Shown here piece after piece: positions 1-58,715 of a stretch of 58,715 nucleotides of DNA. The stretch covers positions 1 to 58,715 of the forward strand of contig SVOK01000009.1 of the NCBI GenBank assembly GCA_015066445.1. Reading direction: 5' to 3'. The notes beneath the pieces were generated by a model. That model did no database searches. It saw nothing but the letters and a program-made list of their open reading frames with translations, and was not told the origin of the DNA. This DNA comes from Oscillospiraceae bacterium. GTDB taxonomy: Bacteria; Bacillota; Clostridia; Oscillospirales; Acutalibacteraceae. Every line of letters starts with the position of its first letter. The stretch's first letter is position 1. The position numbers and the translations under genes are program-made.

Positions 1-87
1 CGTTTATGGTTACTTGAACACTTTCCATTTTAACGGATTTCTTCCAAATATGCTCTACTTTTTTATTTCTATTTCAATTTTTCTTCG

Positions 88-137
88 TAGGCTCTACTTG
101 GTTACCCCAACATTTATTATAGAGCCTAGTTTTTTAA
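88..137 (+). terminator. Possible intrinsic terminator of a gene left of the window
   Basis: Arms TAGGCTCTA (88-96) and TAGAGCCTA (120-128) are perfectly complementary. A small TTGG/CCAA pair lies inside the loop and six T follow the right arm. This fits a plus-strand terminator for a transcript coming from outside the window. The 23-base loop is long, so confidence is moderate. No coding region was recognised in bases 1-284. Confidence 0.4.
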
Positions 138-189
138 TAACTTTTCTTTAGGCTTCCGTACAAATATAAACACTATATCTTTTTAAAGC

Positions 190-230
190 AAAAAGCAGAG
201 GTGCGTTCCGTTTTAGAACGCACCTCTTTG
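190..230 (-). terminator. Intrinsic terminator of the dockerin-phosphoesterase gene
   Basis: A perfect 12-bp stem (AGAGGTGCGTTC at 197-208 with its complement at 216-227) and a 7-base loop lie about 57 bases after the stop codon at 285. Read on the minus strand, the stem is followed by a T-rich tail (GCTTTTTGCTTT). Confidence 0.75.
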
Positions 231-284
231 TATTATTTTTTAGTAAAGGAGGATACTTTAAAGTCCTTTAACTAATTATTTAAT

Positions 285-3200
285 TTAGGATATAAATATG
301 CGCTTTAAAGCTACAAGGTCTCTTATATCTTTATATTTGTCATCATTTACATCAACCGTAAGGAAGCCTTCGCTTTGAGTACCAATTAAGTATTTTCTCA
401 AAACAGCGAGGTCACGAGTATCACGAATACCGTTACCGCTAACGTCGCCTTCAATTTCAACAAATTCTGTTACAGGAAGTGTAATTTCATACTGACCTTG
501 GCTTATGAAGTGCTTTTCTCTTACAGTGGATAAAGTTTCAACCGAAACCTTGGTGCCATTTTCAGAGAAGTTAAGGAGAGTTATCATACCTGTAGCACCG
601 ATAGCATTATCAACACCCTGTGGGTCAACAAGCATCTGTGTTACAACGTTTCCATTCTCACCTACTCTGGTGGTAGATACAGCGGTATTTGCTGAAACGT
701 GACCGCAAAGCACCATAACAATGTTTTCGTACTTGCCTATAAGCTTATCCCACATTTCTTCAGCATCATTACCGCCGCCGCCATAGGTGGAGTTTGTTGA
801 AGCTGAATTATAGTTAGAATCCATAGGTGTGCCGGCTTTATCAAGATAAACATGGGTCGTAATAATTACATTGTGGTAGGGGTGGTCCTCAATAACACTG
901 CCTGCCCAAGCGAGTACATCATCACTAGGACCGATATCAAGGGTGAATATAAGATATTTCACACCGCAAACAACAAGCTCACGCCAAGTGTTTTCAACCT
1001 TGCCGTCATAGCTTTCTGCATAAGAGGTATTATAAGGTGCTTTATTAAATGTAGCGTTTAATCCGTCGGTCTTATCGTGGTTACCTCTGAGAACTGTGTA
1101 GGGTACAAGACCATCAAGCTTAGCGTGCTCGGTAGCAGCACGCTGCCACTGTGCATCTGCACTGTTTTCGGTCATATCGCCCATATTGAGCACATACTCA
1201 ATTTTTCTTTCCTCTTTGTTTTCAACTATCCAGTCATAGATATCGTCATATCTGTCATTCCAGTTGTAGTTAACGTACTGTGTATCGCCTACAATTGCAA
1301 ATGAATAGTCATAGCTGTCGGGATCAACCTCAGCATCAAACCAAACTTTACCAAGGGTTATATTGTGACCGTTACCGCTCTCATCTGTAAGCTTACCGTC
1401 TACAGCGTCTTTAGATAAATCCCAATAAGCCATAAGACTGTCAGTGCCTACAGTGGTCATATCAGCAGTTATTTCTTCGGCTGTTCTTGCATCCGAATAA
1501 AGAGCTACAGATTTCATTTCTCCACGGAAAGCAAGCGGGTTACCGGGAGCAAAGCTGCCGCCAAGCACACCGGCCTCACGGTTTATAGAATCTGCCAATG
1601 CGCCCTCTAAGGTTTGCACAGCCACACCGTTAATATAACAAGTTATAGTATCGGCTGTCTGGTCATTTACAATTGCCAAGTGGGTCCACTCGCCTGTATA
1701 AAGATTTACCTCATCAAAAGTTTTGGTAACACTGCCTTTAGACTGTCCGTATGAATAAGCGGTAGTAGTAACACTTGGATTACCGTTTTCCAAAACTTGA
1801 TAGGTTATACTGTTGCTGGCGTTGCTTGCATTACTGAGCATCATACCGCCGCGAATTGTATCAGGATAATTATCATTGAATTTAATCCAAGTTTCAAAGG
1901 TGTTGGTCATATCTTTAAATGTGCCATCAATTGTATGGTGGTCATTGCTTGTGAATACCATACCCTCAGAATCAGTAACAGGGCGTGAGAAGGTATTAAG
2001 GAAAGCTTCCTCATTATCAATAAGTGCAATATCGCCAAGCCAGAATATTTTGTTTGTCCAATCGCTTGCGGCATCTTTACCATGGTTAGCGTTGGTACAA
2101 GAATTGGTATGGAAATATAGCGCAAGATTTCCGCCTGTTTCTTCAAGATATTTTCTGTGACTTGTGAAGATATACTCGTAAGGAAGAACTAACCAACCGT
2201 CAAACTCGCCCGAAATATTAAGCAAGTGACCTTTGGAATTATCTTGGAAATAAGGGTTCATAACAAGTCCTGTCTTGTTATCTATAAGGTAAGCGCGGGA
2301 AACCTGCAACCAATCCTTAAGGGCAGTCAAATAGAAACTAAGACTTGAATACTGGTCAGCCTCGCCACCAGTAATCTTAATTCTCATAGCTATACCCTTA
2401 AGCGTATCCTTTTCAATATTTTCAGGCATACCTGTTTTAACAGATGTAGTACCATCCTCATTCTCAATTAAGCCTCTGCCACTTATTGTATTCCAGTTAA
2501 CACCTGCGTTACATTCGGGTATTAATCCTGTTGTTTCGCTAACCGCATCATCAGGGTTAAAAACAATAAAATGCTCGTCACCCGATTTTCGTACAAAAAG
2601 TCCTTGATTGCTACCGCCGGCATAGCTTGGAGTGCTTGAAAAAGGATCAGCGCCGGGCGTCATAACAATATGACTGCTGCCCCAACTGATATATTTGTTA
2701 TTGTAGTTCAACCATGTTTCCTCTTCAGGGACATCCATAAGATAGCCTGCTATACCTGTATTTGTAGTAGCTATTTCTCTTGTGATGATTTTTGTGCTTG
2801 CGGGATATTTTGCATATACAGTGTAATTTGTAGCCTTGTTAAGATTTTTTGCAGCTGCGTTAAACTCGTCTTTTGTAAGCCAGGTTTCAGCATTCTTATT
2901 AAAGGAATAAACAGCATTTGCATCGTCGCTTATTACTGCAACAGAGGTATCGTTTGAAGTAAGGTCAAATATAGGTGCACCGTATTCAAGATTAAAGGAC
3001 TCAATATTCTTAGTAAGAATCATATCGCCGATATAAAGCTCGGTACCAACCCAGCTGTCGGTAGCAATTCTGCTGCTGTGAGTGCACCCTGTTCCCCAAT
3101 GTATATAAATATTAAGATTTATAAAATCGGCAAGTGTCATAAATACCGACTCACCGCCAGACTTGCCTACAACCGAATTTGAGGGAAAAACTAAATATCC

Positions 3201-3896
3201 GTCAAAACCAAGCGGTAAATCATAAGTAGTAGTAGTAACATAGGTTTTCTCACCTGTGTTTATATCCTGAAAATAAACCTTGCCCGACTTTGCCCAATAA
3301 CCGTAATGTCCGTTTGTTCCACTTGGACCTAATGGGTTAATTGACAAAGAGTGTGTTGCACCCTCAACAGCGTTACCTGTTCCGTCGTCAACAAGTTTAA
3401 TACGCACAGCCAAATGTGTGTACTCGTCTGCATTATCAATATTGTCACCAAGAGTTTCTATATCCTCGGCAGCAATAGTATCGCCTTTGGTTGCTGTATT
3501 ATATGTCTTTGAATAAAACGGATATATTGATGTATAACCACCCGATGCTTTTTTATGACCGCCTGTTTCGGAATCAATAGGAAACTCGAATTTCCACATT
3601 TCTTCGCCGTCAATTTCGTGGGCGAACAAATAACCGTGTCCGTCACTCGTGTTCCATCCTGTATCCTTGTAATTTCTTACAAAGTTTTTTGATGTATAGC
3701 CGAGACCGTTTTCGCCGTATGTATAATAACCTGGGTAATAAATTTTACCGTCTTCATCATACGAAATAGCAGATTCATTAACTGCTGCGGAAAACAGCAC
3801 TTTGTTATCCCCCTCGGCGGCGGTTACGCCAAACGAGAAAGGAAGCGCCATAGCAAGCATTGCCATGGAAAGAATAATTGCTAAGACCTTTTTCAT
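285..3896 (-). CDS. Secreted LamG / metallophosphoesterase / dockerin protein
   Basis: Predicted secreted 1203-residue protein. Residues 1-27 are a signal peptide (MKK, hydrophobic core, TAAEG-type cleavage region). Two related regions of about 300 residues follow that I cannot assign. A LamG/concanavalin-like domain lies near 650-815 (GEWTHLAIVNDQ and YINGVAVQ are typical). A calcineurin-like metallophosphoesterase domain spans about 865-1130 with the metal motifs GDTQ (870), GDMTEN, GNHD (938), TTH (1013) and GHVS (1065). The C-terminus (1150-1203) has two dockerin-type calcium repeats, GDVSGNGIRDTRDLAVLRK and a more diverged second copy. The dockerin suggests docking to a cohesin-bearing scaffold. 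The phosphodiester substrate is unknown. RBS AAAAGGGG precedes the ATG. The gene is divergent from a DeoR-type regulator that may control it. Confidence 0.85.
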   Translation of the reverse strand: MKKVLAIILSMAMLAMALPFSFGVTAAEGDNKVLFSAAVNESAISYDEDGKIYYPGYYTYGENGLGYTSKNFVRNYKDTGWNTSDGHGYLFAHEIDGEEMWKFEFPIDSETGGHKKASGGYTSIYPFYSKTYNTATKGDTIAAEDIETLGDNIDNADEYTHLAVRIKLVDDGTGNAVEGATHSLSINPLGPSGTNGHYGYWAKSGKVYFQDINTGEKTYVTTTTYDLPLGFDGYLVFPSNSVVGKSGGESVFMTLADFINLNIYIHWGTGCTHSSRIATDSWVGTELYIGDMILTKNIESFNLEYGAPIFDLTSNDTSVAVISDDANAVYSFNKNAETWLTKDEFNAAAKNLNKATNYTVYAKYPASTKIITREIATTNTGIAGYLMDVPEEETWLNYNNKYISWGSSHIVMTPGADPFSSTPSYAGGSNQGLFVRKSGDEHFIVFNPDDAVSETTGLIPECNAGVNWNTISGRGLIENEDGTTSVKTGMPENIEKDTLKGIAMRIKITGGEADQYSSLSFYLTALKDWLQVSRAYLIDNKTGLVMNPYFQDNSKGHLLNISGEFDGWLVLPYEYIFTSHRKYLEETGGNLALYFHTNSCTNANHGKDAASDWTNKIFWLGDIALIDNEEAFLNTFSRPVTDSEGMVFTSNDHHTIDGTFKDMTNTFETWIKFNDNYPDTIRGGMMLSNASNASNSITYQVLENGNPSVTTTAYSYGQSKGSVTKTFDEVNLYTGEWTHLAIVNDQTADTITCYINGVAVQTLEGALADSINREAGVLGGSFAPGNPLAFRGEMKSVALYSDARTAEEITADMTTVGTDSLMAYWDLSKDAVDGKLTDESGNGHNITLGKVWFDAEVDPDSYDYSFAIVGDTQYVNYNWNDRYDDIYDWIVENKEERKIEYVLNMGDMTENSADAQWQRAATEHAKLDGLVPYTVLRGNHDKTDGLNATFNKAPYNTSYAESYDGKVENTWRELVVCGVKYLIFTLDIGPSDDVLAWAGSVIEDHPYHNVIITTHVYLDKAGTPMDSNYNSASTNSTYGGGGNDAEEMWDKLIGKYENIVMVLCGHVSANTAVSTTRVGENGNVVTQMLVDPQGVDNAIGATGMITLLNFSENGTKVSVETLSTVREKHFISQGQYEITLPVTEFVEIEGDVSGNGIRDTRDLAVLRKYLIGTQSEGFLTVDVNDDKYKDIRDLVALKRIFIS

Positions 3897-3948
3897 TAGA
3901 TATTCCCCTTTTTATATTTATTAGTTGCATTTAAAAGCTAATAATGCT

Positions 3949-3977
3949 ACTATATAATCAGTATAGTATTTTCTCAA
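3949..3977 (-). promoter_or_regulatory. Promoter of the dockerin-phosphoesterase gene
   Basis: Read on the minus strand: -35 TTGAGA (3972-3977), a 17-base spacer and -10 TATAGT (3949-3954), about 50 bases before the start codon at 3896. The -35 box lies inside the first TTTTCTCAA repeat, so a protein binding that repeat would compete with RNA polymerase. Confidence 0.6.
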
Positions 3978-4028
3978 TATTTTTTCAATAAAGATAACTA
4001 ATTTTGATGTTTTCTCATTTTTTCTCAA
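3969..4028. promoter_or_regulatory. Three TTTTCTCA(A/T) boxes, candidate operators
   Basis: TTTTCTCAA occurs at 3969-3977 and 4020-4028, and TTTTCTCAT at 4010-4018. Starts are 41 and 10 bases apart, roughly four turns and one turn of helix. The boxes fill the region shared by the two divergent genes; one overlaps a -35 box and one abuts the AAAGGAG ribosome binding site of the regulator. DeoR-family repressors commonly bind short repeats near their own gene. That this protein binds here is inference. Confidence 0.4.
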
Positions 4029-4043
4029 AAAGGAGCTTATTCT

Positions 4044-4796
4044 ATGAACAAAAACAGAAAAGATATGATTTTAGATTTAATTAAGGAAAATGGTTTTGTA
4101 ACCGTAAAATACTTATGCGAAAAATTGCATTATAGCACCGCCACCATAAACCGTGACCTTAACTATTTGAAAAATCAAAACCTGATAGTCAGGAAAGGCG
4201 GCGGTGCAGAACCTTTAGAACGTCGTTATCCACCTTTGCCGCTTAGAAACCAGAAAATGAAAACAGTTAAAAAACTATTAGCTAAGGAAGCCGCAAAGCT
4301 TGTTTCGGATAATATGACAATTTTTATTGATGGCTCAACAACCACACAGCTCCTAGGTAAATACCTCGCAGAATTTGAGAACCTTACGGTTATAACTAAT
4401 AATATGAATTTGGCGATTTATTTAAGCGATATGGGCATTGAGGTTGTATGTTTGGGCGGCAGAATAAATGAACGCCCTTATGTTGTTGGAAGCACTGAAA
4501 CCACACAGCAGGCGGCAACCTACAATGCCGATATTGTGTTTTTTTCCACAAGTTCAATGACCGCAGACGGCAAAATAAAAGGTGGGAACAATTATATTCT
4601 TTTCTACAGAACTATACTTGAAAATTCAACTAAAAAAGTATATTTAGCAGACAGCAGTAAGCTTGATTTCCAAGCTTCACGAAATATTTGTAGCTTTGCA
4701 GAAATTTCTACCGTTATTTCGGACTATAAATTCAGCGACCAAGTTAAAAATCAATTTTCGAAAACCGAATTTATCGAGGTTTCAAGTGAGAATTAA
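4044..4796 (+). CDS. DeoR/GlpR-family transcriptional regulator
   Basis: 250-residue DeoR-family protein. Residues about 4-57 form the winged helix-turn-helix (VTVKYLCEKLHYSTATINRD), followed by a LIVRKGGG turn. Residues about 75-235 match the DeoR sensor domain, related to ribose-5-phosphate isomerase folds, with conserved stretches IFIDGSTTTQLLG, TNNMNLAIYL, LGGRIN and ADSSKLDF. Members usually repress sugar or nucleoside catabolism genes and respond to a phosphorylated sugar; the effector here is unknown. RBS AAAGGAG lies just before the ATG. The gene is divergent from the secreted phosphoesterase gene, with repeated boxes between them, which suggests local and autogenous control. Confidence 0.88.
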   Translation: MNKNRKDMILDLIKENGFVTVKYLCEKLHYSTATINRDLNYLKNQNLIVRKGGGAEPLERRYPPLPLRNQKMKTVKKLLAKEAAKLVSDNMTIFIDGSTTTQLLGKYLAEFENLTVITNNMNLAIYLSDMGIEVVCLGGRINERPYVVGSTETTQQAATYNADIVFFSTSSMTADGKIKGGNNYILFYRTILENSTKKVYLADSSKLDFQASRNICSFAEISTVISDYKFSDQVKNQFSKTEFIEVSSEN

Positions 4797-4939
4797 TTAA
4801 ATGTTTGTTTTCGTTAAATAATACTTTTAAAGGGAATTTTCACTCTCTGCTCAAAGCTATAATTAACAGTTGAGTGAGATACCCGACCCTACAAATTCTG
4901 CGGATTAACACATAAAATTATTAAAACCGCTTTAATATC

Positions 4940-4968
4940 TTGATTTTTATATCAAAAAATGGTAAACT
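4940..4968 (+). promoter_or_regulatory. Promoter for candidate structured RNA
   Basis: -35 TTGATT (4940-4945), a 17-base spacer and -10 TAAACT (4963-4968). The expected start at about 4975 coincides with the first base of the long hairpin that follows. The rest of the stretch 4797-4939 shows no gene and no clear signal. Confidence 0.5.
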
Positions 4969-4974
4969 AAGCTT

Positions 4975-5130
4975 GCGACTTAGTTATATTTGTTCATAAA
5001 TGCACAAGCAGCATTTTTTACCCCGTAAAAAATGTATGCTCTATTTTGCTTGCTTGTGTAAAGTGAACAAACTGAGTCGCGTCAGTAGAGTAATACGTTT
5101 TTTGTGCGTAGCTCTGCTGCGCACTTTTTT
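4975..5130 (+). ncRNA. Candidate structured small RNA or leader with terminator
   Basis: About 155 nt that fold as one long interrupted hairpin followed by a terminator. Outer helix: 4975-4984 with 5071-5080 (10 bp, one G-U), then a 5-base bulge and 4990-4996 with 5064-5070 (7 bp). Middle helix: CACAAGCA (5003-5010) with TGCTTGTG (5051-5058). Apical helix: CATTTTTTA (5012-5020) with TAAAAAATG (5026-5034), closed by a CCCCG loop. A 9-bp stem (5104-5112/5116-5124) followed by six T forms an intrinsic terminator. A promoter points at its first base. I do not recognise the family; no T-box, 6S or known riboswitch consensus was seen. It may be a free RNA or an attenuator for the XRE gene starting at 5147. 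Confidence 0.5.
5104..5130 (+). terminator. Intrinsic terminator before the XRE gene
   Basis: GTGCGTAGC (5104-5112), a TCT loop and GCTGCGCAC (5116-5124) give a 9-bp stem with one G-U pair, followed by TTTTTT. It ends ten bases before the GGGGTG ribosome binding site of the XRE gene, so it either ends the upstream RNA or attenuates that gene. Confidence 0.7.
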
Positions 5131-5146
5131 ATTTTGGGGTGTAAAA

Positions 5147-5896
5147 ATGCAAGAAACGGTTAATCAACGTATCTTTCACATTAGAAAGCTAAAAGGCTAT
5201 ACACAAGCCGATATGGCAAGAACACTTAGGGTAGAGCAAATAATCCGAACCCGCCTCAAAGTGGTTTATTTTGGTGCTTTTTACCCGATTCAGTCTTGTA
5301 AGGCGTTAGCCTTACTACGCCTTACTCGAATAAAAATCCCTCAAAATCTTCTCACTTTGAGGTCGAAGATTTTAAAAAGTGAAGATTTTTATTCAGACGA
5401 GGCACAAAACGCAGTTAATCCTGACGGATTAACGAGTATTTTAACAAAGTATGAGTGAAAATCCGCCTTTTTAAAACGGAGTTCGGATTATTCGCTCTAC
5501 CCTAATATGAGGCTCAGTACCTATTCTCAGGCTGAGCGCAAGGGCAAAATTAAAACAGATTTTCTCATTAAAATAGCCGAAATATTAGAGGTTGACGTGG
5601 TTTATTTGCTTACAGGCAAGGAAAACAAAGTATGCGATAGTGAAATAACCATTCCCGCTGTAATAACAACCGAGCCGACCACAGCACCGAAGTTTGAAGA
5701 AAAAGAAGATTTGGCGCATTTGCTTTCCCGCATAAGCTTAACAGACGGAATATTAACCGCATTACTTAACATTTCAAGTGACCGAAGAAAAGCAATATAC
5801 AAATTAATTATATTAACCGTAAAGCATAGAAGATTCGATATTATCAGTGAAGTTGAAAGAATTGAAGCCTTATTAGAAACCAAAAAAGACTTATGA
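5147..5896 (+). pseudogene. XRE-family regulator gene split by a MITE
   Basis: The 5' part (5147-5228) encodes the first 27 residues of an XRE helix-turn-helix (MQETVNQRIFHIRKLKGYTQ...). The 3' part (5505-5896) encodes the rest (STYSQAERKG, then LIKIAEILEVDVVYLLTG) plus an acidic tail of about 90 residues. Joining the parts after removing 5229-5502 and one TA copy gives an uninterrupted 157-residue protein with a textbook HTH across the junction (MARTL-N-MRLSTYSQ). RBS GGGGTG precedes ATG 5147. As it stands, the first half reads into the element and stops at 5458. The second half has an ATG at 5507 but no ribosome binding site and lacks the first HTH helices, so the gene is probably inactive unless the element is lost. 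Family: Cro/CI-like; target unknown. Confidence 0.85.
5229..5502. mobile_element. 274-bp MITE with TA target duplication
   Basis: Terminal inverted repeats of 22 bp with one mismatch: GGGTAGAGCAAATAATCC... at 5229-5250 against 5481-5502. TA flanks both ends (5227-5228 and 5503-5504). The interior is rich in self-complementary pieces: CCTCAAAGTG/CACTTTGAGG, GAATAAAAATC/GATTTTTATTC and GTAAGGCG/CGCCTTAC. It encodes no transposase; the reading frame across it is a run-on of the XRE gene. TA duplication is typical of IS630/Tc1-mariner transposases, so a helper of that kind elsewhere in the genome is inferred. Confidence 0.85.
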
Positions 5897-5923
5897 CGGA
5901 TAAAATCTGTCATAAGTCTTTTT
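5883..5923. terminator. Bidirectional terminator between XRE remnant and mutase gene
   Basis: An 18-bp stem (5883-5900 with 5906-5923, one G-U) with loop TAAAA. It has A5 on one side and T5 on the other, so it can end transcripts from both converging genes. The left arm includes the stop codon of the XRE frame. Confidence 0.85.
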
Positions 5924-5943
5924 GCAATTAAAACAGAGAAGAT

Positions 5944-7653
5944 TTAAAATCCTAATATTTTTGAGCCTGCTTCCACAAGGCTTTGCTTTTTCTCCTCACC
6001 GTCAGCCGCAGAGCTGCCGACAGCGCAAATATAAATTTTGATTTTTGGCTCTGTTCCCGAGGGTCGAACTATAAACGAGCTACCGTTCTCCAAGAAATAA
6101 CAAAGCACGTTTGACTTTGGAAGTGTGAGAACAGTTTTCTCACCCGAAACAGCATCAATAGAAACTGACTCGCCATAATCGTTGATTTTAACAACCTTGC
6201 TGCCGTCAACCTCTGTGGGAGCATTCTCACGAAGAGAAGCCATAATGCCCTTAATCTTTTCCATACCGCTCTGACCCTCGCAGGTAAAGCTCTTTTGCTG
6301 AGTATAATAATAACCGTATTTTTCATAGATGCCATCAAGCACGTCGCAAAGGGTTTTACCCTGCATTTTATAAAAAGCGGTCATTTCGCAGATGAGCATT
6401 GAAGCTACAACAGCGTCCTTATCACGGGCATAGCTACCAGCCAAATAGCCATAGCTTTCCTCAAAACCAAATATATAACGGTCCTGCTCATTCTTTTCAG
6501 CAAGCAAAGTAATCTGCTCGCCAATAAACTTAAAGCCTGTAAGCACATTAACAAGAGTGCAGCCGTAATCATCAGCAATTTTCTGGCAAAGCTCGGTTGA
6601 AACTATTGTTTTAACAGCTAAGGGATTTTTAGGCAATGTGCCGTTAGCGGTGCGGCGCTCAAGAATATAATTAAGAAGCAATGCTCCAACATCGTTACCG
6701 CTGAAAAGCTTATACTCGCCCTTTTCGTTTACTGCGATACCAACTCGGTCGCTATCGGGGTCGGTAGCAAGCAGGATATCGGGGTTATAGCTTTCAGCCA
6801 CCTTTAAAGCGCACTCAAAAGCCTGACGGATTTCAGGGTTGGGATAAGGTGCTGTGGGGAAGTTACCGTCAGGATTTTCCTGCTCGGGCACAACTGCAAC
6901 ATTATTAATTCCAAGGCGCTTTAAAATTGCTCTTACAGGCTTATTTCCTGCGCCGTTAAGAGGAGTGTAAACCACTCTTAAATCAGAAAGGTCGGCATCA
7001 GGCTCAACACGCTGAGCCTCAACATTGTCAAGATATTCGTTTATAATATCATCGCCGATATATTCAATTAAGCCTTCTTCAACAGCTTTTTCGTAATCAG
7101 TAGTCTTAACGCCTGAGAAAATATCCACGCTCTGCATTATTGAAAGCACAAAATCAGCTGCCTCAGGTCCTAACTGACTGCCGTCAGGACCGTAAGCCTT
7201 ATAGCCGTTATATTTTGCGGGGTTATGGCTTGCTGTAACAACAACACCGGCATCGCAACCCAGTCTTCTTACTGCAAAGGAAAGCATAGGAGTAGGCATA
7301 AGCTCTTTATAGATATAAACCTTAATGCCGTTTGCGGCAAAAATTGCAGCAGCAGCACGCGCAAAAACATCGGATTTAATACGGCTGTCATAAGCGATAG
7401 CAATTTTACCGTTAGGTGTTACCGAATTAACATAAGCGGCAAGACCTTGCGAAGCCTGACCGACGGTATAAATATTCATACGGTTAGTACCTGCTCCGAT
7501 AACACCTCTGAGTCCTGCTGTGCCGAATTCAAGGTTTTGATAGAAAGCATCTGAAATAAGCTCATCATTACCGCTCATTTCTTTAAGCTCGGCAACAAGG
7601 TCAGGGTCGCCTATTGCTTTTTCACACCATAATTTGTACTGTTCTTTAATCAT
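5944..7653 (-). CDS. pgcA: Phosphoglucomutase/phosphomannomutase
   Basis: 569-residue alpha-D-phosphohexomutase, the usual length for Firmicutes PgcA-type enzymes. It interconverts sugar 1- and 6-phosphates, linking glycolysis to cell wall and glycogen precursors in the cytoplasm. The catalytic phosphoserine loop TASHNPAKYNG has Ser142. The metal loop is ATDPDSDRVG (Asp298, 300, 302). The sugar-binding loop is FGFEESYGY (about 396-403), and the phosphate-binding loop RPSGTEPKIKIY lies near 533. RBS AAGGAG precedes the ATG. It appears to be the last gene of a minus-strand unit with the CapA-like and DUF554 genes. Whether glucose or mannose phosphate is preferred cannot be read from the sequence. 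Confidence 0.92.
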   Translation of the reverse strand: MIKEQYKLWCEKAIGDPDLVAELKEMSGNDELISDAFYQNLEFGTAGLRGVIGAGTNRMNIYTVGQASQGLAAYVNSVTPNGKIAIAYDSRIKSDVFARAAAAIFAANGIKVYIYKELMPTPMLSFAVRRLGCDAGVVVTASHNPAKYNGYKAYGPDGSQLGPEAADFVLSIMQSVDIFSGVKTTDYEKAVEEGLIEYIGDDIINEYLDNVEAQRVEPDADLSDLRVVYTPLNGAGNKPVRAILKRLGINNVAVVPEQENPDGNFPTAPYPNPEIRQAFECALKVAESYNPDILLATDPDSDRVGIAVNEKGEYKLFSGNDVGALLLNYILERRTANGTLPKNPLAVKTIVSTELCQKIADDYGCTLVNVLTGFKFIGEQITLLAEKNEQDRYIFGFEESYGYLAGSYARDKDAVVASMLICEMTAFYKMQGKTLCDVLDGIYEKYGYYYTQQKSFTCEGQSGMEKIKGIMASLRENAPTEVDGSKVVKINDYGESVSIDAVSGEKTVLTLPKSNVLCYFLENGSSFIVRPSGTEPKIKIYICAVGSSAADGEEKKQSLVEAGSKILGF

Positions 7654-7690
7654 TTGGGGTCGCTCCTTAATATATGAGGTTTAAAAATTT

Positions 7691-9049
7691 TTACTGTGTT
7701 GTATCCGCTTGAGAAAAGGTAATCTCACAGCCTATGTTTTGCTGGCAGGCGGTAAGCCCCTCAGCTACGATAGCCTTTGTTCTTTCAAAGCTTTTTGCAG
7801 CCTTGTTTGCGGCTGTGGTATCTAATCCGTATTTTGTGTTGCCCCATTCGGCAGACTCTAAAGGATAGATAGTATACTGATAACCGCTTCCTCCACGGTA
7901 TTTATTAACCCAAGTGGGTATAATATTAATTTTTTGAAGAGTTACCTCGTCACCCTTTTTGCAAAGAGTGTAGGTAAAGAGCATACCGTCCTCAGTATGG
8001 CCCGAGGGACAGCTATCCATAAGCTCCTGACGCTGATTAGAAACTGCATTTCCTGTTGAATAAAGGCAAACGGTTGTGTTCTGCCCGTCCTCAGAATGAA
8101 TAAGCTCCACAGGTTCAATAACGTGAGGGTGGCTTCCTATTATTATATCCACGCCAAGGTTTGAAAGCTTCTGGGCAATTGATTTTTGCCAGGTGTTTGC
8201 CTGTAATTTATACTCATTGCCCCAGTGCATATAAAATACTATGAATTCTGCGCCGTTTTCTTTCATACTTTTTATTGTATTCTCAGTATCGCTATAAAAT
8301 TCATTAATTCTTTTATAAGAAAAGCTGGAAATCAAATTATTGGCTTCTGATGAAATAATCGAGCCATTCAAATACTTTCTTCCTGCCTGCGCATTTTCGG
8401 GGTCGCTTTCATAGGTATAATTTGCCATTCCGATTTTTATACCGTTTATTTCCTTAACGGTGTAAATTGGGTCTGTCTCAGCTTCTCTTGTGCCAATAAA
8501 TTCAATTCCCTTTTGCTTTAGCACCTGTGCAGTTCTTTTAAGTCCGAAAAGGCCTGTATCGTAGCTATGATTATTAGCGGTTAAAAGAAAATTCAGTCCC
8601 GAGTCTTTTATCACATCTGCAAGGCTGTCAGGCGTATTAAAAGCAGGATAACCGCTGAATTTACCCGACTCTGTTCCGCCAAAGGTGACCTCTAAATTGG
8701 CGACCGCTAAATCGGCGCTCTTGAAATAAGGTGAGCATTCCTTGAAAAATGCGCTGAAATCATAATCGCCCGTGCCTTTAACATAAGCGCCGTCAAGCTG
8801 TGTGCTGTGCACCATAATATCGCCTGTGGAAAGCACCGTTGCAAAGCTTTCCTTTATTTCAGGGGCTTTACTTTCCTCAGTAAAAGAGGAATTCTTATCC
8901 GAAGATGTATCTTTAGGCTCGTTCTTTACTATAGAACTGATAACGAACGAAAACAGCGCGATTATTCCTGCCAACAAAACACAACAGCAGGATAAAAATA
9001 TTCTGCGGCGGATAATAGCCTTTTGACGTCTTGTTCTTTGTTTTGCCAT
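7691..9049 (-). CDS. CapA-family membrane-anchored putative metallophosphatase
   Basis: 452 residues: a basic N-terminus (residues 1-16), one membrane segment (about 17-41), a short Ser/Lys-rich linker, then a PGA_cap (CapA/YwtB) domain from about 66. Family motifs visible are LSTGDIMVH, ADLAVANLEVTFGG, LLTANNHSYD, MHWGNEY and IIGSHPHVIEPVE, with the histidines and aspartates expected for a metallophosphoesterase-like fold. Homologues take part in poly-gamma-glutamate capsule synthesis, but many stand-alone copies in Clostridia have no known substrate. No capB or capC partner lies nearby, so a capsule role is unsupported. RBS AAGGAAG precedes the ATG. Confidence 0.85.
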   Translation of the reverse strand: MAKQRTRRQKAIIRRRIFLSCCCVLLAGIIALFSFVISSIVKNEPKDTSSDKNSSFTEESKAPEIKESFATVLSTGDIMVHSTQLDGAYVKGTGDYDFSAFFKECSPYFKSADLAVANLEVTFGGTESGKFSGYPAFNTPDSLADVIKDSGLNFLLTANNHSYDTGLFGLKRTAQVLKQKGIEFIGTREAETDPIYTVKEINGIKIGMANYTYESDPENAQAGRKYLNGSIISSEANNLISSFSYKRINEFYSDTENTIKSMKENGAEFIVFYMHWGNEYKLQANTWQKSIAQKLSNLGVDIIIGSHPHVIEPVELIHSEDGQNTTVCLYSTGNAVSNQRQELMDSCPSGHTEDGMLFTYTLCKKGDEVTLQKINIIPTWVNKYRGGSGYQYTIYPLESAEWGNTKYGLDTTAANKAAKSFERTKAIVAEGLTACQQNIGCEITFSQADTTQ

Positions 9050-9062
9050 TTTAAAACTTCCT

Positions 9063-9788
9063 TTATATAAATATGCAAAGTATTATTGGGAGCAAAATTG
9101 CGGGCAGATAATTCATAACCTTGATTTTAGTTATTCCCAGCATATTAAAGCTTAATGCAATAATAAGCGCTGAGCCTATTACCGACATCTGGGTTACTGC
9201 ATTATCTGTAAGCACAGGGGAAACAAACGCCGCTAAAAGGGTAAGTCCGCCTTCTATCAGAAGGACTGGTATTGCGGCGAATAAAACTCCCACGCCAAAG
9301 GTGGAGGTGAGTGCAATGGTTGAAACTGCATCTATAACCGTTTTTGAATAAAGGGTTGAATTATCACCATTTATACCGCTGTCAATAGAGCCGACAACCG
9401 TCATAGCTCCAACACAGAAAAGAAGTGTTGCGGTAACAAAGCCCTCTGCAAAATGGCTATCCCCTTTGCCGAGCTTTTTTTGAAGCCTTGCACCAAAACG
9501 GTTTATACCACCGTCAAAATCAATAAGCTCGCCCAAAATAGAGCCTAAAGCGAAAGAAATTATTATTACAATTATATTAGCGCCTTCTTCAAAAAGCCCT
9601 GTAATACCTATGTACATTACGCAAAACGCCATACCATACATCAAAGTATTTTTTACCCTTTCGGGTATTCCTTTTTTTAAAAGCAGTCCCACAAGCCCCG
9701 CTATAATTACAACCAAGAAATTAACTACCGCTCCGCTAAAGAGTATTTTACCAACAGCAGTATCACCTATTTCCTTTAAAAAATCCAT
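9063..9788 (-). CDS. DUF554 family membrane protein
   Basis: About 241 residues with roughly seven hydrophobic segments. The conserved DUF554 core is visible: LGSILGELIDFD, FVTATLLFCVGAMTVVGSIDSGI and STFGVGVLFAAIPVLLIEGGLT. The family is widespread in Firmicutes (YdfK/YqgA-like); its function is unknown and a transport role is only assumed. I place the start at ATG 9788, which has AGGTG six bases upstream. An upstream in-frame GTG at 9797 overlaps that ribosome binding site. It ends 14 bases before the CapA-like gene and is probably cotranscribed. Confidence 0.85.
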   Translation of the reverse strand: MDFLKEIGDTAVGKILFSGAVVNFLVVIIAGLVGLLLKKGIPERVKNTLMYGMAFCVMYIGITGLFEEGANIIVIIISFALGSILGELIDFDGGINRFGARLQKKLGKGDSHFAEGFVTATLLFCVGAMTVVGSIDSGINGDNSTLYSKTVIDAVSTIALTSTFGVGVLFAAIPVLLIEGGLTLLAAFVSPVLTDNAVTQMSVIGSALIIALSFNMLGITKIKVMNYLPAILLPIILCIFI

Positions 9789-9853
9789 ATTTTTCACCTA
9801 TATAAATATATACCAAATCGCAATAAAAATCAATATTTTATTCGCATAAATAG

Positions 9854-9882
9854 TTGCCATTCAAACTTGTGCGTGATATAAT
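9854..9882 (+). promoter_or_regulatory. Promoter of the small lipoprotein gene
   Basis: -35 TTGCCA (9854-9859), a 17-base spacer and a perfect -10 TATAAT (9877-9882). The expected start is near 9889, leaving a leader of about 27 nt with ribosome binding site AAAGGAG. Confidence 0.65.
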
Positions 9883-9915
9883 AATGAAAAAGATTTCAAA
9901 AAGGAGACAATAACA

Positions 9916-10335
9916 ATGCTAAAGTCTATAAAGCATATATCCCTCATAATGATATCTGTGGCTTTAATTTTGCTATCGGGCTGTTCGGGCGGCATTAAAG
10001 GCGATGAGGCAAAGGCGCATATCAACAAATTTTTAGAAGCAGTGGAAGCAGGTGATTACGAGCTTGCCGAAAGCTATCTGCACCCAGAAAGACCCGCAGA
10101 TCTGCAAATCTTTTTTGAAGCGCTCAAAGCCGAAGAAGCAATAGACTTCTCTTTGGGTACAGAAATCGTAAAATACACAGGTTTTTCCTCTTCTTATTAT
10201 GATTCAACCGTTAACGGCTCGGCTTACGAACTTGAATTTGATGCTGAAATAGGCAAAAGGGAAGTTGAAATTGAAATAGAAATTGTAAGTAACGATAACG
10301 GTTACGGTATTTACAACTTTGATATTGATACTTAA
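9916..10335 (+). CDS. Small lipoprotein, unknown function
   Basis: 139 residues. The signal sequence ends in lipobox LLSGC, giving lipidation at Cys23, so the protein is expected on the outer face of the membrane. The mature part is acidic. It begins with a helix-rich stretch AHINKFLEAVEAGDYELAESYLHP, the pattern seen at the start of NTF2-like/DUF4878-type domains, followed by alternating beta-like segments. I cannot name a family securely. RBS AAAGGAG precedes the ATG. It is apparently monocistronic, separated from the esterase by 65 bases that contain a second ribosome binding site. Confidence 0.75.
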   Translation: MLKSIKHISLIMISVALILLSGCSGGIKGDEAKAHINKFLEAVEAGDYELAESYLHPERPADLQIFFEALKAEEAIDFSLGTEIVKYTGFSSSYYDSTVNGSAYELEFDAEIGKREVEIEIEIVSNDNGYGIYNFDIDT

Positions 10336-10400
10336 ATTCATTTGTACCCAATAATACTTTTATTCATTGGTGTAAAAATTTAATTAAAGGAGTTTTAAAT

Positions 10401-11429
10401 ATGCTCAAAAACCTATTAAACGAACGTGGTGTGCCAAAGCTGCTTTCGAAAGACGAAATGCTTCATATTATGCAGAATGAGGTTTACGGTTTTTTGCCGC
10501 CAAGCCCTCAAAACCTGCATTTTGAAACAGAGGAAAATATTATCCTGAATTTTTGCGCAGGAAATGCAGTTTGCCATAAAGTTATCGCAAGCGGACTTAT
10601 AAACGGTAGAGAATTCTCCTTCCCCTTTTATGCCACTCTACCTACCGACGGTAAAAAGCATCCGTTTTTTGTTCATATAAATTTTGGAGCAGAGGTGCCG
10701 CACAGATATCAGCCTACAGAGGAGCTTGTTGACAACGGTTTTGCCGTTTTATCCTTCTGTCATAATGATATAACACGTGATAACGCCGATTTTACTGATG
10801 GTTTGGCCGGCGTGCTTTATCCTGACGGCAAACGCAATCCCACAGATGCAGGAAAAATAGCAATGTGGGCTTGGGCGGCAATGCGTGTTCTTGACTTTGC
10901 AGAAACAAAAAGTGATATTTTGGACCTTAGCACCGCTACTGTTGTCGGTCATTCAAGACTTGGAAAAACCGCTCTTTACACCGCTGCCTTGGACGGGCGT
11001 TTTAAGTTTGCTTATTCTAATGATTCGGGCTGTTCGGGAGCGGCTATAACCCGAAATAAGCAGGGTGAAACCGTGAAAGTTATAACCGATGTTTTCCCCT
11101 ACTGGTTTTGTGAAAACTATAAAAAATATGCTGACAATGAGCATAATATGCCCTTTGACCAGCATTTTCTTGTTGCTTCAATAGCACCGAGATATGTGCT
11201 TATTGGCAGTGCTTCTGAGGATATCTGGGCTGACCCCGATTCAGAATTCATTTGCTGTGTTGCGGCAAGCCCTGCCTTTAAAAACAGCTTTAAATGCGAA
11301 GACCGTTTGCCCCTGATTGACGATAAATTCTTTGAGGGCGACATTGGCTACCATTTAAGAAAAGGCTCTCATTATTTAAGCCGGCTCGACTGGCAAAGGC
11401 TGATAGAATTTATAAAGCTTAAAAAATAA
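10401..11429 (+). CDS. CE15-like glucuronoyl esterase family hydrolase
   Basis: 342-residue alpha/beta hydrolase. The nucleophile elbow is VVGHSRLGKTAL (Ser185), the G-x-S-R-x-GK form found in family CE15 and related acetylxylan esterases. The SNDSGCSGAAITR segment and the C-terminal KGSHYLSRLDWQRLIEF (His324, probable catalytic His) also match. Characterised CE15 enzymes cleave ester links between glucuronoxylan and lignin. There is no signal peptide, so the protein should be cytoplasmic, whereas characterised CE15 enzymes are mostly exported; an imported oligosaccharide ester is the likelier substrate (inference). RBS AAAGGAG precedes the ATG. No xylanase or transporter lies beside it. Confidence 0.75.
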   Translation: MLKNLLNERGVPKLLSKDEMLHIMQNEVYGFLPPSPQNLHFETEENIILNFCAGNAVCHKVIASGLINGREFSFPFYATLPTDGKKHPFFVHINFGAEVPHRYQPTEELVDNGFAVLSFCHNDITRDNADFTDGLAGVLYPDGKRNPTDAGKIAMWAWAAMRVLDFAETKSDILDLSTATVVGHSRLGKTALYTAALDGRFKFAYSNDSGCSGAAITRNKQGETVKVITDVFPYWFCENYKKYADNEHNMPFDQHFLVASIAPRYVLIGSASEDIWADPDSEFICCVAASPAFKNSFKCEDRLPLIDDKFFEGDIGYHLRKGSHYLSRLDWQRLIEFIKLKK

Positions 11430-11445
11430 TACTTTAATAAAGCTT

Positions 11446-11479
11446 AAAGTCGCAACCACTATATAGTGGTTGCGACTTT
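11446..11479. terminator. Bidirectional terminator, 34-bp perfect palindrome
   Basis: AAAGTCGCAACCACTAT followed at once by its reverse complement, then a T run. It lies between the converging esterase gene and the DUF2344 gene and should stop both. Confidence 0.85.
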
Positions 11480-11480
11480 T

Positions 11481-12125
11481 TTACTCAAATATTTTTTTGT
11501 TCTTATCAAGAATTGCTGTTCTTGTTACCGAATAGAACAGCTCCTCGGTTTCGGTCTGAGCAAAGAAGGTATCCATAACAAGGCTTGGGTTTAAATTGTC
11601 CTCATTACCTGCGGTAAGGCAAAGCACAAGCTTATCATTTTGGAAGCTGAAGCTGGCGATTTTGGGGATAATATCAATTTCCTTAATCTTGCCTTTTTTA
11701 CCCTTTTTTTCACAGATAATACTGTCTCTGTTTAAAAATTCGGTTAGTTTTTCTTTAATAGCCGATATATTATCACCGAAATCAAGCACAAATTCAGCAA
11801 AAGCAATATCCTTCATAGGCATTTTAGGTTCTGCCACACGAACAAATTCAATATCAGGTGGGCTTACTCTTTTAAGTGCTTCGAGACAGGCTTCATTACT
11901 GTACTCATCATCATTAAGACGAATTTCGAGAATTTCGTACATTCCCTCAAAGCCCAAAGAAAGAGGCAAAGCAAAGTTCATATAAATATGCTGATTAAAG
12001 CCCTCAGTATACCAGACGGGAATTTGGGACTTTGTTATAAGGCGTGACATAAATCTTGTCATATCAAGGTGGGATATAAACTTCATTCTGCCAAGCTTTT
12101 TAAAAAATACTCTAACGGTTTTCAA
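11481..12125 (-). CDS. TIGR03936 family protein (DUF2344), radical-SAM partner
   Basis: About 214 residues. The opening KTVRVFFKKLGRMKFISHLDMTRFMSR is the hallmark of the TIGR03936/DUF2344 family. This family is almost always encoded directly after, or fused to, a TIGR03960 radical SAM protein, as here. A role with that enzyme in RNA or protein modification is suspected, but no reaction is established. I choose the TTG at 12125 because GGGAGG lies nine bases upstream; an in-frame ATG at 12167 has no ribosome binding site and would extend deep into the upstream gene. The TTG start overlaps the upstream stop codon region by 14 bases, so translation is probably coupled. Confidence 0.8.
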   Translation of the reverse strand: MKTVRVFFKKLGRMKFISHLDMTRFMSRLITKSQIPVWYTEGFNQHIYMNFALPLSLGFEGMYEILEIRLNDDEYSNEACLEALKRVSPPDIEFVRVAEPKMPMKDIAFAEFVLDFGDNISAIKEKLTEFLNRDSIICEKKGKKGKIKEIDIIPKIASFSFQNDKLVLCLTAGNEDNLNPSLVMDTFFAQTETEELFYSVTRTAILDKNKKIFE

Positions 12126-13956
12126 AGCATACACCCTCCCCATAGCAATTGGCGCCGCAGCCTGCACATTTTTCCCTGCAGTTAGGTGTTGTTTGCTCGC
12201 TGTGAGCCAACTTGCTCTCTTTTATAAGAAAGCTTTTTGTAACAGCATAATCAAGATGATCCCACGGATTAATTTCGCTGTACTCTCGCTTTCTATTAGC
12301 ATAAAATTCAGGTGAAATACCGCAGCTTTCAAATGCGGCAAGCCATTTTTCCAAATTAAAACACTCGGTCCAGCTGTCAAACCTGCAACCGCTTAAAAAC
12401 GCTTTTTCAATAACAGCACCGAGTCTTCTGTCACCACGTGCTAAAACGCCCTCTAAAAAGCTTGTTGAGGAATCGTGATAGCTGAGAGAAATTTTGCGTG
12501 TTGTGATACAGCTTTTTAAATACTCCTGTCTGCGGCGAATTTCCTCTTCGGTAATCTGAGGCTCGAATTGGAAAGGAGTAAAGGGCTTTGGCACAAAGGT
12601 TGAAACGCTGATGGATACCGAAACCGACTTACCCTTTGGTTTATTGGGCATACTGTAATATGTGTCAACTATCTTTTGACCCAAATCGGCAATACCCTTC
12701 AAGTCCTCATCGGTTTCTGTGGGAAGACCCAACATAAAATAAAGCTTAACAGCAGTATAACCGCCTGCAAATGCCATTTTGCAGGTGTTTATTATTTCGT
12801 CCTCTGTTACATTTTTATTTATAACATCACGAAGTCTTTGTGTGCCTGCCTCAGGCGCAAAGGTAAGACCGCTTTTTCTTACGTGATTAATTTTTTCCAG
12901 AAGTTCCTCAGAAAAATTATCAATTCTAAGTGACGGCAATGCCATACTTACGTGGCTTTTCTCGGTCCAGTCCAGCATTTTGGATAATAACGGCTCAATT
13001 TCACGGTAATCACTGGTACTGAGTGAAGAAAGGGAAATTTCGTCATATCCTGTGTTTTCGCAAAGGCACTTAGCCTGACGGTTTACCGTTTCAGCGCTTT
13101 TTTCTCTTACAGGGCGATAAATAAAACCTGCCTGACAGAAACGGCAACCTCTTATACAGCCACGGAAAACCTCCTCAACAACACGGTCATGCACTATTTC
13201 AATAAAGGGCACAACAAAGCTATCGGGATAATATACCTTATCGAGATTCTTAATAATGCGCTTTTTAACCGACTTCGGGGTATCGCCCTTGGCACTGAGA
13301 GAAGCTATTGTGCCATCAGGATTATATTCCAAATCATAAAGCGAGGGCACATAAACACCCTCAATTTTAGCGGCGGCTTTCAAAAACTCTTCCTTGCTGC
13401 TGCCCTTTTTCTTGTGCTCCTTATAAAGGTCGATAACCTCTAAATCAACCTCTTCGCCCTCGCCCAAGAAGAAAATGTCAACAAAATCTGCTAACGGCTC
13501 AGGGTTACAGGCACAGGGACCGCCTGCCACCACTAAAGGACTTAACTCCTTGCGGTCCTTTGACTTTAGCGGAACGCCTGCAAGATCTAACATATTAAGC
13601 ACATTAGTGTAAGCCATCTCATACTGCAAGGTAAAGCCTATAAAATCAAAATCCTTTATGGGGTCGCGGCTTTCAAGCGCAAAGAGCGGAAGCTTTTCAC
13701 GGCGCATAACCTCTTCAAAATCGGTCCAGGGAGCAAAAACACGCTCGCACCAGATATCCTCACGTGAATTAAACTGAGAATAAAGTATTTTCATTCCCAG
13801 ATGCGACATTCCTATTTCATAAGTGTCAGGAAAACAAAACGCAAAACGAACGTCAACCTTTTGCTTGTCCTTGATAACGCTGTTTATCTCTCCGCCCGAG
13901 TAACGTCCCGGCTTTTGGACAGAGAGCAGCAATGCTTCAAATTTTTTAGTATCCAT
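12112..13956 (-). CDS. TIGR03960 family B12-binding-type radical SAM protein
   Basis: 614 residues. The N-terminal half has a B12-binding-like (Rossmann) region (FCFPDTYEIGMSHLGMKILY; VVAGGPCACNPEPLADFVD; FFLGEGEE). The radical SAM domain follows, with cluster motif RGCIRGCRFC giving Cys267, Cys271 and Cys274, then SLSTSDY and FAPEAGTQRLR. The C-terminus carries extra cysteines (CREKCAGCGANCYGEGVC) that could bind a second metal centre. The family pairs with DUF2344; its substrate is not established. RBS AAAGGAA precedes the ATG. It is the first gene of a two-gene unit. Confidence 0.88.
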   Translation of the reverse strand: MDTKKFEALLLSVQKPGRYSGGEINSVIKDKQKVDVRFAFCFPDTYEIGMSHLGMKILYSQFNSREDIWCERVFAPWTDFEEVMRREKLPLFALESRDPIKDFDFIGFTLQYEMAYTNVLNMLDLAGVPLKSKDRKELSPLVVAGGPCACNPEPLADFVDIFFLGEGEEVDLEVIDLYKEHKKKGSSKEEFLKAAAKIEGVYVPSLYDLEYNPDGTIASLSAKGDTPKSVKKRIIKNLDKVYYPDSFVVPFIEIVHDRVVEEVFRGCIRGCRFCQAGFIYRPVREKSAETVNRQAKCLCENTGYDEISLSSLSTSDYREIEPLLSKMLDWTEKSHVSMALPSLRIDNFSEELLEKINHVRKSGLTFAPEAGTQRLRDVINKNVTEDEIINTCKMAFAGGYTAVKLYFMLGLPTETDEDLKGIADLGQKIVDTYYSMPNKPKGKSVSVSISVSTFVPKPFTPFQFEPQITEEEIRRRQEYLKSCITTRKISLSYHDSSTSFLEGVLARGDRRLGAVIEKAFLSGCRFDSWTECFNLEKWLAAFESCGISPEFYANRKREYSEINPWDHLDYAVTKSFLIKESKLAHSEQTTPNCREKCAGCGANCYGEGVCFENR

Positions 13957-14016
13957 TTTAAAATTCCTTTAATTTCAAATTTATTCTATTTTACAATAAT
14001 TCCGCAAATCTTTCAA

Positions 14017-14622
14017 CTACTTATTTAAAAGGCTCATCACAAAAAGATAAATTCCAACAATAAAAAGTGAAAGATTAAACTTATGCTTTACAGTTAAAAC
14101 AATTGCCGCCGCTATTACTGCTAAAGCTATAATTAAAGTAACTATTTTAAGTGCTACGGCGGCTTTATCGGGACCCTTGCGTTTTGCAATTAATGATTTC
14201 AGGACTGTTCCGCCGTCAAGACCGTTTACGGGTAGCGAATTAAAAGCTCCGACAATTAAATTTAATAATCCGTAATAAAGAGTGAGCTCATTTTTAAATG
14301 CAAGATAATTAAAGTAAAACACAAAAAACAGCAAGAAATTAACTATTGGTCCGCAAACTGCTATTGCGATATCATTTTTATACCGTTTAGTCATGGGGCT
14401 TGTAATCTGCACACTTGCAGGAATAAGCTTAATTCTTTTTGGTGTACACTCCAGCACCCACATTGCAAAAAGATGGCCTATTTCGTGAACAAAAATTGAA
14501 AAAAGGGTTGGAAGCACCATACCTGTGCGGTCGGTGGCGAGCATAACCGTTATAACCGCCGCAAACAAAAAGGAAACATAAATTTCAGTTCCAAAAAGCT
14601 TAAATTTCATTAGCGCCACCAT
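14017..14622 (-). CDS. M50-family (site-2-protease-like) membrane metalloprotease
   Basis: About 201 residues, mostly membrane segments. Zinc motif VHEIGHLFAM (HExxH) lies near residue 45, and the second family motif NSLPVNGLDGG (usually NxxPxxxLDGG) near 133. This is the compact SpoIVFB-type architecture that cuts substrates within the membrane. In sporulating bacteria SpoIVFB activates sigma-K, but the position beside a small unknown membrane protein does not prove that role. The start is uncertain: ATG 14622 has GAGGT eight bases upstream, while ATG 14610 overlaps the stop of the upstream gene and has GGTGG. Confidence 0.82.
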   Translation of the reverse strand: MVALMKFKLFGTEIYVSFLFAAVITVMLATDRTGMVLPTLFSIFVHEIGHLFAMWVLECTPKRIKLIPASVQITSPMTKRYKNDIAIAVCGPIVNFLLFFVFYFNYLAFKNELTLYYGLLNLIVGAFNSLPVNGLDGGTVLKSLIAKRKGPDKAAVALKIVTLIIALAVIAAAIVLTVKHKFNLSLFIVGIYLFVMSLLNK

Positions 14623-14821
14623 CTTTCAGAACCTCTGTAATATCGGTTTCATTTTGAATATTTGTGTTATACCATTTCAAAAGCTCTGAATAAGTATCCT
14701 TAAAGAAAAATTTTGTTACCAAAACAGACAGCAGAATTATCGCCACGCATACCAGCTGTGTTACAGTTATATGTATCCATTTGGAGCTTTTTTCGTGGAT
14801 ATTAGCTTCATTCTCATTCAT
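14600..14821 (-). CDS. Small single-span membrane protein
   Basis: 73 residues: a polar, acidic N-terminus (NENEANIHEKSSKW), one hydrophobic segment (HITVTQLVCVAIILLSVLVTKFFF), then an acidic tail. It has a strong ribosome binding site AAGGAG. The 3' end overlaps the start of the M50 protease gene, so the two are translationally linked; it may be a partner or regulator of the protease. I recognise no family. In SpoIVFB systems a small membrane partner (SpoIVFA) exists, but no sequence resemblance was seen. Confidence 0.65.
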   Translation of the reverse strand: MNENEANIHEKSSKWIHITVTQLVCVAIILLSVLVTKFFFKDTYSELLKWYNTNIQNETDITEVLKDGGANEI

Positions 14822-14834
14822 AGCAGAAATCTCC

Positions 14835-14863
14835 TTGTACTCGAATTAGAATTATGGTATAAT
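14835..14863 (+). promoter_or_regulatory. Promoter of the YgiQ-type gene
   Basis: -35 TTGTAC (14835-14840), a 17-base spacer and -10 TATAAT (14858-14863) in the divergent gap, giving a leader of about 63 nt before ATG 14933. Confidence 0.5.
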
Positions 14864-14932
14864 TACTTGACAAAATACTTTCTTAATATATTTCACACTC
14901 TAATAAAATATATTATTTTTTAGGATGATATT

Positions 14933-16795
14933 ATGCCTTTTTTACCTATAACCAAAAAAGAGATGCTATCTTTTGGCTGGAATGAAGCCGATTTTATAAT
15001 TGTTACGGGTGACGCTTATGTTGACCACCCGAGCTTTGGCACTGCCATAATCTCACGTGTACTTGAAGCCGAGGGCTTTAAGGTCTGCATTATTCCGCAA
15101 CCCAAATCTGATGAGGATTATAAGCGTTTCGGCCAGCCGAGACTTGCGTTTTTAGTCAACAGTGGAAATATTGACTCTATGGTAGCGCATTACACTGCCG
15201 CCAAAAAGCGCCGCAGTGACGACGCTTATACACCGGGAGGAAAAGCAGGAGCCCGACCCGACAGAGCGGTTACGGTTTACTGCCAAAAGCTTCGCTCGAT
15301 TTACGGAGACATACCGATAGCCATTGGCGGAATTGAAGCCTCACTTCGCCGTTTTGCGCATTATGACTATTGGTCTGACAGTGTTCGCCCATCGGTACTT
15401 TTTGAATCAGGCGCAGATATACTTATGTTCGGTATGGGCGAAAAGCACATTGCCGAAATTGCTCACAGATTAGACCGAGGTGAGAGCATAAAATCACTCA
15501 CCGATATAAAAGGCACCTGCTATGCTGTTAACAGTGATGAATTCAAGCCTATAAACGGAGCGGTGGAATGTCCCTCCTTTGAGCTGGTTTCTGCAAACAG
15601 CGAAAAATCAAAACAGCAATATGCCATCTCCTGCAAAATACAACAGCAGGAGCAGGACGCCATAAGAGGAAAAACAATTATCCAAAAACACGCAAAGCAG
15701 ATTTTGGTGCAAAATCCGCCAATGCCGCCGCTTACCACCGAGGAAATGGACAGGGTTTATTCTCTTCCCTTTATGAGAGACTATCACCCAAGCTATGAGT
15801 CTCTCGGAGGAGTGCCGGGTATTAAAGAGGTTAAATTCTCAATTATCCACAACCGTGGTTGTTACGGCGCCTGCAATTTCTGTTCCCTTGCCTATCACCA
15901 AGGAAGACAGATAGCTGTAAGAAGTCACGAGTCAGTAATTGAAGAAGCGAAGAAAATAACCGCAATGCCTGATTTCAAGGGTTATATACACGATGTTGGC
16001 GGACCTACCGCAAACTTCAGAGCCACCTCCTGCGAGGGTCAGCTTAAAAAGGGTCTTTGCAAGGATAAAAAGTGCTTGGCGCCCGAAATGTGCCCCGCAG
16101 TTAAGGTTTCACACGAGGATTATTTAAAGCTTTTGAGAGAGCTTCGAGGGCTGCCAAAGGTTAAAAAGGTGTTTATCCGCTCAGGAATCCGTTTCGATTA
16201 TCTGATAGCCGACACCGACGAGGAATTTTTCAAGGAACTTATAAACTACCACGTTAGCGGCCAGCTGAAGGTTGCTCCAGAGCATTGCTCGGATAATGTG
16301 CTTAAATATATGGGCAAGCCCTCATTTTCGGTTTATAACAGATTTAAAAAGAGATTTTATGAGCTTACTAAGGCGGCAGGCAAGAAACAGTATTTAGTGC
16401 CGTATCTTATGTCATCACACCCAGGTAGCACAATAAAGGACGCTATTGAGCTGTCTTTGTTTTTAAAGCGTAACAATCTCCACCCCGAACAGGTGCAGGA
16501 TTTTTACCCAACACCCGGTACAGTTTCAACCTGTATGTTTTACACAGAGCTCGACCCGATTACAATGCAAAAGGTTTATGTTCCCAAAACCGCTGCAGAA
16601 AAGGCACAGCAAAGAGCACTCTTGCAGTATTTCAAGCCCGAAAACAGGCTGACAGTTTTATCCGCACTTAAAAAAGCAGGCAGATTTGACCTTATCGGCA
16701 CAGGAAAGGACTGCCTTGTGGCCCCCGAAAGAGGAGCACCTCAGCCACAAAAGAAGAAAAAAACCATCAGAAATGTGCATAAAAAGAAAAAATAG
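14933..16795 (+). CDS. YgiQ-type radical SAM protein
   Basis: 620 residues. It matches the YgiQ/UPF0313 family along its length: N-terminal region ([57 protein letters not shown]) and a radical SAM core with [11 protein letters not shown] giving Cys310, Cys314 and Cys317. Conserved [33 protein letters not shown] and [16 protein letters not shown] follow. The C-terminus ends in a lysine-rich tail ([17 protein letters not shown]) that could bind nucleic acid. The family's reaction is unknown. It is transcribed alone from a divergent promoter and closed by a terminator immediately after its stop codon. Confidence 0.9.
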
Positions 16796-16816
16796 AGAGC
16801 AATGCTCTCTATTTTT
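16788..16816. terminator. Bidirectional terminator between ygiQ-type gene and pnuC
   Basis: AAATAGAGAGC (16790-16800), loop AAT and GCTCTCTATTT (16804-16814), with A-rich sequence before and T7 after. It serves both converging genes. Confidence 0.85.
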
Positions 16817-17507
16817 TTGACTTGTTTTGCCTTTTTTTCATTTTTCGCCAATTATAAAAGCCGTACAAATCATTCGCAAGAAAGGTTACAAAGCAAAGTA
16901 TCATCGGAGTAGAGGAGGACTCCTTTATAGCCGCCATAACCCAAAGGATTATAAGCACAATATCATTTGCGGCATAGCCCACCGCATAATAAGGACTGCG
17001 GAAAAGGGTTAAATAGGAAGCTACAAAGCTGGTTGTTACCGAAAGGGTGCTAAAAAACATATTTGCATTGCCTAAAGCCTTTAGAATAAAGTAAAAAATC
17101 AATGTAACAACAGGAGCTGAAACCACAAGAATTATTTTAAGCTTGCGGGATAAATTGCTCACCCGCACCTCTTTTGAATTTTCGTAAGGGTTTTTAAGCC
17201 ACGATATTACCGACATCAACGCTATCGGCGAGGTCATACAAAGATAGGTTATCATCTCGCCGTAATACTGAAAAAAGAAAGAGATAATACCGTAAAACAC
17301 ACTGAATACCACCGTCAGCACCTGACCTAAAACATATCCCTTGGAAACAAAAATCAAGGCGGTAGCTCCTATAAGCGATGCCAAAAGGCTTAATAAATCT
17401 TTTTCTTTGGTTAAAAGAAAAGATGCCGTGATAAGTGCCAATGATGTTATCCAGAGCGCCAACTCAAAACGGTTTAAATCTTTAAAAGGGTTTTTAAATC
17501 TAAACAT
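16809..17507 (-). CDS. pnuC: PnuC-family vitamin transporter
   Basis: About 232 residues with seven or so membrane spans. It resembles PnuC (nicotinamide riboside) and related transporters that act by facilitated diffusion and depend on a kinase to trap the vitamin. Family-like segments are YVLGQVLTVVFSVFYGIISFFFQYYGEMITY, ISWLKNPYE and the C-terminal FVTFLANDLYGFYNWRK. Members differ in substrate (nicotinamide riboside, thiamine, riboflavin, deoxynucleoside), which cannot be read here. I place the start at ATG 17507 because GGAGG lies four to nine bases upstream. A longer frame to 17531 would run into the upstream terminator hairpin and is unlikely. Confidence 0.85.
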   Translation of the reverse strand: MFRFKNPFKDLNRFELALWITSLALITASFLLTKEKDLLSLLASLIGATALIFVSKGYVLGQVLTVVFSVFYGIISFFFQYYGEMITYLCMTSPIALMSVISWLKNPYENSKEVRVSNLSRKLKIILVVSAPVVTLIFYFILKALGNANMFFSTLSVTTSFVASYLTLFRSPYYAVGYAANDIVLIILWVMAAIKESSSTPMILCFVTFLANDLYGFYNWRKMKKRQNKSKK

Positions 17508-17520
17508 TTTTACCTCCGTT

Positions 17521-17578
17521 AAAAAAAGCATTCGCCTGTCACTTCTTCTAAGACCTAACGAAATGACTGCGAATGCTT
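17521..17578 (-). terminator. Terminator/attenuator hairpin in the pflA-pnuC gap
   Basis: Read on the minus strand: outer stem AAGCATTCGC/GCGAATGCTT (17569-17578 with 17526-17535) and inner stem GTCATTTC/GAAGTGAC with one G-U, nearly continuous at 18 bp, with a 14-base loop and then T7. It ends only a few bases before the GGAGG of pnuC, so it either ends the pfl transcript or attenuates pnuC. The upstream part (17579-17636) has no recognised riboswitch consensus. Confidence 0.65.
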
Positions 17579-17636
17579 CAGCATTTTACTACCCGGTGGC
17601 AGTGAATATTAACTTTTCTATATTTTAATATGAATT

Positions 17637-18359
17637 CTAAGATATGTCAAGCAAAGAGTTAAGGTTTTCCATTTCTGCCTTTGTGGGGGTGGGAATGTCA
17701 CGAAACTTAAAATCCAACCCCAATTTATCATATTTAACCAAGCAAAGCTTTTTAAAGGGTAAAAGCTCGGTTTTATCTATAACAGGATATTTTTTTATAA
17801 TCCCATTAAGCCTTTCAATATTTTCGCTGTTATTATTAAGGGTTGGAATTATAACCTGACGAAGTGTTATAGGGATTTTAATTTCATTAAGATAGCTTAA
17901 AAATCCAAGTGGCTTTTTAAGCTCACAGCCAACATAATTTTTGTAATCCTCATCAGTTGTATACTTAACATCGAGTAAAACCCTGTCGGTATATTTTAGC
18001 ATTTCTTTTATAGCTTCATTTAAAATACTGCCCGAGGTATCAAGGCAGGTGTTTATACCCCTTTTGTGGCACTCTTTAAATAGCTCTGCCACAAACTCTG
18101 CCTGTAAAAGCGGCTCACCGCCCGAAACAGTAATTCCGCCGTCGGTACCAAAATATTCTTTATAACGCATAGCTTTATTGGCTAATTCTTCCGCTGTGTA
18201 TTCCTTGCCGCCGTCAATATTCCAAGTATCGGGGTTATGGCAACAGCCGCAACGCAGGTTGCAGCCCTGCATAAACACAACAAACCGAACGCCCGGTCCG
18301 TCAACGGTGCCGAGCGTCTGGATAGAATTAACCTTTCCTTTAATCGAAAGCTTTTCCAT
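17637..18359 (-). CDS. pflA: Pyruvate formate-lyase activating enzyme
   Basis: About 240 residues, a standard-length glycyl-radical-activating radical SAM enzyme. It uses S-adenosylmethionine and a [4Fe-4S] cluster to install the glycyl radical on PflB. The motif FMQGCNLRCGCCHNPDTW gives Cys33, Cys37 and Cys40. GGITVSGGEPLLQ, CLDTSG and LLDVKYTTDEDYKNYVG are typical. The start is ATG 18359, preceded by AGGAGAAAGG; the upstream in-frame TTG at 18389 lies before that ribosome binding site. It lies 62 bases after pflB on the same strand, the classic order. Confidence 0.93.
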   Translation of the reverse strand: MEKLSIKGKVNSIQTLGTVDGPGVRFVVFMQGCNLRCGCCHNPDTWNIDGGKEYTAEELANKAMRYKEYFGTDGGITVSGGEPLLQAEFVAELFKECHKRGINTCLDTSGSILNEAIKEMLKYTDRVLLDVKYTTDEDYKNYVGCELKKPLGFLSYLNEIKIPITLRQVIIPTLNNNSENIERLNGIIKKYPVIDKTELLPFKKLCLVKYDKLGLDFKFRDIPTPTKAEMENLNSLLDIS

Positions 18360-18369
18360 AAATTTTACC

Positions 18370-18418
18370 TTTCTCCTAAAGCTTTTCAAAAAAACGGTGC
18401 TGTGGACTGTTTTTTTAA
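18370..18418 (-). other. AT-rich intergenic hairpin between pflB and pflA
   Basis: AAGCTTTAAAAAAAC and GTTTTTTTGAAAAGCTT are near-complementary across the 62-base gap. It could act as a weak processing or partial termination site that lowers pflA relative to pflB. Predicted only from base pairing; there is no clean terminal T run. Confidence 0.3.
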
Positions 18419-18421
18419 AGC

Positions 18422-20653
18422 TTACATTTCTTCGTGGAAGGTACGGCTTATAACCTCTCTCTGCTGTTCACGTGAAAGCTTGTGGAAATTAACCGCATAG
18501 CCCGATACACGGATAGTAAGGTTTGGATAAGCCTCGGGGTTATTATAAGCCTCAATAAGAGTCTCACGGTTAAGCACATTAATATTAATGTGGTGAGCCT
18601 TTTTAGCAAAATAACCGTCAAGAATAGTAACTAAATTAGTATATCTTTCATCCTCTGTAGCACCGAGTGTCTCAGGAGTTATTGAGAATGTATTGGAAAT
18701 ACCGTCACGGCAGTCGTCATAGCTTAATTTTGCAACCGAGTTAAGAGATGCCAAAGCGCCATTTTCCTCACGGTTGTGCATTGGGTTAGCACCGGGGGCA
18801 AATGCTGCGCCTGCGGCTCTGCCGTCAGGAGTAGCGGCAGTATTTTTACCGTACATTACATTAGAAGTAATAGTAAGAACAGAAAGTGTATGAACAGCAT
18901 TTCTGTAGGTGGGTGTCTTTCTGAGCTCGGTAATCATTTTATGAGTCATTTCCTTTGCGATAAGGTCAACTCGGTCATCATCATTACCAAACTTGGGGAA
19001 ATCACCTGTTGTTCTGAATTCACTGATAAATCCGTTCTCGTCACGAATCGGCTCTACTATAGCGTACTTAATAGCGCTAAGCGAGTCTGCTATAACCGAA
19101 AGTCCTGCAATGCCGAATGCCATAAGACGCTCAACCTCGGTATCGTGCAATGCCATCTGGCTCTTTTCGTAAGCATAACGGTCATGCATAAAATGGATAA
19201 CATTCATAGTGTTAACATAAAGCTTTGCAAGCCATTCCATATAAATGTCAACACGCTCCATAACCGTGTCGTAATCAAGCTTGTCCCCTGATAAAACAGG
19301 CATCTGAGGACCGATGTGTATTCCGCTTGAAACATCATAACCGCCGTTAATAGCAATAAGCAAAAGCTTAGCTAAATTACAGCGAGCTCCGAAGAACTGC
19401 ATCTGCTTGCCCACCTTCATTGCTGAAACACAGCAGGCGATAGCATAATCGTCTCCGTAAATGGGGCGCATAATATCATCATTTTCATACTGAATAGAAT
19501 CAGTATCGCAAGAAACCTTTGCGCAGAATTTCTTAAAGCCCTCGGGCAAAGCGTTAGACCAAAGCACAGTAAGGTTGGGCTCAGGAGATGAGCCTAATGT
19601 ATAAAGGGTGTTAAGAATACGGAAGCTACTCTTTGTAACAAGAGTTCTGCCGTCCTCACCCTGACCACCGACTGCCTCTGTAATCCACATCGGGTCGCCG
19701 CCGAAAAGCTCGTTGTATTCGGGTGTTCTGAGGTGACGTGCAATTCTAAGCTTCATAACAAAATCGTCGATAAGCTCCTGCGCACCGCTCTCGGTAAGTG
19801 TTCCTTTCTTAATATCACGTTCAATGTAAATATCAAAGAATGTGCTGACACGTCCTAATGACATTGCCGCACCATTTTGCTCCTTAATGGCTGCAAGATA
19901 TGCAAAATAAGTCCACTGAATAGCCTCTCTTGTATTGCTTGCAGGCTCGCTTATATCATAGCCGTACATCTGAGCCATTTCTTTCATTTTACCAAGGAAA
20001 GAAATCTGTTTATAAAGCTCCTCCGTGAGCTGAATGGTATCAGCATTAAAATTGCTGTTTTCGAGAGCTTTTTTATCCTTTTTCTTTTCTTCTATAAGGC
20101 GGTCGATACCGTAAAGCGCTACTCGGCGGTAGTCACCGATAATTCTGCCTCTGCCGTAAGCATCAGGAAGACCGGTAATAACGTGGCATCTGCGGGCTAA
20201 ACGCATTTCATCGGTATAAGCTCTGAAAACGCCGTCGTTATGAGTAGTTCTAAAACGGAATTCGTCCTCGATTTTTTGGTTGAGCTTATAACCGTAAGCC
20301 TCGCAAGCCTGACGTGCCATACGCATACCGCCAAAGGGGTTAACTCCACGCTTTAAGGGTCGGTTGGTCTGCATTCCGACAATAAGCTCGTTTTCCTTGT
20401 CAATATAACCGGGAGCATAGCTTGTAAGAGAAGAAACCGTCTCAGTATCAATATCAAGCACACCGCCGAGATGTCTCTCAAGAGCAAAAAGGGCGTTAAG
20501 CTTTTTCATAAGCTCGTTTGTTCTGGGGGTAGCTTCAGCTAAAAAATCACTGTCGCCCTTATATTCGGTATAATTTTTCTGAATAAAATCACGTACATTT
20601 ATTTCAGTTTGCCAAACACCTGCATTAAAGCCATTCCAATTCTTGTGTTCCAT
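18422..20653 (-). CDS. pflB: Formate acetyltransferase (pyruvate formate-lyase)
   Basis: 743 residues, full length for PflB. It converts pyruvate and CoA to acetyl-CoA and formate in anaerobic fermentation. Catalytic Cys407-Cys408 lie in [20 protein letters not shown]. The glycyl-radical motif RVSGYAVNF places the radical Gly at 718. Substrate-site stretches such as [21 protein letters not shown] and [17 protein letters not shown] are present. The distance from the Cys pair to the radical Gly and the overall length match PFL rather than a glycerol or choline-type lyase. RBS AAGGAG precedes the ATG. A strong promoter with two palindromes lies upstream; pflA follows. Confidence 0.96.
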
Positions 20654-20691
20654 AACTATCTCCTTTTTAGAATTATATAAAATGTTAACTT

Positions 20692-20756
20692 ACAATATAT
20701 TGTGTGAAGTATAGTTATTTTATCCTATAAAACGACTTTTGTCAACAATATATTGT
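20692..20756 (-). promoter_or_regulatory. pflB promoter flanked by two identical palindromes
   Basis: Minus-strand promoter: -35 TTGACA (20740-20745), a 17-base spacer and -10 TAAAAT (20717-20722). The 12-bp palindrome ACAATATATTGT occurs at 20745-20756, abutting the -35, and at 20692-20703, just after the expected start near 20710. The palindromes are 53 bp apart, five helical turns. This is the geometry of a repressor pair that can loop or clamp the promoter. The regulator is unknown; the sequence does not match the clostridial Rex (TTGTTAA...TTAACAA) or FNR boxes well. Confidence 0.6.
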
Positions 20757-20849
20757 GTTTATATTTTAACAAACCGCAAAATATACTATTTTTGCGCCAT
20801 ATACTGTGTTTTGTAGTGCTATATGCACAATTTTTTGCTTTTAAAAAAC

Positions 20850-20878
20850 TTGACAATTTTTCAAGACGGTGTTATAAT
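20850..20878 (+). promoter_or_regulatory. thiT promoter
   Basis: Perfect consensus: TTGACA (20850-20855), a 17-base spacer and TATAAT (20873-20878). The expected start near 20885 is just before the TPP aptamer. Between the pflB and thiT promoters (20757-20849) there is an imperfect CGCAAAA...TTTTTGCG palindrome and no gene. Confidence 0.85.
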
Positions 20879-20888
20879 CACCTTGCAA

Positions 20889-20988
20889 TAGGGAGCTTGA
20901 TGAAACTCAGGCTGAGAGGAAGTCCGTTTTTAAAAGACTATGACTTCGACCGAATACCTGATGCGGATAATGCCGCCGTAGGGAAATA
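20889..20988 (+). ncRNA. TPP riboswitch (THI element)
   Basis: The aptamer core is clear: GGGAGC at the 5' side, CAGGCTGAGAGGA for the pyrimidine-sensing arm, ATACCTGATGCGGATAATG and CGCCGTAGGGAAATA for the pyrophosphate arm and closing strand. It binds thiamine pyrophosphate and lies between a consensus promoter and a terminator, ahead of thiT, so high TPP should stop transcription. Confidence 0.95.
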
Positions 20989-21001
20989 CGATAGAAGTAT
21001 T

Positions 21002-21036
21002 GCCGCAGGTTTATTGCCTGCGGCTTTTCTGTTTTT
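21002..21036 (+). terminator. Riboswitch-controlled terminator before thiT
   Basis: GCCGCAGG (21002-21009) pairs with CCTGCGGC (21017-21024), followed by TTTTCTGTTTTT. It is the expression platform of the TPP riboswitch. Confidence 0.85.
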
Positions 21037-21101
21037 ACAGGTTGGCGCCACCTTAGCAGAAATCCCTTATTTGCAAAATAACAATTTAAGGAGAAGAAAA
21101 A

Positions 21102-21656
21102 ATGAAAGAAAATTTTAAAAAACCTGTTTACAAAATTGCAGAATGCGCCATCTTTATAGCATTGTCGTTAGCGCTTATGCCCATTGAAATACCCGGTCCT
21201 TCATTTGGCGGAGATATTGATTTGGTTATGATTCCTTTGTTTATAATCGCTTTCCGCCACGGCTTTGGCTACGGTACTTTAAGCGGTGCAGTTTTCGGAC
21301 TGTTAAAATGCCTTATCGGAGGCGGTATTGGCTGGGGATTACCCTCTGTTTTACTTGATTATGTTCTGGCATACGCTGCTGTAGGTGTGGCAGGCATCTT
21401 TAAAGGCAAATATTGGGCTGTTGAGCTTTCTACCTTTGTGGGCTGTGTTGCAAGATTTGCCATTCACTTTATAAGCGGTATCACAATTTATATGATAACC
21501 GTTCCTACAGAGGTTGCCGGCATTACATTTGCTAATCCCGTGCTTTATTCCACTGTTTACAATGCGCTTTATATGCTTCCCAACACCGTTATTGCGATAA
21601 TTATTATGGCATTACTGCGAATTCCTTTGAAAAAGCTTAACAAGAAATTCAATTAA
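21102..21656 (+). CDS. thiT: Thiamine transporter S component ThiT
   Basis: 184 residues with six membrane spans, the size of ECF-type S components. Segments typical of ThiT are visible: IALSLALMPIEIPGPSFGGDIDLVMIPLFIIAFRHGFGYGTLSG, GWGLPSVLLDYVLAYAAVGVAGIFKGKYW, and a C-terminal YNALYMLPNTVIAIIIMALL. It captures thiamine and delivers it through the shared ECF ATPase module, which is encoded elsewhere. Regulation by the TPP riboswitch upstream supports thiamine as substrate. RBS AAGGAGAAG precedes the ATG. Confidence 0.94.
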   Translation: MKENFKKPVYKIAECAIFIALSLALMPIEIPGPSFGGDIDLVMIPLFIIAFRHGFGYGTLSGAVFGLLKCLIGGGIGWGLPSVLLDYVLAYAAVGVAGIFKGKYWAVELSTFVGCVARFAIHFISGITIYMITVPTEVAGITFANPVLYSTVYNALYMLPNTVIAIIIMALLRIPLKKLNKKFN

Positions 21657-21725
21657 ATGTTGAATTTAAAATTTTTATGTGCTAATATGATTTTGTAAAA
21701 ATTTAACCTTGGCGAGGGATGTTTT

Positions 21726-22637
21726 ATGAAAATTAGCACCACAACAGGAACTTTATCAAAATATTACGGCGAGGAAGAGGCTATAAGGCTGTTAGCCAAA
21801 GCAGGGTTTGACAGTATGGACTATTCTATGTTCATACACGATGCCGAAACCGGTGTTTACAATACTAAGGATTTCTTAGACCACGCCAAAAAGCTCAAAA
21901 AAGTGGCTGACGAAGCTGGTATTACCTTCGGTCAGTTCCATGCGCAGATACCAAACCCCTCTGTCCCCGATTATATGTCAAGAACAGAGCTTTGGGATAA
22001 ATTAGCAAAAAATTCAATTATGGCTGCCGCAGAGGTGGAGTGTCCCTACGTTGTAGTACACCCGCTGATATTACCCGAACGCCGTTATGATGAGCTTTAC
22101 AAGGAAAACTTTGACCTTAACCTTGAATATTACGGTAAAATGAAGGATACTCTTAAAAAATACGGTGTTAAGGTTGCTATTGAAAATATGTGGCACTGGG
22201 ACGATGATAAAAACATTATCTGCCCATCTGTTTGCAGTAGTGCTGAAGAAATGCGTGAATTGGCAGAAACCTTGGGTGACGAGTTTGTAAACTGCCTTGA
22301 TGTGGGTCACGCAGTTTTAACAGGCAGAACAGCCGAGAGCATGGTTTATATATTGGGTGACCGTTTAGCAACCCTTCATGTTCACGATAACGATGCTAAG
22401 GACGATACTCACGACCTTATGTTCAACGCCAACGGTATTAATATGATGTTCCCCGATAATGAGAACAAAATAGACTGGGATAAATTTATGATAGCCCTAA
22501 AGGATATCGGCTATAAAGGAACCTTTAGTCTTGAAGCTGATAACTTCATTAAAAAGTTCCCCGAAGAATTAAGCTTTGACGCTTGTTGCTTTATGGCCAA
22601 GGTTGCAAGACACCTCGTAGACAAACACGGACTTTAA
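21726..22637 (+). CDS. Sugar phosphate isomerase/epimerase family protein
   Basis: 303 residues of the xylose-isomerase-like TIM barrel (AP_endonuc_2) family: MDYSMF near the start, FGQFHAQIPNP, VVVHPLILPE, KVAIENMW, NCLDVGHAVLTG, TLHVHDND and FSLEADNF. The Glu/His/Asp residues in these stretches are the usual metal and substrate ligands. The substrate is unknown; relatives isomerise ketoses or inosose. It is a single gene closed by a strong terminator. It is not obviously linked to thiT despite the neighbourhood. Confidence 0.85.
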   Translation: MKISTTTGTLSKYYGEEEAIRLLAKAGFDSMDYSMFIHDAETGVYNTKDFLDHAKKLKKVADEAGITFGQFHAQIPNPSVPDYMSRTELWDKLAKNSIMAAAEVECPYVVVHPLILPERRYDELYKENFDLNLEYYGKMKDTLKKYGVKVAIENMWHWDDDKNIICPSVCSSAEEMRELAETLGDEFVNCLDVGHAVLTGRTAESMVYILGDRLATLHVHDNDAKDDTHDLMFNANGINMMFPDNENKIDWDKFMIALKDIGYKGTFSLEADNFIKKFPEELSFDACCFMAKVARHLVDKHGL

Positions 22638-22654
22638 TAAATACCAAACTTCAC

Positions 22655-22700
22655 AACCGCTTTTACTGACTGATTTTTTCAGTAAAGGCGGTTATTTTTT
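22655..22700 (+). terminator. Intrinsic terminator after the isomerase gene
   Basis: AACCGCTTTTACTG (22655-22668) pairs over 14 bp (one G-U) with CAGTAAAGGCGGTT (22680-22693), followed by ATTTTTTA. Confidence 0.9.
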
Positions 22701-22706
22701 AAACCA

Positions 22707-22735
22707 TTTACAAATACAAAAAAACGTGATATAAT
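22707..22735 (+). promoter_or_regulatory. Promoter of the zinc-ribbon/lipoprotein operon
   Basis: -35 TTTACA (22707-22712), a 17-base spacer and -10 TATAAT (22730-22735), with a start near 22742 and a leader of about 52 nt. Confidence 0.65.
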
Positions 22736-22793
22736 TTTTTATATAGAATCAGCCAAAAACTGGTTTTAAATAATCTTTTAAAGGGGAATTACT

Positions 22794-23735
22794 ATGTTTT
22801 GCAAAAACTGTGGCGCTCAGCTTCCTGATAACGCCAAATTCTGCGCAGTATGCGCCGCTCCAACAACCTCACCCGAGCCTGCGTATACAGCTCAACAACC
22901 CACCTATGCTGCACCTCAACCTACATACGCACCTCAGCAGCCCACTTATGAGGCTCCTCAACCGCAGTATACAAATCCACAGCAGCCTTATGCTGCAGGT
23001 CAACCGCAGTACGCCGCTCCCCAGCAACCCTATGTGGCTCCCGCTCCCAAAGAGCCAAGTCCTACAATGACTAACTTCCTTTCAGCCATAACCAAATTCT
23101 GGGTGAAGCCCGTTGGCACTGTGGGTAATGCCGCAAAGAGCACCTCCTTAGAATGGATAATCCTTGCCGCTATAAGTGTTTTCTCTTATGCTTTAGGCTC
23201 AGCTGTAGTAGGAGCAGAGATGTCGTCTCAGCTTTTTAAATCCATTTTAGGCTCTTTATCACAAACACTCAATGTTGGCAGAATATATCCCTTCTTTGCC
23301 GTTTTCGGTATAGGTATTTTAATTGGCTCTGCCGCTTTTGCTTTGACAGCCTTGGGAATCTGGCTCTTAGTTGGAAAGATTTTCGGCAAAAAGGTATCTC
23401 TATTCCAAGCATTTAATATGACCGCTGTGGCTTCATTACCATTGATAGCTGTTAACACATTTAATATGCTTGCCGGTCTTATTTATGCTCCGATAGCTAT
23501 CGTTCTGTTTATGATAGCTCTTATTATGACCGTTATCTGCCTTTATACCGGTATGCAAAAATTCGATAAGCTGGATAAATCACCTTATTACGGATTCATA
23601 ATAATTATTACCGCTGTAGCACTTGTGGTTGCCCTTTTCAGCATTTTATATATTGCTGCTATCAAATCGAGTATTTCCGGTTTTGTTTCAAATGCTATGA
23701 GCGGTATGGGCGATATGCTCGATATGTTTATGTAA
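22794..23735 (+). CDS. Zinc-ribbon, Pro/Gln-rich, multi-span membrane protein
   Basis: 313 residues. Residues 1-24 are a zinc ribbon (Cys3, Cys6, Cys17, Cys20 in MFCKNCGAQL...FCAVC). Residues about 25-85 are a low-complexity linker of repeated (A/E)PQxxYxxPQQP units. Residues about 115-305 carry five or so membrane spans resembling Yip1/YIP-type domains (ALTALGIWLLVGKIFGKKVSLFQAFNMTAVASLPLIAVNTF). Such zinc-ribbon membrane proteins are common in Clostridia, and none of this type has an assigned role that I know of. It is first in an apparent three-gene operon with a lipoprotein and a small membrane-anchored protein. RBS AAAGGGG precedes the ATG. Confidence 0.8.
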   Translation: MFCKNCGAQLPDNAKFCAVCAAPTTSPEPAYTAQQPTYAAPQPTYAPQQPTYEAPQPQYTNPQQPYAAGQPQYAAPQQPYVAPAPKEPSPTMTNFLSAITKFWVKPVGTVGNAAKSTSLEWIILAAISVFSYALGSAVVGAEMSSQLFKSILGSLSQTLNVGRIYPFFAVFGIGILIGSAAFALTALGIWLLVGKIFGKKVSLFQAFNMTAVASLPLIAVNTFNMLAGLIYAPIAIVLFMIALIMTVICLYTGMQKFDKLDKSPYYGFIIIITAVALVVALFSILYIAAIKSSISGFVSNAMSGMGDMLDMFM

Positions 23736-23769
23736 ACAAGAAGTTTAGCATTTAAAGGGGTGTTAAAAT

Positions 23770-25722
23770 TTGAAATATATCCGTCATTTTCTTATTTTAG
23801 CTCTGTTGGTTTTAACCTTATTTGTATTTGCAGGCTGCGGCGCCGAGGTTTCTACCAATATGACTATCGATGCCAATTTCGCAGGCAAAAGAGATATTAC
23901 ACTTAATATCTCCAACGATGACTTAGACAGTGTTGAAGGCGGTATTGCCGCTCTTGAGCAGATTATTAAAAACAAAATTCCATCGGTTATGACCTATTCT
24001 ATCAGCGATTCGGCCGACGGCAAGGTTATTCTTTTTTCTCTAAGCTATACCGATATTAAGGACTACCGCAACAAGGTTTCTGCCTTAATATCTGCAGGTA
24101 TTACTGAGGAAGAAAAAGCCGAGGGCGATGTTTTAGCGCCCGAAGTGATTTACGAACGAAATGAAAGTTATTTCAAAAAGGGTATTAAATTCGAGGAGAA
24201 TTTCTCCTCGGTAGATTTAATAGACTGGTTCAGAGAAGGCATCAGAGAAGCCGATATTATATCTGAATCCGAATCTAACTGGTATGAAAATGCTAATCAT
24301 ATAGTTACTATTGAGGGAACAGAGTATTCTGATGGCTCATCATTCAGCGTAGACGAGCAGGATAACACCTGTCTTTCATCGTGCGAAGTAAGTACTACTG
24401 TTTTGGTTGATAATACATTTGAGCGTGTTATTACCTTTAAAGCAACAGATGATACTATAGACGAATTAGCAGTAAAGGGCTGTAAGCTTGAAAAATATTT
24501 AAAAGACCTTACTCCAAAGGACGCAGAATTCGAAACTGCCACCGATGATTACGGCAACACTACATATACCTTTAGCTTTACTGCCGAGGACAGCAAGGAT
24601 TTAATTAAAAAGACCAATAAAATATTACAGACCAAAACCAACGCCTTTTCTTTAAAAACTGAGATAGACAAGGACCGCCTCGGTATAGCAAAAATAGATT
24701 TAACCGAGCTTATCGACGGCTCGTTTTATCTTGAATACGGCAACAGAAATCCCGTTACAAGTAAGCTTTATATTTATAACAACGCCACTGTTGTTGAGGC
24801 TACTGCAGGGGAAAGCACAGTAAGATTCAATAAAGATGCTGAAGCTGTTATTTATAACCCCTCATCATCGTTAGAATATAAGTTTGATTTTGATTGGCAA
24901 ATTGAATTTGAAACCATTGAGCTTGATGTAACACCTAAGTCTGGTGAAAAAATCAAAATCACTATGGAATGTGAGCTTTCGGACGATTTATCCGAAGAAA
25001 TGAAGAAATCTGCCATAGAAAGAATCGAAAGCTTTTTTGATAATGACGAATACTACAAATCTGGCGATGATAAAATAACCCTTACATTCTCGGGTAAAAT
25101 ATCAGAGGTTGAAGCTCAGATAAACAAGCTGTTAGCTAACGCAAGCGGAGCTGACCCTGATATAGTATCAGATAGCAAAGATTATTTCTCCGTAACAGTC
25201 GGCAAATTTAACACCCCCTCTCTTTTCTCAAACGGAAGCACATCTCACATAAACTATGATTTTTCACCTTTATTTGGTGCATCTGAATTAAAGGTTGAGG
25301 AAAAGAGCGGTCTTTTTGGAAGCAAATATTATAAGGGTAGCACATATTACGGTGAGGACAACGAGTTGTTTGCTAACGAAAGCGGAACTCTTTCGGTTTA
25401 TAAAACCGCCCCATCCTTAGTTGGTATAATTATCGGTGTAGCTTTCCTTGCTGCCATATTAGTCGGATTATTTATGTCACTTAAAGGCATTAAAAAGCTC
25501 AAGGAATATATTGCCTACAAAAAACAGGCAAAAGCTGCTGCTTATACACAACCTGTTAACAACGAGCAACCCGAGGCTGTACCTCAGGAAGCTTACGCTT
25601 ATTCTGCTGAAGCTCCTGCAGAGCCTCAGTATTATGAAGCAGCACCTCAGCCGGAGCCTGTAGTAAACACAGTTGCTCCTGCGAGTGAAACCGAAAACGA
25701 AGAAGAGGAGGATATATTATAA
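23770..25722 (+). CDS. Large lipoprotein with C-terminal membrane anchor
   Basis: 650 residues starting at TTG (RBS AAAGGGGTG). The signal peptide has lipobox FAGC (Cys23). The extracellular region of about 520 residues contains repeated alpha-beta units (for example EGGIAALEQIIKNK and SALISAGITEEEKAEG), which I cannot assign to a family. A single membrane segment lies at about 550-570 (LVGIIIGVAFLAAILVGLFM), then a basic stretch and a cytoplasmic Pro/Gln/Ala/Tyr-rich tail ending EEEEDIL. Lipid anchor plus transmembrane helix is unusual. The tail composition resembles the linker of the upstream zinc-ribbon protein. The stop codon overlaps the next start by one base. Confidence 0.75.
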   Translation: MKYIRHFLILALLVLTLFVFAGCGAEVSTNMTIDANFAGKRDITLNISNDDLDSVEGGIAALEQIIKNKIPSVMTYSISDSADGKVILFSLSYTDIKDYRNKVSALISAGITEEEKAEGDVLAPEVIYERNESYFKKGIKFEENFSSVDLIDWFREGIREADIISESESNWYENANHIVTIEGTEYSDGSSFSVDEQDNTCLSSCEVSTTVLVDNTFERVITFKATDDTIDELAVKGCKLEKYLKDLTPKDAEFETATDDYGNTTYTFSFTAEDSKDLIKKTNKILQTKTNAFSLKTEIDKDRLGIAKIDLTELIDGSFYLEYGNRNPVTSKLYIYNNATVVEATAGESTVRFNKDAEAVIYNPSSSLEYKFDFDWQIEFETIELDVTPKSGEKIKITMECELSDDLSEEMKKSAIERIESFFDNDEYYKSGDDKITLTFSGKISEVEAQINKLLANASGADPDIVSDSKDYFSVTVGKFNTPSLFSNGSTSHINYDFSPLFGASELKVEEKSGLFGSKYYKGSTYYGEDNELFANESGTLSVYKTAPSLVGIIIGVAFLAAILVGLFMSLKGIKKLKEYIAYKKQAKAAAYTQPVNNEQPEAVPQEAYAYSAEAPAEPQYYEAAPQPEPVVNTVAPASETENEEEEDIL

Positions 25723-26195
25723 TGAAATTTCCTGTCAAATTTATAATTGGACTTATAATTTTAGTTATTGGTATTTCAGGCGCAGCTGTCTGCCTTTCTC
25801 CTCACTATTCTGCCCCAGAAAAAGTTGTAGCTAAATATGTTAAGGCAGTGGATAACAACAATATTAAAAAAATGATATCCTGCACCATCGCTAATGATGT
25901 TGCCAATGCTTTAGGCGGAGATTTTGCCGAAGAGGTAGTCCCCGATTCTGATTCCGATTCCGACGCTTTGGCTAAAAGCTTTATAAACAGCCCTGAGAAT
26001 GCTAAAAAGATTAAATCTGTTAAGCTTTTAGGTTGCACTATAGGCGAAAACGAATCCGCTTTTGGTATTACCGGCTGTGAGGTTACAGCTTTAATAAAAA
26101 TCACATATCTTGATGATGAAGACGAAAAGAAAACTTTTGTCACAGAGGAGAATATTACTGTAATTAAAACTCCTCGTGGATATAAAATTTCCTAA
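25722..26195 (+). CDS. Membrane-anchored protein with NTF2-like region
   Basis: 157 residues. An N-terminal membrane segment (FIIGLIILVIGISGAAVCL) is followed by a short extracellular domain beginning APEKVVAKYVKAVDNNNIKKMISC, the helix pattern of NTF2-like/DUF4878-type domains, then a Ser-Asp run (PDSDSDSD) and beta strands. Function unknown. The ATG overlaps the TAA of the lipoprotein gene, so translational coupling is likely, and a terminator follows. The fold assignment is a guess from pattern. Confidence 0.7.
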   Translation: MKFPVKFIIGLIILVIGISGAAVCLSPHYSAPEKVVAKYVKAVDNNNIKKMISCTIANDVANALGGDFAEEVVPDSDSDSDALAKSFINSPENAKKIKSVKLLGCTIGENESAFGITGCEVTALIKITYLDDEDEKKTFVTEENITVIKTPRGYKIS

Positions 26196-26215
26196 TTTTA
26201 AATAGTAATAAGCAT

Positions 26216-26253
26216 TAAAAAAGCTGCTAAGTTTTAAACTTAGCAGCTTTTTG
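26216..26253. terminator. Bidirectional terminator
   Basis: AAAAAGCTGCTAAGTTT pairs with its complement immediately downstream, giving a stem of about 16 bp flanked by A and T runs, between the converging three-gene operon and the Asp23-like gene. Confidence 0.85.
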
Positions 26254-26270
26254 TTTTAGAAATTTTAAAA

Positions 26271-26621
26271 TTATTCCTCTTCAGACACTTCAAACTCAAC
26301 ATCAACCACGTTAACATTTACCTGTGTTACGGCGGTACCAGTCATATTCTGGATTTTTTCCTTGATGTTAAGCTGAACCTTTTCTGCAGTTTCGGTAATA
26401 TGAACGCCCTGCTTAAGGCAAACATAAACAGTAATTTTCAAAGCACCGTTAACGCTTTCAACCTTAACACCCTTGAAAGCATTTTTAGATTTTACTGCGC
26501 CTTTAAGGTCAATAGCCTTTTTGGAAAGACCTGCAACACCCTCAACTTCTTTAGCAGCAATTTCTGCCATTTTCTCGACAACATCGGTATTAACAGCAAG
26601 TGTTGTTGTTTTATTATTCAT
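26271..26621 (-). CDS. Asp23/Gls24 family envelope stress protein (YqhY-like)
   Basis: About 116 residues. It matches Asp23/Gls24 (DUF322): VNTDVVEKMAEIAAKEVEGVAGLS, VKVESVNGALKITVYVCLKQGVHITETAEKVQLNIKEKIQNMTGTAVTQVNVNV. The family includes membrane-associated stress proteins and YqhY, linked in Bacillus to acetyl-CoA carboxylase control. In many Firmicutes the yqhY gene follows spoIIIAH, as here. The start is ATG 26621, preceded by GGAGG at eight bases; an in-frame codon at 26636 lies before this site. A terminator follows the stop codon. Confidence 0.88.
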   Translation of the reverse strand: MNNKTTTLAVNTDVVEKMAEIAAKEVEGVAGLSKKAIDLKGAVKSKNAFKGVKVESVNGALKITVYVCLKQGVHITETAEKVQLNIKEKIQNMTGTAVTQVNVNVVDVEFEVSEEE

Positions 26622-26709
26622 AAGGATAGCCTCCATCTTTAAAAAAATACTTATATTGTAAAAAGATTACAATATAAGTATACCACATTTTTCAAATAAC
26701 TCAACACTT

Positions 26710-27252
26710 TTATTTTGTAACAGGGATAATTTTTATATTATTAAGAACAATTTCGGTCTCAGAAGTCACGATATCCTGAATTTGAAGCGTTTGTACAGAG
26801 GTAAGACCCTCAGATTTAACAACAATACTTATACCGCTGTCTCCGATTACAGCCAAAACCTTTTCAAAGCCCTTTGCTTTAAGCAAGGTTTCAATATTAT
26901 TCTCTTTTTCAATATTAGCCGCAAGCTTTTCAACTTTTGCCAGCGCCTTTGCCTTATCCTCGTCAGTTAAGCTTTTGCTGTCAAGCAGTTCTTCAACCTC
27001 TTCGGCAATCTCCTTTTTAATAGTCTCGCGTTCTTTTTTGGCAGTTTCAAAATAGTCGCTTTCGGTTTTCTGTGGCTTTGCCGCCGTTTCCACAGCCTCG
27101 CCATCAGTAGTGTTGCTTACATACGAAGCCTCACCCAGATATTTTGTTTCCGATGGTAAATACTTGGTGTTAAGCCATATCGCTCCGCCCAAAGCCAGAA
27201 GCATTACCGCAACTGTTATTTGCGCTTTTCCAAAAACCTTACCTTTTTTCAT
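26710..27252 (-). CDS. spoIIIAH: Stage III sporulation protein AH
   Basis: About 180 residues. It has an N-terminal membrane segment (AQITVAVMLLALGGAIWLNTKYL), an acidic linker, and a C-terminal ring-building (YscJ/FliF-like) domain in which cysteine is absent and SGISIVVKSEGLTSVQTLQIQDIV is typical. In the mother-cell membrane it forms a ring that joins SpoIIQ of the forespore. The start is ATG 27252 with GGGAGG upstream, overlapping the spoIIIAG stop as ATGA. It is the last of eight spoIIIA genes. Confidence 0.92.
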   Translation of the reverse strand: MKKGKVFGKAQITVAVMLLALGGAIWLNTKYLPSETKYLGEASYVSNTTDGEAVETAAKPQKTESDYFETAKKERETIKKEIAEEVEELLDSKSLTDEDKAKALAKVEKLAANIEKENNIETLLKAKGFEKVLAVIGDSGISIVVKSEGLTSVQTLQIQDIVTSETEIVLNNIKIIPVTK

Positions 27253-27794
27253 CTTGTGTTCCTCCCGCATATATATACTCTTTTTTTAGTTATATTGAGC
27301 GCCGCCGTAACGGTGTTCAGAATTTTCTCTTTTATAAGCTCGCTGTCGCCCCCTTCACACACAATGGCAACGCCCCTGATTTCAGGCATATTTTCGGTAA
27401 CAAGCAAAGCCTGCTCGCCACCGTCGGCAGTTTTAACCGTTATGTAGCTTTCCTTAAGCTCGGTATCAGTAGCAGCAGAGGTGTCCCCCTTTTTATCAGA
27501 GGAAATCTCCTCTTTTATGTCGGCATAAGAATAGCTAACTGAATTTTCAAGTGTTACCACCACCGAAACATTTTTACTGCCTGTGATTTCGCTTACAAGC
27601 TTTTTTATATCCGTTTCAAGCTCCAGACAATATTCTTCAGCAGAAAAGCCAACTTTGCTCTCATTTTTTTCGGAGTCTGACCCAGAGCCAAAAAAAGAGG
27701 ATATAAAAATCAAAGCTATTCCAATAAGTCCTGCTATTACCAAAGCCTTGGGTGATTTCAAGCTTTTTAAAAATTTAAAATTCAACTCATTCAT
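27249..27794 (-). CDS. spoIIIAG: Stage III sporulation protein AG
   Basis: 181 residues: a short cytoplasmic start, one membrane segment (ALVIAGLIGIALIFISSFFGSGS), then a ring-building domain (LETDIKKLVSEITGSKNVSVVVTLENS; VRGVAIVCEGGDSELIKEKILNTVTAALNI). It forms a large oligomeric ring in the mother-cell engulfing membrane as part of the SpoIIIA-SpoIIQ channel. It overlaps both neighbours by a few bases, supporting coupled translation. Confidence 0.93.
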   Translation of the reverse strand: MNELNFKFLKSLKSPKALVIAGLIGIALIFISSFFGSGSDSEKNESKVGFSAEEYCLELETDIKKLVSEITGSKNVSVVVTLENSVSYSYADIKEEISSDKKGDTSAATDTELKESYITVKTADGGEQALLVTENMPEIRGVAIVCEGGDSELIKEKILNTVTAALNITKKRVYICGRNTR

Positions 27795-28215
27795 TTATAA
27801 TTTCAACCTCTATATTTTTCGCCGCCTCTCCCAAGGCGTTCATCACAGTAGCCTTTGAACTTGCCGAATAAATAACAACCTTATTAATACTTATGCTGCC
27901 GTCCGCCGCTTTATTAGTGAAAATTTCAATTTCTTTAAATTCTATTCCCGCTTTTTGAAGGGCATAGCTATAAACATATTTTGCAGTCGCAGTATCAAGA
28001 GCTTCGGTTGAAGTCTCAGGAGGTGAAAAATCTATATCCACCTCAGCTTTTTTTACAGTAAAACCTGCAGCAGATATAACGGTCAACAAAAAAACAAGGC
28101 TTAGTATATATTTAACCGATTTGCTTATAGCTCCATCAGGACAAAGCATATAAAGACAGCCTATAAAAACACACGCCACGCAAAAAGCAATTAAAAAAGC
28201 GGATATGTAATTCAT
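27787..28215 (-). CDS. spoIIIAF: Stage III sporulation protein AF
   Basis: 142 residues with two N-terminal membrane segments (ISAFLIAFCVACVFIGCLYMLCPDG and SVKYILSLVFLLTVISAAGF) and a C-terminal ring-building-like domain (VVIYSASSKATVMNALGEAAKNIEVEI). SpoIIIAF is a membrane partner of the AG/AH rings. It starts within the stop of spoIIIAE. Confidence 0.9.
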   Translation of the reverse strand: MNYISAFLIAFCVACVFIGCLYMLCPDGAISKSVKYILSLVFLLTVISAAGFTVKKAEVDIDFSPPETSTEALDTATAKYVYSYALQKAGIEFKEIEIFTNKAADGSISINKVVIYSASSKATVMNALGEAAKNIEVEIINE

Positions 28216-29339
28216 TTAGTACCTCCTGCCGCCAGCACCACACCCAAAGAAATTATAAACATAGCAGCTGTAAGTAAAATAATACCTATCAGCACGGAAA
28301 GAACTGTATCAGCGCTTCTTAAAACCGAGGAAATTTTAGGAACTGACATTAAATCGGATATAGTTGCAGTTATATTAAAGGTTATTCTCCAAAGAACGAG
28401 CTCTGCTAAAATGGGTAAAAACACCGCCGCACAGGCAATAACACCGTAAATTCCCACTGTGGTTTTGAGCATTCCCATAGAGGCTGTAACGGTTGTGAGC
28501 GCTTCTGAAAGTGCTGTTCCCGCCATTGGAACCGAAGAGCCTATAATAAATTTTGCGGTTTTAAGCGACAAAGTATCTGCTGAGGCATTAACCGCTGTCT
28601 GAATACTCAAAATGCCCAAAAATACGGTAGTCAGCAGTGACATCACCCAATAGCATATTTTTTTAATTCCTGAGGCAAGTCCTGAATTTTCTACCAAAGG
28701 CGAAACATTTGAAGCAATACTTATTGCAAGATATCCGCCCATTAAGGGCATTATCACAAAATCCGCAATTAAATTCACCGCCTGACAGGCTCCTAACAGC
28801 AAACCGCTCATTGAAGCAGAGGTTGCTGCAGCTCCCGAGGAAGCAACTATTACTGCAAACACAGGTACAAAAGCCACCATAAATGCCGCACAGCCCTTTA
28901 AAGCATTAGCCCCTGCGCTGATTACCGAAAAAATCGGGGTTATTACCGCCGCTGCCGCTGTGAGTGAAACGGCATATCCCGTAGCGACAGAGGAAGCCCC
29001 CCTGATATCCATTCCGTTAAGAGCAGAGCTTACCAGAATTATGGCAACAATCACGCTTCCTGCCGCAAACGGCCCTTTTGCGCCCGATTTCAAAAAGCTC
29101 AGGATATGTGTGAAAACATTTTTAGGCTCTAAAGAGTCTGTCCAACCGCTTTTTAAAGGGTCAATATTATTATCCTTGAAATACTCCCTTGTTTCCTCAG
29201 GTAAATAACCCTCAAGCTCATCTGCACCCGAAGATTTATACTGATTATAGTAAAATTCATCGGCAGACGCACTCTCAGCGCTGACCTGAAATGAAAAAAG
29301 GAATAACAAAAAAATTAAAGTTAAAAATCTTTTTATCAT
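28212..29339 (-). CDS. spoIIIAE: Stage III sporulation protein AE
   Basis: 375 residues. It has a signal peptide (MIKRF...SFQVSAESA), an extracytoplasmic helical region with DNNIDPLKSGW, then about seven membrane spans rich in Gly, Ala and Ser (AFMVAFVPVFAVIVASSGAAATSASMSGLLLGACQAVNL; GSSVPMAGTALSEALTTV). It is thought to be the transport-like core of the SpoIIIA channel. The start overlaps the spoIIIAD stop (ATGA). Confidence 0.93.
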   Translation of the reverse strand: MIKRFLTLIFLLFLFSFQVSAESASADEFYYNQYKSSGADELEGYLPEETREYFKDNNIDPLKSGWTDSLEPKNVFTHILSFLKSGAKGPFAAGSVIVAIILVSSALNGMDIRGASSVATGYAVSLTAAAAVITPIFSVISAGANALKGCAAFMVAFVPVFAVIVASSGAAATSASMSGLLLGACQAVNLIADFVIMPLMGGYLAISIASNVSPLVENSGLASGIKKICYWVMSLLTTVFLGILSIQTAVNASADTLSLKTAKFIIGSSVPMAGTALSEALTTVTASMGMLKTTVGIYGVIACAAVFLPILAELVLWRITFNITATISDLMSVPKISSVLRSADTVLSVLIGIILLTAAMFIISLGVVLAAGGTK

Positions 29340-29728
29340 TTTACGAATCCTATCGCTGTGTTAAGCACAGATATTAAAAGTGGCAGCGAGAGTATAAAAA
29401 TTGCGCATTTGCCTGCAAATTCCGCCTTTGAAGCTAAGGATATCTGACCGCAATCTCTGCAAGAATCGGCTATAAAAGAAGTGAGATAGCTTATCCCGAC
29501 CGCCTTTATTGCTACCAACAAATATTCGGTTTCAACTCCATAATTTTGAAGTAAGGCATCAAAGCTTTTTATTGCGGGCATAATTATTACTATAAGTCTC
29601 AGGCTTATGAGTATTCCTGCCGCTATAGCTATAGCAAAAGCATATTCAGCCGATTTTGATTTGACCGTTATCGCCAAAACCGCCGCAATAAGGCATACTG
29701 CCAATATTTTTACAAGCTCACCGTTCAT
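29336..29728 (-). CDS. spoIIIAD: Stage III sporulation protein AD
   Basis: 130 residues, four membrane spans. SYLTSFIADSCRDCGQISLASKAEFAGKCAIFILSLPL is the conserved SpoIIIAD signature. It is a membrane component of the mother-cell channel and overlaps spoIIIAC by four bases. Confidence 0.92.
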   Translation of the reverse strand: MNGELVKILAVCLIAAVLAITVKSKSAEYAFAIAIAAGILISLRLIVIIMPAIKSFDALLQNYGVETEYLLVAIKAVGISYLTSFIADSCRDCGQISLASKAEFAGKCAIFILSLPLLISVLNTAIGFVK

Positions 29729-29919
29729 AAACCGAAAAGCCCTTTAACCGTGCTGAAAAGCTCTGCCACAGCATTTACTACCATTAAAAGCACCACCACA
29801 AGCCCCGCTAAAGTGGTAAGCATTGCCTGCTCCTCCCGCCCCGAACGTATGAGCACCTGATTAAGCACCGTTACTATAATGCCGATAGCGGCGATTTTGA
29901 AAATAAAATCAACGTCCAC
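29725..29919 (-). CDS. spoIIIAC: Stage III sporulation protein AC
   Basis: About 64 residues, two membrane spans (DFIFKIAAIGIIVTVLNQVLIRSGREEQAMLTTLAGLVVVLLMVV), matching SpoIIIAC in size and pattern. I prefer the GTG at 29919 because AGGTG lies six bases upstream and the product then begins MDVDFIF, like characterised SpoIIIAC. The in-frame GTG at 29928 sits inside that ribosome binding site. Confidence 0.9.
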   Translation of the reverse strand: MDVDFIFKIAAIGIIVTVLNQVLIRSGREEQAMLTTLAGLVVVLLMVVNAVAELFSTVKGLFGL

Positions 29920-29928
29920 CAATTTCAC

Positions 29929-30381
29929 CTACATTAAAAAAATACATAAAATAAGTCCTCCCATAAAGCCTATGGAGCGGTAAAGACGACCGAGCTTACC
30001 GTAAACCCCCAATGCGGCTGAATACTGATTTTCCAAAAGCGAATAAAAAAGCTTTGTACGTTCGTATTCGGCTTCTCGGTCAGCCATACCAAATCCCCCA
30101 AAAAAATCTTCAAGAATTTTCATATCCTCTTTTAGAAGATATTCCCCCGACAGCTTTATATGACCCTTTTCCACCGTCACGGTATCAGCCGAGAAGCATA
30201 ACATTACAAGCTCCTCTATTTCATAGCTCCCAATTCGCACAAGCTCACCAAAGCGGTTTAAGGCTTCAAGATTTTTTTGCAGCTTTTCACTTCTTTTTTT
30301 AAGCACATCTGCCTTTAAAAAACCTGATACCACACACACACCAAAGATAAGAAGCAACCCCAAAAGCTTAAACAGCAGCAC
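29929..30381 (-). CDS. spoIIIAB: Stage III sporulation protein AB
   Basis: 150 residues starting at GTG (RBS AAGGAG nine bases upstream). There is an N-terminal hydrophobic segment (LLFKLLGLLLIFGVCVVSGFL) and a C-terminal one (SIGFMGGLILCIFLM) flanking a helical region, the layout of SpoIIIAB (GspF-like fold in characterised members). It partners the ATPase SpoIIIAA. The start lies within the 3' end of spoIIIAA. Confidence 0.88.
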   Translation of the reverse strand: MLLFKLLGLLLIFGVCVVSGFLKADVLKKRSEKLQKNLEALNRFGELVRIGSYEIEELVMLCFSADTVTVEKGHIKLSGEYLLKEDMKILEDFFGGFGMADREAEYERTKLFYSLLENQYSAALGVYGKLGRLYRSIGFMGGLILCIFLM

Positions 30382-31306
30382 GGTGCAACAGCTCCTTGGC
30401 AGAAAAAATACTGATTTGTCCGCCGTGAAGCCTTGGCAAAAGAGCTATTTTTCCGATTATTCCGCTTTCGATAAGCTCTCTTGTAATATTTCGGCTTAAA
30501 AGCTCCTCATAAGAGCCTATATGGGCGGTGGTAATAACAGTAACCCCTGCAAAAAAGCTTTCAGTAACACTTTTTAGCTCCTCGGTTGTGCCTATCTCAT
30601 CAAAGGCGATAATTTCGGGAAACATTGTTCTCAGCGCCATTTCAATCCCCTTTGCCTTATTCTTTGTGAATAATAAGTCGGTAACTGCACCTAAATCGTT
30701 AACAGCGCCACCCTTAAAACTGCCCGAAATTTCACCCCTGCAGTCAACTACTGCCGTTCTGTAATATTTTCCGTTAACTCCGCCTGAGAGCTGACGCACA
30801 ATATCCCGCAAAACGGTGGTTTTTCCGCATCCGGGAGGCCCTGCAATTAACAGATTTTCTCCATTAAAGCTTTTAACAATATCATTAGCAGCGCCAAAAA
30901 TCTCACGTGCTATTCTGATATTTACCGAAGTAATGTCCTTTAAAAAACCGTTATCGGTAACAGTTCCGCAAATACCTGCCCGATTGCCGTTTTTCATCGT
31001 TATATAGCCTTCCTTAAGCTCCTCGGCATGAGCGTAAGCTGAATTTCCGCACAAAAGCCTGTAGCTTTCCTCAATATCCTGCTTATAAGCCACAGGCAAA
31101 CCACTTCGCAAAACAAAGCTTACTTTACCGCCAAAATCCGCAAAAACAGTATCTCCGTTCACAGTAAGAGCTAAGGGAAGTCCTATTCTTAACCTTATTT
31201 CCTCAGTATTATTTTTTACCGTTTCGGGTAACGCTTCTAAAATTCCCCGTACCCTATCACCCACACCGTAAAGAGCGGCTGAAAAACGCTTTTTATTTTC
31301 CAAAAT
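30368..31306 (-). CDS. spoIIIAA: Stage III sporulation protein AA (ATPase)
   Basis: About 312 residues, a secretion-ATPase-like protein powering the SpoIIIA channel. Walker A is GPPGCGKTT (about 155-163), Walker B region IIAFDEIGT, preceded by the conserved EIRLRIGLPLALT and NRAGICGT segments. It is the first gene of the operon, so the promoter should lie between here and 31550. The start is uncertain: TTG 31306 has GGTTGGTG just upstream. A GTG at 31345 lacks a ribosome binding site and falls inside a perfect palindrome. Confidence 0.9.
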   Translation of the reverse strand: MLENKKRFSAALYGVGDRVRGILEALPETVKNNTEEIRLRIGLPLALTVNGDTVFADFGGKVSFVLRSGLPVAYKQDIEESYRLLCGNSAYAHAEELKEGYITMKNGNRAGICGTVTDNGFLKDITSVNIRIAREIFGAANDIVKSFNGENLLIAGPPGCGKTTVLRDIVRQLSGGVNGKYYRTAVVDCRGEISGSFKGGAVNDLGAVTDLLFTKNKAKGIEMALRTMFPEIIAFDEIGTTEELKSVTESFFAGVTVITTAHIGSYEELLSRNITRELIESGIIGKIALLPRLHGGQISIFSAKELLHRAAV

Positions 31307-31334
31307 ATCACCAACCGTTATAATGATTATAGAA

Positions 31335-31382
31335 TGTCGAAACACTTTTTAGTGTTTCGACAAGCCGATTTTTTATCGGCTT
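31335..31382. repeat. Two adjacent palindromes upstream of spoIIIAA
   Basis: TGTCGAAACACT (31335-31346), a TTTT loop and AGTGTTTCGACA (31351-31362) form a perfect 12-bp-arm palindrome. One base later, AGCCGAT (31364-31370), TTTTT and ATCGGCT (31376-31382) form a second. Neither has a proper T-tail for a terminator on the spoIIIA side. They could be an operator, an RNA fold in the spoIIIA leader, or a dispersed palindromic repeat. Confidence 0.6.
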
Positions 31383-31455
31383 TGCGGGTCCAGATTTTAA
31401 CCTCACTTGCCTTTTTACTAAATAATATGAAAAGGTTGTCCCCTGATAGAACAAA

Positions 31456-31479
31456 AAAGAGTGGAAAATTCCACTCTTA
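31456..31479 (-). terminator. Second terminator after the FAD oxidoreductase gene
   Basis: AGAGTGGAA and TTCCACTCT pair around a two-base centre at 31458-31477. Read on the minus strand a run of six T follows. It backs up the terminator at 31511-31540. Confidence 0.75.
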
Positions 31480-31502
31480 AAGATTTTTTAAATATGCACT
31501 TA

Positions 31503-31540
31503 TAAAAAATCCCACAAAGTATTAATTAATACTTTGTGGG
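31503..31540 (-). terminator. Terminator of the FAD oxidoreductase gene
   Basis: A 30-bp perfect palindrome (CCCACAAAGTATTAA plus its complement, 31511-31540). Read on the minus strand, ATTTTTTA follows. It lies about ten bases after the stop codon at 31551. Confidence 0.85.
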
Positions 31541-31550
31541 ATTAATTAAA

Positions 31551-32930
31551 TTATTCTGTAATACAGTCAGCTACGTAAATACCCATAGCTCCCGACTGCG
31601 ACAAGCCTCGACAAATACCGCTGCCGTCACCTATAATATAAACATTATCGGTAAGCTCAAATTTATTGTTCATAAACTCAGGGCGGATAGAGTAATATTT
31701 ACTCTCACAGCCGTAAAGCAAGGTGTCGTCATTAGCAGTACCCGGTGCCACCTTATCGAGAGCATAAATAGTCTCAATAATATTGGTCAAAATTCTGTGG
31801 GGCAGCACAAGAGAAATATCTCCCGCTGTTGCCTTTAAAGTGGGCTCAACAGTGTTCTGGCCAAGACGGTGCTCGTTGGTGCGTCTGCCTCTTACAAGGT
31901 CTCCGAAGCGCTGTACAAGCACGTTGCCGTTGCCTATCATATTAGCAAGTCTTGAAATATTCTCAGCATACTCGGTGGGCTGATTAAACGGCTCTGTAAA
32001 GCGGATACTCGAAAGAATTGCAAAGTTACAGTTTTCGGTGCGTTTTTCGTCTTCAGCATAGGAATGGCCGTTAGCTGTAATAATTCCGTGATTATTCTCA
32101 GCTGAAACAAGACCGCCCTTATTAAAGCAGAACATTCTGCAACGGTCCTCAAAGGTCTTTGTTTTGTAAAGAATTTTAGGCTCATAAATTTTATCGGAGA
32201 ATTCCTTCCACACAAGGTCCTTCATCTCTACTCTTACGCCTATGTCTATATGATTAGAGTGCATTTTAACACCAAAATCACGGCAGAAGCCTGCAACAAA
32301 GTTGGCTCCGCCTCGGCCTGTGGCAATGATTATTTTATCTGCCATAAGCTTTTCGCCGTTCTGATAAGACAGCACATAGCTATCGCCATTTTTTTCAACC
32401 TTTTCGCAATCCCAAAGGCTCAGCATTTCTACGCCTTGCTTGCCAATAGCCGAAATCAGGTTTTGCATTGTGACATAGTTTTTATCTGTTCCCAAATGCT
32501 TTACATTCATATCAAGCAAACGAAGATTGTTCTGCAAGCATTTAAGCTTTAAATCATCATTCGATTTATAAACCTGAGGCACACCCGAGGTACAGTACTC
32601 AACAAGAATTTTATCAACCTCACCAATGTACTTATTAGCAAGAGTATCACCAAGCTCCTCACCCAAAGTGCCGCCGTATGCAGTACCCAAATTAAACTTA
32701 CCGTCCGAAAAAGCACCTGCGCCTGCGTAACCGCTGGTTATACTGCAGTTTTTACAGTGAATACAGGTATTATTCTTGCCTGCAGGACAATAACGCTTTT
32801 CAAGAGTGTTACCCCTTTCGGTTATAACTATTTTCATTTCAGGGGAATTCTGCTTCAAGCGGTAAGCCGCCATAAGACCGCCTATACCTCCGCCGATTAT
32901 CGCCACATCATATTTTTTGAAATCCGACAT
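31551..32930 (-). CDS. NAD(P)/FAD-dependent oxidoreductase
   Basis: About 459 residues. The N-terminal dinucleotide-binding fold is YDVAIIGGGIGGLMAAYRL, followed by a cysteine-rich segment (KRYCPAGKNNTCIHCKNCSITSGYAGAGAFSDGKFN), ATGRGGANFVAGFC and a C-terminal FAD-contact region (VYIIGDGSGICRGLSQSGAMGIYVAD). It belongs to the large family of HI0933/geranylgeranyl-reductase-like flavoproteins annotated only as FAD-dependent proteins; the substrate is unknown. The start is ATG 32930 (AAGGGAAG upstream). The longer in-frame extension to 32978 overlaps the upstream hairpin and is unlikely. Confidence 0.85.
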   Translation of the reverse strand: MSDFKKYDVAIIGGGIGGLMAAYRLKQNSPEMKIVITERGNTLEKRYCPAGKNNTCIHCKNCSITSGYAGAGAFSDGKFNLGTAYGGTLGEELGDTLANKYIGEVDKILVEYCTSGVPQVYKSNDDLKLKCLQNNLRLLDMNVKHLGTDKNYVTMQNLISAIGKQGVEMLSLWDCEKVEKNGDSYVLSYQNGEKLMADKIIIATGRGGANFVAGFCRDFGVKMHSNHIDIGVRVEMKDLVWKEFSDKIYEPKILYKTKTFEDRCRMFCFNKGGLVSAENNHGIITANGHSYAEDEKRTENCNFAILSSIRFTEPFNQPTEYAENISRLANMIGNGNVLVQRFGDLVRGRRTNEHRLGQNTVEPTLKATAGDISLVLPHRILTNIIETIYALDKVAPGTANDDTLLYGCESKYYSIRPEFMNNKFELTDNVYIIGDGSGICRGLSQSGAMGIYVADCITE

Positions 32931-32969
32931 ATTAATTCTTCCCTTATAAAAAAATTTACACACAATTAA

Positions 32970-33000
32970 GGACTGCATTTCTCATTTGGAAATGCAGTCC
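32970..33000. repeat. Hairpin between DUF4340 and oxidoreductase genes
   Basis: GGACTGCATTT (32970-32980) and AAATGCAGTCC (32990-33000) form an 11-bp stem with a nine-base loop. The minus-strand tail is not a clean T run (TTAATTGTG), so termination is doubtful. Confidence 0.5.
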
Positions 33001-33048
33001 CTACTGCTTACATATTATATTGCAAATTTAATGCTTTGTCAACCAAAA

Positions 33049-34656
33049 TCAGCCAACTAATTTATTAAGCTCTTTTATAATCTTATTAAGCGCCGAGGAA
33101 TTAACCTTTCCAAGAGCTACACCGTCAGAGCTATATTGATAGCGAGAGCCCTCACCCTTAACAAAATCAATTCTGTTCTGACCACCGATTTCGTCCTTAA
33201 AGTTGAAGATAAAGCTATATTCTGCCTTACCGGAAAGCTTATCAACAGTAAAATCTGTACAGGAAATACTTATAAGCACCTGATAGAAATCCTGAAAGCT
33301 CTGGCAGTCAATGCTTACTCCCTCATAGGTGATTACATACTTATCTTCAGCCTCTGTATCGGGATTAGCCGCAATTCCGAAATCATAGGTTTTTTCAGGA
33401 GTTACAACTGTAAGACCCTTAAGATTATCTATACCGTTAAGGCATACCCAACTGGAATAAAAGCTTGTGGTAGTATAAGCCGCAAAAGGCACATTAGAAG
33501 CTGAAACCTTTTTTATAAGCTTTTCACCGTCGGCAATAGCGGCATAGTTGCCGTCCTCCTGAAGGCTGAATTTATAAGTAAGGGTCTGCTTGCCGATTTT
33601 CATAGTAGCAACAAAATCAGGATTATCAAGTCCCACAGCCTTTAAAGAAGCGTTTGAGACATCAAAGCTATAAACTCCGTCTACCAGAACGCCCTTTTGG
33701 AAAGCCTCAAACAAGGTTTCAACATTCTCGGCAATTCTTTTTTTCGGAGAAATGATATTATAGCCTATAAGACTTTGAAGCTCCTCATTATCAGAATTAG
33801 CAGGAGCTATAACTATACTCTCACCAAAATTCGCTCCGCTTACGGTTAAAGTATCAAAAGTTGTTATAACACCGTCAGAATTCTTATAAGAAGCTAAATC
33901 GTCCCCAACCTGAAAATGAGGTAAGGAATCGGTATTAGCAAAATCGAATGCGGTAAATTCCATATTGGTTTTATAAGTATCCGAAACGATATAAATTTTA
34001 TCCGAATCAGACAGCTTTAAATAAACACCGCCACTCATAGAATCATTATTATTTTTGCCAACAAGCACCGAAAAGCTCTTGTCATCATTAGTCACAAAAT
34101 CAACCCTATGTGTGGGATTTTCAAGACCACAGTCCGCAAGACTCATTTTGGTAATTTCCATAGTAGCAGTTATGCCGCCAAGAGTTGTTACCTTAGAACC
34201 AACAGCTAGCTCGTTTATAAGCTCCTTGTCATAGCCCTCCAAATACCAAAGTCTTGTTTCCTTGGTTTCGGACGACGTGTTAGACTCTAATGCTTCGGTA
34301 ACAATTGTTTCGGCATAAAGCTTAAATGTGCCGTTTGAATTGGTAATAGTAACAGCCTTGAAATCCTCACTGTCCATATCAAGAACGGTAACGTCCTCTT
34401 CGGGAGTTGGAAGTGAAGGATCTTCGGTATCCTTTTCAGGGATAAGCTTCGCTATACCTACTGTGCCACCTATCAGTATTGCTACAGATAAAACCGCAAC
34501 AAGTATTACAACCCAAACAGGCTTCTTTTTAACATTCTCAGCTGTTTTTTTGTGAACCGCAGGGTCAGAAAATATTGTAGAAAGCTCTTCTTCTGCAATA
34601 TTTTCTTCGTTTTGACCCAAGGCCTCTTTATTTTCATTCTCGGGAATATTACTCAT
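33049..34656 (-). CDS. DUF4340 domain protein, membrane-anchored
   Basis: About 535 residues: an acidic N-terminal tail (about 1-45), one membrane segment (VWVVILVAVLSVAILIGGTVGI), then a large extracellular region with DUF4340-like repeats (TVTNSNGTFKLYAE-type strand, LADCGLENPTHRVDFVTNDDKSFSVLVGKNNNDSMSGGVYLKLSDSDKIYIVS). DUF4340 proteins are typically encoded with Gld-type ABC exporters, as here, and are presumed accessory envelope proteins. The start is ATG 34656 (AGAAGGA upstream), two bases after the stop of the preceding gene. It is the last gene of the ABC operon. Confidence 0.85.
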   Translation of the reverse strand: MSNIPENENKEALGQNEENIAEEELSTIFSDPAVHKKTAENVKKKPVWVVILVAVLSVAILIGGTVGIAKLIPEKDTEDPSLPTPEEDVTVLDMDSEDFKAVTITNSNGTFKLYAETIVTEALESNTSSETKETRLWYLEGYDKELINELAVGSKVTTLGGITATMEITKMSLADCGLENPTHRVDFVTNDDKSFSVLVGKNNNDSMSGGVYLKLSDSDKIYIVSDTYKTNMEFTAFDFANTDSLPHFQVGDDLASYKNSDGVITTFDTLTVSGANFGESIVIAPANSDNEELQSLIGYNIISPKKRIAENVETLFEAFQKGVLVDGVYSFDVSNASLKAVGLDNPDFVATMKIGKQTLTYKFSLQEDGNYAAIADGEKLIKKVSASNVPFAAYTTTSFYSSWVCLNGIDNLKGLTVVTPEKTYDFGIAANPDTEAEDKYVITYEGVSIDCQSFQDFYQVLISISCTDFTVDKLSGKAEYSFIFNFKDEIGGQNRIDFVKGEGSRYQYSSDGVALGKVNSSALNKIIKELNKLVG

Positions 34657-34657
34657 T

Positions 34658-36259
34658 TTATGCGTTCCTTCTAATAATAAAGATGAAAATTGCAGCACCA
34701 ATGAAAAGCAGAGGAATTAAAATCATAAATATAACTAAAACAATTCTTGAAGAAGCTTCAGTTACCTGTTCTGCATAACTTTCAGAGGTGATTTGCTTAG
34801 TAACAAACTTAACGCCTGTTTCGTCTGCCCTAACGATACGCTCGGCAACCTTAAGAGTCATATCCTTATTTGAAACAGCCGCCTGACTAAGATAAGGTGA
34901 ATGTAAAAATTCTATACTGCTGAAGGCTACAACATAGCTTGCCATAAGCTCATTATCGTCATTATAATCCTCTTTTACAGCCTGAATAACAGTGGGATAG
35001 CTCTTTTGTTCGTAGTTTGAAGCGCCCGTCCAGTCAGGCTTAGTATCCTTAGGAGCAGCTACTACTGATTCGGGAGTGGCAACCAAAGCGCTTACAGTGA
35101 TGCCGTTTTCAGCCTCAAACTCAGCCTCTAAAGGCACGTTATAACCTGTAAGACAGAAGTTTATATCCTCAGTAATTTCATCCTTTGTTGTGCCATAGGA
35201 GCCCATTGTCATTGGGTCTTCGGACATATGGTTGCTTGTATTTGTCTCAAAAAGCACACCGTCATTTACAGAGATTCCCCACTGTCTTAAAAAGTCATAA
35301 AGCACAGGAAGGTCAGGAGAATCGGTATCAGCAAAGAACATAAGACCCTTATCGAGCTTGCCGTCATTATCAAGGAATTCCGAAATAACATCGATTTCCT
35401 CGGCTAAAAAGTCAATTGTGGGATTAGTTATCAAAATAACATCAAGCTCATCGGGAATGCTGGTTATAAGTGTATCGTCTATCTGGGATATCTCATAATT
35501 GTTTTCTATAAGCATTTCCTCGAAATCCTGAGTATAGAGCACTTTGGAATGACCTGTGATTATACCCATTTTCTTGGTTTTTGTGCTTGTAACATAAGCT
35601 ATAGCACTTGTAAGAGCGGTTTCAAGGTTATTACCTGTTACGGTAGACATTGTATAGCCATAGGAAGCGTAGGTATCGTCCTGAGAAATTTGATAAATAT
35701 CCTCAAAGCCTATAACCCTGTGCTTCTCGTTGCCTCCACTTTTAGCGGTAACGATAATATCACCGTAGCCTATAGTTTCATTAAGATACTGTGAGGTTAT
35801 TGCAGAAAATTCTGTGGACTGAATATCAACATATTTAAGCTTAATTTTTTTATTGTAATCAGTATATTTATCAATAAGCTTCAAGGTCTGCTCATAATAC
35901 TTAGTAGCATCCTCTGAAACACCGTACTGCTGGGCATAGTATGCCATATAACCGCCGGCATAGGTTTCCTCATCAGCGCAGAAGGTGATATTAATTTCAT
36001 TTTCTAAGCTTTTTAAGAACTCAATATTTTCCTCACTCATAGAATTAACCTTCTGTGAAGTCATATCAAATTCAAGATTAAATCTTGCGCCCAATACAGA
36101 CATAAGCACATTCAAAACAACTACTGCCGTTAAAACAATAGCAATGATAGCTATCGAAAATCCGCCTTTTCTGAGAAAAGCCTGATTTTTAAGCTTTTTA
36201 GGTTTAACGGAATTTTTATCCGACTTGATTTCGGGGGTTAAGTTTTTATTTTCTTCCAT
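34658..36259 (-). CDS. GldG-like ABC transporter auxiliary protein
   Basis: About 533 residues: a cytoplasmic start, one membrane segment (GGFSIAIIAIVLTAVVVLNVLMSVL), a long extracellular domain of the GldG/ABC_transp_aux type (EFDMTSQKVNSMSEENIEFLKSLENEINITFCADEE; KMGIITGHSKVLYTQDFEEMLIENNYEISQID; LDVILITNPTIDFLAEEIDVISEFLDNDGKL), and a C-terminal membrane segment (IVLVIFMILIPLLFIGAAIFIFIIRR). It works with the ABC permease and ATPase encoded upstream; the cargo is unknown. The start is ATG 36259, with AAAGGAGG upstream. Confidence 0.87.
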   Translation of the reverse strand: MEENKNLTPEIKSDKNSVKPKKLKNQAFLRKGGFSIAIIAIVLTAVVVLNVLMSVLGARFNLEFDMTSQKVNSMSEENIEFLKSLENEINITFCADEETYAGGYMAYYAQQYGVSEDATKYYEQTLKLIDKYTDYNKKIKLKYVDIQSTEFSAITSQYLNETIGYGDIIVTAKSGGNEKHRVIGFEDIYQISQDDTYASYGYTMSTVTGNNLETALTSAIAYVTSTKTKKMGIITGHSKVLYTQDFEEMLIENNYEISQIDDTLITSIPDELDVILITNPTIDFLAEEIDVISEFLDNDGKLDKGLMFFADTDSPDLPVLYDFLRQWGISVNDGVLFETNTSNHMSEDPMTMGSYGTTKDEITEDINFCLTGYNVPLEAEFEAENGITVSALVATPESVVAAPKDTKPDWTGASNYEQKSYPTVIQAVKEDYNDDNELMASYVVAFSSIEFLHSPYLSQAAVSNKDMTLKVAERIVRADETGVKFVTKQITSESYAEQVTEASSRIVLVIFMILIPLLFIGAAIFIFIIRRNA

Positions 36260-36273
36260 TTTCTTTACCTCCT

Positions 36274-37020
36274 TTAAGCCCATCTTCTCTTCTCAAGTGA
36301 ACGAACGCACAGGAAAAGGAAGAAGAAAATTATACTCAAGAAATACACAATATTTACAATAGAGAAAATATTTTCACCAAAGCTTTCGGCTATGCTTATA
36401 AATGAAAGCTTTTCAAGCACAAGTGTAATTCCCTTAAGAATTACAGCGGCAGCCTTTTCAAGGAAGGTTTCACCGGCTGTAGTTGGTATAAGGGATACTA
36501 TACTTGGCAAATAGGTTACAAGTATGTTAATAGCAATGGAAAGTATTGCCGAAAGTGCAGGGCTTTCTGTGAGAGAGGAGAAGAACATTCCCAAGGAAAT
36601 GAGGGTTGCTCCTAAAAGCAGCATACCGAGCAAAGGATAAATATACGCCATAATTTCAACCTTTACGAGAGCTGCGATAACGATTTCATAAATAACTGTG
36701 GGAGCAAAGGCTAATGCAAAAACTGCAAAAGCCGCTAAAAACTTGCCCAATACTATTGCAGTAAGGCTTACGGGTGATGTAAGCAATACCTGATCCACCT
36801 TCTGGCGGCGGTCATCACTCATAAGACGCATTGTAAGTATCGGTATGGCAAAAATAATAACGGTGGTTGCGCTCAAAATAACTATAGAAATATCTGGTGA
36901 GCCACTGGTAAAAATCATCCAGAACCAAAGACCTGACCAAAAGGTCATAATAGCCAGAAAAATATATCCTATCGGACTTGAGAAAAAGGATTTAAACTCT
37001 CTTTTAAATATAGCAGTCAT
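36274..37020 (-). CDS. ABC-2 type permease (GldF-like)
   Basis: 248 residues, six membrane spans: TAIFKREFKSFFSSPIGYIFLAIMTFWSGLWFWMIF at the start is typical of ABC-2 permeases of the GldF/NosY type, followed by LTMRLMSDDRRQKVDQVLLTSPVSLTAIVLGKFLAA. RBS AGGAGGAGGAAG is built from the glutamate codons ending the upstream ATPase gene, and the two genes touch at 37020. It forms the membrane pore with the ATPase at 37020-38057. Confidence 0.9.
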   Translation of the reverse strand: MTAIFKREFKSFFSSPIGYIFLAIMTFWSGLWFWMIFTSGSPDISIVILSATTVIIFAIPILTMRLMSDDRRQKVDQVLLTSPVSLTAIVLGKFLAAFAVFALAFAPTVIYEIVIAALVKVEIMAYIYPLLGMLLLGATLISLGMFFSSLTESPALSAILSIAINILVTYLPSIVSLIPTTAGETFLEKAAAVILKGITLVLEKLSFISIAESFGENIFSIVNIVYFLSIIFFFLFLCVRSLEKRRWA

Positions 37021-38057
37021 TATTCTTCCTCCTCCTTTAATTCTTCTGCTGTTTCTATTTTTTCAAGTGTTGCAGCACTATCTTCTTCCACTTCAATACC
37101 AAGCATTCTTCTTGCTTCGTCATTATCGGCAGCGCCTGTGAGTCTTAAGAATACCTGCTCTAACGACAGCTTATTGCTGGTAAGAGAAAGCATTGTCTTT
37201 CCTCTTGATACAACACGCTCAAATACTGCGGCACGGATATCCATACCAAGCTTTGGCTCGATAAGGAAATCGAATGTACCGTCCTCCTTGCGGCCAAGTG
37301 ATATAACGCTCTTAACACCCTTAACGGTGCTTAATGCATCTATCATATCCTGCTCGCCTGCGGCAATTCTTGCAACTAAAGAGCGCTCGCTTGAAATCTT
37401 ATCCGAAAGATTTTCGGCAGTATCGTCAGCAATAATTTCGCCCTTGTTGATAATAATAACTCTTTTACATACAGCCTGAATTTCAGAAAGGATATGTGAA
37501 GAAAGAATTATTGTGTGGTTTTTGCCAAGACGGGAAATAAGGTTTCTTATTTCGATAATCTGATTAGGGTCAAGACCAACAGTGGGCTCGTCCAGAATAA
37601 GTACATCAGGGTTGCCGATAAGTGCCTGAGCAAAACCAACTCTTTGCCTGTAACCCTTTGAAAGATTCTTTATAAGGCGGTTTTGCACGTGGTCGATTTT
37701 AACCAGCTTTAAAACCTCATCAATATGAGGCTTTTTGGGGAACTTAACCTTTTTAAGGTCATAAATAAAGTTAAGATACTCCCTTACCTTCATATCAACA
37801 TAAAGCGGGGGGATTTCAGGCAGATAGCCTATGCGCTTTTTTGCTTCCTCGGGATTTTCTAAAATGTCAAATCCATCAATTGTAACCTTACCCTGTGTAA
37901 GAGAAAGGTAGCCTGTTAAAATATTCATAATTGTAGATTTGCCTGCGCCGTTAGGTCCCAAGAAGCCGATAACCTCACCCTTTTCAATGTTAAAGCTAAC
38001 ATTGTTTACTGCAAGGTGGGTACCGTACCTTTTACTGAGTCCGGTAACATTGATCAT
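37020..38057 (-). CDS. ABC transporter ATP-binding protein (GldA-like)
   Basis: 345 residues. Walker A is GPNGAGKST (about 34-42), Q-loop YLPEIPPLYVDMKVREYL, signature LSKGYRQRVGFAQAL and Walker B VLILDEPTVGLDP, then the H-loop ILSSH. A C-terminal extension of about 110 residues resembles the DUF4162-like domain of GldA/CcmA-type ATPases, ending in an acidic EELKEEEE tail. It is the first gene of the four-gene minus-strand operon ATPase-permease-GldG-DUF4340. RBS GGAGG. True gliding is unlikely here; in Firmicutes such systems have no assigned cargo. Confidence 0.92.
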   Translation of the reverse strand: MINVTGLSKRYGTHLAVNNVSFNIEKGEVIGFLGPNGAGKSTIMNILTGYLSLTQGKVTIDGFDILENPEEAKKRIGYLPEIPPLYVDMKVREYLNFIYDLKKVKFPKKPHIDEVLKLVKIDHVQNRLIKNLSKGYRQRVGFAQALIGNPDVLILDEPTVGLDPNQIIEIRNLISRLGKNHTIILSSHILSEIQAVCKRVIIINKGEIIADDTAENLSDKISSERSLVARIAAGEQDMIDALSTVKGVKSVISLGRKEDGTFDFLIEPKLGMDIRAAVFERVVSRGKTMLSLTSNKLSLEQVFLRLTGAADNDEARRMLGIEVEEDSAATLEKIETAEELKEEEE

Positions 38058-38144
38058 TTCTATTCCTCCAAGAAAATTTTCATATTACAACAGAATATAT
38101 TTTATCAAACAAATATACTCAAATATTAAACAAAGTGTTAATAA

Positions 38145-38175
38145 TTCCGAATTCCTAATTCCGAATTACGCATTA
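38145..38175. repeat. AATTCCGAATT-type repeat, copy 1
   Basis: Tandem ATTCCGAATT palindromes with the 20-bp core at 38156-38175 (TAATTCCGAATTACGCATTA). The same 20 bp occur in reverse orientation at 49674-49693. This copy lies directly after the stop codon of tex. Confidence 0.65.
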
Positions 38176-38177
38176 AT

Positions 38178-40325
38178 TTAAGGTTCTTTAATACTTAAAG
38201 AAATTCGTTTCTTTGCCACATCAACCGACAGTACATAAACTTCAACAATATCGCCAACCTTTAAAACCTCGCTCGGGTGCTTTATAAAACGGTCGGTAAT
38301 GCGTGAAATGTGAACAAGACCGTCCTGATGAACGCCAATGTCAACAAAAGCGCCAAAGTCAATAACATTACGCACAGTTCCTTTAAGCTTCATACCGGTC
38401 TTAAGGTCTTCCATTGACATTATTTCTTGCCTTAGCATTGGTGGAGGCAATTCGTCACGTGGGTCTCTGCCAGGTCTTTCAAGCTCTTTTACAATATCCT
38501 CTAAAGTAGGAACGCCTATTCCTAATTCCTCGGCAGTTTTCTCCAGTCCCCTTAAAGCCACTCGCTCCGAAATATTTGCCGCACTACCCGATTTTAAATC
38601 CTTATCGGTATAATCGCAAAGCTTTAAAAGCTCCTTAGCGGCAGTGTAGCTTTCGGGGTGAACAGAAGTATTATCAAGCACGTTTTTGCCGTCTGCAATT
38701 TTAAGGAAGCCTGCGCACTGCTCAAAAGCCTTTGGTCCTAACTTTGAAACCTTTTTAAGCTCGGTGCGAGCAGTGAATTTGCCGTTTTCCTCGCGGTAAG
38801 CCACGATATTCTTAGCCAAAGCGCCACCTATACCTGCAACGCGTGATAACAGCTGAACAGATGCGGTATTAAGGTCAACACCTACAGAGTTTACGCAGTT
38901 TTCAACAACACCATCAAGCGCGTTATTAAGTTGTGCAGGGGGCATATCGTGCTGATACTGACCAACACCTATTGCCTTAGGCTCAATTTTAACAAGCTCT
39001 GCCAAGGGGTCTTGGAGTCTTCTTGCAATAGATACAGCACTACGAAGTGATACATCATAATCGGGGAATTCCTCAGCCGCTAATTTAGATGCCGAGTAAA
39101 CGCTCGCTCCTGCCTCGCTTACAACCATATAGGAAAGCCCTGTCTGGAGCTCCTTTATAACCTCAGCCGCAAAGCATTCGGTTTCGTGGCTTGCAGTTCC
39201 GTTGCCTATTGCGAAAACCTCAACATTATGCTTTTTAACTAAAGCTTTAATAATAATTTTAGCCTCTTCAATTTTAGATTTCGGCGGTACAGGATAAATA
39301 ACAGCGGTATCAAGCACCTTGCCTGTGCCGTCCACTACAGCTACCTTACAGCCTGTTCTGTAACCGGGGTCTAAACCTAAAGTAACCTTATCCTTAACCG
39401 GCGGCTGCATAAGCAGCTGCTTTAAATTGGTTGAAAAAACCTTTATTGCAGAGGTTGCCGCTCTATCACTAAGCTCGGAACGGATTTCCCTTTCAATAGA
39501 GGGGAAAATAAGTCGTCCGTACGCGTCCTCCGCTGCAAGTCTTACAGTCTCAGTTGCAGGTGAGCCCTCTTTAATATGGGTTTTTGATATGATAAACATT
39601 GCTTTATCCTTATCAAAATCAATGGCTACCTTTAATATATCTTCCTTTTCGCCACGGTTTATAGCCAAAATTCTGTGGTCGGGAATTTTTGAAACAGGCT
39701 CGCTGTAATCTGCATACATTTCATAAACACCGGTATCCTCAACCGCCGCTTTTACGGTTAAAATACCGTGAGCCGAGCAGACAAAACGCATTCTCTTCCT
39801 GACATCAGCATCGTCAGATATTTTTTCTGCAATAATATCCATAGCGCCCTGTAAAGCGTCCTGGGCAGTTTCCACTCCAAGCTCAGCATTAACAAACTCT
39901 GCCGCCATATCTATAGGAGCAGCACAGTCGGGCGCTTGCTCATAAATCATATCAGCCAAAGGCTCTAAGCCCTTTTCTTTTGCAACGCTTGCCCTTGTTT
40001 TTCTCTTCTTTTTATATGGGCGGTAAATATCGTCAAGCTCGGTTAAGGTGGCGGCATTTTCGATAGCCTCTATAAGCTCATCGGTAAGTGCGCCCTGTTC
40101 CTCGATAGATTTTTTTATCTTTTCCCTTGTTTCGTCCATATTGCGAAGATAGGAAAGACGCTCAGAAAGCTCTCGTAAAATCTGGTCATCAAGAGAACCT
40201 GTAACTTCTTTACGGTAACGCGCAATAAAGGGAATGGTATTGCCCTCGTCGATAAGCTTTACGGTGTTTTCCACCTGAAAGGGTTTTAAACTGAATTCTT
40301 CGGTTAAAGTTTTTAGAATATCCAT
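38178..40325 (-). CDS. tex: Tex family RNA-binding transcription accessory protein
   Basis: 715 residues, full-length Tex. N-terminal helical region (FQVENTVKLIDEGNTIPFIARYRKEVTGSLDD, YRPYKKKRKTRASVAKEKGLEPLAD), YqgF-like domain (LGLDPGYRTGCKVAVVD, about 320-450), helix-hairpin-helix region (VGVDLNTASVQLLSRVAGIGGALAKNIVAYREENG) and a C-terminal S1 domain (GTVRNVIDFGAFVDIGVHQDGLVHIS, about 645-712). It binds nucleic acids and affects transcription and RNA metabolism. It is apparently expressed alone. Identification is strong. Confidence 0.95.
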   Translation of the reverse strand: MDILKTLTEEFSLKPFQVENTVKLIDEGNTIPFIARYRKEVTGSLDDQILRELSERLSYLRNMDETREKIKKSIEEQGALTDELIEAIENAATLTELDDIYRPYKKKRKTRASVAKEKGLEPLADMIYEQAPDCAAPIDMAAEFVNAELGVETAQDALQGAMDIIAEKISDDADVRKRMRFVCSAHGILTVKAAVEDTGVYEMYADYSEPVSKIPDHRILAINRGEKEDILKVAIDFDKDKAMFIISKTHIKEGSPATETVRLAAEDAYGRLIFPSIEREIRSELSDRAATSAIKVFSTNLKQLLMQPPVKDKVTLGLDPGYRTGCKVAVVDGTGKVLDTAVIYPVPPKSKIEEAKIIIKALVKKHNVEVFAIGNGTASHETECFAAEVIKELQTGLSYMVVSEAGASVYSASKLAAEEFPDYDVSLRSAVSIARRLQDPLAELVKIEPKAIGVGQYQHDMPPAQLNNALDGVVENCVNSVGVDLNTASVQLLSRVAGIGGALAKNIVAYREENGKFTARTELKKVSKLGPKAFEQCAGFLKIADGKNVLDNTSVHPESYTAAKELLKLCDYTDKDLKSGSAANISERVALRGLEKTAEELGIGVPTLEDIVKELERPGRDPRDELPPPMLRQEIMSMEDLKTGMKLKGTVRNVIDFGAFVDIGVHQDGLVHISRITDRFIKHPSEVLKVGDIVEVYVLSVDVAKKRISLSIKEP

Positions 40326-40341
40326 AATTCACCCGAAATGT

Positions 40342-41697
40342 TTAAATCTTCACAATTCCCAAAGCATCAAGAACAGATGAAATGAGAATTAAAACGATAA
40401 AAATAGGAGCGATATATTTGATAACAACATTAAATAGCTTTTTGCCCTTAAATTTGCCCGTGAGCTCGATTTCATCGGTAAGAGCCTTTGGCTTGATAAC
40501 ATAACCGATAAATATGCAGGTGAGAAGTGCTACAATAGGCATAAGCACACTGTTGCTTATAAAGTCAAACATATCAAGGAAGGTAAGTCCGCCTATGGAG
40601 AAGCCGCTTAACACACCGAAGCCTAAGCAAGAAGGCAAGCCTAAAACAACAGAGCCGATAAATACTATCACACAGGTCTTTTTACGTCCCCAACCAAGCT
40701 TATCATCAACAATGGAAACCACTGTTTCCATAAGAGAAATAGACGAGGTGAGCGCAGCGAAAAATACCATTATAAAGAACAGCGCCCCGATAAATGTGCC
40801 GCCTGTCATAGATTCAAAAACCTTTGGCAGAGTTATAAACATAAGGCTGGGTCCTTTGCCGAGAGCAGCTTCGTCTCCACCTGAAAAAGCAAATACAGCA
40901 GGAATAATCATTAAACCTGCCAAGAAAGCAATACCTGTATCAAACACTTCTATCTGCTTAACAGAGGTTTCAAGATTAATATCTTTCTTAATATAAGAAC
41001 CATAGGTTATCATAATACCCATAGCTAAGGACATTGAATAGAAAAGCTGGCCCATTGCCGCTAAAACTGTGGTGACAGAAAACTTGCTAAAATCGGGCTT
41101 TATGTAATAAATAACACCGTCCATAGCACCTGGCATAAACATACCGTAAATCGCAATTATTAAAGTAAGTACTACAAGCAAAGGCATCATCCACTTACTA
41201 ACCTTTTCAATACCCTTTTCAACGCCGAAAAGAACTATAAGCGCTGTAAAACCGATAAATAGTAAAAACCAACCTATAGGCTCAAAGGGTCTTGAGATAA
41301 AATCAGTGAAATATTCATCTCCTGCAGCGGCTTTAGCTCCGCCTGACACAAATACCGCAATATATTTTGCAACCCAACCGCCTATTACAGAATAATAAGG
41401 TAAGATTATCATAGGAACAAGAGACGCAAGCCAACCGATAAAGCTATACTTTTTATTTAAAGCTCCGAAAGCCTTAACTGCGCTGAGTCCTGTTTTTCTT
41501 CCTATTGCAATTTCGGCGCACATAAGCGCAAAACCAAAGGTTACAGCCAATGCTATGTACACAAGCAGGAATATACCGCCGCCGTATTTTGCGGCAAGAT
41601 AAGGAAATCGCCAGATATTTCCAAGCCCTACCGCCGAGCCTGCAGCGGCAAGCACAAAGCCGATTTTACCTGTAAAACTACTTCTTTTTTCACTCAT
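40342..41697 (-). CDS. Neurotransmitter:sodium symporter (NSS/SNF) family transporter
   Basis: About 451 residues, 11-12 membrane spans. The LeuT-fold signature is FVLAAAGSAVGLGNIWRFPYLAAKYGGGIFLLVYI, with IGGWVAKYIAVFV and SLAMGIMITYGSYI further on. Bacterial members take up amino acids (tryptophan, tyrosine, alanine, leucine) with sodium; the substrate here is unknown. The start is ATG 41697 (AAGGA nine bases upstream) rather than the in-frame TTG at 41703. It lies between tex and ddh on the same strand. Confidence 0.92.
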   Translation of the reverse strand: MSEKRSSFTGKIGFVLAAAGSAVGLGNIWRFPYLAAKYGGGIFLLVYIALAVTFGFALMCAEIAIGRKTGLSAVKAFGALNKKYSFIGWLASLVPMIILPYYSVIGGWVAKYIAVFVSGGAKAAAGDEYFTDFISRPFEPIGWFLLFIGFTALIVLFGVEKGIEKVSKWMMPLLVVLTLIIAIYGMFMPGAMDGVIYYIKPDFSKFSVTTVLAAMGQLFYSMSLAMGIMITYGSYIKKDINLETSVKQIEVFDTGIAFLAGLMIIPAVFAFSGGDEAALGKGPSLMFITLPKVFESMTGGTFIGALFFIMVFFAALTSSISLMETVVSIVDDKLGWGRKKTCVIVFIGSVVLGLPSCLGFGVLSGFSIGGLTFLDMFDFISNSVLMPIVALLTCIFIGYVIKPKALTDEIELTGKFKGKKLFNVVIKYIAPIFIVLILISSVLDALGIVKI

Positions 41698-41731
41698 AAC
41701 CAAACATCCTTAAAAAATTTTTAACCTTTAA

Positions 41732-42715
41732 TTAAAGTATTCTTTTTCTTAAATCCTCTGCACTTGAGGGAGATAAATAAGCAGGGGCTACATCAAACAC
41801 GGTCTTACAGCCGCTCATACCCTCTTTATTCATTCTGTAAGCCGCGCGGGCATACGCCACGAGCACGCTTGATGTGAATTCGGGGTTGGAATCAAGCTTT
41901 AAGCTATATTCAATAATATGAGAGTTTTCACCGCCGAGCCCTGTTTTTCCCGAGCGGATAACCATACCGCCGTGGGGGATACCGCTGTGGTCACGCTTCA
42001 TTTCTTCTGCTGATATAAAATGAACTGTAGTATCATAATCAGCAAAATAATTGGGCATTGTTTTAATTTCATTTTCAATGCGGTTTTTATCTGCACCGTC
42101 CGATACCACAACAAAGCACTCTCTTAAATGCTTTTGTCTTACAGAAAGCTCAGGATTTTCACCCTTCCTTACGCTTTCTACAGCAGACTCAATAGGAATC
42201 GTATATTGACGGGCATCAACTACACCCTCAATTCTTCTTATAGCGTCCGAATGGCCTTGGCTGACTCCCTTGCCCCAGAAAGTATAATCCTTACCGTCAG
42301 GCAAAATAGTTTCCCCATAAAGACGGTTAAGCGAAAACATACCTGGGTCCCAACCTACCGAAATCATCGCAATATTGCCGCCCTTTTTAGCGGCAGTATC
42401 AACATTAGCAAAATGCTCGGGGATTTTTGCGTGGGTATCAAAACTGTCTATAACATTAAAATGCTCTGCAAGGTTAGGTGTCTGAACAGGCAAATCGGTC
42501 GCCGAGCCACCGCAGATAATAAGAGCATCTATTTTACCCTTGAAATCCAATATATTGTCCATACCGTAAACCTTTACATTTGTAAGCGTTTTAACCGTTT
42601 CAGGGGCGCGCCTTGTGAAAATTCCGCAAAGCTCCATATCAGGGTTTTGCTTTAGTGCGCACTCAACGCCGCGCCCTAAATTGCCATAGCCTACAATTCC
42701 TATTTTAATTGACAT
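41732..42715 (-). CDS. ddh: meso-Diaminopimelate D-dehydrogenase
   Basis: 327 residues, the usual length. It makes meso-diaminopimelate in one NADPH-dependent step from tetrahydrodipicolinate and ammonia, feeding lysine and peptidoglycan synthesis. Features: IGIVGYGNLGRGVECAL dinucleotide fold, CGGSATDLPVQTP, NVIDSFDTHAKIPEH, ISVGWDPGMFSLNRL, FWGKGVSQGHSDAIRRIEGVVDARQYTIP and the C-terminal ARAAYRMNKEGMSGCKTVFDVAPAYLSP. All are diagnostic of Ddh. Its presence means this organism has the dehydrogenase shortcut; other pathway genes are not in the window. Confidence 0.95.
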   Translation of the reverse strand: MSIKIGIVGYGNLGRGVECALKQNPDMELCGIFTRRAPETVKTLTNVKVYGMDNILDFKGKIDALIICGGSATDLPVQTPNLAEHFNVIDSFDTHAKIPEHFANVDTAAKKGGNIAMISVGWDPGMFSLNRLYGETILPDGKDYTFWGKGVSQGHSDAIRRIEGVVDARQYTIPIESAVESVRKGENPELSVRQKHLRECFVVVSDGADKNRIENEIKTMPNYFADYDTTVHFISAEEMKRDHSGIPHGGMVIRSGKTGLGGENSHIIEYSLKLDSNPEFTSSVLVAYARAAYRMNKEGMSGCKTVFDVAPAYLSPSSAEDLRKRIL

Positions 42716-42792
42716 AAAACATTACTCCCCAAGGATTCAAAATTAATCAATATATTATAACATTTTAAAAACTATTTATCAATATTTTTTTT

Positions 42793-42834
42793 GCAAAAAA
42801 TACAGCCCCGCCTTTAGGGAGACAGGGCTGTAAA
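42793..42834 (-). terminator. Terminator of the Ig-like dockerin gene
   Basis: TACAGCCC (42801-42808) pairs with GGGCTGTA (42825-42832). Read on the minus strand, TTTTTTGC follows. It lies a few bases after the stop codon at 42838. Confidence 0.8.
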
Positions 42835-42837
42835 ATT

Positions 42838-45800
42838 TTAAAGCATAGAATTTATTAAATCCAAATCTGTTTGGTCAATAACACCGTCGTTATTGACATC
42901 TGCTCTCGAAGAAAGCATTTCATTTGAGCCTGCAATATATGCTGCAATAGCCAAAGCATCATAATTCTCCACGTAACCGTTACCATCTGCATCGCCATAT
43001 ACAATAGAAAGGATCGCCGAACCCAATATACCCTTTCTTAAATAAGCAACATCTGTAGCAGAGTTTCTGCTGTCGCCATCAAAATCGGCACGAGCCACTG
43101 TGTTTTCGCTATTATCAGCCGCAAGCTTCTTCATTCTTACAAGGTCACGCACATCTATACTGCCGTCACCGTTAATATCGCCCGCTGTTTCAACCAAATT
43201 GCCGTAAAAATAACTTTTCAGCAGGTTAAAATAACATTCAACATGGCCGTTTTCACGCAGGCTATAACTGAAGCTATAGCTATATATTCCCTTTTCTGTT
43301 TTTATAACATCGCCATACCATACGGAATTGTCATATATTCTTTTCTCCGCCTTAGAAAGGTCTAATTCCAATATTTTTTCTTCTTCTGCACCATTTTTGC
43401 TATAGATATAGCTGACTGTAACGCTTTGGTTAACATTATCAAAATTAACTAAATCCACATTATAAACAGAAAAGCTGTATTCACTGCTCAGGCTGAAGCT
43501 TGCTTCTTTACCTCTGTACCGAACCACATAATCGTCATTACTGTAAGACATAATAGAAAGCTCACTGCCATCAATCTGAGCGGTATAGAACATACCTGAC
43601 TCTCCAGCATATTCGATATCGTTTTCAGCAAGAGTAACTATCTTGGTTTCACCGTCAGTGTATGTAATCTTAATGGTGATGCCTGCCATAGTGGGGAAGT
43701 ATTCCAGATTCTCAGGTATTGTGGGAAGCTCTAATACTTCGATTTTTTCTACATCGCTTTCTATAATTTCCACATCAAAGTTAATAATAGTACCGCCCCA
43801 GACGAAAAGCATTTCCTTTGTACCTGCGCCTGTTATATTACCGTCACAAAGAATTTCGGGATAATATCCATCAAATTCACCGTTTTCATAATCCTCTGCG
43901 CTTACGGTTATTTCTCTGCCGTCATCATATTTTACGGTGAATTCATATCCGTCAGTAAGAGAGGGATATAAATAATAAATATCACCCTCTAACATACCCG
44001 TTACCGGATCGCCGTAAATATAAGGCTTTGTGGGGGTTTTGGTTAAAGTGACCTTTTCAATATTGCTCTCAAGAACTGTTACCGGTAATTTAACGCTTTC
44101 TGTATCATATACCAGTGTTATATAATTGTCTTTTCCTGCAATTATGGGATTAGTTTCCTGATCGTCTAAATACTCTATAAATTTCCCTCTTACCACATCG
44201 TGAACCCCAGCGATTTGATAAGTACCGTCAGTAAAGCTTATTTTCAACCTGACATCGGATAAATCCATTCCGTAATACCAGATAAATTCATCTTCATTCA
44301 CCGGCATGTAGCTACCCATACCATCCATAACAGTAAGGTTGCCATCATTAATAACCTCTATGCCCGAAAGCTCGCTTTTAACTATTTTTACAGGCACATC
44401 TACGCTTTTATCAAAAAATCCGACCGTGAAATAGTTGTCACCGCCTACTGTCCATGGATTTTCATATTGATTATCTGTGCACCATACATCAAATCCATCA
44501 ATAATATCGTTAATATTAGCAAATTTAACGGTACCGTCATTATACACAAGCTTAACCATTACCTTGCTTATCGGCAAATTATAACGGAAACCGGTGCCGT
44601 CATCGTGGCCATCGGTATTTTCAATTATTATAATATCGCCTGCTGTGATAGCCTCAACCCTGACTAATTCATACGGTAATAATGTATATCGCAGCATCAC
44701 ACTGCTGCCGCCGGCTTTAATTGTATACAAAACCGTATCCTCATATTCGTTTACATTATTTTCAAATGTATAACCTAATATACTTTCAGCGCCCGTAGTA
44801 TATGTCCAATCACGGATCTGTCCGTCAGAGGTGGTAACTGTAAGCACAAGTCCGCTAAAATCAGGATGATATGTATGTCCTTGCTTAACAGTCATATTTA
44901 CAGGATTCTGTTTAACCGTAATACTTTCTATTCCCACAACCTGTGTTACACAAAGGTTAAAGGTATCACTTTCCCAATGATTTTTGTATGTATGTAAAGT
45001 ATATGTTTTACCGGCTGTAAGGTGACCGTAAAGCTCTATACCGTTCATATTTCTTACCGCATCTGAAATCCATTCATTATCAGAGTATAAATCCATACTT
45101 CTGTCTGTGGTCATTACAGTGTGGTTATAGGTTGCGAAGCGATACCATCCTGTAGTTTCAGGGATAAATTTATATCTTTCAGAATCGCTTTCCGTACCGT
45201 AGGTTATTTCTATAGGATTATTGAGTGTAAGGGCTTCAAGAGCTTTAACAGTATAAGGCACTGTGCACACTGCTCCGCCCGCTTTTATATAAACGTTTTT
45301 TATACCGTCGATTTCCTCTGAACTTGAGTGGGAATATAAGAAACCGCATATTTTTTGAGGAGAGTCATTATAATTCCAAGTAGCAGTATCACCGTCAGAG
45401 GTTGTAACTCTTAATGAAAGTCCGCTGAAATCAAAATCAGATGACCCTGAAGCAATGGTACTGTTAGTAGGCATTGTTAAAATTTCCATAGAAGCAATGC
45501 CAACCGTTTCGGTTATTTCAAAGGTAAAGACGGCTGCATCCCAATAATATTTAAATATATGTATTCTATAAACATTTCCGGCCGTGAGAGAAGCATAGCT
45601 AAGAGAACTGTTGTCCTCTGTAGTGAAATCAGAAATAATCTCTCCCATATCGTTATAAACATCTACGCCTCTGCCCCAGCCACCATCAACATAACCGCTT
45701 GTTTTAAAGAGATAGTAGCCTGTTTTTTCAGGTATGAAATAATAATCTATATATTGGTCGTTGCCCTCAGGCATGGAAAGCGAAATCGGGCTGTTTATAG

Positions 45801-47619
45801 CAACGCTTTCGTTTGTTAATGTAAAGTTATATTCGCCGCCCATACCTTGCTCAATAGCCTTGATATAATAGGTATTGCCGGACTCAAGCTTTACTGTTGC
45901 CTGCTCAACATCATTGAGTATAAGCGGAATTTCATTATATGATGAATCGGTCACATAGAAATTAAGGAAAATCTCACCGCCTGATATGTTTTCAGCGCTT
46001 ATTTTATATACAGATGTGACATTTGGAATAAATTTAAACCGAACACTGGTATTTCCGCTGTAAGAAAGGGTTTCGGTTAAAGGTGTATTAAGTGCAATAG
46101 GTTTACCATCAATAACTGTCAGCTGAACACTTGCAGTAAGTCCTATTTCGGAAGTGACAGTTATTGTGGCTGAGCCTTGACTTAAGAAATTGACATAACC
46201 TCCGCCATCTACCACAGCCACAGATTCATCAGAGGACTTCCATTCAAAAACCCCATTATAACAGTCTTCAACATCATATTTTGAATTGAAGGATACTACT
46301 TCTCCTATGTACCCTGTATATTCAGTCTTAATATTTCCGTAATTATCTGTAATATATAAATTTTCGGGAACAGGATATCCCCCTATTTCCACAGTATATC
46401 CATTGCCGTAAGGAGCGCTGAAGCTGATTATATATTCAGCATCTTTTTCCAGAATAACGGTATTTTTGAATTCTATGTCCGAAATATATTCAGGTCTGTT
46501 CTCGGGCATACTGTTGTCCGAGGTTTTTGTAACTGTAATGTTGATATCAATATCGTTGCCGGTAGACCTGATATAGAAATAGCCATTATCAGGAGCCACC
46601 ACTCTAAGTTTTTCGGTACGTTCGGTTATAGTAATATAGTAGCTGTTGCCGAAATCAGCATCAGTGATTTTTTCGGCATATATATATAATTCGTCTGTAA
46701 GATAATCAATTATATTGCCGTCATCATCTAAAGCGTAAACCCTTATATGAGTATCTCCGGCATTTATAACGGTTACATTACCCTGCTCATCAACCTGAGC
46801 TACATCGGAGTTGTCCGAGCTCCATAAAATATTTGATACCGCTCCGTCAGGGTGAATATTACAGCCAAGTGAAAAGGTTTCTCCAACCTCTGCGTTATAA
46901 TCCGAGAAGTCATTACCTTCTTGGTCTGTAATTTCAAGTCTTTGTACAGGAGTATACGGCTCAACAGTAAAATCAAAAGAAATTTCTTCTTTAATATTGT
47001 TTGAGATTACCACAACCTGATGCGCAAAGGAATCGCTCAGCCAACAACGGATAATACCGTCTGTACCGCTTTTTCCAATTATATAATCCCCATATTCATT
47101 GAGAATCTGAACAGTAATTTCAGCTGTAGCACTATAGGTGATTTTATAATCCTGACCGCCTGCAGGCGCCATAAATGTGCCGACATATTCGCCGAGATTA
47201 TTTTCATTAAGAACTGAATTATAAGTCTCGCCAAATATTATTTTTTCTTTTTCGGTAACATTGATTGTAATTTGGTCTGAAATATCACCGCATTGCGCTG
47301 TAACAGTAATACTGCCCGCCGCCTTGGCAATAACCAGACCGTCCACAGAAACCTCTGCTATATCGCTGTCTGTGCCCGAATATGTAAGCTCTCCGTTAAA
47401 AACTGCATCTTCGGGATAAGGTGTACAGCCCAACCACAGCTGGTCACCTGCATAAAGGTTATAATATTCGCAATAAAGCTTTTCGCCGAGACTATCGACA
47501 TAAATTTCAAAGGATTCACAATATACTTCCTCTGCCGCAAAAACGCCCACAGGCATTGACATTGCCACAACGAGCACAGAAATTATCACGCAAAGGACAC
47601 GGAAAATCTGTTTTTTCAT
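42838..47619 (-). CDS. Giant secreted Ig-like protein with two dockerin modules
   Basis: 1593 residues. The signal peptide is MKKQ...VGVFAAEE (about 1-29). Several bacterial Ig-like (Big_2) domains follow, for example DIAEVSVDGLVIAKAAGSITVTA, SDNSDVAQVDEQGNVTVINAGDTHIRV and SSDESVAVVDGGGYVNFLSQGSATITV. Between them lie pre-peptidase-C-like beta domains (YRFATYNHTVMT; YYLFKTSGYVD), then repeated Big_4-like units (LRLRVTTSDGDTATW, LVLTVTTSDGQIRDW, VRLKISFTDGTYQIAG). Residues 1480-1593 hold four calcium-loop repeats forming two dockerin modules (GDINGDGSIDVRDLVRMKK; ADFDGDSRNSATDVAYLRK; GDADGNGYVENYDALAIAAY; ADVNNDGVIDQTDLDLINS). There is no catalytic domain, so it is probably an adhesive or structural partner in a cohesin-dockerin assembly. 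RBS AAGGGGAG precedes the ATG. Confidence 0.85.
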   Translation of the reverse strand: MKKQIFRVLCVIISVLVVAMSMPVGVFAAEEVYCESFEIYVDSLGEKLYCEYYNLYAGDQLWLGCTPYPEDAVFNGELTYSGTDSDIAEVSVDGLVIAKAAGSITVTAQCGDISDQITINVTEKEKIIFGETYNSVLNENNLGEYVGTFMAPAGGQDYKITYSATAEITVQILNEYGDYIIGKSGTDGIIRCWLSDSFAHQVVVISNNIKEEISFDFTVEPYTPVQRLEITDQEGNDFSDYNAEVGETFSLGCNIHPDGAVSNILWSSDNSDVAQVDEQGNVTVINAGDTHIRVYALDDDGNIIDYLTDELYIYAEKITDADFGNSYYITITERTEKLRVVAPDNGYFYIRSTGNDIDINITVTKTSDNSMPENRPEYISDIEFKNTVILEKDAEYIISFSAPYGNGYTVEIGGYPVPENLYITDNYGNIKTEYTGYIGEVVSFNSKYDVEDCYNGVFEWKSSDESVAVVDGGGYVNFLSQGSATITVTSEIGLTASVQLTVIDGKPIALNTPLTETLSYSGNTSVRFKFIPNVTSVYKISAENISGGEIFLNFYVTDSSYNEIPLILNDVEQATVKLESGNTYYIKAIEQGMGGEYNFTLTNESVAINSPISLSMPEGNDQYIDYYFIPEKTGYYLFKTSGYVDGGWGRGVDVYNDMGEIISDFTTEDNSSLSYASLTAGNVYRIHIFKYYWDAAVFTFEITETVGIASMEILTMPTNSTIASGSSDFDFSGLSLRVTTSDGDTATWNYNDSPQKICGFLYSHSSSEEIDGIKNVYIKAGGAVCTVPYTVKALEALTLNNPIEITYGTESDSERYKFIPETTGWYRFATYNHTVMTTDRSMDLYSDNEWISDAVRNMNGIELYGHLTAGKTYTLHTYKNHWESDTFNLCVTQVVGIESITVKQNPVNMTVKQGHTYHPDFSGLVLTVTTSDGQIRDWTYTTGAESILGYTFENNVNEYEDTVLYTIKAGGSSVMLRYTLLPYELVRVEAITAGDIIIIENTDGHDDGTGFRYNLPISKVMVKLVYNDGTVKFANINDIIDGFDVWCTDNQYENPWTVGGDNYFTVGFFDKSVDVPVKIVKSELSGIEVINDGNLTVMDGMGSYMPVNEDEFIWYYGMDLSDVRLKISFTDGTYQIAGVHDVVRGKFIEYLDDQETNPIIAGKDNYITLVYDTESVKLPVTVLESNIEKVTLTKTPTKPYIYGDPVTGMLEGDIYYLYPSLTDGYEFTVKYDDGREITVSAEDYENGEFDGYYPEILCDGNITGAGTKEMLFVWGGTIINFDVEIIESDVEKIEVLELPTIPENLEYFPTMAGITIKITYTDGETKIVTLAENDIEYAGESGMFYTAQIDGSELSIMSYSNDDYVVRYRGKEASFSLSSEYSFSVYNVDLVNFDNVNQSVTVSYIYSKNGAEEEKILELDLSKAEKRIYDNSVWYGDVIKTEKGIYSYSFSYSLRENGHVECYFNLLKSYFYGNLVETAGDINGDGSIDVRDLVRMKKLAADNSENTVARADFDGDSRNSATDVAYLRKGILGSAILSIVYGDADGNGYVENYDALAIAAYIAGSNEMLSSRADVNNDGVIDQTDLDLINSML

Positions 47620-47690
47620 ACTGAAGCTCCCCTTAATATAAATATTGTTAATTTAAGTATATCACAGTAAATCTGAAAATTAAAGTACTT

Positions 47691-48566
47691 TTAACCTTTT
47701 TGTAATAATTTGTTAAGATAATTAAGCACCTTCTTTTTATCTGCCGACCAAAGCGGTGCTACAAGGTCTTTTTTGGCACCGTCTCCTGTTATACGGTGAA
47801 CAACTGTATCAAAAGGCAAAACCGATATACATTCTTTTAAAATTTCACCATACTCCTCTAAAGAAAGGCAATTAAATTCTCCATTTTGATACTCTTTTTC
47901 AAGGTCGGTATTTTTAAGAATATGCAAAAGGTGGAATTTAACACCGTTTGTACCCGCATTTACAGCACAAAGGGTTGTGTTAACGGCATCCAGCTTTGTC
48001 TCATTCGGCAAGCCTATTATAATGTGCGTTACAACCTCAATATTTTCTGTTTTAAGCCTTTTGACAGCATTAAAATAAGTCTCATTCTTATATCCCCTGC
48101 GGATATACTCTGCCGTTTTCTCGTTAGAAGTCTGAAGCCCCAGCTCCACCGACACAGGCTTAATCTTATTTATTTCACTTAACAGCGCTATTACTTCACC
48201 GTCCAGACAGTCAGGTCTTGTGCCGATAGCAAGCCCTACAATATAATCGGGAGCTACCGCATCATAATAAAGCTTTTTCAGTTTTTCTATCGGTGCATAG
48301 GTATTGGTAAAGGCTTGAAAATAAGCTATGAATTTGCCGTCCTTTATTTTACTTTTGACCCTGATTTTAGCCCTTTCAAGCTGAGCTTCTATACTCTCAC
48401 ACCTTTTTTCGGCAAACTCACCGCCGCCCGAAGCCGAGCAGAAAATACAGCCTCTTGTGTCGATTTTTCCATCTCTGTTAGGGCAGGTAAAGCCACCGTC
48501 AAGCGACAGCTTATACACCTTGCAACCGAATTTTTCTTTGTAATAATCATTTAAGGTTTTATACAC
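47691..48566 (-). CDS. TIGR01212 family radical SAM protein (YtqA-like)
   Basis: About 291 residues. The radical SAM/Elp3-like signature is SLDGGFTCPNRDGKIDTRGCIFCSASGGGEF with Cys28, Cys40 and Cys43, then FQAFTNTYAPIEKLKKLYYDA, GLAIGTRPDCLDGEVIALLSEI and VELGLQTSNEKTAEYIRRGY. This is the TIGR01212 pattern; recent work on relatives suggests tRNA modification, not established here. I place the start at GTG 48566, preceded by AGAGGTGG; the product then begins MYKTLNDYYKEKFG like other members. An in-frame ATG at 48587 has no ribosome binding site. Confidence 0.88.
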   Translation of the reverse strand: MYKTLNDYYKEKFGCKVYKLSLDGGFTCPNRDGKIDTRGCIFCSASGGGEFAEKRCESIEAQLERAKIRVKSKIKDGKFIAYFQAFTNTYAPIEKLKKLYYDAVAPDYIVGLAIGTRPDCLDGEVIALLSEINKIKPVSVELGLQTSNEKTAEYIRRGYKNETYFNAVKRLKTENIEVVTHIIIGLPNETKLDAVNTTLCAVNAGTNGVKFHLLHILKNTDLEKEYQNGEFNCLSLEEYGEILKECISVLPFDTVVHRITGDGAKKDLVAPLWSADKKKVLNYLNKLLQKG

Positions 48567-48629
48567 CGTACCACCTCTTTTCTTCATTTTAACAAAAACC
48601 GGATATAAAATAAAGTTTTTTCAAAAAAA

Positions 48630-48658
48630 TTGACACTCAGCATTTAATAAAGTATAAT
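48630..48658 (+). promoter_or_regulatory. dusB promoter
   Basis: -35 TTGACA (48630-48635), a 17-base spacer and -10 TATAAT (48653-48658), all consensus. The expected start is at about 48665, and the ATG is at 48666. Confidence 0.8.
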
Positions 48659-48665
48659 CAAGGTT

Positions 48666-49634
48666 ATGAAGATAGGTAATATTGAAATTAAAGGTTTTGC
48701 CGCTTTAGCGCCTATGGCAGGGGTTGCCGACAGGGCTATGAGGGAAATATGTATCGAAAAAGGTGCCGCCTTTTGCGTAGGTGAGCTTACAAGCTCAAGA
48801 GGAGTGACTTTAGGGGATAAAAAATCCTTTTCGCTTCTTTCCTGCAGTGAAAAGGAACGGCCTATTGCCTCACAGCTTTTTGGAAGCGAACCGCAGATTA
48901 TGGCAGAAGCGGCAGTAAAAGCGCTCAACTTTAACCCCGATTTTATTGATATTAATATGGGCTGTCCTGCTCCAAAGGTTGCAGGCAACGGCGGTGGAAG
49001 TGCGCTTATGCGTGACCCTGCTTTAGCCGAAAAAATAGTCAAAGAGGTTGTAAACGCCGTTAATATTCCTGTAACGGTTAAAATGAGAACCGGTTGGGAC
49101 AGCGATAATATAAATGCGGTTGAATTAGCCAAGCGATGTGAAGCGGCAGGCGCAAAAATGCTTACCGTTCACGGCAGGACCCGAATGCAGATGTACGCCC
49201 CAGGTATTGACTATGAAACCATAAAAAATGTGGTAAAAGCAGTAAAAATCCCCGTTGTTGCTAACGGAGATGTGCGTGACGGTAAGAGCGCTAAAAATAT
49301 GTACGAAACAACAGGCTGTGCATTCGTTATGGTGGGCAGAGCGGCACAGGGAAACCCCTTTGTTTTTGAAGAAATAAATGCTTATTTAAAGGGGGAGAGC
49401 TACACGCCTCCCACATTAGAACAGAGATTTCAAACCCTTATGCGGCAAGTGGAGCTGATGCACAAATACAAAGACCCTCGAAACGCAATTTTAGAAGCCC
49501 GAAAGCATACCGCTTGGTATATGCAGGGACTAAACGGCGCCGCCGCACTGAGAAGAATGTGCGGCGAAATCAATTCTTTAGAGGATATATCCTTAATTTG
49601 TGAAAAAGCACTTGAACAGAATAAAAAATTATGA
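48666..49634 (+). CDS. dusB: tRNA-dihydrouridine synthase (DusB type)
   Basis: 322 residues. This flavoenzyme reduces uridine to dihydrouridine in tRNA. FMN-binding LAPMAGVADRAMREICIEKGA, catalytic Cys100 in DINMGCPAPKVAGNGGGSALM, VKMRTGWD, LTVHGRTRMQMYAPGIDYETI, VVANGDVRDG and FVMVGRAAQGNPFVF match the DusB group. The start MKIGNIEIKG is normal for the family, so the ATG at 48666 is correct. It lies only seven bases after a consensus -10 box, so the message probably has little or no leader. An AAGG at 48660-48664 would be outside such a transcript. yebC follows. Confidence 0.94.
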   Translation: MKIGNIEIKGFAALAPMAGVADRAMREICIEKGAAFCVGELTSSRGVTLGDKKSFSLLSCSEKERPIASQLFGSEPQIMAEAAVKALNFNPDFIDINMGCPAPKVAGNGGGSALMRDPALAEKIVKEVVNAVNIPVTVKMRTGWDSDNINAVELAKRCEAAGAKMLTVHGRTRMQMYAPGIDYETIKNVVKAVKIPVVANGDVRDGKSAKNMYETTGCAFVMVGRAAQGNPFVFEEINAYLKGESYTPPTLEQRFQTLMRQVELMHKYKDPRNAILEARKHTAWYMQGLNGAAALRRMCGEINSLEDISLICEKALEQNKKL

Positions 49635-49661
49635 TATTATTAATAGGTTAAAATATTATAA

Positions 49662-49693
49662 ATTCGGAATTCGTAATGCGTAATTCGGAATTA
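49662..49693. repeat. AATTCCGAATT-type repeat, copy 2
   Basis: Two ATTCGGAATT palindromes. Bases 49674-49693 are the exact reverse complement of 38156-38175. It lies about 33 bases before the yebC start codon. Confidence 0.65.
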
Positions 49694-49725
49694 AATGTGC
49701 TACTATACCGAAAGGAACGATTAAT

Positions 49726-50460
49726 ATGTCAGGACATTCCAAATGGAACAATATTAAACGCAAAAAAGAAAAAACCGATGCTGCAAAGGCAAAGATATTT
49801 ACAAAAATCGGCAGAGAAATTGCCGTTATTGTTAAAACCGGCGGCGCTAATCCTAACGAAAACAGCAAATTGAAGGACGCTATTGCAAAGGCTAAAGCCG
49901 CAAACGTACCTAATGAAAATATTGAAAGAATTATCAAAAAAGCTGCTGGAGACGGCGAAGCTAATAACTACGAAGAGTTAATTTACGAGGGTTACGGTCC
50001 TTGCGGTGTGGCAGTAGTTGTTGAAACCCTTTCTGACAACCGCAACAGAACTGCAGGAGAAATGCGTCATTACTTTGATAAATGCGGCGGTAACCTTGGC
50101 CAGTCAGGCTCGGTTATGTTTATGTTTGACCGCAACGGTATAATTACCATTGAAGCCGAGGGCCTTGACGAGGACACCGTTATGGAAGCCGCTTTAGAAG
50201 CAGGCGCTGAGGACTTTAACTTTGACGGTGATGTTTTTGAAATCACCACCGCTCCCAATGATTTAGGCGCTGTTCGTGATGCTTTAGAGGCTGCAGGCTA
50301 CAGCTTTTTATCAGCCGAGGTTGCATACATTCCTCAGACAATGACCGCTATTGATGACGAGGATGCACAGGCAAAAATGGAAAAGCTTATTGATATGCTT
50401 GAAGATAACGATGATGTTCAGGCTGTATGGCACAACTGGGAAATGCCTGACGAAGAATAA
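49726..50460 (+). CDS. yebC: YebC/PmpR family protein
   Basis: 244 residues, full length. The start MSGHSKWNNIKRKKEKTDAAKAKIFTKIGREI and the segments GANPNENSKLKDAIAKAKAANVPNENIERII, YEGYGPCGVAVVVETLSDNRNRTAGEMRHYF and GGNLGQSGSVMFMF are diagnostic. Members act as DNA-binding regulators or, as recently reported, relieve ribosome stalling at proline stretches. RBS AAAGGAA precedes the ATG. It is followed by a strong terminator. Confidence 0.96.
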   Translation: MSGHSKWNNIKRKKEKTDAAKAKIFTKIGREIAVIVKTGGANPNENSKLKDAIAKAKAANVPNENIERIIKKAAGDGEANNYEELIYEGYGPCGVAVVVETLSDNRNRTAGEMRHYFDKCGGNLGQSGSVMFMFDRNGIITIEAEGLDEDTVMEAALEAGAEDFNFDGDVFEITTAPNDLGAVRDALEAAGYSFLSAEVAYIPQTMTAIDDEDAQAKMEKLIDMLEDNDDVQAVWHNWEMPDEE

Positions 50461-50474
50461 TAAAGTTCCCTTAC

Positions 50475-50509
50475 CCCTTACTAAAATGATTTTGGTAAGG
50501 GATTTTTTT
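50475..50509 (+). terminator. Terminator after yebC
   Basis: CCCTTACTAAAAT pairs over about 12 bp with ATTTTGGTAAGGG (50489-50501), followed by ATTTTTTTA. Confidence 0.88.
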
Positions 50510-50522
50510 ATATTTACTTTCT

Positions 50523-50655
50523 TGACATTCATATACTAAAAGTATTAAAATCTATGTGAGAATTTATCTTATTTCTTTATCACGTAGCAAATCTGTTTTA
50601 ATTTGCTGTCGAGATAGATAGTTTAAGCAAAATACAGAATGGTGGCGAATTAAAA
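50523..50655 (+). promoter_or_regulatory. copA upstream region
   Basis: A TTGACA (50523-50528) with a weak -10 (TTAAAA, 17-base spacing) could be the promoter. The leader contains AGCAAAT...ATTTGCT (50587-50608). No CsoR or CopY box was recognised. The copA start has only a weak ribosome binding site (GGTGG about ten bases upstream). Confidence 0.35.
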
Positions 50656-52878
50656 ATGAAAACCGAACAATATATAATAAGCGGTATGTCCTGTGCGGCG
50701 TGCTCCGCCTCGGTGACGAGAGTTGTTTCCCGACTTGAGGGGGTTGCTACTTGTGAAGTTAACCTTATAACAGGAAAAATGACCGTTACCTTTGATGAGA
50801 CAAAAACAGGCGAAGCCGATTTTATAAGGGTAGTGGAAAAAGCAGGCTTTGGAATTGAGCCTGATATACCTGTAAAAGAAGAACCCGAAACCAAAAAAGA
50901 GCCAAAAGGCGATTCACCTTTACCAATTATAGTTTCGGCAATTTTCAGTGGGATACTTCTGTATATTTCGATGGGCCAGATGATTTTTAACAACATTCCG
51001 CTCCCCGCATTTATAAATATTGAAGCCGAGCCTTACAACTTTGCAATAACTCAATTACTGCTCTGTTTGCCTGCCCTCTTTTTCGGCAGAAAATTTTTCA
51101 CAAAGGGTATTCCCCTCCTTTTCAGAGGACACCCGAATATGGACTCGCTCGTTGCAGTAGGAGCAGGAGCTTCGCTAATATACAGTATTGTTATGACCTA
51201 CACCGTAAGCTCAAACCCACACGCTGTTCATAATCTTTATTTTGAATCGGTGGCGGTGGTTATCACCCTTGTAATGTTAGGCAAATTTTTTGAGGGCAGA
51301 AGCCGCCGCAAGACTGCCGATGCCATAAAAAAGCTTATGGAATTAGCTCCTGATACAGCGATAGTTTTGCGAGATGGTAGGGAACATACCGTAAAGACTC
51401 AGGATGTTGCCTTGGACGAAATTTTGGTTATAAAGCCGGGCGCTAAAATCCCGTTGGATGCTGTTATTACCGAAGGCAAAAGCAGTACGGATGAATCTAT
51501 GCTCACGGGAGAGAGTTTGCCTGTGGAAAAGGCAGTGGGCGACAATGTTACAGGCGGCAGCATTAACCTTAACGGATTAATTTACGCTAAGGTAACACAT
51601 ATCGGTGAGGATACAACACTTTCCAAAATAATTAAATTTGTTGAGGACGCACAGAGCAAAAAAGCTCCCATTTCCAAAACAGCAGATAAGGTTTCTGGCG
51701 TGTTTGTGCCTGCTGTTATTGTAATTGCAATAATTTCTGCAGTAATCTGGTTTATAATAAACCGCGATTTTGCCTTCGCACTTAAAATATTCACAAGTGT
51801 TTTAGTGGTTGCCTGCCCTTGTGCGTTAGGTCTTGCGACACCTACAGCAATTATGGTTGGCACCGGACTTGGTGCTACAAACGGAATTTTAATCCGCAAC
51901 GGTGAAATTCTTGAAACCACTCATAAAATCAAAGCGGCTGTTTTTGATAAAACGGGAACTGTGACTAAAGGCAAAGCGGTTGTTACCGACATTATCGGTC
52001 AGGACAAGGACCTGATTATAAAATATGCCGCCACAGCAGAAAGCGGCTCTGACCACCCACTCGGTAAAGCTGTTATAGAATACGCAAAGGAAAAGAATTT
52101 GGATTTACTTTCCCGTCCTGAGGAATTTGAAAACATTTCGGGAAAGGGCATTAAATGTGTAATTGAAGGCAAAACCGTTCTTGTGGGCAAGCCTTTATTC
52201 CTCGAAGAAAACGGTGTGGCTTTAAACACATTTACCGCTGAAGCCGAAAACCTTGCAAAGCAGGGAAAATCAATTATTATAGTATCCGCAGATAACAAAG
52301 CTCTCGGTCTTATTGCTGTGGCAGATGAGCTCAAAGAAAGCTCCGCAGAAGCCTTTTCAAAATTAAAAGTGCTTGGCATTAAAACAGTGCTTTTATCAGG
52401 CGATAACCGTCTTTGCGCAGAATATGTTGGAAAAGAGCTTTCCGCAGACGAGGTTTATTCTGAGGTTTTACCGCAGGATAAGGCAGAAATAATTAAAAAT
52501 CTCAAAGAAAAATACGGCAGCGTTATGATGATAGGTGACGGCATCAACGATGCGCCGGCGCTTTCTATCGCAGATATTGGCTGTGCTATTGGAAGCGGCA
52601 GCGATATTGCCATAGAAGCGGCAGATGTTGTGCTTATGAAGGATGACCCCTGCGATGTTGCAAAAGCAGTTCGCCTTTCCAAGCTTACAATTAAAAATGT
52701 TAAGCAAAATCTGTTCTGGGCATTTTGCTATAATGTTATTTTAATCCCTGTGGCAGCAGGTATTTTACACGCCTTTGGCGGTCCGCTGATGAATCCGATG
52801 CTTGCAGGACTTGCAATGAGTCTGAGCTCGGTTTTCGTAGTAACCAATGCACTGAGGCTAAGACTTAAAAAGCTTTAG
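50656..52878 (+). CDS. copA: Copper-translocating P-type ATPase
   Basis: 740 residues. One N-terminal heavy-metal-associated domain ([11 protein letters not shown]), a Pro/Glu/Lys linker, then a P1B-type ATPase: membrane copper motif CPC (387-389, [14 protein letters not shown]), phosphorylation motif DKTGT (Asp431), actuator MLTGES, nucleotide-binding [10 protein letters not shown] and hinge [10 protein letters not shown]. These mark a Cu(+) exporter, class P1B-1, in the cytoplasmic membrane. It is followed by a small CopZ-like protein. No copper-sensing regulator lies in the window. Confidence 0.94.
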
Positions 52879-52903
52879 AAATTAACTCAAAGGAGAAATA
52901 AAA

Positions 52904-53101
52904 ATGCTACACAAAATTTCAGTACCCGATATGCACTGCGAAAAGTGCGTTGAAAGAATTAACAAGGCTTTAAACGAAACCGGAATTAAATACGAAGTGA
53001 GCCTTGAAAGCAAAACTGTAACAGTGGACGGCTGTGACCATTGCCTTAAAACCGCTCTCACAGAATTAGAGGATTTAGGATTTACTCCCGAAAAAATTTA
53101 A
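52904..53101 (+). CDS. CopZ-like heavy-metal-binding protein
   Basis: 65 residues, one HMA-like domain with metal motif PDMHCEKC (Cys12, Cys15). It probably delivers Cu(+) to the CopA encoded 25 bases upstream. A second CxxC pair (Cys44, Cys47 in DGCDHCLK) sits where most CopZ proteins have a Cys-free loop, so two metal or redox sites are possible. RBS AAAGGAG precedes the ATG. It probably shares the copA transcript. Confidence 0.85.
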   Translation: MLHKISVPDMHCEKCVERINKALNETGIKYEVSLESKTVTVDGCDHCLKTALTELEDLGFTPEKI

Positions 53102-53114
53102 GGAGCAGAAAATT

Positions 53115-53975
53115 ATGCCATACAGATTTTTGCGTTTCCCCGAAGGCAAAGCCAAGGCTGTAACATTAAGCTATGATGACGGCTGTCGCCACGATATAAA
53201 ACTTTCGGATATTATTACTAAGCACGGCCTTAAATGCACATTTAACATCAACAGCGATTTTATCTCTGACAGCTCTTCCAACTGGCATTTAACAAAGGAA
53301 GAAATAACCGAGCATATTGTAAATAAGGGTCACGAAATCGCCGTTCACGGAGCACAGCACCGAGCAAACGGCCAACTGCGGGCCATTGACGGTATAAAAG
53401 ATGTACTTAACTGCCGACTAAGTCTCGAAAAAGAGTTCGGTATGATTATAAGAGGTATGGCTTATCCCGATTCGGGTATAACCCGCTTCGGCAACAGTGC
53501 TAATTACGAAAATATTAAGCGTTATCTTACCGATTTGGATATTGCCTATGCCCGTACCTTAGGAGGAGATAATGACAGCTTCACTCTCCCTACAGACTGG
53601 CACAGCTGGATGCCCTCTGCTCACCACGATAATCCGCATATTTTTGAATTTATAGAAAAATTCCTTTCTTTTGATATGCAAAAGGCTTATTCTGCAAACC
53701 GTTATCCCAGACTTTTTTATATTTGGGGTCACAGCTTTGAATTTGACCGCAATAACAATTGGGAAAGGCTTGAAGAAATATGCGAAAAGCTCAGCGGTAA
53801 CGAGGATTTATGGTATGCTACAAATATCGAAATTTACGATTATGTAACTGCATATAATTCCCTTGTTTTCAGCGCAGACGGCTCTATTGTTTACAATCCG
53901 ACCTTAAAAACTATATGGTTCGATATTGATGGAAAGCTGTTTAAAATCAAGCCTGATGAAACTTTGAGGCTTTAA
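53115..53975 (+). CDS. Polysaccharide deacetylase (NodB) family protein
   Basis: 286 residues. NodB motifs: TLSYDDGCRHD (the usual TFDDG, with catalytic and metal Asp), HEIAVHGAQHRAN (metal His pair) and GMAYPDSG. It lacks a signal peptide, so it is cytoplasmic or exported by an unusual route. Relatives remove N-acetyl groups from glycans, but intracellular forms of this subgroup have no defined substrate. RBS AAGGAG; it starts 13 bases after the CopZ-like gene and may be in the same transcript. Confidence 0.82.
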   Translation: MPYRFLRFPEGKAKAVTLSYDDGCRHDIKLSDIITKHGLKCTFNINSDFISDSSSNWHLTKEEITEHIVNKGHEIAVHGAQHRANGQLRAIDGIKDVLNCRLSLEKEFGMIIRGMAYPDSGITRFGNSANYENIKRYLTDLDIAYARTLGGDNDSFTLPTDWHSWMPSAHHDNPHIFEFIEKFLSFDMQKAYSANRYPRLFYIWGHSFEFDRNNNWERLEEICEKLSGNEDLWYATNIEIYDYVTAYNSLVFSADGSIVYNPTLKTIWFDIDGKLFKIKPDETLRL

Positions 53976-54006
53976 AAACAATAAATAAGAAAGAAAACCT
54001 TTTATT

Positions 54007-55380
54007 ATGTTCAAAAACCTGATTTCAAAAGACAAAGGCTTTTATAAAAACGTTGCTAAAATTGCAATACCGATAGCACTTCAGGGACTTATTACCACAG
54101 GCGTTAATATGATGGATACCATTATGGTGGGCATTGTGGGTGAGACTCAGCTTTCGGCAGTATCTCTTGCCAACCAATTTATAAATATTTTTCATATTTT
54201 TTGTATGGGAATAGGTATGGGTGCCTCAGTTCTGGTTGCCAGATATTACGGTATGAAGGATTCTTCATCTCTTAAAAAAACGGTTGCCATAATGCTGAGG
54301 CTTTGCCTTGCTATGGCGGCGCTTTTCTGCTTTGCCACAATACTTTTCCCCACAATGATAATGAAAATATACACCTCTGAAGCAGATATTATTTCTTACG
54401 GTGTGCGTTATTTAAAATATTCGGTTGCAAGTTATTTTCTTTTAGGCCTATCCCTTACCTGCACCATTGTTTTAAGAAATGTGGGGCAGGTCAAAATGCC
54501 GCTTTATACCTCGATTGCGGCATTCTTTGTGAATGTGGGAGCTAACTACATATTTATTTTCGGCAAATTCGGTGCGCCCAAAATGGACGTTGCAGGTGCG
54601 GCTTTGGGCACACTCATTGCCCGAATTTTTGAGTTTGCAGTAATTTGCGGTTATCTTTTCTTTAAGGATAAAGAAATAGGCTTCAGAATAAAGCATTTAT
54701 TCAAGCCTGTTGGCGCCTTGTGGAAAGAATACATAAGAATAAGTATTCCCGTACTTATAAGCGACGGTATTTTAGCTCTTGGTAACAACTCGGTTGCAAT
54801 GGTGATAGGAAGACTAGGGGAAAGCTTTGTTGCGGCAAATGCTGTTACAGCTGTAACCCAACAGCTAAGCTCGGTGTTCACGCAGGGCTTCTCTCAGGCA
54901 GGCGCTATCGTCACAGGCTATACCTTGGGCACAGGCGACCGTGAAAAGGCGCACAAACAGGGTTATGCCTTTTTAGGGCTTGGCTTTTTGTTTGGATTTA
55001 TTGCCGCAACAATTATTATGCTTATCAGCGAGCCTATGATAAACGCATATAATCTATCATCAGAAACCGAACGGATTACACGCCAGCTGATGTGGTCCAT
55101 AAGCGTTATTATACTCTTTCAGGCAACAAACAGCATTATGACAAAGGGCGTACTCAGAGGCGGTGGCGATACAAAAATGCTGATGCTTACCGATAATATT
55201 TTCCTTTGGATAGCATCAATTCCCTTAGGAATACTCGCAGGGCTTGTTTTCCATCTGCCTGCTTTCTGGATATATTTCGCCCTTAAAATTGATCAGGTGC
55301 TTAAAGCATTTTGGTGTGTAATAAGGCTCAAAAGCGGAAAATGGATAAAAAAGATACGCTCGGATAATGAGCTGGAATAA
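54007..55380 (+). CDS. MATE family efflux transporter
   Basis: 457 residues, 12 membrane spans. MATE features: IALQGLITTGVNMMDTIMVGIVGETQLSAVSLANQF near the N-terminus, a repeat in the second half (ISIPVLISDGILALGNNSVAMVIGRLGESFVAANAVTAVTQQLSSVFTQGFSQAGAIVTGYTLG), and NSIMTKGVLRGGGDTKMLMLTDN. The family exports cationic drugs or metabolites by Na+ or H+ antiport; the substrate is unknown. No good ribosome binding site was seen directly upstream (only AAGAAAG). Confidence 0.92.
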   Translation: MFKNLISKDKGFYKNVAKIAIPIALQGLITTGVNMMDTIMVGIVGETQLSAVSLANQFINIFHIFCMGIGMGASVLVARYYGMKDSSSLKKTVAIMLRLCLAMAALFCFATILFPTMIMKIYTSEADIISYGVRYLKYSVASYFLLGLSLTCTIVLRNVGQVKMPLYTSIAAFFVNVGANYIFIFGKFGAPKMDVAGAALGTLIARIFEFAVICGYLFFKDKEIGFRIKHLFKPVGALWKEYIRISIPVLISDGILALGNNSVAMVIGRLGESFVAANAVTAVTQQLSSVFTQGFSQAGAIVTGYTLGTGDREKAHKQGYAFLGLGFLFGFIAATIIMLISEPMINAYNLSSETERITRQLMWSISVIILFQATNSIMTKGVLRGGGDTKMLMLTDNIFLWIASIPLGILAGLVFHLPAFWIYFALKIDQVLKAFWCVIRLKSGKWIKKIRSDNELE

Positions 55381-55435
55381 AAATTTATTTTTCAAATCAA
55401 CACTTTTAATATTCCGTGTTGTTCATTAAATCTCC

Positions 55436-55464
55436 TTGAAAATGTAAAATGTAATTACAAAATT
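55436..55464 (+). promoter_or_regulatory. Promoter/operator candidate of the 116-residue protein and TetR genes
   Basis: -35 TTGAAA (55436-55441) and a weak -10 AAAATT (55459-55464) enclose the perfect palindrome TGTAATTACA (55450-55459). A TetR-type repressor bound there would block polymerase. The link to the regulator encoded at 55857 is inference. Confidence 0.4.
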
Positions 55465-55481
55465 AAAAGGAGGTTCTTAAA

Positions 55482-55832
55482 ATGAACACAGACAAAATTT
55501 TAGCAGAATCAATAGCAAAGGACTATGCACCGAAGGATAATTCAAAAATCGTTGCTCTCAAAAAATTAGACAACCGTGCAAAACTCCCTGCCACAATTTT
55601 CACCTACTCTTTTGGTATAGTATCTGCGCTTGTTTTTGGCACCGGAATGTGCTTGGCGATGCAGGTTATTGGTAGCGGCATATTAGGTATGGTACTTGGC
55701 ATTATCGTTGGAGCTATCGGTCTTATCGGTTGCGGCGTGAACTATCCGATTTATAAAAGATTGCTTGAAAAAGGCAAATCTAAATATGCCTATGAAATCG
55801 TTGAACTCGCCCGTGAAATCGCAGAGCAGTAA
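55482..55832 (+). CDS. Small two-span membrane protein
   Basis: 116 residues: a hydrophilic N-terminus (about 1-40), two membrane segments (ATIFTYSFGIVSALVFGTGMCLAMQVI and GILGMVLGIIVGAIGLIGCGV), then a short basic tail (YKRLLEKGKSKYAYEIVELAREIAEQ). Homologous small proteins next to TetR genes occur in Clostridia, sometimes labelled dihydropteridine reductase without clear basis. I do not assign a function. RBS AAAGGAGG precedes the ATG. The TetR gene starts 24 bases after its stop. Confidence 0.75.
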   Translation: MNTDKILAESIAKDYAPKDNSKIVALKKLDNRAKLPATIFTYSFGIVSALVFGTGMCLAMQVIGSGILGMVLGIIVGAIGLIGCGVNYPIYKRLLEKGKSKYAYEIVELAREIAEQ

Positions 55833-55856
55833 ATTAATTATGCAAGGAGTGGTTCT

Positions 55857-56462
55857 ATGAAAAATTACGAAAGCAAATATTTTAATACTGCCACGAAAAT
55901 GGACCTTGCATTGATTTCTTTACTGAAAAAGAAATCGTTTAAATATATCACTGTAAGTGAAATTTGCGAAACAGCAGGCGTGAATCGTTCAACTTTTTAT
56001 TTGCATTATGAAACTATCGGAGACCTGCTAAACGAAACAACAAGATATTTGTTAAACGATTTCTTGTCTTATTTTCCAACCGACACACAGGAAATTGCCT
56101 ACAACCTTAAAAACTGCGAACTTAATAATTTAGTTTTCATTGGGGATAAACACCTTACACCGTATCTTACCTATATTAAAGACCACAAAGAAGTATTTTC
56201 AACGGCATTATTGCATAATAAAACCTTGGGTTTTGAAGATGTCTATAAGCGAATGTTTGAAAACATATTCAATCCGATTTTGGATAGATTTCAGTATCCG
56301 CCAAATGATAGACAGTATGTAATGATGTATTACCTTAATGGTATCAATGCAATCGTTAGCGAATGGCTAAAAAATGACTGCAATAAATCCATTAAAGAAA
56401 TAGCGGAGATAATAACGGTTTGTATTTACGGACTTCAACAGAGAACAATAAATTCTTATTAA
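55857..56462 (+). CDS. TetR/AcrR-family regulator
   Basis: 201 residues. The N-terminal helix-turn-helix is ALISLLKKKSFKYITVSEICETAGVNRSTFYLHYETIGDLL; the C-terminal part is helical and ligand-binding-like (TetR_C_7/DUF-type: KEVFSTALLHNKTLGFEDVYKRMFENIFNPIL, YYLNGINAIVSEWLKNDCNKSIKEIAEII). It probably represses the preceding membrane-protein gene and itself. The ligand is unknown. RBS AAGGAG. It is the last ordinary gene before the mobile element. Confidence 0.88.
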   Translation: MKNYESKYFNTATKMDLALISLLKKKSFKYITVSEICETAGVNRSTFYLHYETIGDLLNETTRYLLNDFLSYFPTDTQEIAYNLKNCELNNLVFIGDKHLTPYLTYIKDHKEVFSTALLHNKTLGFEDVYKRMFENIFNPILDRFQYPPNDRQYVMMYYLNGINAIVSEWLKNDCNKSIKEIAEIITVCIYGLQQRTINSY

Positions 56463-56533
56463 AAATACAAGCTCTCTAAAAACCCTTGATATTACTGGAT
56501 TTTTCGGTAGTTTTCAACTCAACTGTTATGTAT

Positions 56534-56580
56534 TTTCCCTTGTTTTTGCCCTTATCAGCAGGAACAAGGGAAACTTTTTA
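56534..56580 (+). terminator. Probable terminator between TetR gene and integrase gene
   Basis: TTTCCCTTGTT (56534-56544) pairs with AACAAGGGAAA (56563-56573), followed by CTTTTTATATT on the plus strand. The gap 56463-56583 should also hold the left end (att site) of the integrated element, but with no right end in view its exact position cannot be fixed. Confidence 0.6.
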
Positions 56581-56583
56581 TAT

Positions 56584-57879
56584 TCAACCACTGCTTACCT
56601 TATCGAGCAGTCTCGCAGAAGTGCGTTTTGCCTCCCTGGTTGAATGTGCATAAATAGACATCGTGGTATTGGCATCGGCATGGCCTAAGAGCTCCTGCAC
56701 GTCCTTGATCGCCGCTCCGTTTGAGATCAGATTGGTCGTGAACGTGTGACGCAGTTGATGGAAATGAAACCCTTCGAGACCTTCTAGCTTTTTGCTTGCC
56801 CGCTTGCACATAATGCCGACCGTGCTCACACTTTCGTAAGCACCGTCCGGTCTGAGACACACAAAGGACAACTCCTTGTAGTCCTCTGGAACCTTGTCGG
56901 ATCTCGGCAGGCTGTAAACCTCGTAGTAGTTGCGACCTTTGTCTTTAACGGTCTTGTAATAGTTCAGCTTGTAAAGCGTGCCGTATTGCAGACGATTTTT
57001 ATGCTGTTCCATTTTCGCAGTTTTCAAAATCGCTGCCAAGGTGTCACAGAAGTCCACTGTACGGATTTTGCTTCGCTTGGTCGTTCCTATCTCGGTCTTG
57101 TGCCTCGTGCCGTTGTAGCGCATACTGCGGCGTACCGTAAGGTACTGCTTTTCAAGATTTACGTCTTGCCAAGTTAAGCCACAGACCTCGCCAATGCGAA
57201 GTCCTGTGTAGTATGCGATCTGCACCGGCAACAGTGCGGGGTTTTCCTTGCCTTTCAGCCAATCGGTCAGCTTTGTGAATTGCTCGTAGGTGAGGGTTGG
57301 TGTAGAAACGGCATCGGGCTCGTCCTCAGAAAAGATATCCACATCATCCTTTCGCCCCCGCAGTTTTACATACTGCATCGGATTAAAGGTGATGAACCGT
57401 TTGGGAAACACCGCGAAGCGGAACGCTCCTTGCAGTACCGCCGAAAATTGGAGCATATATCCTTTGCTCATGGGTGGGGATTTTGTTCCATCGTGGGCTG
57501 TACCGCCGTAGCTCATAAAGTCAATGAATGCTTGCAGATGATCGGATGTGACGGTTTTCAGCTTGCGCTTGCCGAGGGGATGCTTCTTGATGCGCCCTAC
57601 CGCTGCCGTGTACGCCATCACTGTGCCGTTGCTTAAACTGCTCGGCTTCAGATCTTCTTCGATCCACATATCCAGCATTTCGCCAACGGTGATATGGTCT
57701 GCCTTGCCTACGAATTTCTTTGCTTCGTAGTCTTCCATTGCTTTACGGAGCAGAGCTTCAGTTTCGCTCTTGCTTTCCGTACCTGCGAACTCTCGCTGTA
57801 CCTGTCTGCCGCTTTCATCTTCTACATAAAAGCGGTAGTACCACTTCTTGCCTTTTTTTCTTACAGAACCTTTTGCCAT
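56584..57879 (-). CDS. int: Tn916-type tyrosine integrase
   Basis: 431 residues. N-terminal arm-binding region (AKGSVRKKGKKWYYRFYVEDESGRQVQREF), core-binding SAM-like region (TVGEMLDMWIEEDLKPSSLSNGTVMAYTAAVGRI) and catalytic domain with Arg228 (YYTGLRIGEVCGLTW), His374-x-x-Arg377 (FHQLRHTF), His400 (LLGHADANTTM) and Tyr410 (IYAHST). It catalyses integration and excision of the element. Codon use is visibly GC-richer than in the genes to its left, a sign of transfer. RBS GGAG precedes the ATG. Confidence 0.93.
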   Translation of the reverse strand: MAKGSVRKKGKKWYYRFYVEDESGRQVQREFAGTESKSETEALLRKAMEDYEAKKFVGKADHITVGEMLDMWIEEDLKPSSLSNGTVMAYTAAVGRIKKHPLGKRKLKTVTSDHLQAFIDFMSYGGTAHDGTKSPPMSKGYMLQFSAVLQGAFRFAVFPKRFITFNPMQYVKLRGRKDDVDIFSEDEPDAVSTPTLTYEQFTKLTDWLKGKENPALLPVQIAYYTGLRIGEVCGLTWQDVNLEKQYLTVRRSMRYNGTRHKTEIGTTKRSKIRTVDFCDTLAAILKTAKMEQHKNRLQYGTLYKLNYYKTVKDKGRNYYEVYSLPRSDKVPEDYKELSFVCLRPDGAYESVSTVGIMCKRASKKLEGLEGFHFHQLRHTFTTNLISNGAAIKDVQELLGHADANTTMSIYAHSTREAKRTSARLLDKVSSG

Positions 57880-57903
57880 GTAAAACTCCTTTCCTTTGGC
57901 AAA

Positions 57904-57966
57904 CGGAACTGTTGCAATCGTGTACCTATATTATACCATTTTTTCGCTTAAATTGCAACAGTTCCG
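57904..57966 (-). promoter_or_regulatory. Integrase promoter inside a 15-bp inverted repeat
   Basis: CGGAACTGTTGCAAT (57904-57918) recurs as its exact reverse complement at 57952-57966. Read on the minus strand, the upstream arm holds -35 TTGCAA (57953-57958), then a 17-base spacer and -10 TATAAT (57930-57935). The downstream arm lies in the transcribed leader. Binding of a dimeric regulator, or pairing of the arms, would affect int expression. Confidence 0.65.
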
Positions 57967-58002
57967 GGCCCTTTTCACTGATATTTCACAGTATTTAAGC
58001 CA

Positions 58003-58215
58003 TTATCTGACGGCTTTTACACTGTCAATATCTCGCAGATCAACACCTTCATTGAGCTTCATAAACTCGTTCAGAGCATCAATTCGGATAAGGTGTTTAC
58101 GGCCAACGTAAAGGATCGGGAGCTTTCTGGCTTTGATCAGATCCCGCATCGTATTTCTTCCGATGCCGGTGACCTCAGCTGCTTCCTCAACTTTCAACGC
58201 AATTAACGGTGTCAT
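58003..58215 (-). CDS. Excisionase-like MerR/HTH_17 DNA-binding protein
   Basis: About 70 residues: ALKVEEAAEVTGIGRNTMRDLIKARKLPILYVGRKHLIRIDALNEFM is a winged-helix excisionase-type domain (HTH_17, as in Tn916 Xis). It probably directs the integrase toward excision and may repress transcription. The start is ATG 58215, with AAAGGAGGTG eight bases upstream; longer in-frame starts lie before or within that site. It ends 37 bases before the inverted repeat at the int promoter. Confidence 0.85.
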   Translation of the reverse strand: MTPLIALKVEEAAEVTGIGRNTMRDLIKARKLPILYVGRKHLIRIDALNEFMKLNEGVDLRDIDSVKAVR

Positions 58216-58240
58216 AGACATCACCTCCTTTTGGTGTATT

Positions 58241-58261
58241 GCCTCCATTTCCGCCGGAGGC
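58241..58261. repeat. Hairpin upstream of the excisionase-like gene
   Basis: GCCTCC (58241-58246) and GGAGGC (58256-58261) are complementary. In the minus-strand leader, the GGAGGC copy mimics a ribosome binding site and could be sequestered. Confidence 0.35.
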
Positions 58262-58338
58262 TGGCTGTAAAGTTTTGCATTTGAATTCCTCCTTCGTAAC
58301 TATAAAAACAATCAAACTGCCGCCTTAATCGTTAAGGC

Positions 58339-58715
58339 TTACTTTTTCTTTTGCTTCGGCGACAGTTCGGGCAGATAGGTGTTTGTAACATCCGATCTGT
58401 GATGCCCCAGGATCTCGCTGGTCATACGCTTAGGGTCTTTTCGTCCCTCGGCTTCATACTTCGCATACTGCTCCTGTGCCCGTTTGTAGCGCAGTCCGTG
58501 CCATGTCAGCGTTGCGCTTCTCGGCTTCTTGCCTTCACGAATATCGTCCTGACGGTTTTTGGCAGTGAACTTGTCACGGTTGGCGTACATCCAGTTTTCA
58601 AGAGAATTGATCTGTCTCTCTACGCCGCCCTTTTCGTTACGACTGATGATATAATCACCGGGGTGTAAACGATTCTGACGGGCATAGCGATGGAGATACT
58701 GCAGAAACTTTTTCT
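58339..58715 (-). CDS. Integrase-domain recombinase, 5' end outside the window
   Basis: The open frame runs from the stop at 58339 to the window edge with no start needed: about 124 residues visible. HPGDYIISRNEKGGVERQINSLENW precedes the ATG at 58590, so the gene is longer than that ATG suggests. The catalytic-domain pattern is TLTWHGLRYKRAQEQYAKYEAEGRKDPKRMTSEILGHHRSDVTNTYLP, with HxxR, the second His and the nucleophile-position Tyr. It resembles the integrase_1 group of tyrosine recombinases found on integrative elements. It is a second recombinase of the same element. Confidence 0.8.
   Translation of the reverse strand, partial: KKFLQYLHRYARQNRLHPGDYIISRNEKGGVERQINSLENWMYANRDKFTAKNRQDDIREGKKPRSATLTWHGLRYKRAQEQYAKYEAEGRKDPKRMTSEILGHHRSDVTNTYLPELSPKQKKK

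Follow-up and report, generated by a model that had tools for sequence, protein, structure and literature searches.

The 274 bp at positions 5229-5502 of the window (the whole stretch of DNA analysed, 58,715 nt from an Oscillospiraceae bacterium) probably represent a non-autonomous mobile element, the insertion of which at a TA dinucleotide inactivated a gene for an XRE-family regulator, and not a switch. This copy belongs to a large family of ~275-bp elements in gut Clostridia, and this family is of the MITE kind: its members have terminal repeats and a target-site duplication, they are small and multicopy, and they carry no transposase gene.

The original prediction had placed an element of 274 bp, bounded by inverted ends of 22 bp and a TA duplication, in the HTH of an XRE regulator, and this is borne out: the two ends match at 21 of 22 positions, with one mismatch, and TA is present on both sides (Table 1). 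If the arms are extended to 5226-5250 and 5481-5505, 24 of 25 positions are complementary; moreover, the 274 bases fold with a z-score of -10.4 relative to shuffled sequences. In the present sequence, the frame that begins at 5147 meets its stop at 5456-5458, within the element; on the 3' side, the frame is open until the stop at 5894-5896, and the remainder of the gene is, as had been claimed, free of other lesions. The same genome encodes an intact paralogue (L297:904-1386), which is assigned to HTH_3 by Pfam (E 2.8e-9). The 5' piece of the interrupted gene (27 amino acids, 5147-5227) is identical to residues 2-28 of this paralogue at 23 of 27 positions, and the 3' piece (130 amino acids, 5504-5893) matches residues 29-160 at 71 of 132. 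Given that residues 28 and 29 adjoin at the junction, no residue is missing from the XRE gene, and the expectation that removal of the element would restore the frame without loss of a residue is likewise upheld. Outside its own genome, the best match to the XRE gene has an E-value of only 1.7e-8 (149 genomes searched, own included).

Table 1. Features of the interrupted XRE gene and of the element within it (window coordinates)
Feature	Position	Strand	Basis or remark
Terminator-like hairpin in the XRE leader	5104-5124	+	Also present before the paralogue
5' piece of the XRE-family (HTH) regulator gene	5147-5228	+	27 codons and one base
Present frame of the interrupted XRE gene	5147-5458	+	Same frame as ORF 5000-5458; stop inside the element
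Left TA of the target-site duplication	5227-5228	.	Sequence; single TA at empty sites of another copy
MITE-like element, 274 bp	5229-5502	+ (the family's sense orientation)	Inverted ends; other copies; covariance model E 9.1e-82, this copy being itself among the 28 elements from which the model was built
Left terminal inverted repeat	5229-5250	+	22 bp
Folded arm A (stems P2 and P3; P3 hairpin 5301-5312)	5254-5362	+	Consensus structure; coordinates hand-counted, alignment A1
Folded arm B (stems P4 and P5)	5377-5469	+	Consensus structure; coordinates hand-counted, alignment A1
Most conserved core, pattern for the genome scan	5407-5445	+	Alignment; L001:1679-1717
Right terminal inverted repeat	5481-5502	+	22 bp
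Right TA of the target-site duplication	5503-5504	.	Sequence; single TA at empty sites of another copy
3' piece of the XRE gene, uninterrupted until its stop	5504-5896	+	Paralogue match; open frame

The XRE copy is, thus, a loss-of-function insertion. The further claim that it is recent holds in part: the gene is otherwise intact and would, therefore, have been inactivated not long ago, the open codons 3' of the element suggesting less than about a few per cent of divergence since the insertion, but the closest full copy in the same genome is just 88% identical to the window element. Two further observations concern the flanks of the gene. The leader (4906-5146) is shared with the paralogue (L297:658-903) at 72% identity, in a match that extends into the gene; both leaders contain the same terminator-like hairpin directly 5' of the ribosome-binding site, together with a longer stem whose arm sequences differ between the two while the pairing is kept in both, and the XRE leader looks like an attenuator. 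At the other end of the gene, a palindrome at 5883-5923, similar to one that ends the paralogue, is probably a terminator.

A search of the genome for further copies, as had been proposed, was productive: full or partial copies occur at eight other places in the own genome, and the element was found in 41 of the 149 genomes searched, own included. All of the other copies in the own genome differ from the window element by at least 8%, and identities of 91% are seen to copies in another species (G021) and another genus (G079); the window element may, then, have come from a copy outside the assembly, which is 87% complete, or from elsewhere. At one copy (G000:C27), the duplication of TA is shown by comparison with empty sites. 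This copy lies 3' of rplU and 5' of a reading frame that precedes rpmA; the flanking L21 and L27 genes were identified by NCBIfam, and the middle frame, which has no NCBIfam match, we take to be prp. An element-free query, made by joining the two flanks, matched 66 of the 70 genomes of the genus (own included), and the loci of 24 relatives were read. The element is absent from all 24, where 23 have one TA and the other has TG. Eight of these empty sites, including that with TG, align without gaps near the junction; the remaining 16 have 1-18 extra bases there, and the exact position of their TA depends on the alignment.

To assess the extent of the family, a pattern derived from the conserved core was scanned against a collection of 84,980 species, yielding at least 116 stretches; the first 80 of those listed carry titles of Clostridia, Clostridiales, Oscillospiraceae, Ruminococcaceae, Eubacterium, Ruminococcus or uncultured bacteria. 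Of the 116 loci listed, 73 have a full-length match and 38 a match that is cut at the edge of the locus, that is, at a contig end or the edge of the stored stretch. The 112 distinct full-length elements measure 269-277 bp, a range narrowed by the boundary search, which favoured TA and matching ends and accepted only near-whole-profile matches; TA is present at both ends in 99 of the 112, and the inverted ends match at 15-22 of 22 positions. The covariance model was built from 28 of the 29 elements extracted for the first alignment, the other being left out as cut, and its matches are spread over 76 of 148 genomes, representing 24 of 64 genera. With a cut-off of 1e-40, 29 of the 70 genomes of the genus remain, and so do genomes from other families (G100, G108, G147, G093, G117 and G135); weaker matches are ambiguous, as palindromes score by themselves. 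The short matches within the window (~20-95 bases) were taken as stray hairpins and not as family members. Phages, plasmids and viral contigs were searched without any match to the element; an Rfam scan of window positions 4800-6000 gave three weak matches, the best at 20.5 bits and none near its gathering score. No description of the family was found in the literature searched, which was available in part.

Among the more distant matches of the covariance model, 22 loci were read. Seven of these (L299, L300, L309, L312, L317, L318 and L320) also match on the opposite strand at 1e-12 or better, and part of their score, therefore, comes from their being palindromes. A sequence-only profile, searched against these 22 loci alone, matches 14 at a threshold of 1e-15 and 17 at one of 1e-8. 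For the two in the own genome, L299 and L300, sequence homology is not established (E 0.0035 and 0.0088, respectively), L300 matching better on the opposite strand. The others, L301-L320, come mostly from other families or genera; their length (275-281) and some of the interior are conserved, but their ends are different and often lack TA. One of them, L312, is flanked on both sides by a perfect 9-bp repeat that, by eye, is absent from the other distant members inspected.

Several of the copies show irregular arrangements. In the own assembly, copies are cut at the contig ends of G000:C29 and G000:C32, and 15 of the 38 edge-cut matches among loci L102-L217 begin at model positions 127-143, halfway along the element, which would fit a tendency of assemblies to break at the centre of the palindrome; in that case, the copy number is underestimated. 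At L109:6441-6753 and at G047:C32:38262-38811, two elements lie head to tail in the same orientation with one TA in common, as would result from insertion of one into the end of its neighbour. Additionally, L043 (G042:C12:118360-118419) is a miniature derivative of ~60 bp that has both ends and almost no interior.

The inverted ends vary between subfamilies (for example GGGTAGAGC, AGCAAAGCC, GCCAAAGCA and GGGTGACGA after the TA), both arms changing together, and the best sequence conservation is found in the interior, above all at model positions 169-216. This combination of covarying, variable ends with a conserved fold and core is the reverse of an ordinary MITE. The consensus fold comprises two arms closed by the paired ends. 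For the fold statistics, 64 of 98 elements were kept after redundancy reduction: 94.3% of cells are paired, versus 31-48% after sliding of the partners, and changes on both sides are seen in 53 of 73 pairs, both values being helped by the fitting of the alignment to the structure. In the inner pairs common to the predictions for both strands, GU (114) is about as frequent as AC (97), and there is, thus, no signature of an RNA strand, which fits a constraint at the level of DNA; an excess of GU in the sense-only structure is biased by the prediction itself. As single strands, the sense sequences fold lower than the antisense in 22 of 57 elements in one comparison and 18 of 64 in another, antisense being slightly better on average. 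Consensus folding favoured the sense strand in one case (-46.9 versus -37.5) and the antisense in the other (-180.5 for sense versus -186.8). The structure, therefore, has no clear transcribed strand, and either a DNA-level constraint or correction of the arms by template switching fits better. Template-switch correction of quasipalindromes can produce covariation between arms, and it could account for the arm covariation seen here in place of selection. Two other features may be mentioned. The loops of P3 and P5 (alignment A2) can pair fully, e.g. GTCA with TGAC, in 23 of 64 elements versus 14.4 in shuffles, a value reached by 4 of 2000 shuffles; an alternative cause may be global palindromic symmetry or relatedness. 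The median longest open stretch is 66 codons in sense, 54 in antisense and 47 in mononucleotide shuffles, which we would not read as coding.

The members of the family are strongly sense-oriented at ribosome-binding sites. Of 107 elements (the 112 less five with <200 bp of flank), 50 have a ribosome-binding site and start codon within 45 bp on their sense 3' side, versus 8 on the antisense 5' side (p 1.6e-8); in windows further out, the counts are 6-11 for sense and 3-5 for antisense, of 89-107. The same bias is present in both sources of sequence, namely, 22 versus 2 of 41 in whole genomes and 28 versus 6 of 66 in the titled collection. For the 95 elements with TA at both ends and enough flank, 44 sense and 6 antisense lie 0-29 bp before a start, and the next 30 bp hold 4 and 1, respectively. 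Of 46 start-adjacent copies, 24 have a Shine-Dalgarno core whose start lies 1-2 bases past the first base of the TA. Of 56 elements between co-directional genes, 46 have the sense orientation; this count drew on 90 elements with enough flank and neighbours, genes being crudely taken as long open frames. Clustering of their proteins puts the 50 downstream genes into 49 groups; these are, therefore, separate insertions and not a regulon. Sites identified by NCBIfam include, in the own genome, one between ribF and an FtsK-like gene (the score with the FtsK model is below its cut-off and the sequence is cut) and one before spoIVA, and, in G021, one between ffh and rpsP. The elements seldom lie within open frames: of 105 rows, 5 did so in sense and 10 in antisense, two loci being counted both ways. 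The XRE copy belongs to this small group of interruptions. The distant loci have a start site on the sense 3' side in 0 of 22 and on the antisense side in 3 of 22; the placement rule is, thus, shown for the main family alone.

Candidate explanations for the sense bias are an oriented insertion or selection after insertion. Tests of three others gave no explanation of it. Promoters are not in excess over 99 elements in crude consensus scans; for the window copy, an equally crude scan of 4790-5600 gave 0 promoter-like sites versus 2.1 in shuffles, with none in the gene's own leader either. Terminators do not distinguish the strands, being found in 94 sense and 93 antisense of 98 elements by a tool-like definition, which we prefer to another definition that gave 94 sense and 16 antisense of 99; the window copy itself contains terminator-like sites on both strands, three on the minus and one on the plus. 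An anti-Shine-Dalgarno motif is not conserved: TCCTC occurs in 37 sense, 17 antisense and 21 shuffled sequences of 99.

The search for a mobilising enzyme gave no support to the partner originally envisaged, an IS630-type transposase: its DDE_3 domain (PF13358) was detected in 6 of 148 genomes and in none of the 70 genus genomes, among them 39 with a completeness of 90% or more. The IS4/IS5-type PF01609 (DDE_Tnp_1) is present in 6 of the 70, and in 0 of the 29 with strong elements; DDE transposases of these two kinds are, then, rare in the genus. Y1_Tnp is found in 81 of 148 genomes, and within the genus it shows no association with the elements (22 of 29 versus 27 of 41, p 0.43). Reverse transcriptase (RVT_1) occurs in 17 of the 70 genomes, the own genome not among them, and its distribution, judged by eye, is 7 of 29 strong-element genomes versus 10 of 41 others. 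Across 148 genomes, facing pairs of ends of the window copy's type span 60-278 bp and none encloses a transposase gene; unpaired ends of this type also occur, several of them near contig edges.

The comparison with known systems is by published description, and from it the nearest kinds are Correia/NEMIS, RUP, BOX and the bcr repeats. The Correia/NEMIS elements of Neisseria are small, with 24-bp inverted ends and TA, form a stable stem-loop and often lie immediately upstream of genes (PMC2229807, PMC10969869); small size, inverted ends with TA, the stem-loop and the upstream position are, as described, common to the present family. By contrast, our elements are ~275 bp, with ends that differ widely between subfamilies and a kept interior, and lack a promoter excess in crude scans, whereas sense-only placement at the Shine-Dalgarno sequence does not feature in the portions of the Correia/NEMIS descriptions consulted. 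RUP of Streptococcus pneumoniae, for which IS630-Spn1 is the IS630 partner proposed, is a non-autonomous, intergenic element of 107 bp with inverted ends and a TA target (PMC2229807), and resembles the present family, on the partial description, in its target, inverted ends, intergenic position and non-autonomy. However, RUP, BOX and SPRITE are reported, in the text available, to be enriched between convergent genes (PMC3049150), whereas our family concentrates upstream of starts, in a genus where the search for an IS630 transposase was negative. The bcr1-bcr18 repeats of the Bacillus cereus group are MITE-like or structured, about half being transcribed and often in untranslated regions (PMC3446304); their descriptions set them apart from our family by host group, and the parts consulted contain neither covarying ends around a core nor Shine-Dalgarno placement. 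Finally, the CIR elements of Caulobacter have two folded arms and no pairing inverted ends (PMC2229807, in part); the present elements are also two-armed, but their arms are closed by paired ends.

How far these data can be explained otherwise deserves consideration. Reversibility, by which the element would excise and re-insert precisely and so turn the XRE gene off and on, had been offered as an alternative to a recent insertion, and we regard it as highly improbable. The frame is restored upon removal and the 3' piece is open; however, such restoration is expected of any target-site duplication, only Y1_Tnp of the four enzyme families tested (DDE_3, DDE_Tnp_1, Y1_Tnp and RVT_1) is present in the own genome, and the other copies there have diverged from the window element to the extent given above. 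It is scarcely credible that the element is a self-splicing, intron-like RNA that leaves the XRE mRNA intact: the paired ends, conserved fold, sense bias and in-frame junction would all be accommodated, but insertions within frames are rare and without sense bias, no intron family was matched in the Rfam scan and the own genome is without a reverse transcriptase.

Two other explanations carry more weight. Selection on a structured RNA in 5' leaders, either a mobile riboregulator or a Correia/NEMIS-like substrate of ribonuclease III, would explain both the interior and the placement; it would draw on the conserved fold, the sense bias and adjacency to Shine-Dalgarno sequences, the one consensus folding that favours sense, the loop-loop complementarity and the precedent of Correia and bcr elements that, in the descriptions available, are transcribed within messenger RNAs (PMC10969869, PMC3446304). 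We nevertheless think it unlikely, given that the near-equality of GU and AC, the failure of sense single strands to fold better, the non-conservation of an anti-Shine-Dalgarno motif, the unrelatedness of the downstream genes and the absence of an Rfam match all speak against it. Somewhat less likely still is an ordinary IS630-derived MITE whose partner was missed through gaps in the assemblies. The TA duplication, the inverted ends and the incompleteness of the own genome are consistent with such an origin, but DDE_3 was detected in none of the 70 genus genomes, the more complete ones included, the facing ends enclose no transposase gene, and the interior is conserved across subfamilies whose ends differ.

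We, therefore, return to a non-autonomous element that would move as DNA, by transposition at TA with an enzyme supplied in trans. The folded interior would be kept by virtue of a need for it in mobility, or in tolerance after insertion, because the ends alone would not require its conservation. The usual safe landing site would be a TA immediately preceding a Shine-Dalgarno sequence, at which the ribosome-binding site would survive the duplication intact; the XRE copy would be one of the few to have fallen inside a gene, with plain loss of function as the consequence. More tentatively, and with low confidence, the family may represent a class of element in which a folded core of ~275 nt is the conserved unit, insertion is oriented at a TA 5' of the Shine-Dalgarno sequence, and the mobiliser reads both the fold and the context of the translation start. 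Were this so, the mobilising system might be transcription-coupled or act on single strands, and the ends, perhaps also the length of the duplication, could differ between lineages while the core persists.

Overall, one broken gene gives entry to a family of folded mobile elements spread over several families of one order of gut Clostridia. The many copies, together with the few DDE transposases of the two kinds tested, make the question of the mobiliser a concrete one. By their position, the elements set ~275 bp of structured DNA immediately 5' of ribosome-binding sites, including those of spoIVA, the FtsK-like gene and rpsP, and they may well change expression there. Moreover, their oriented placement before some 50 unrelated genes presents a testable puzzle, namely, how a mobile element finds the starts of translation.
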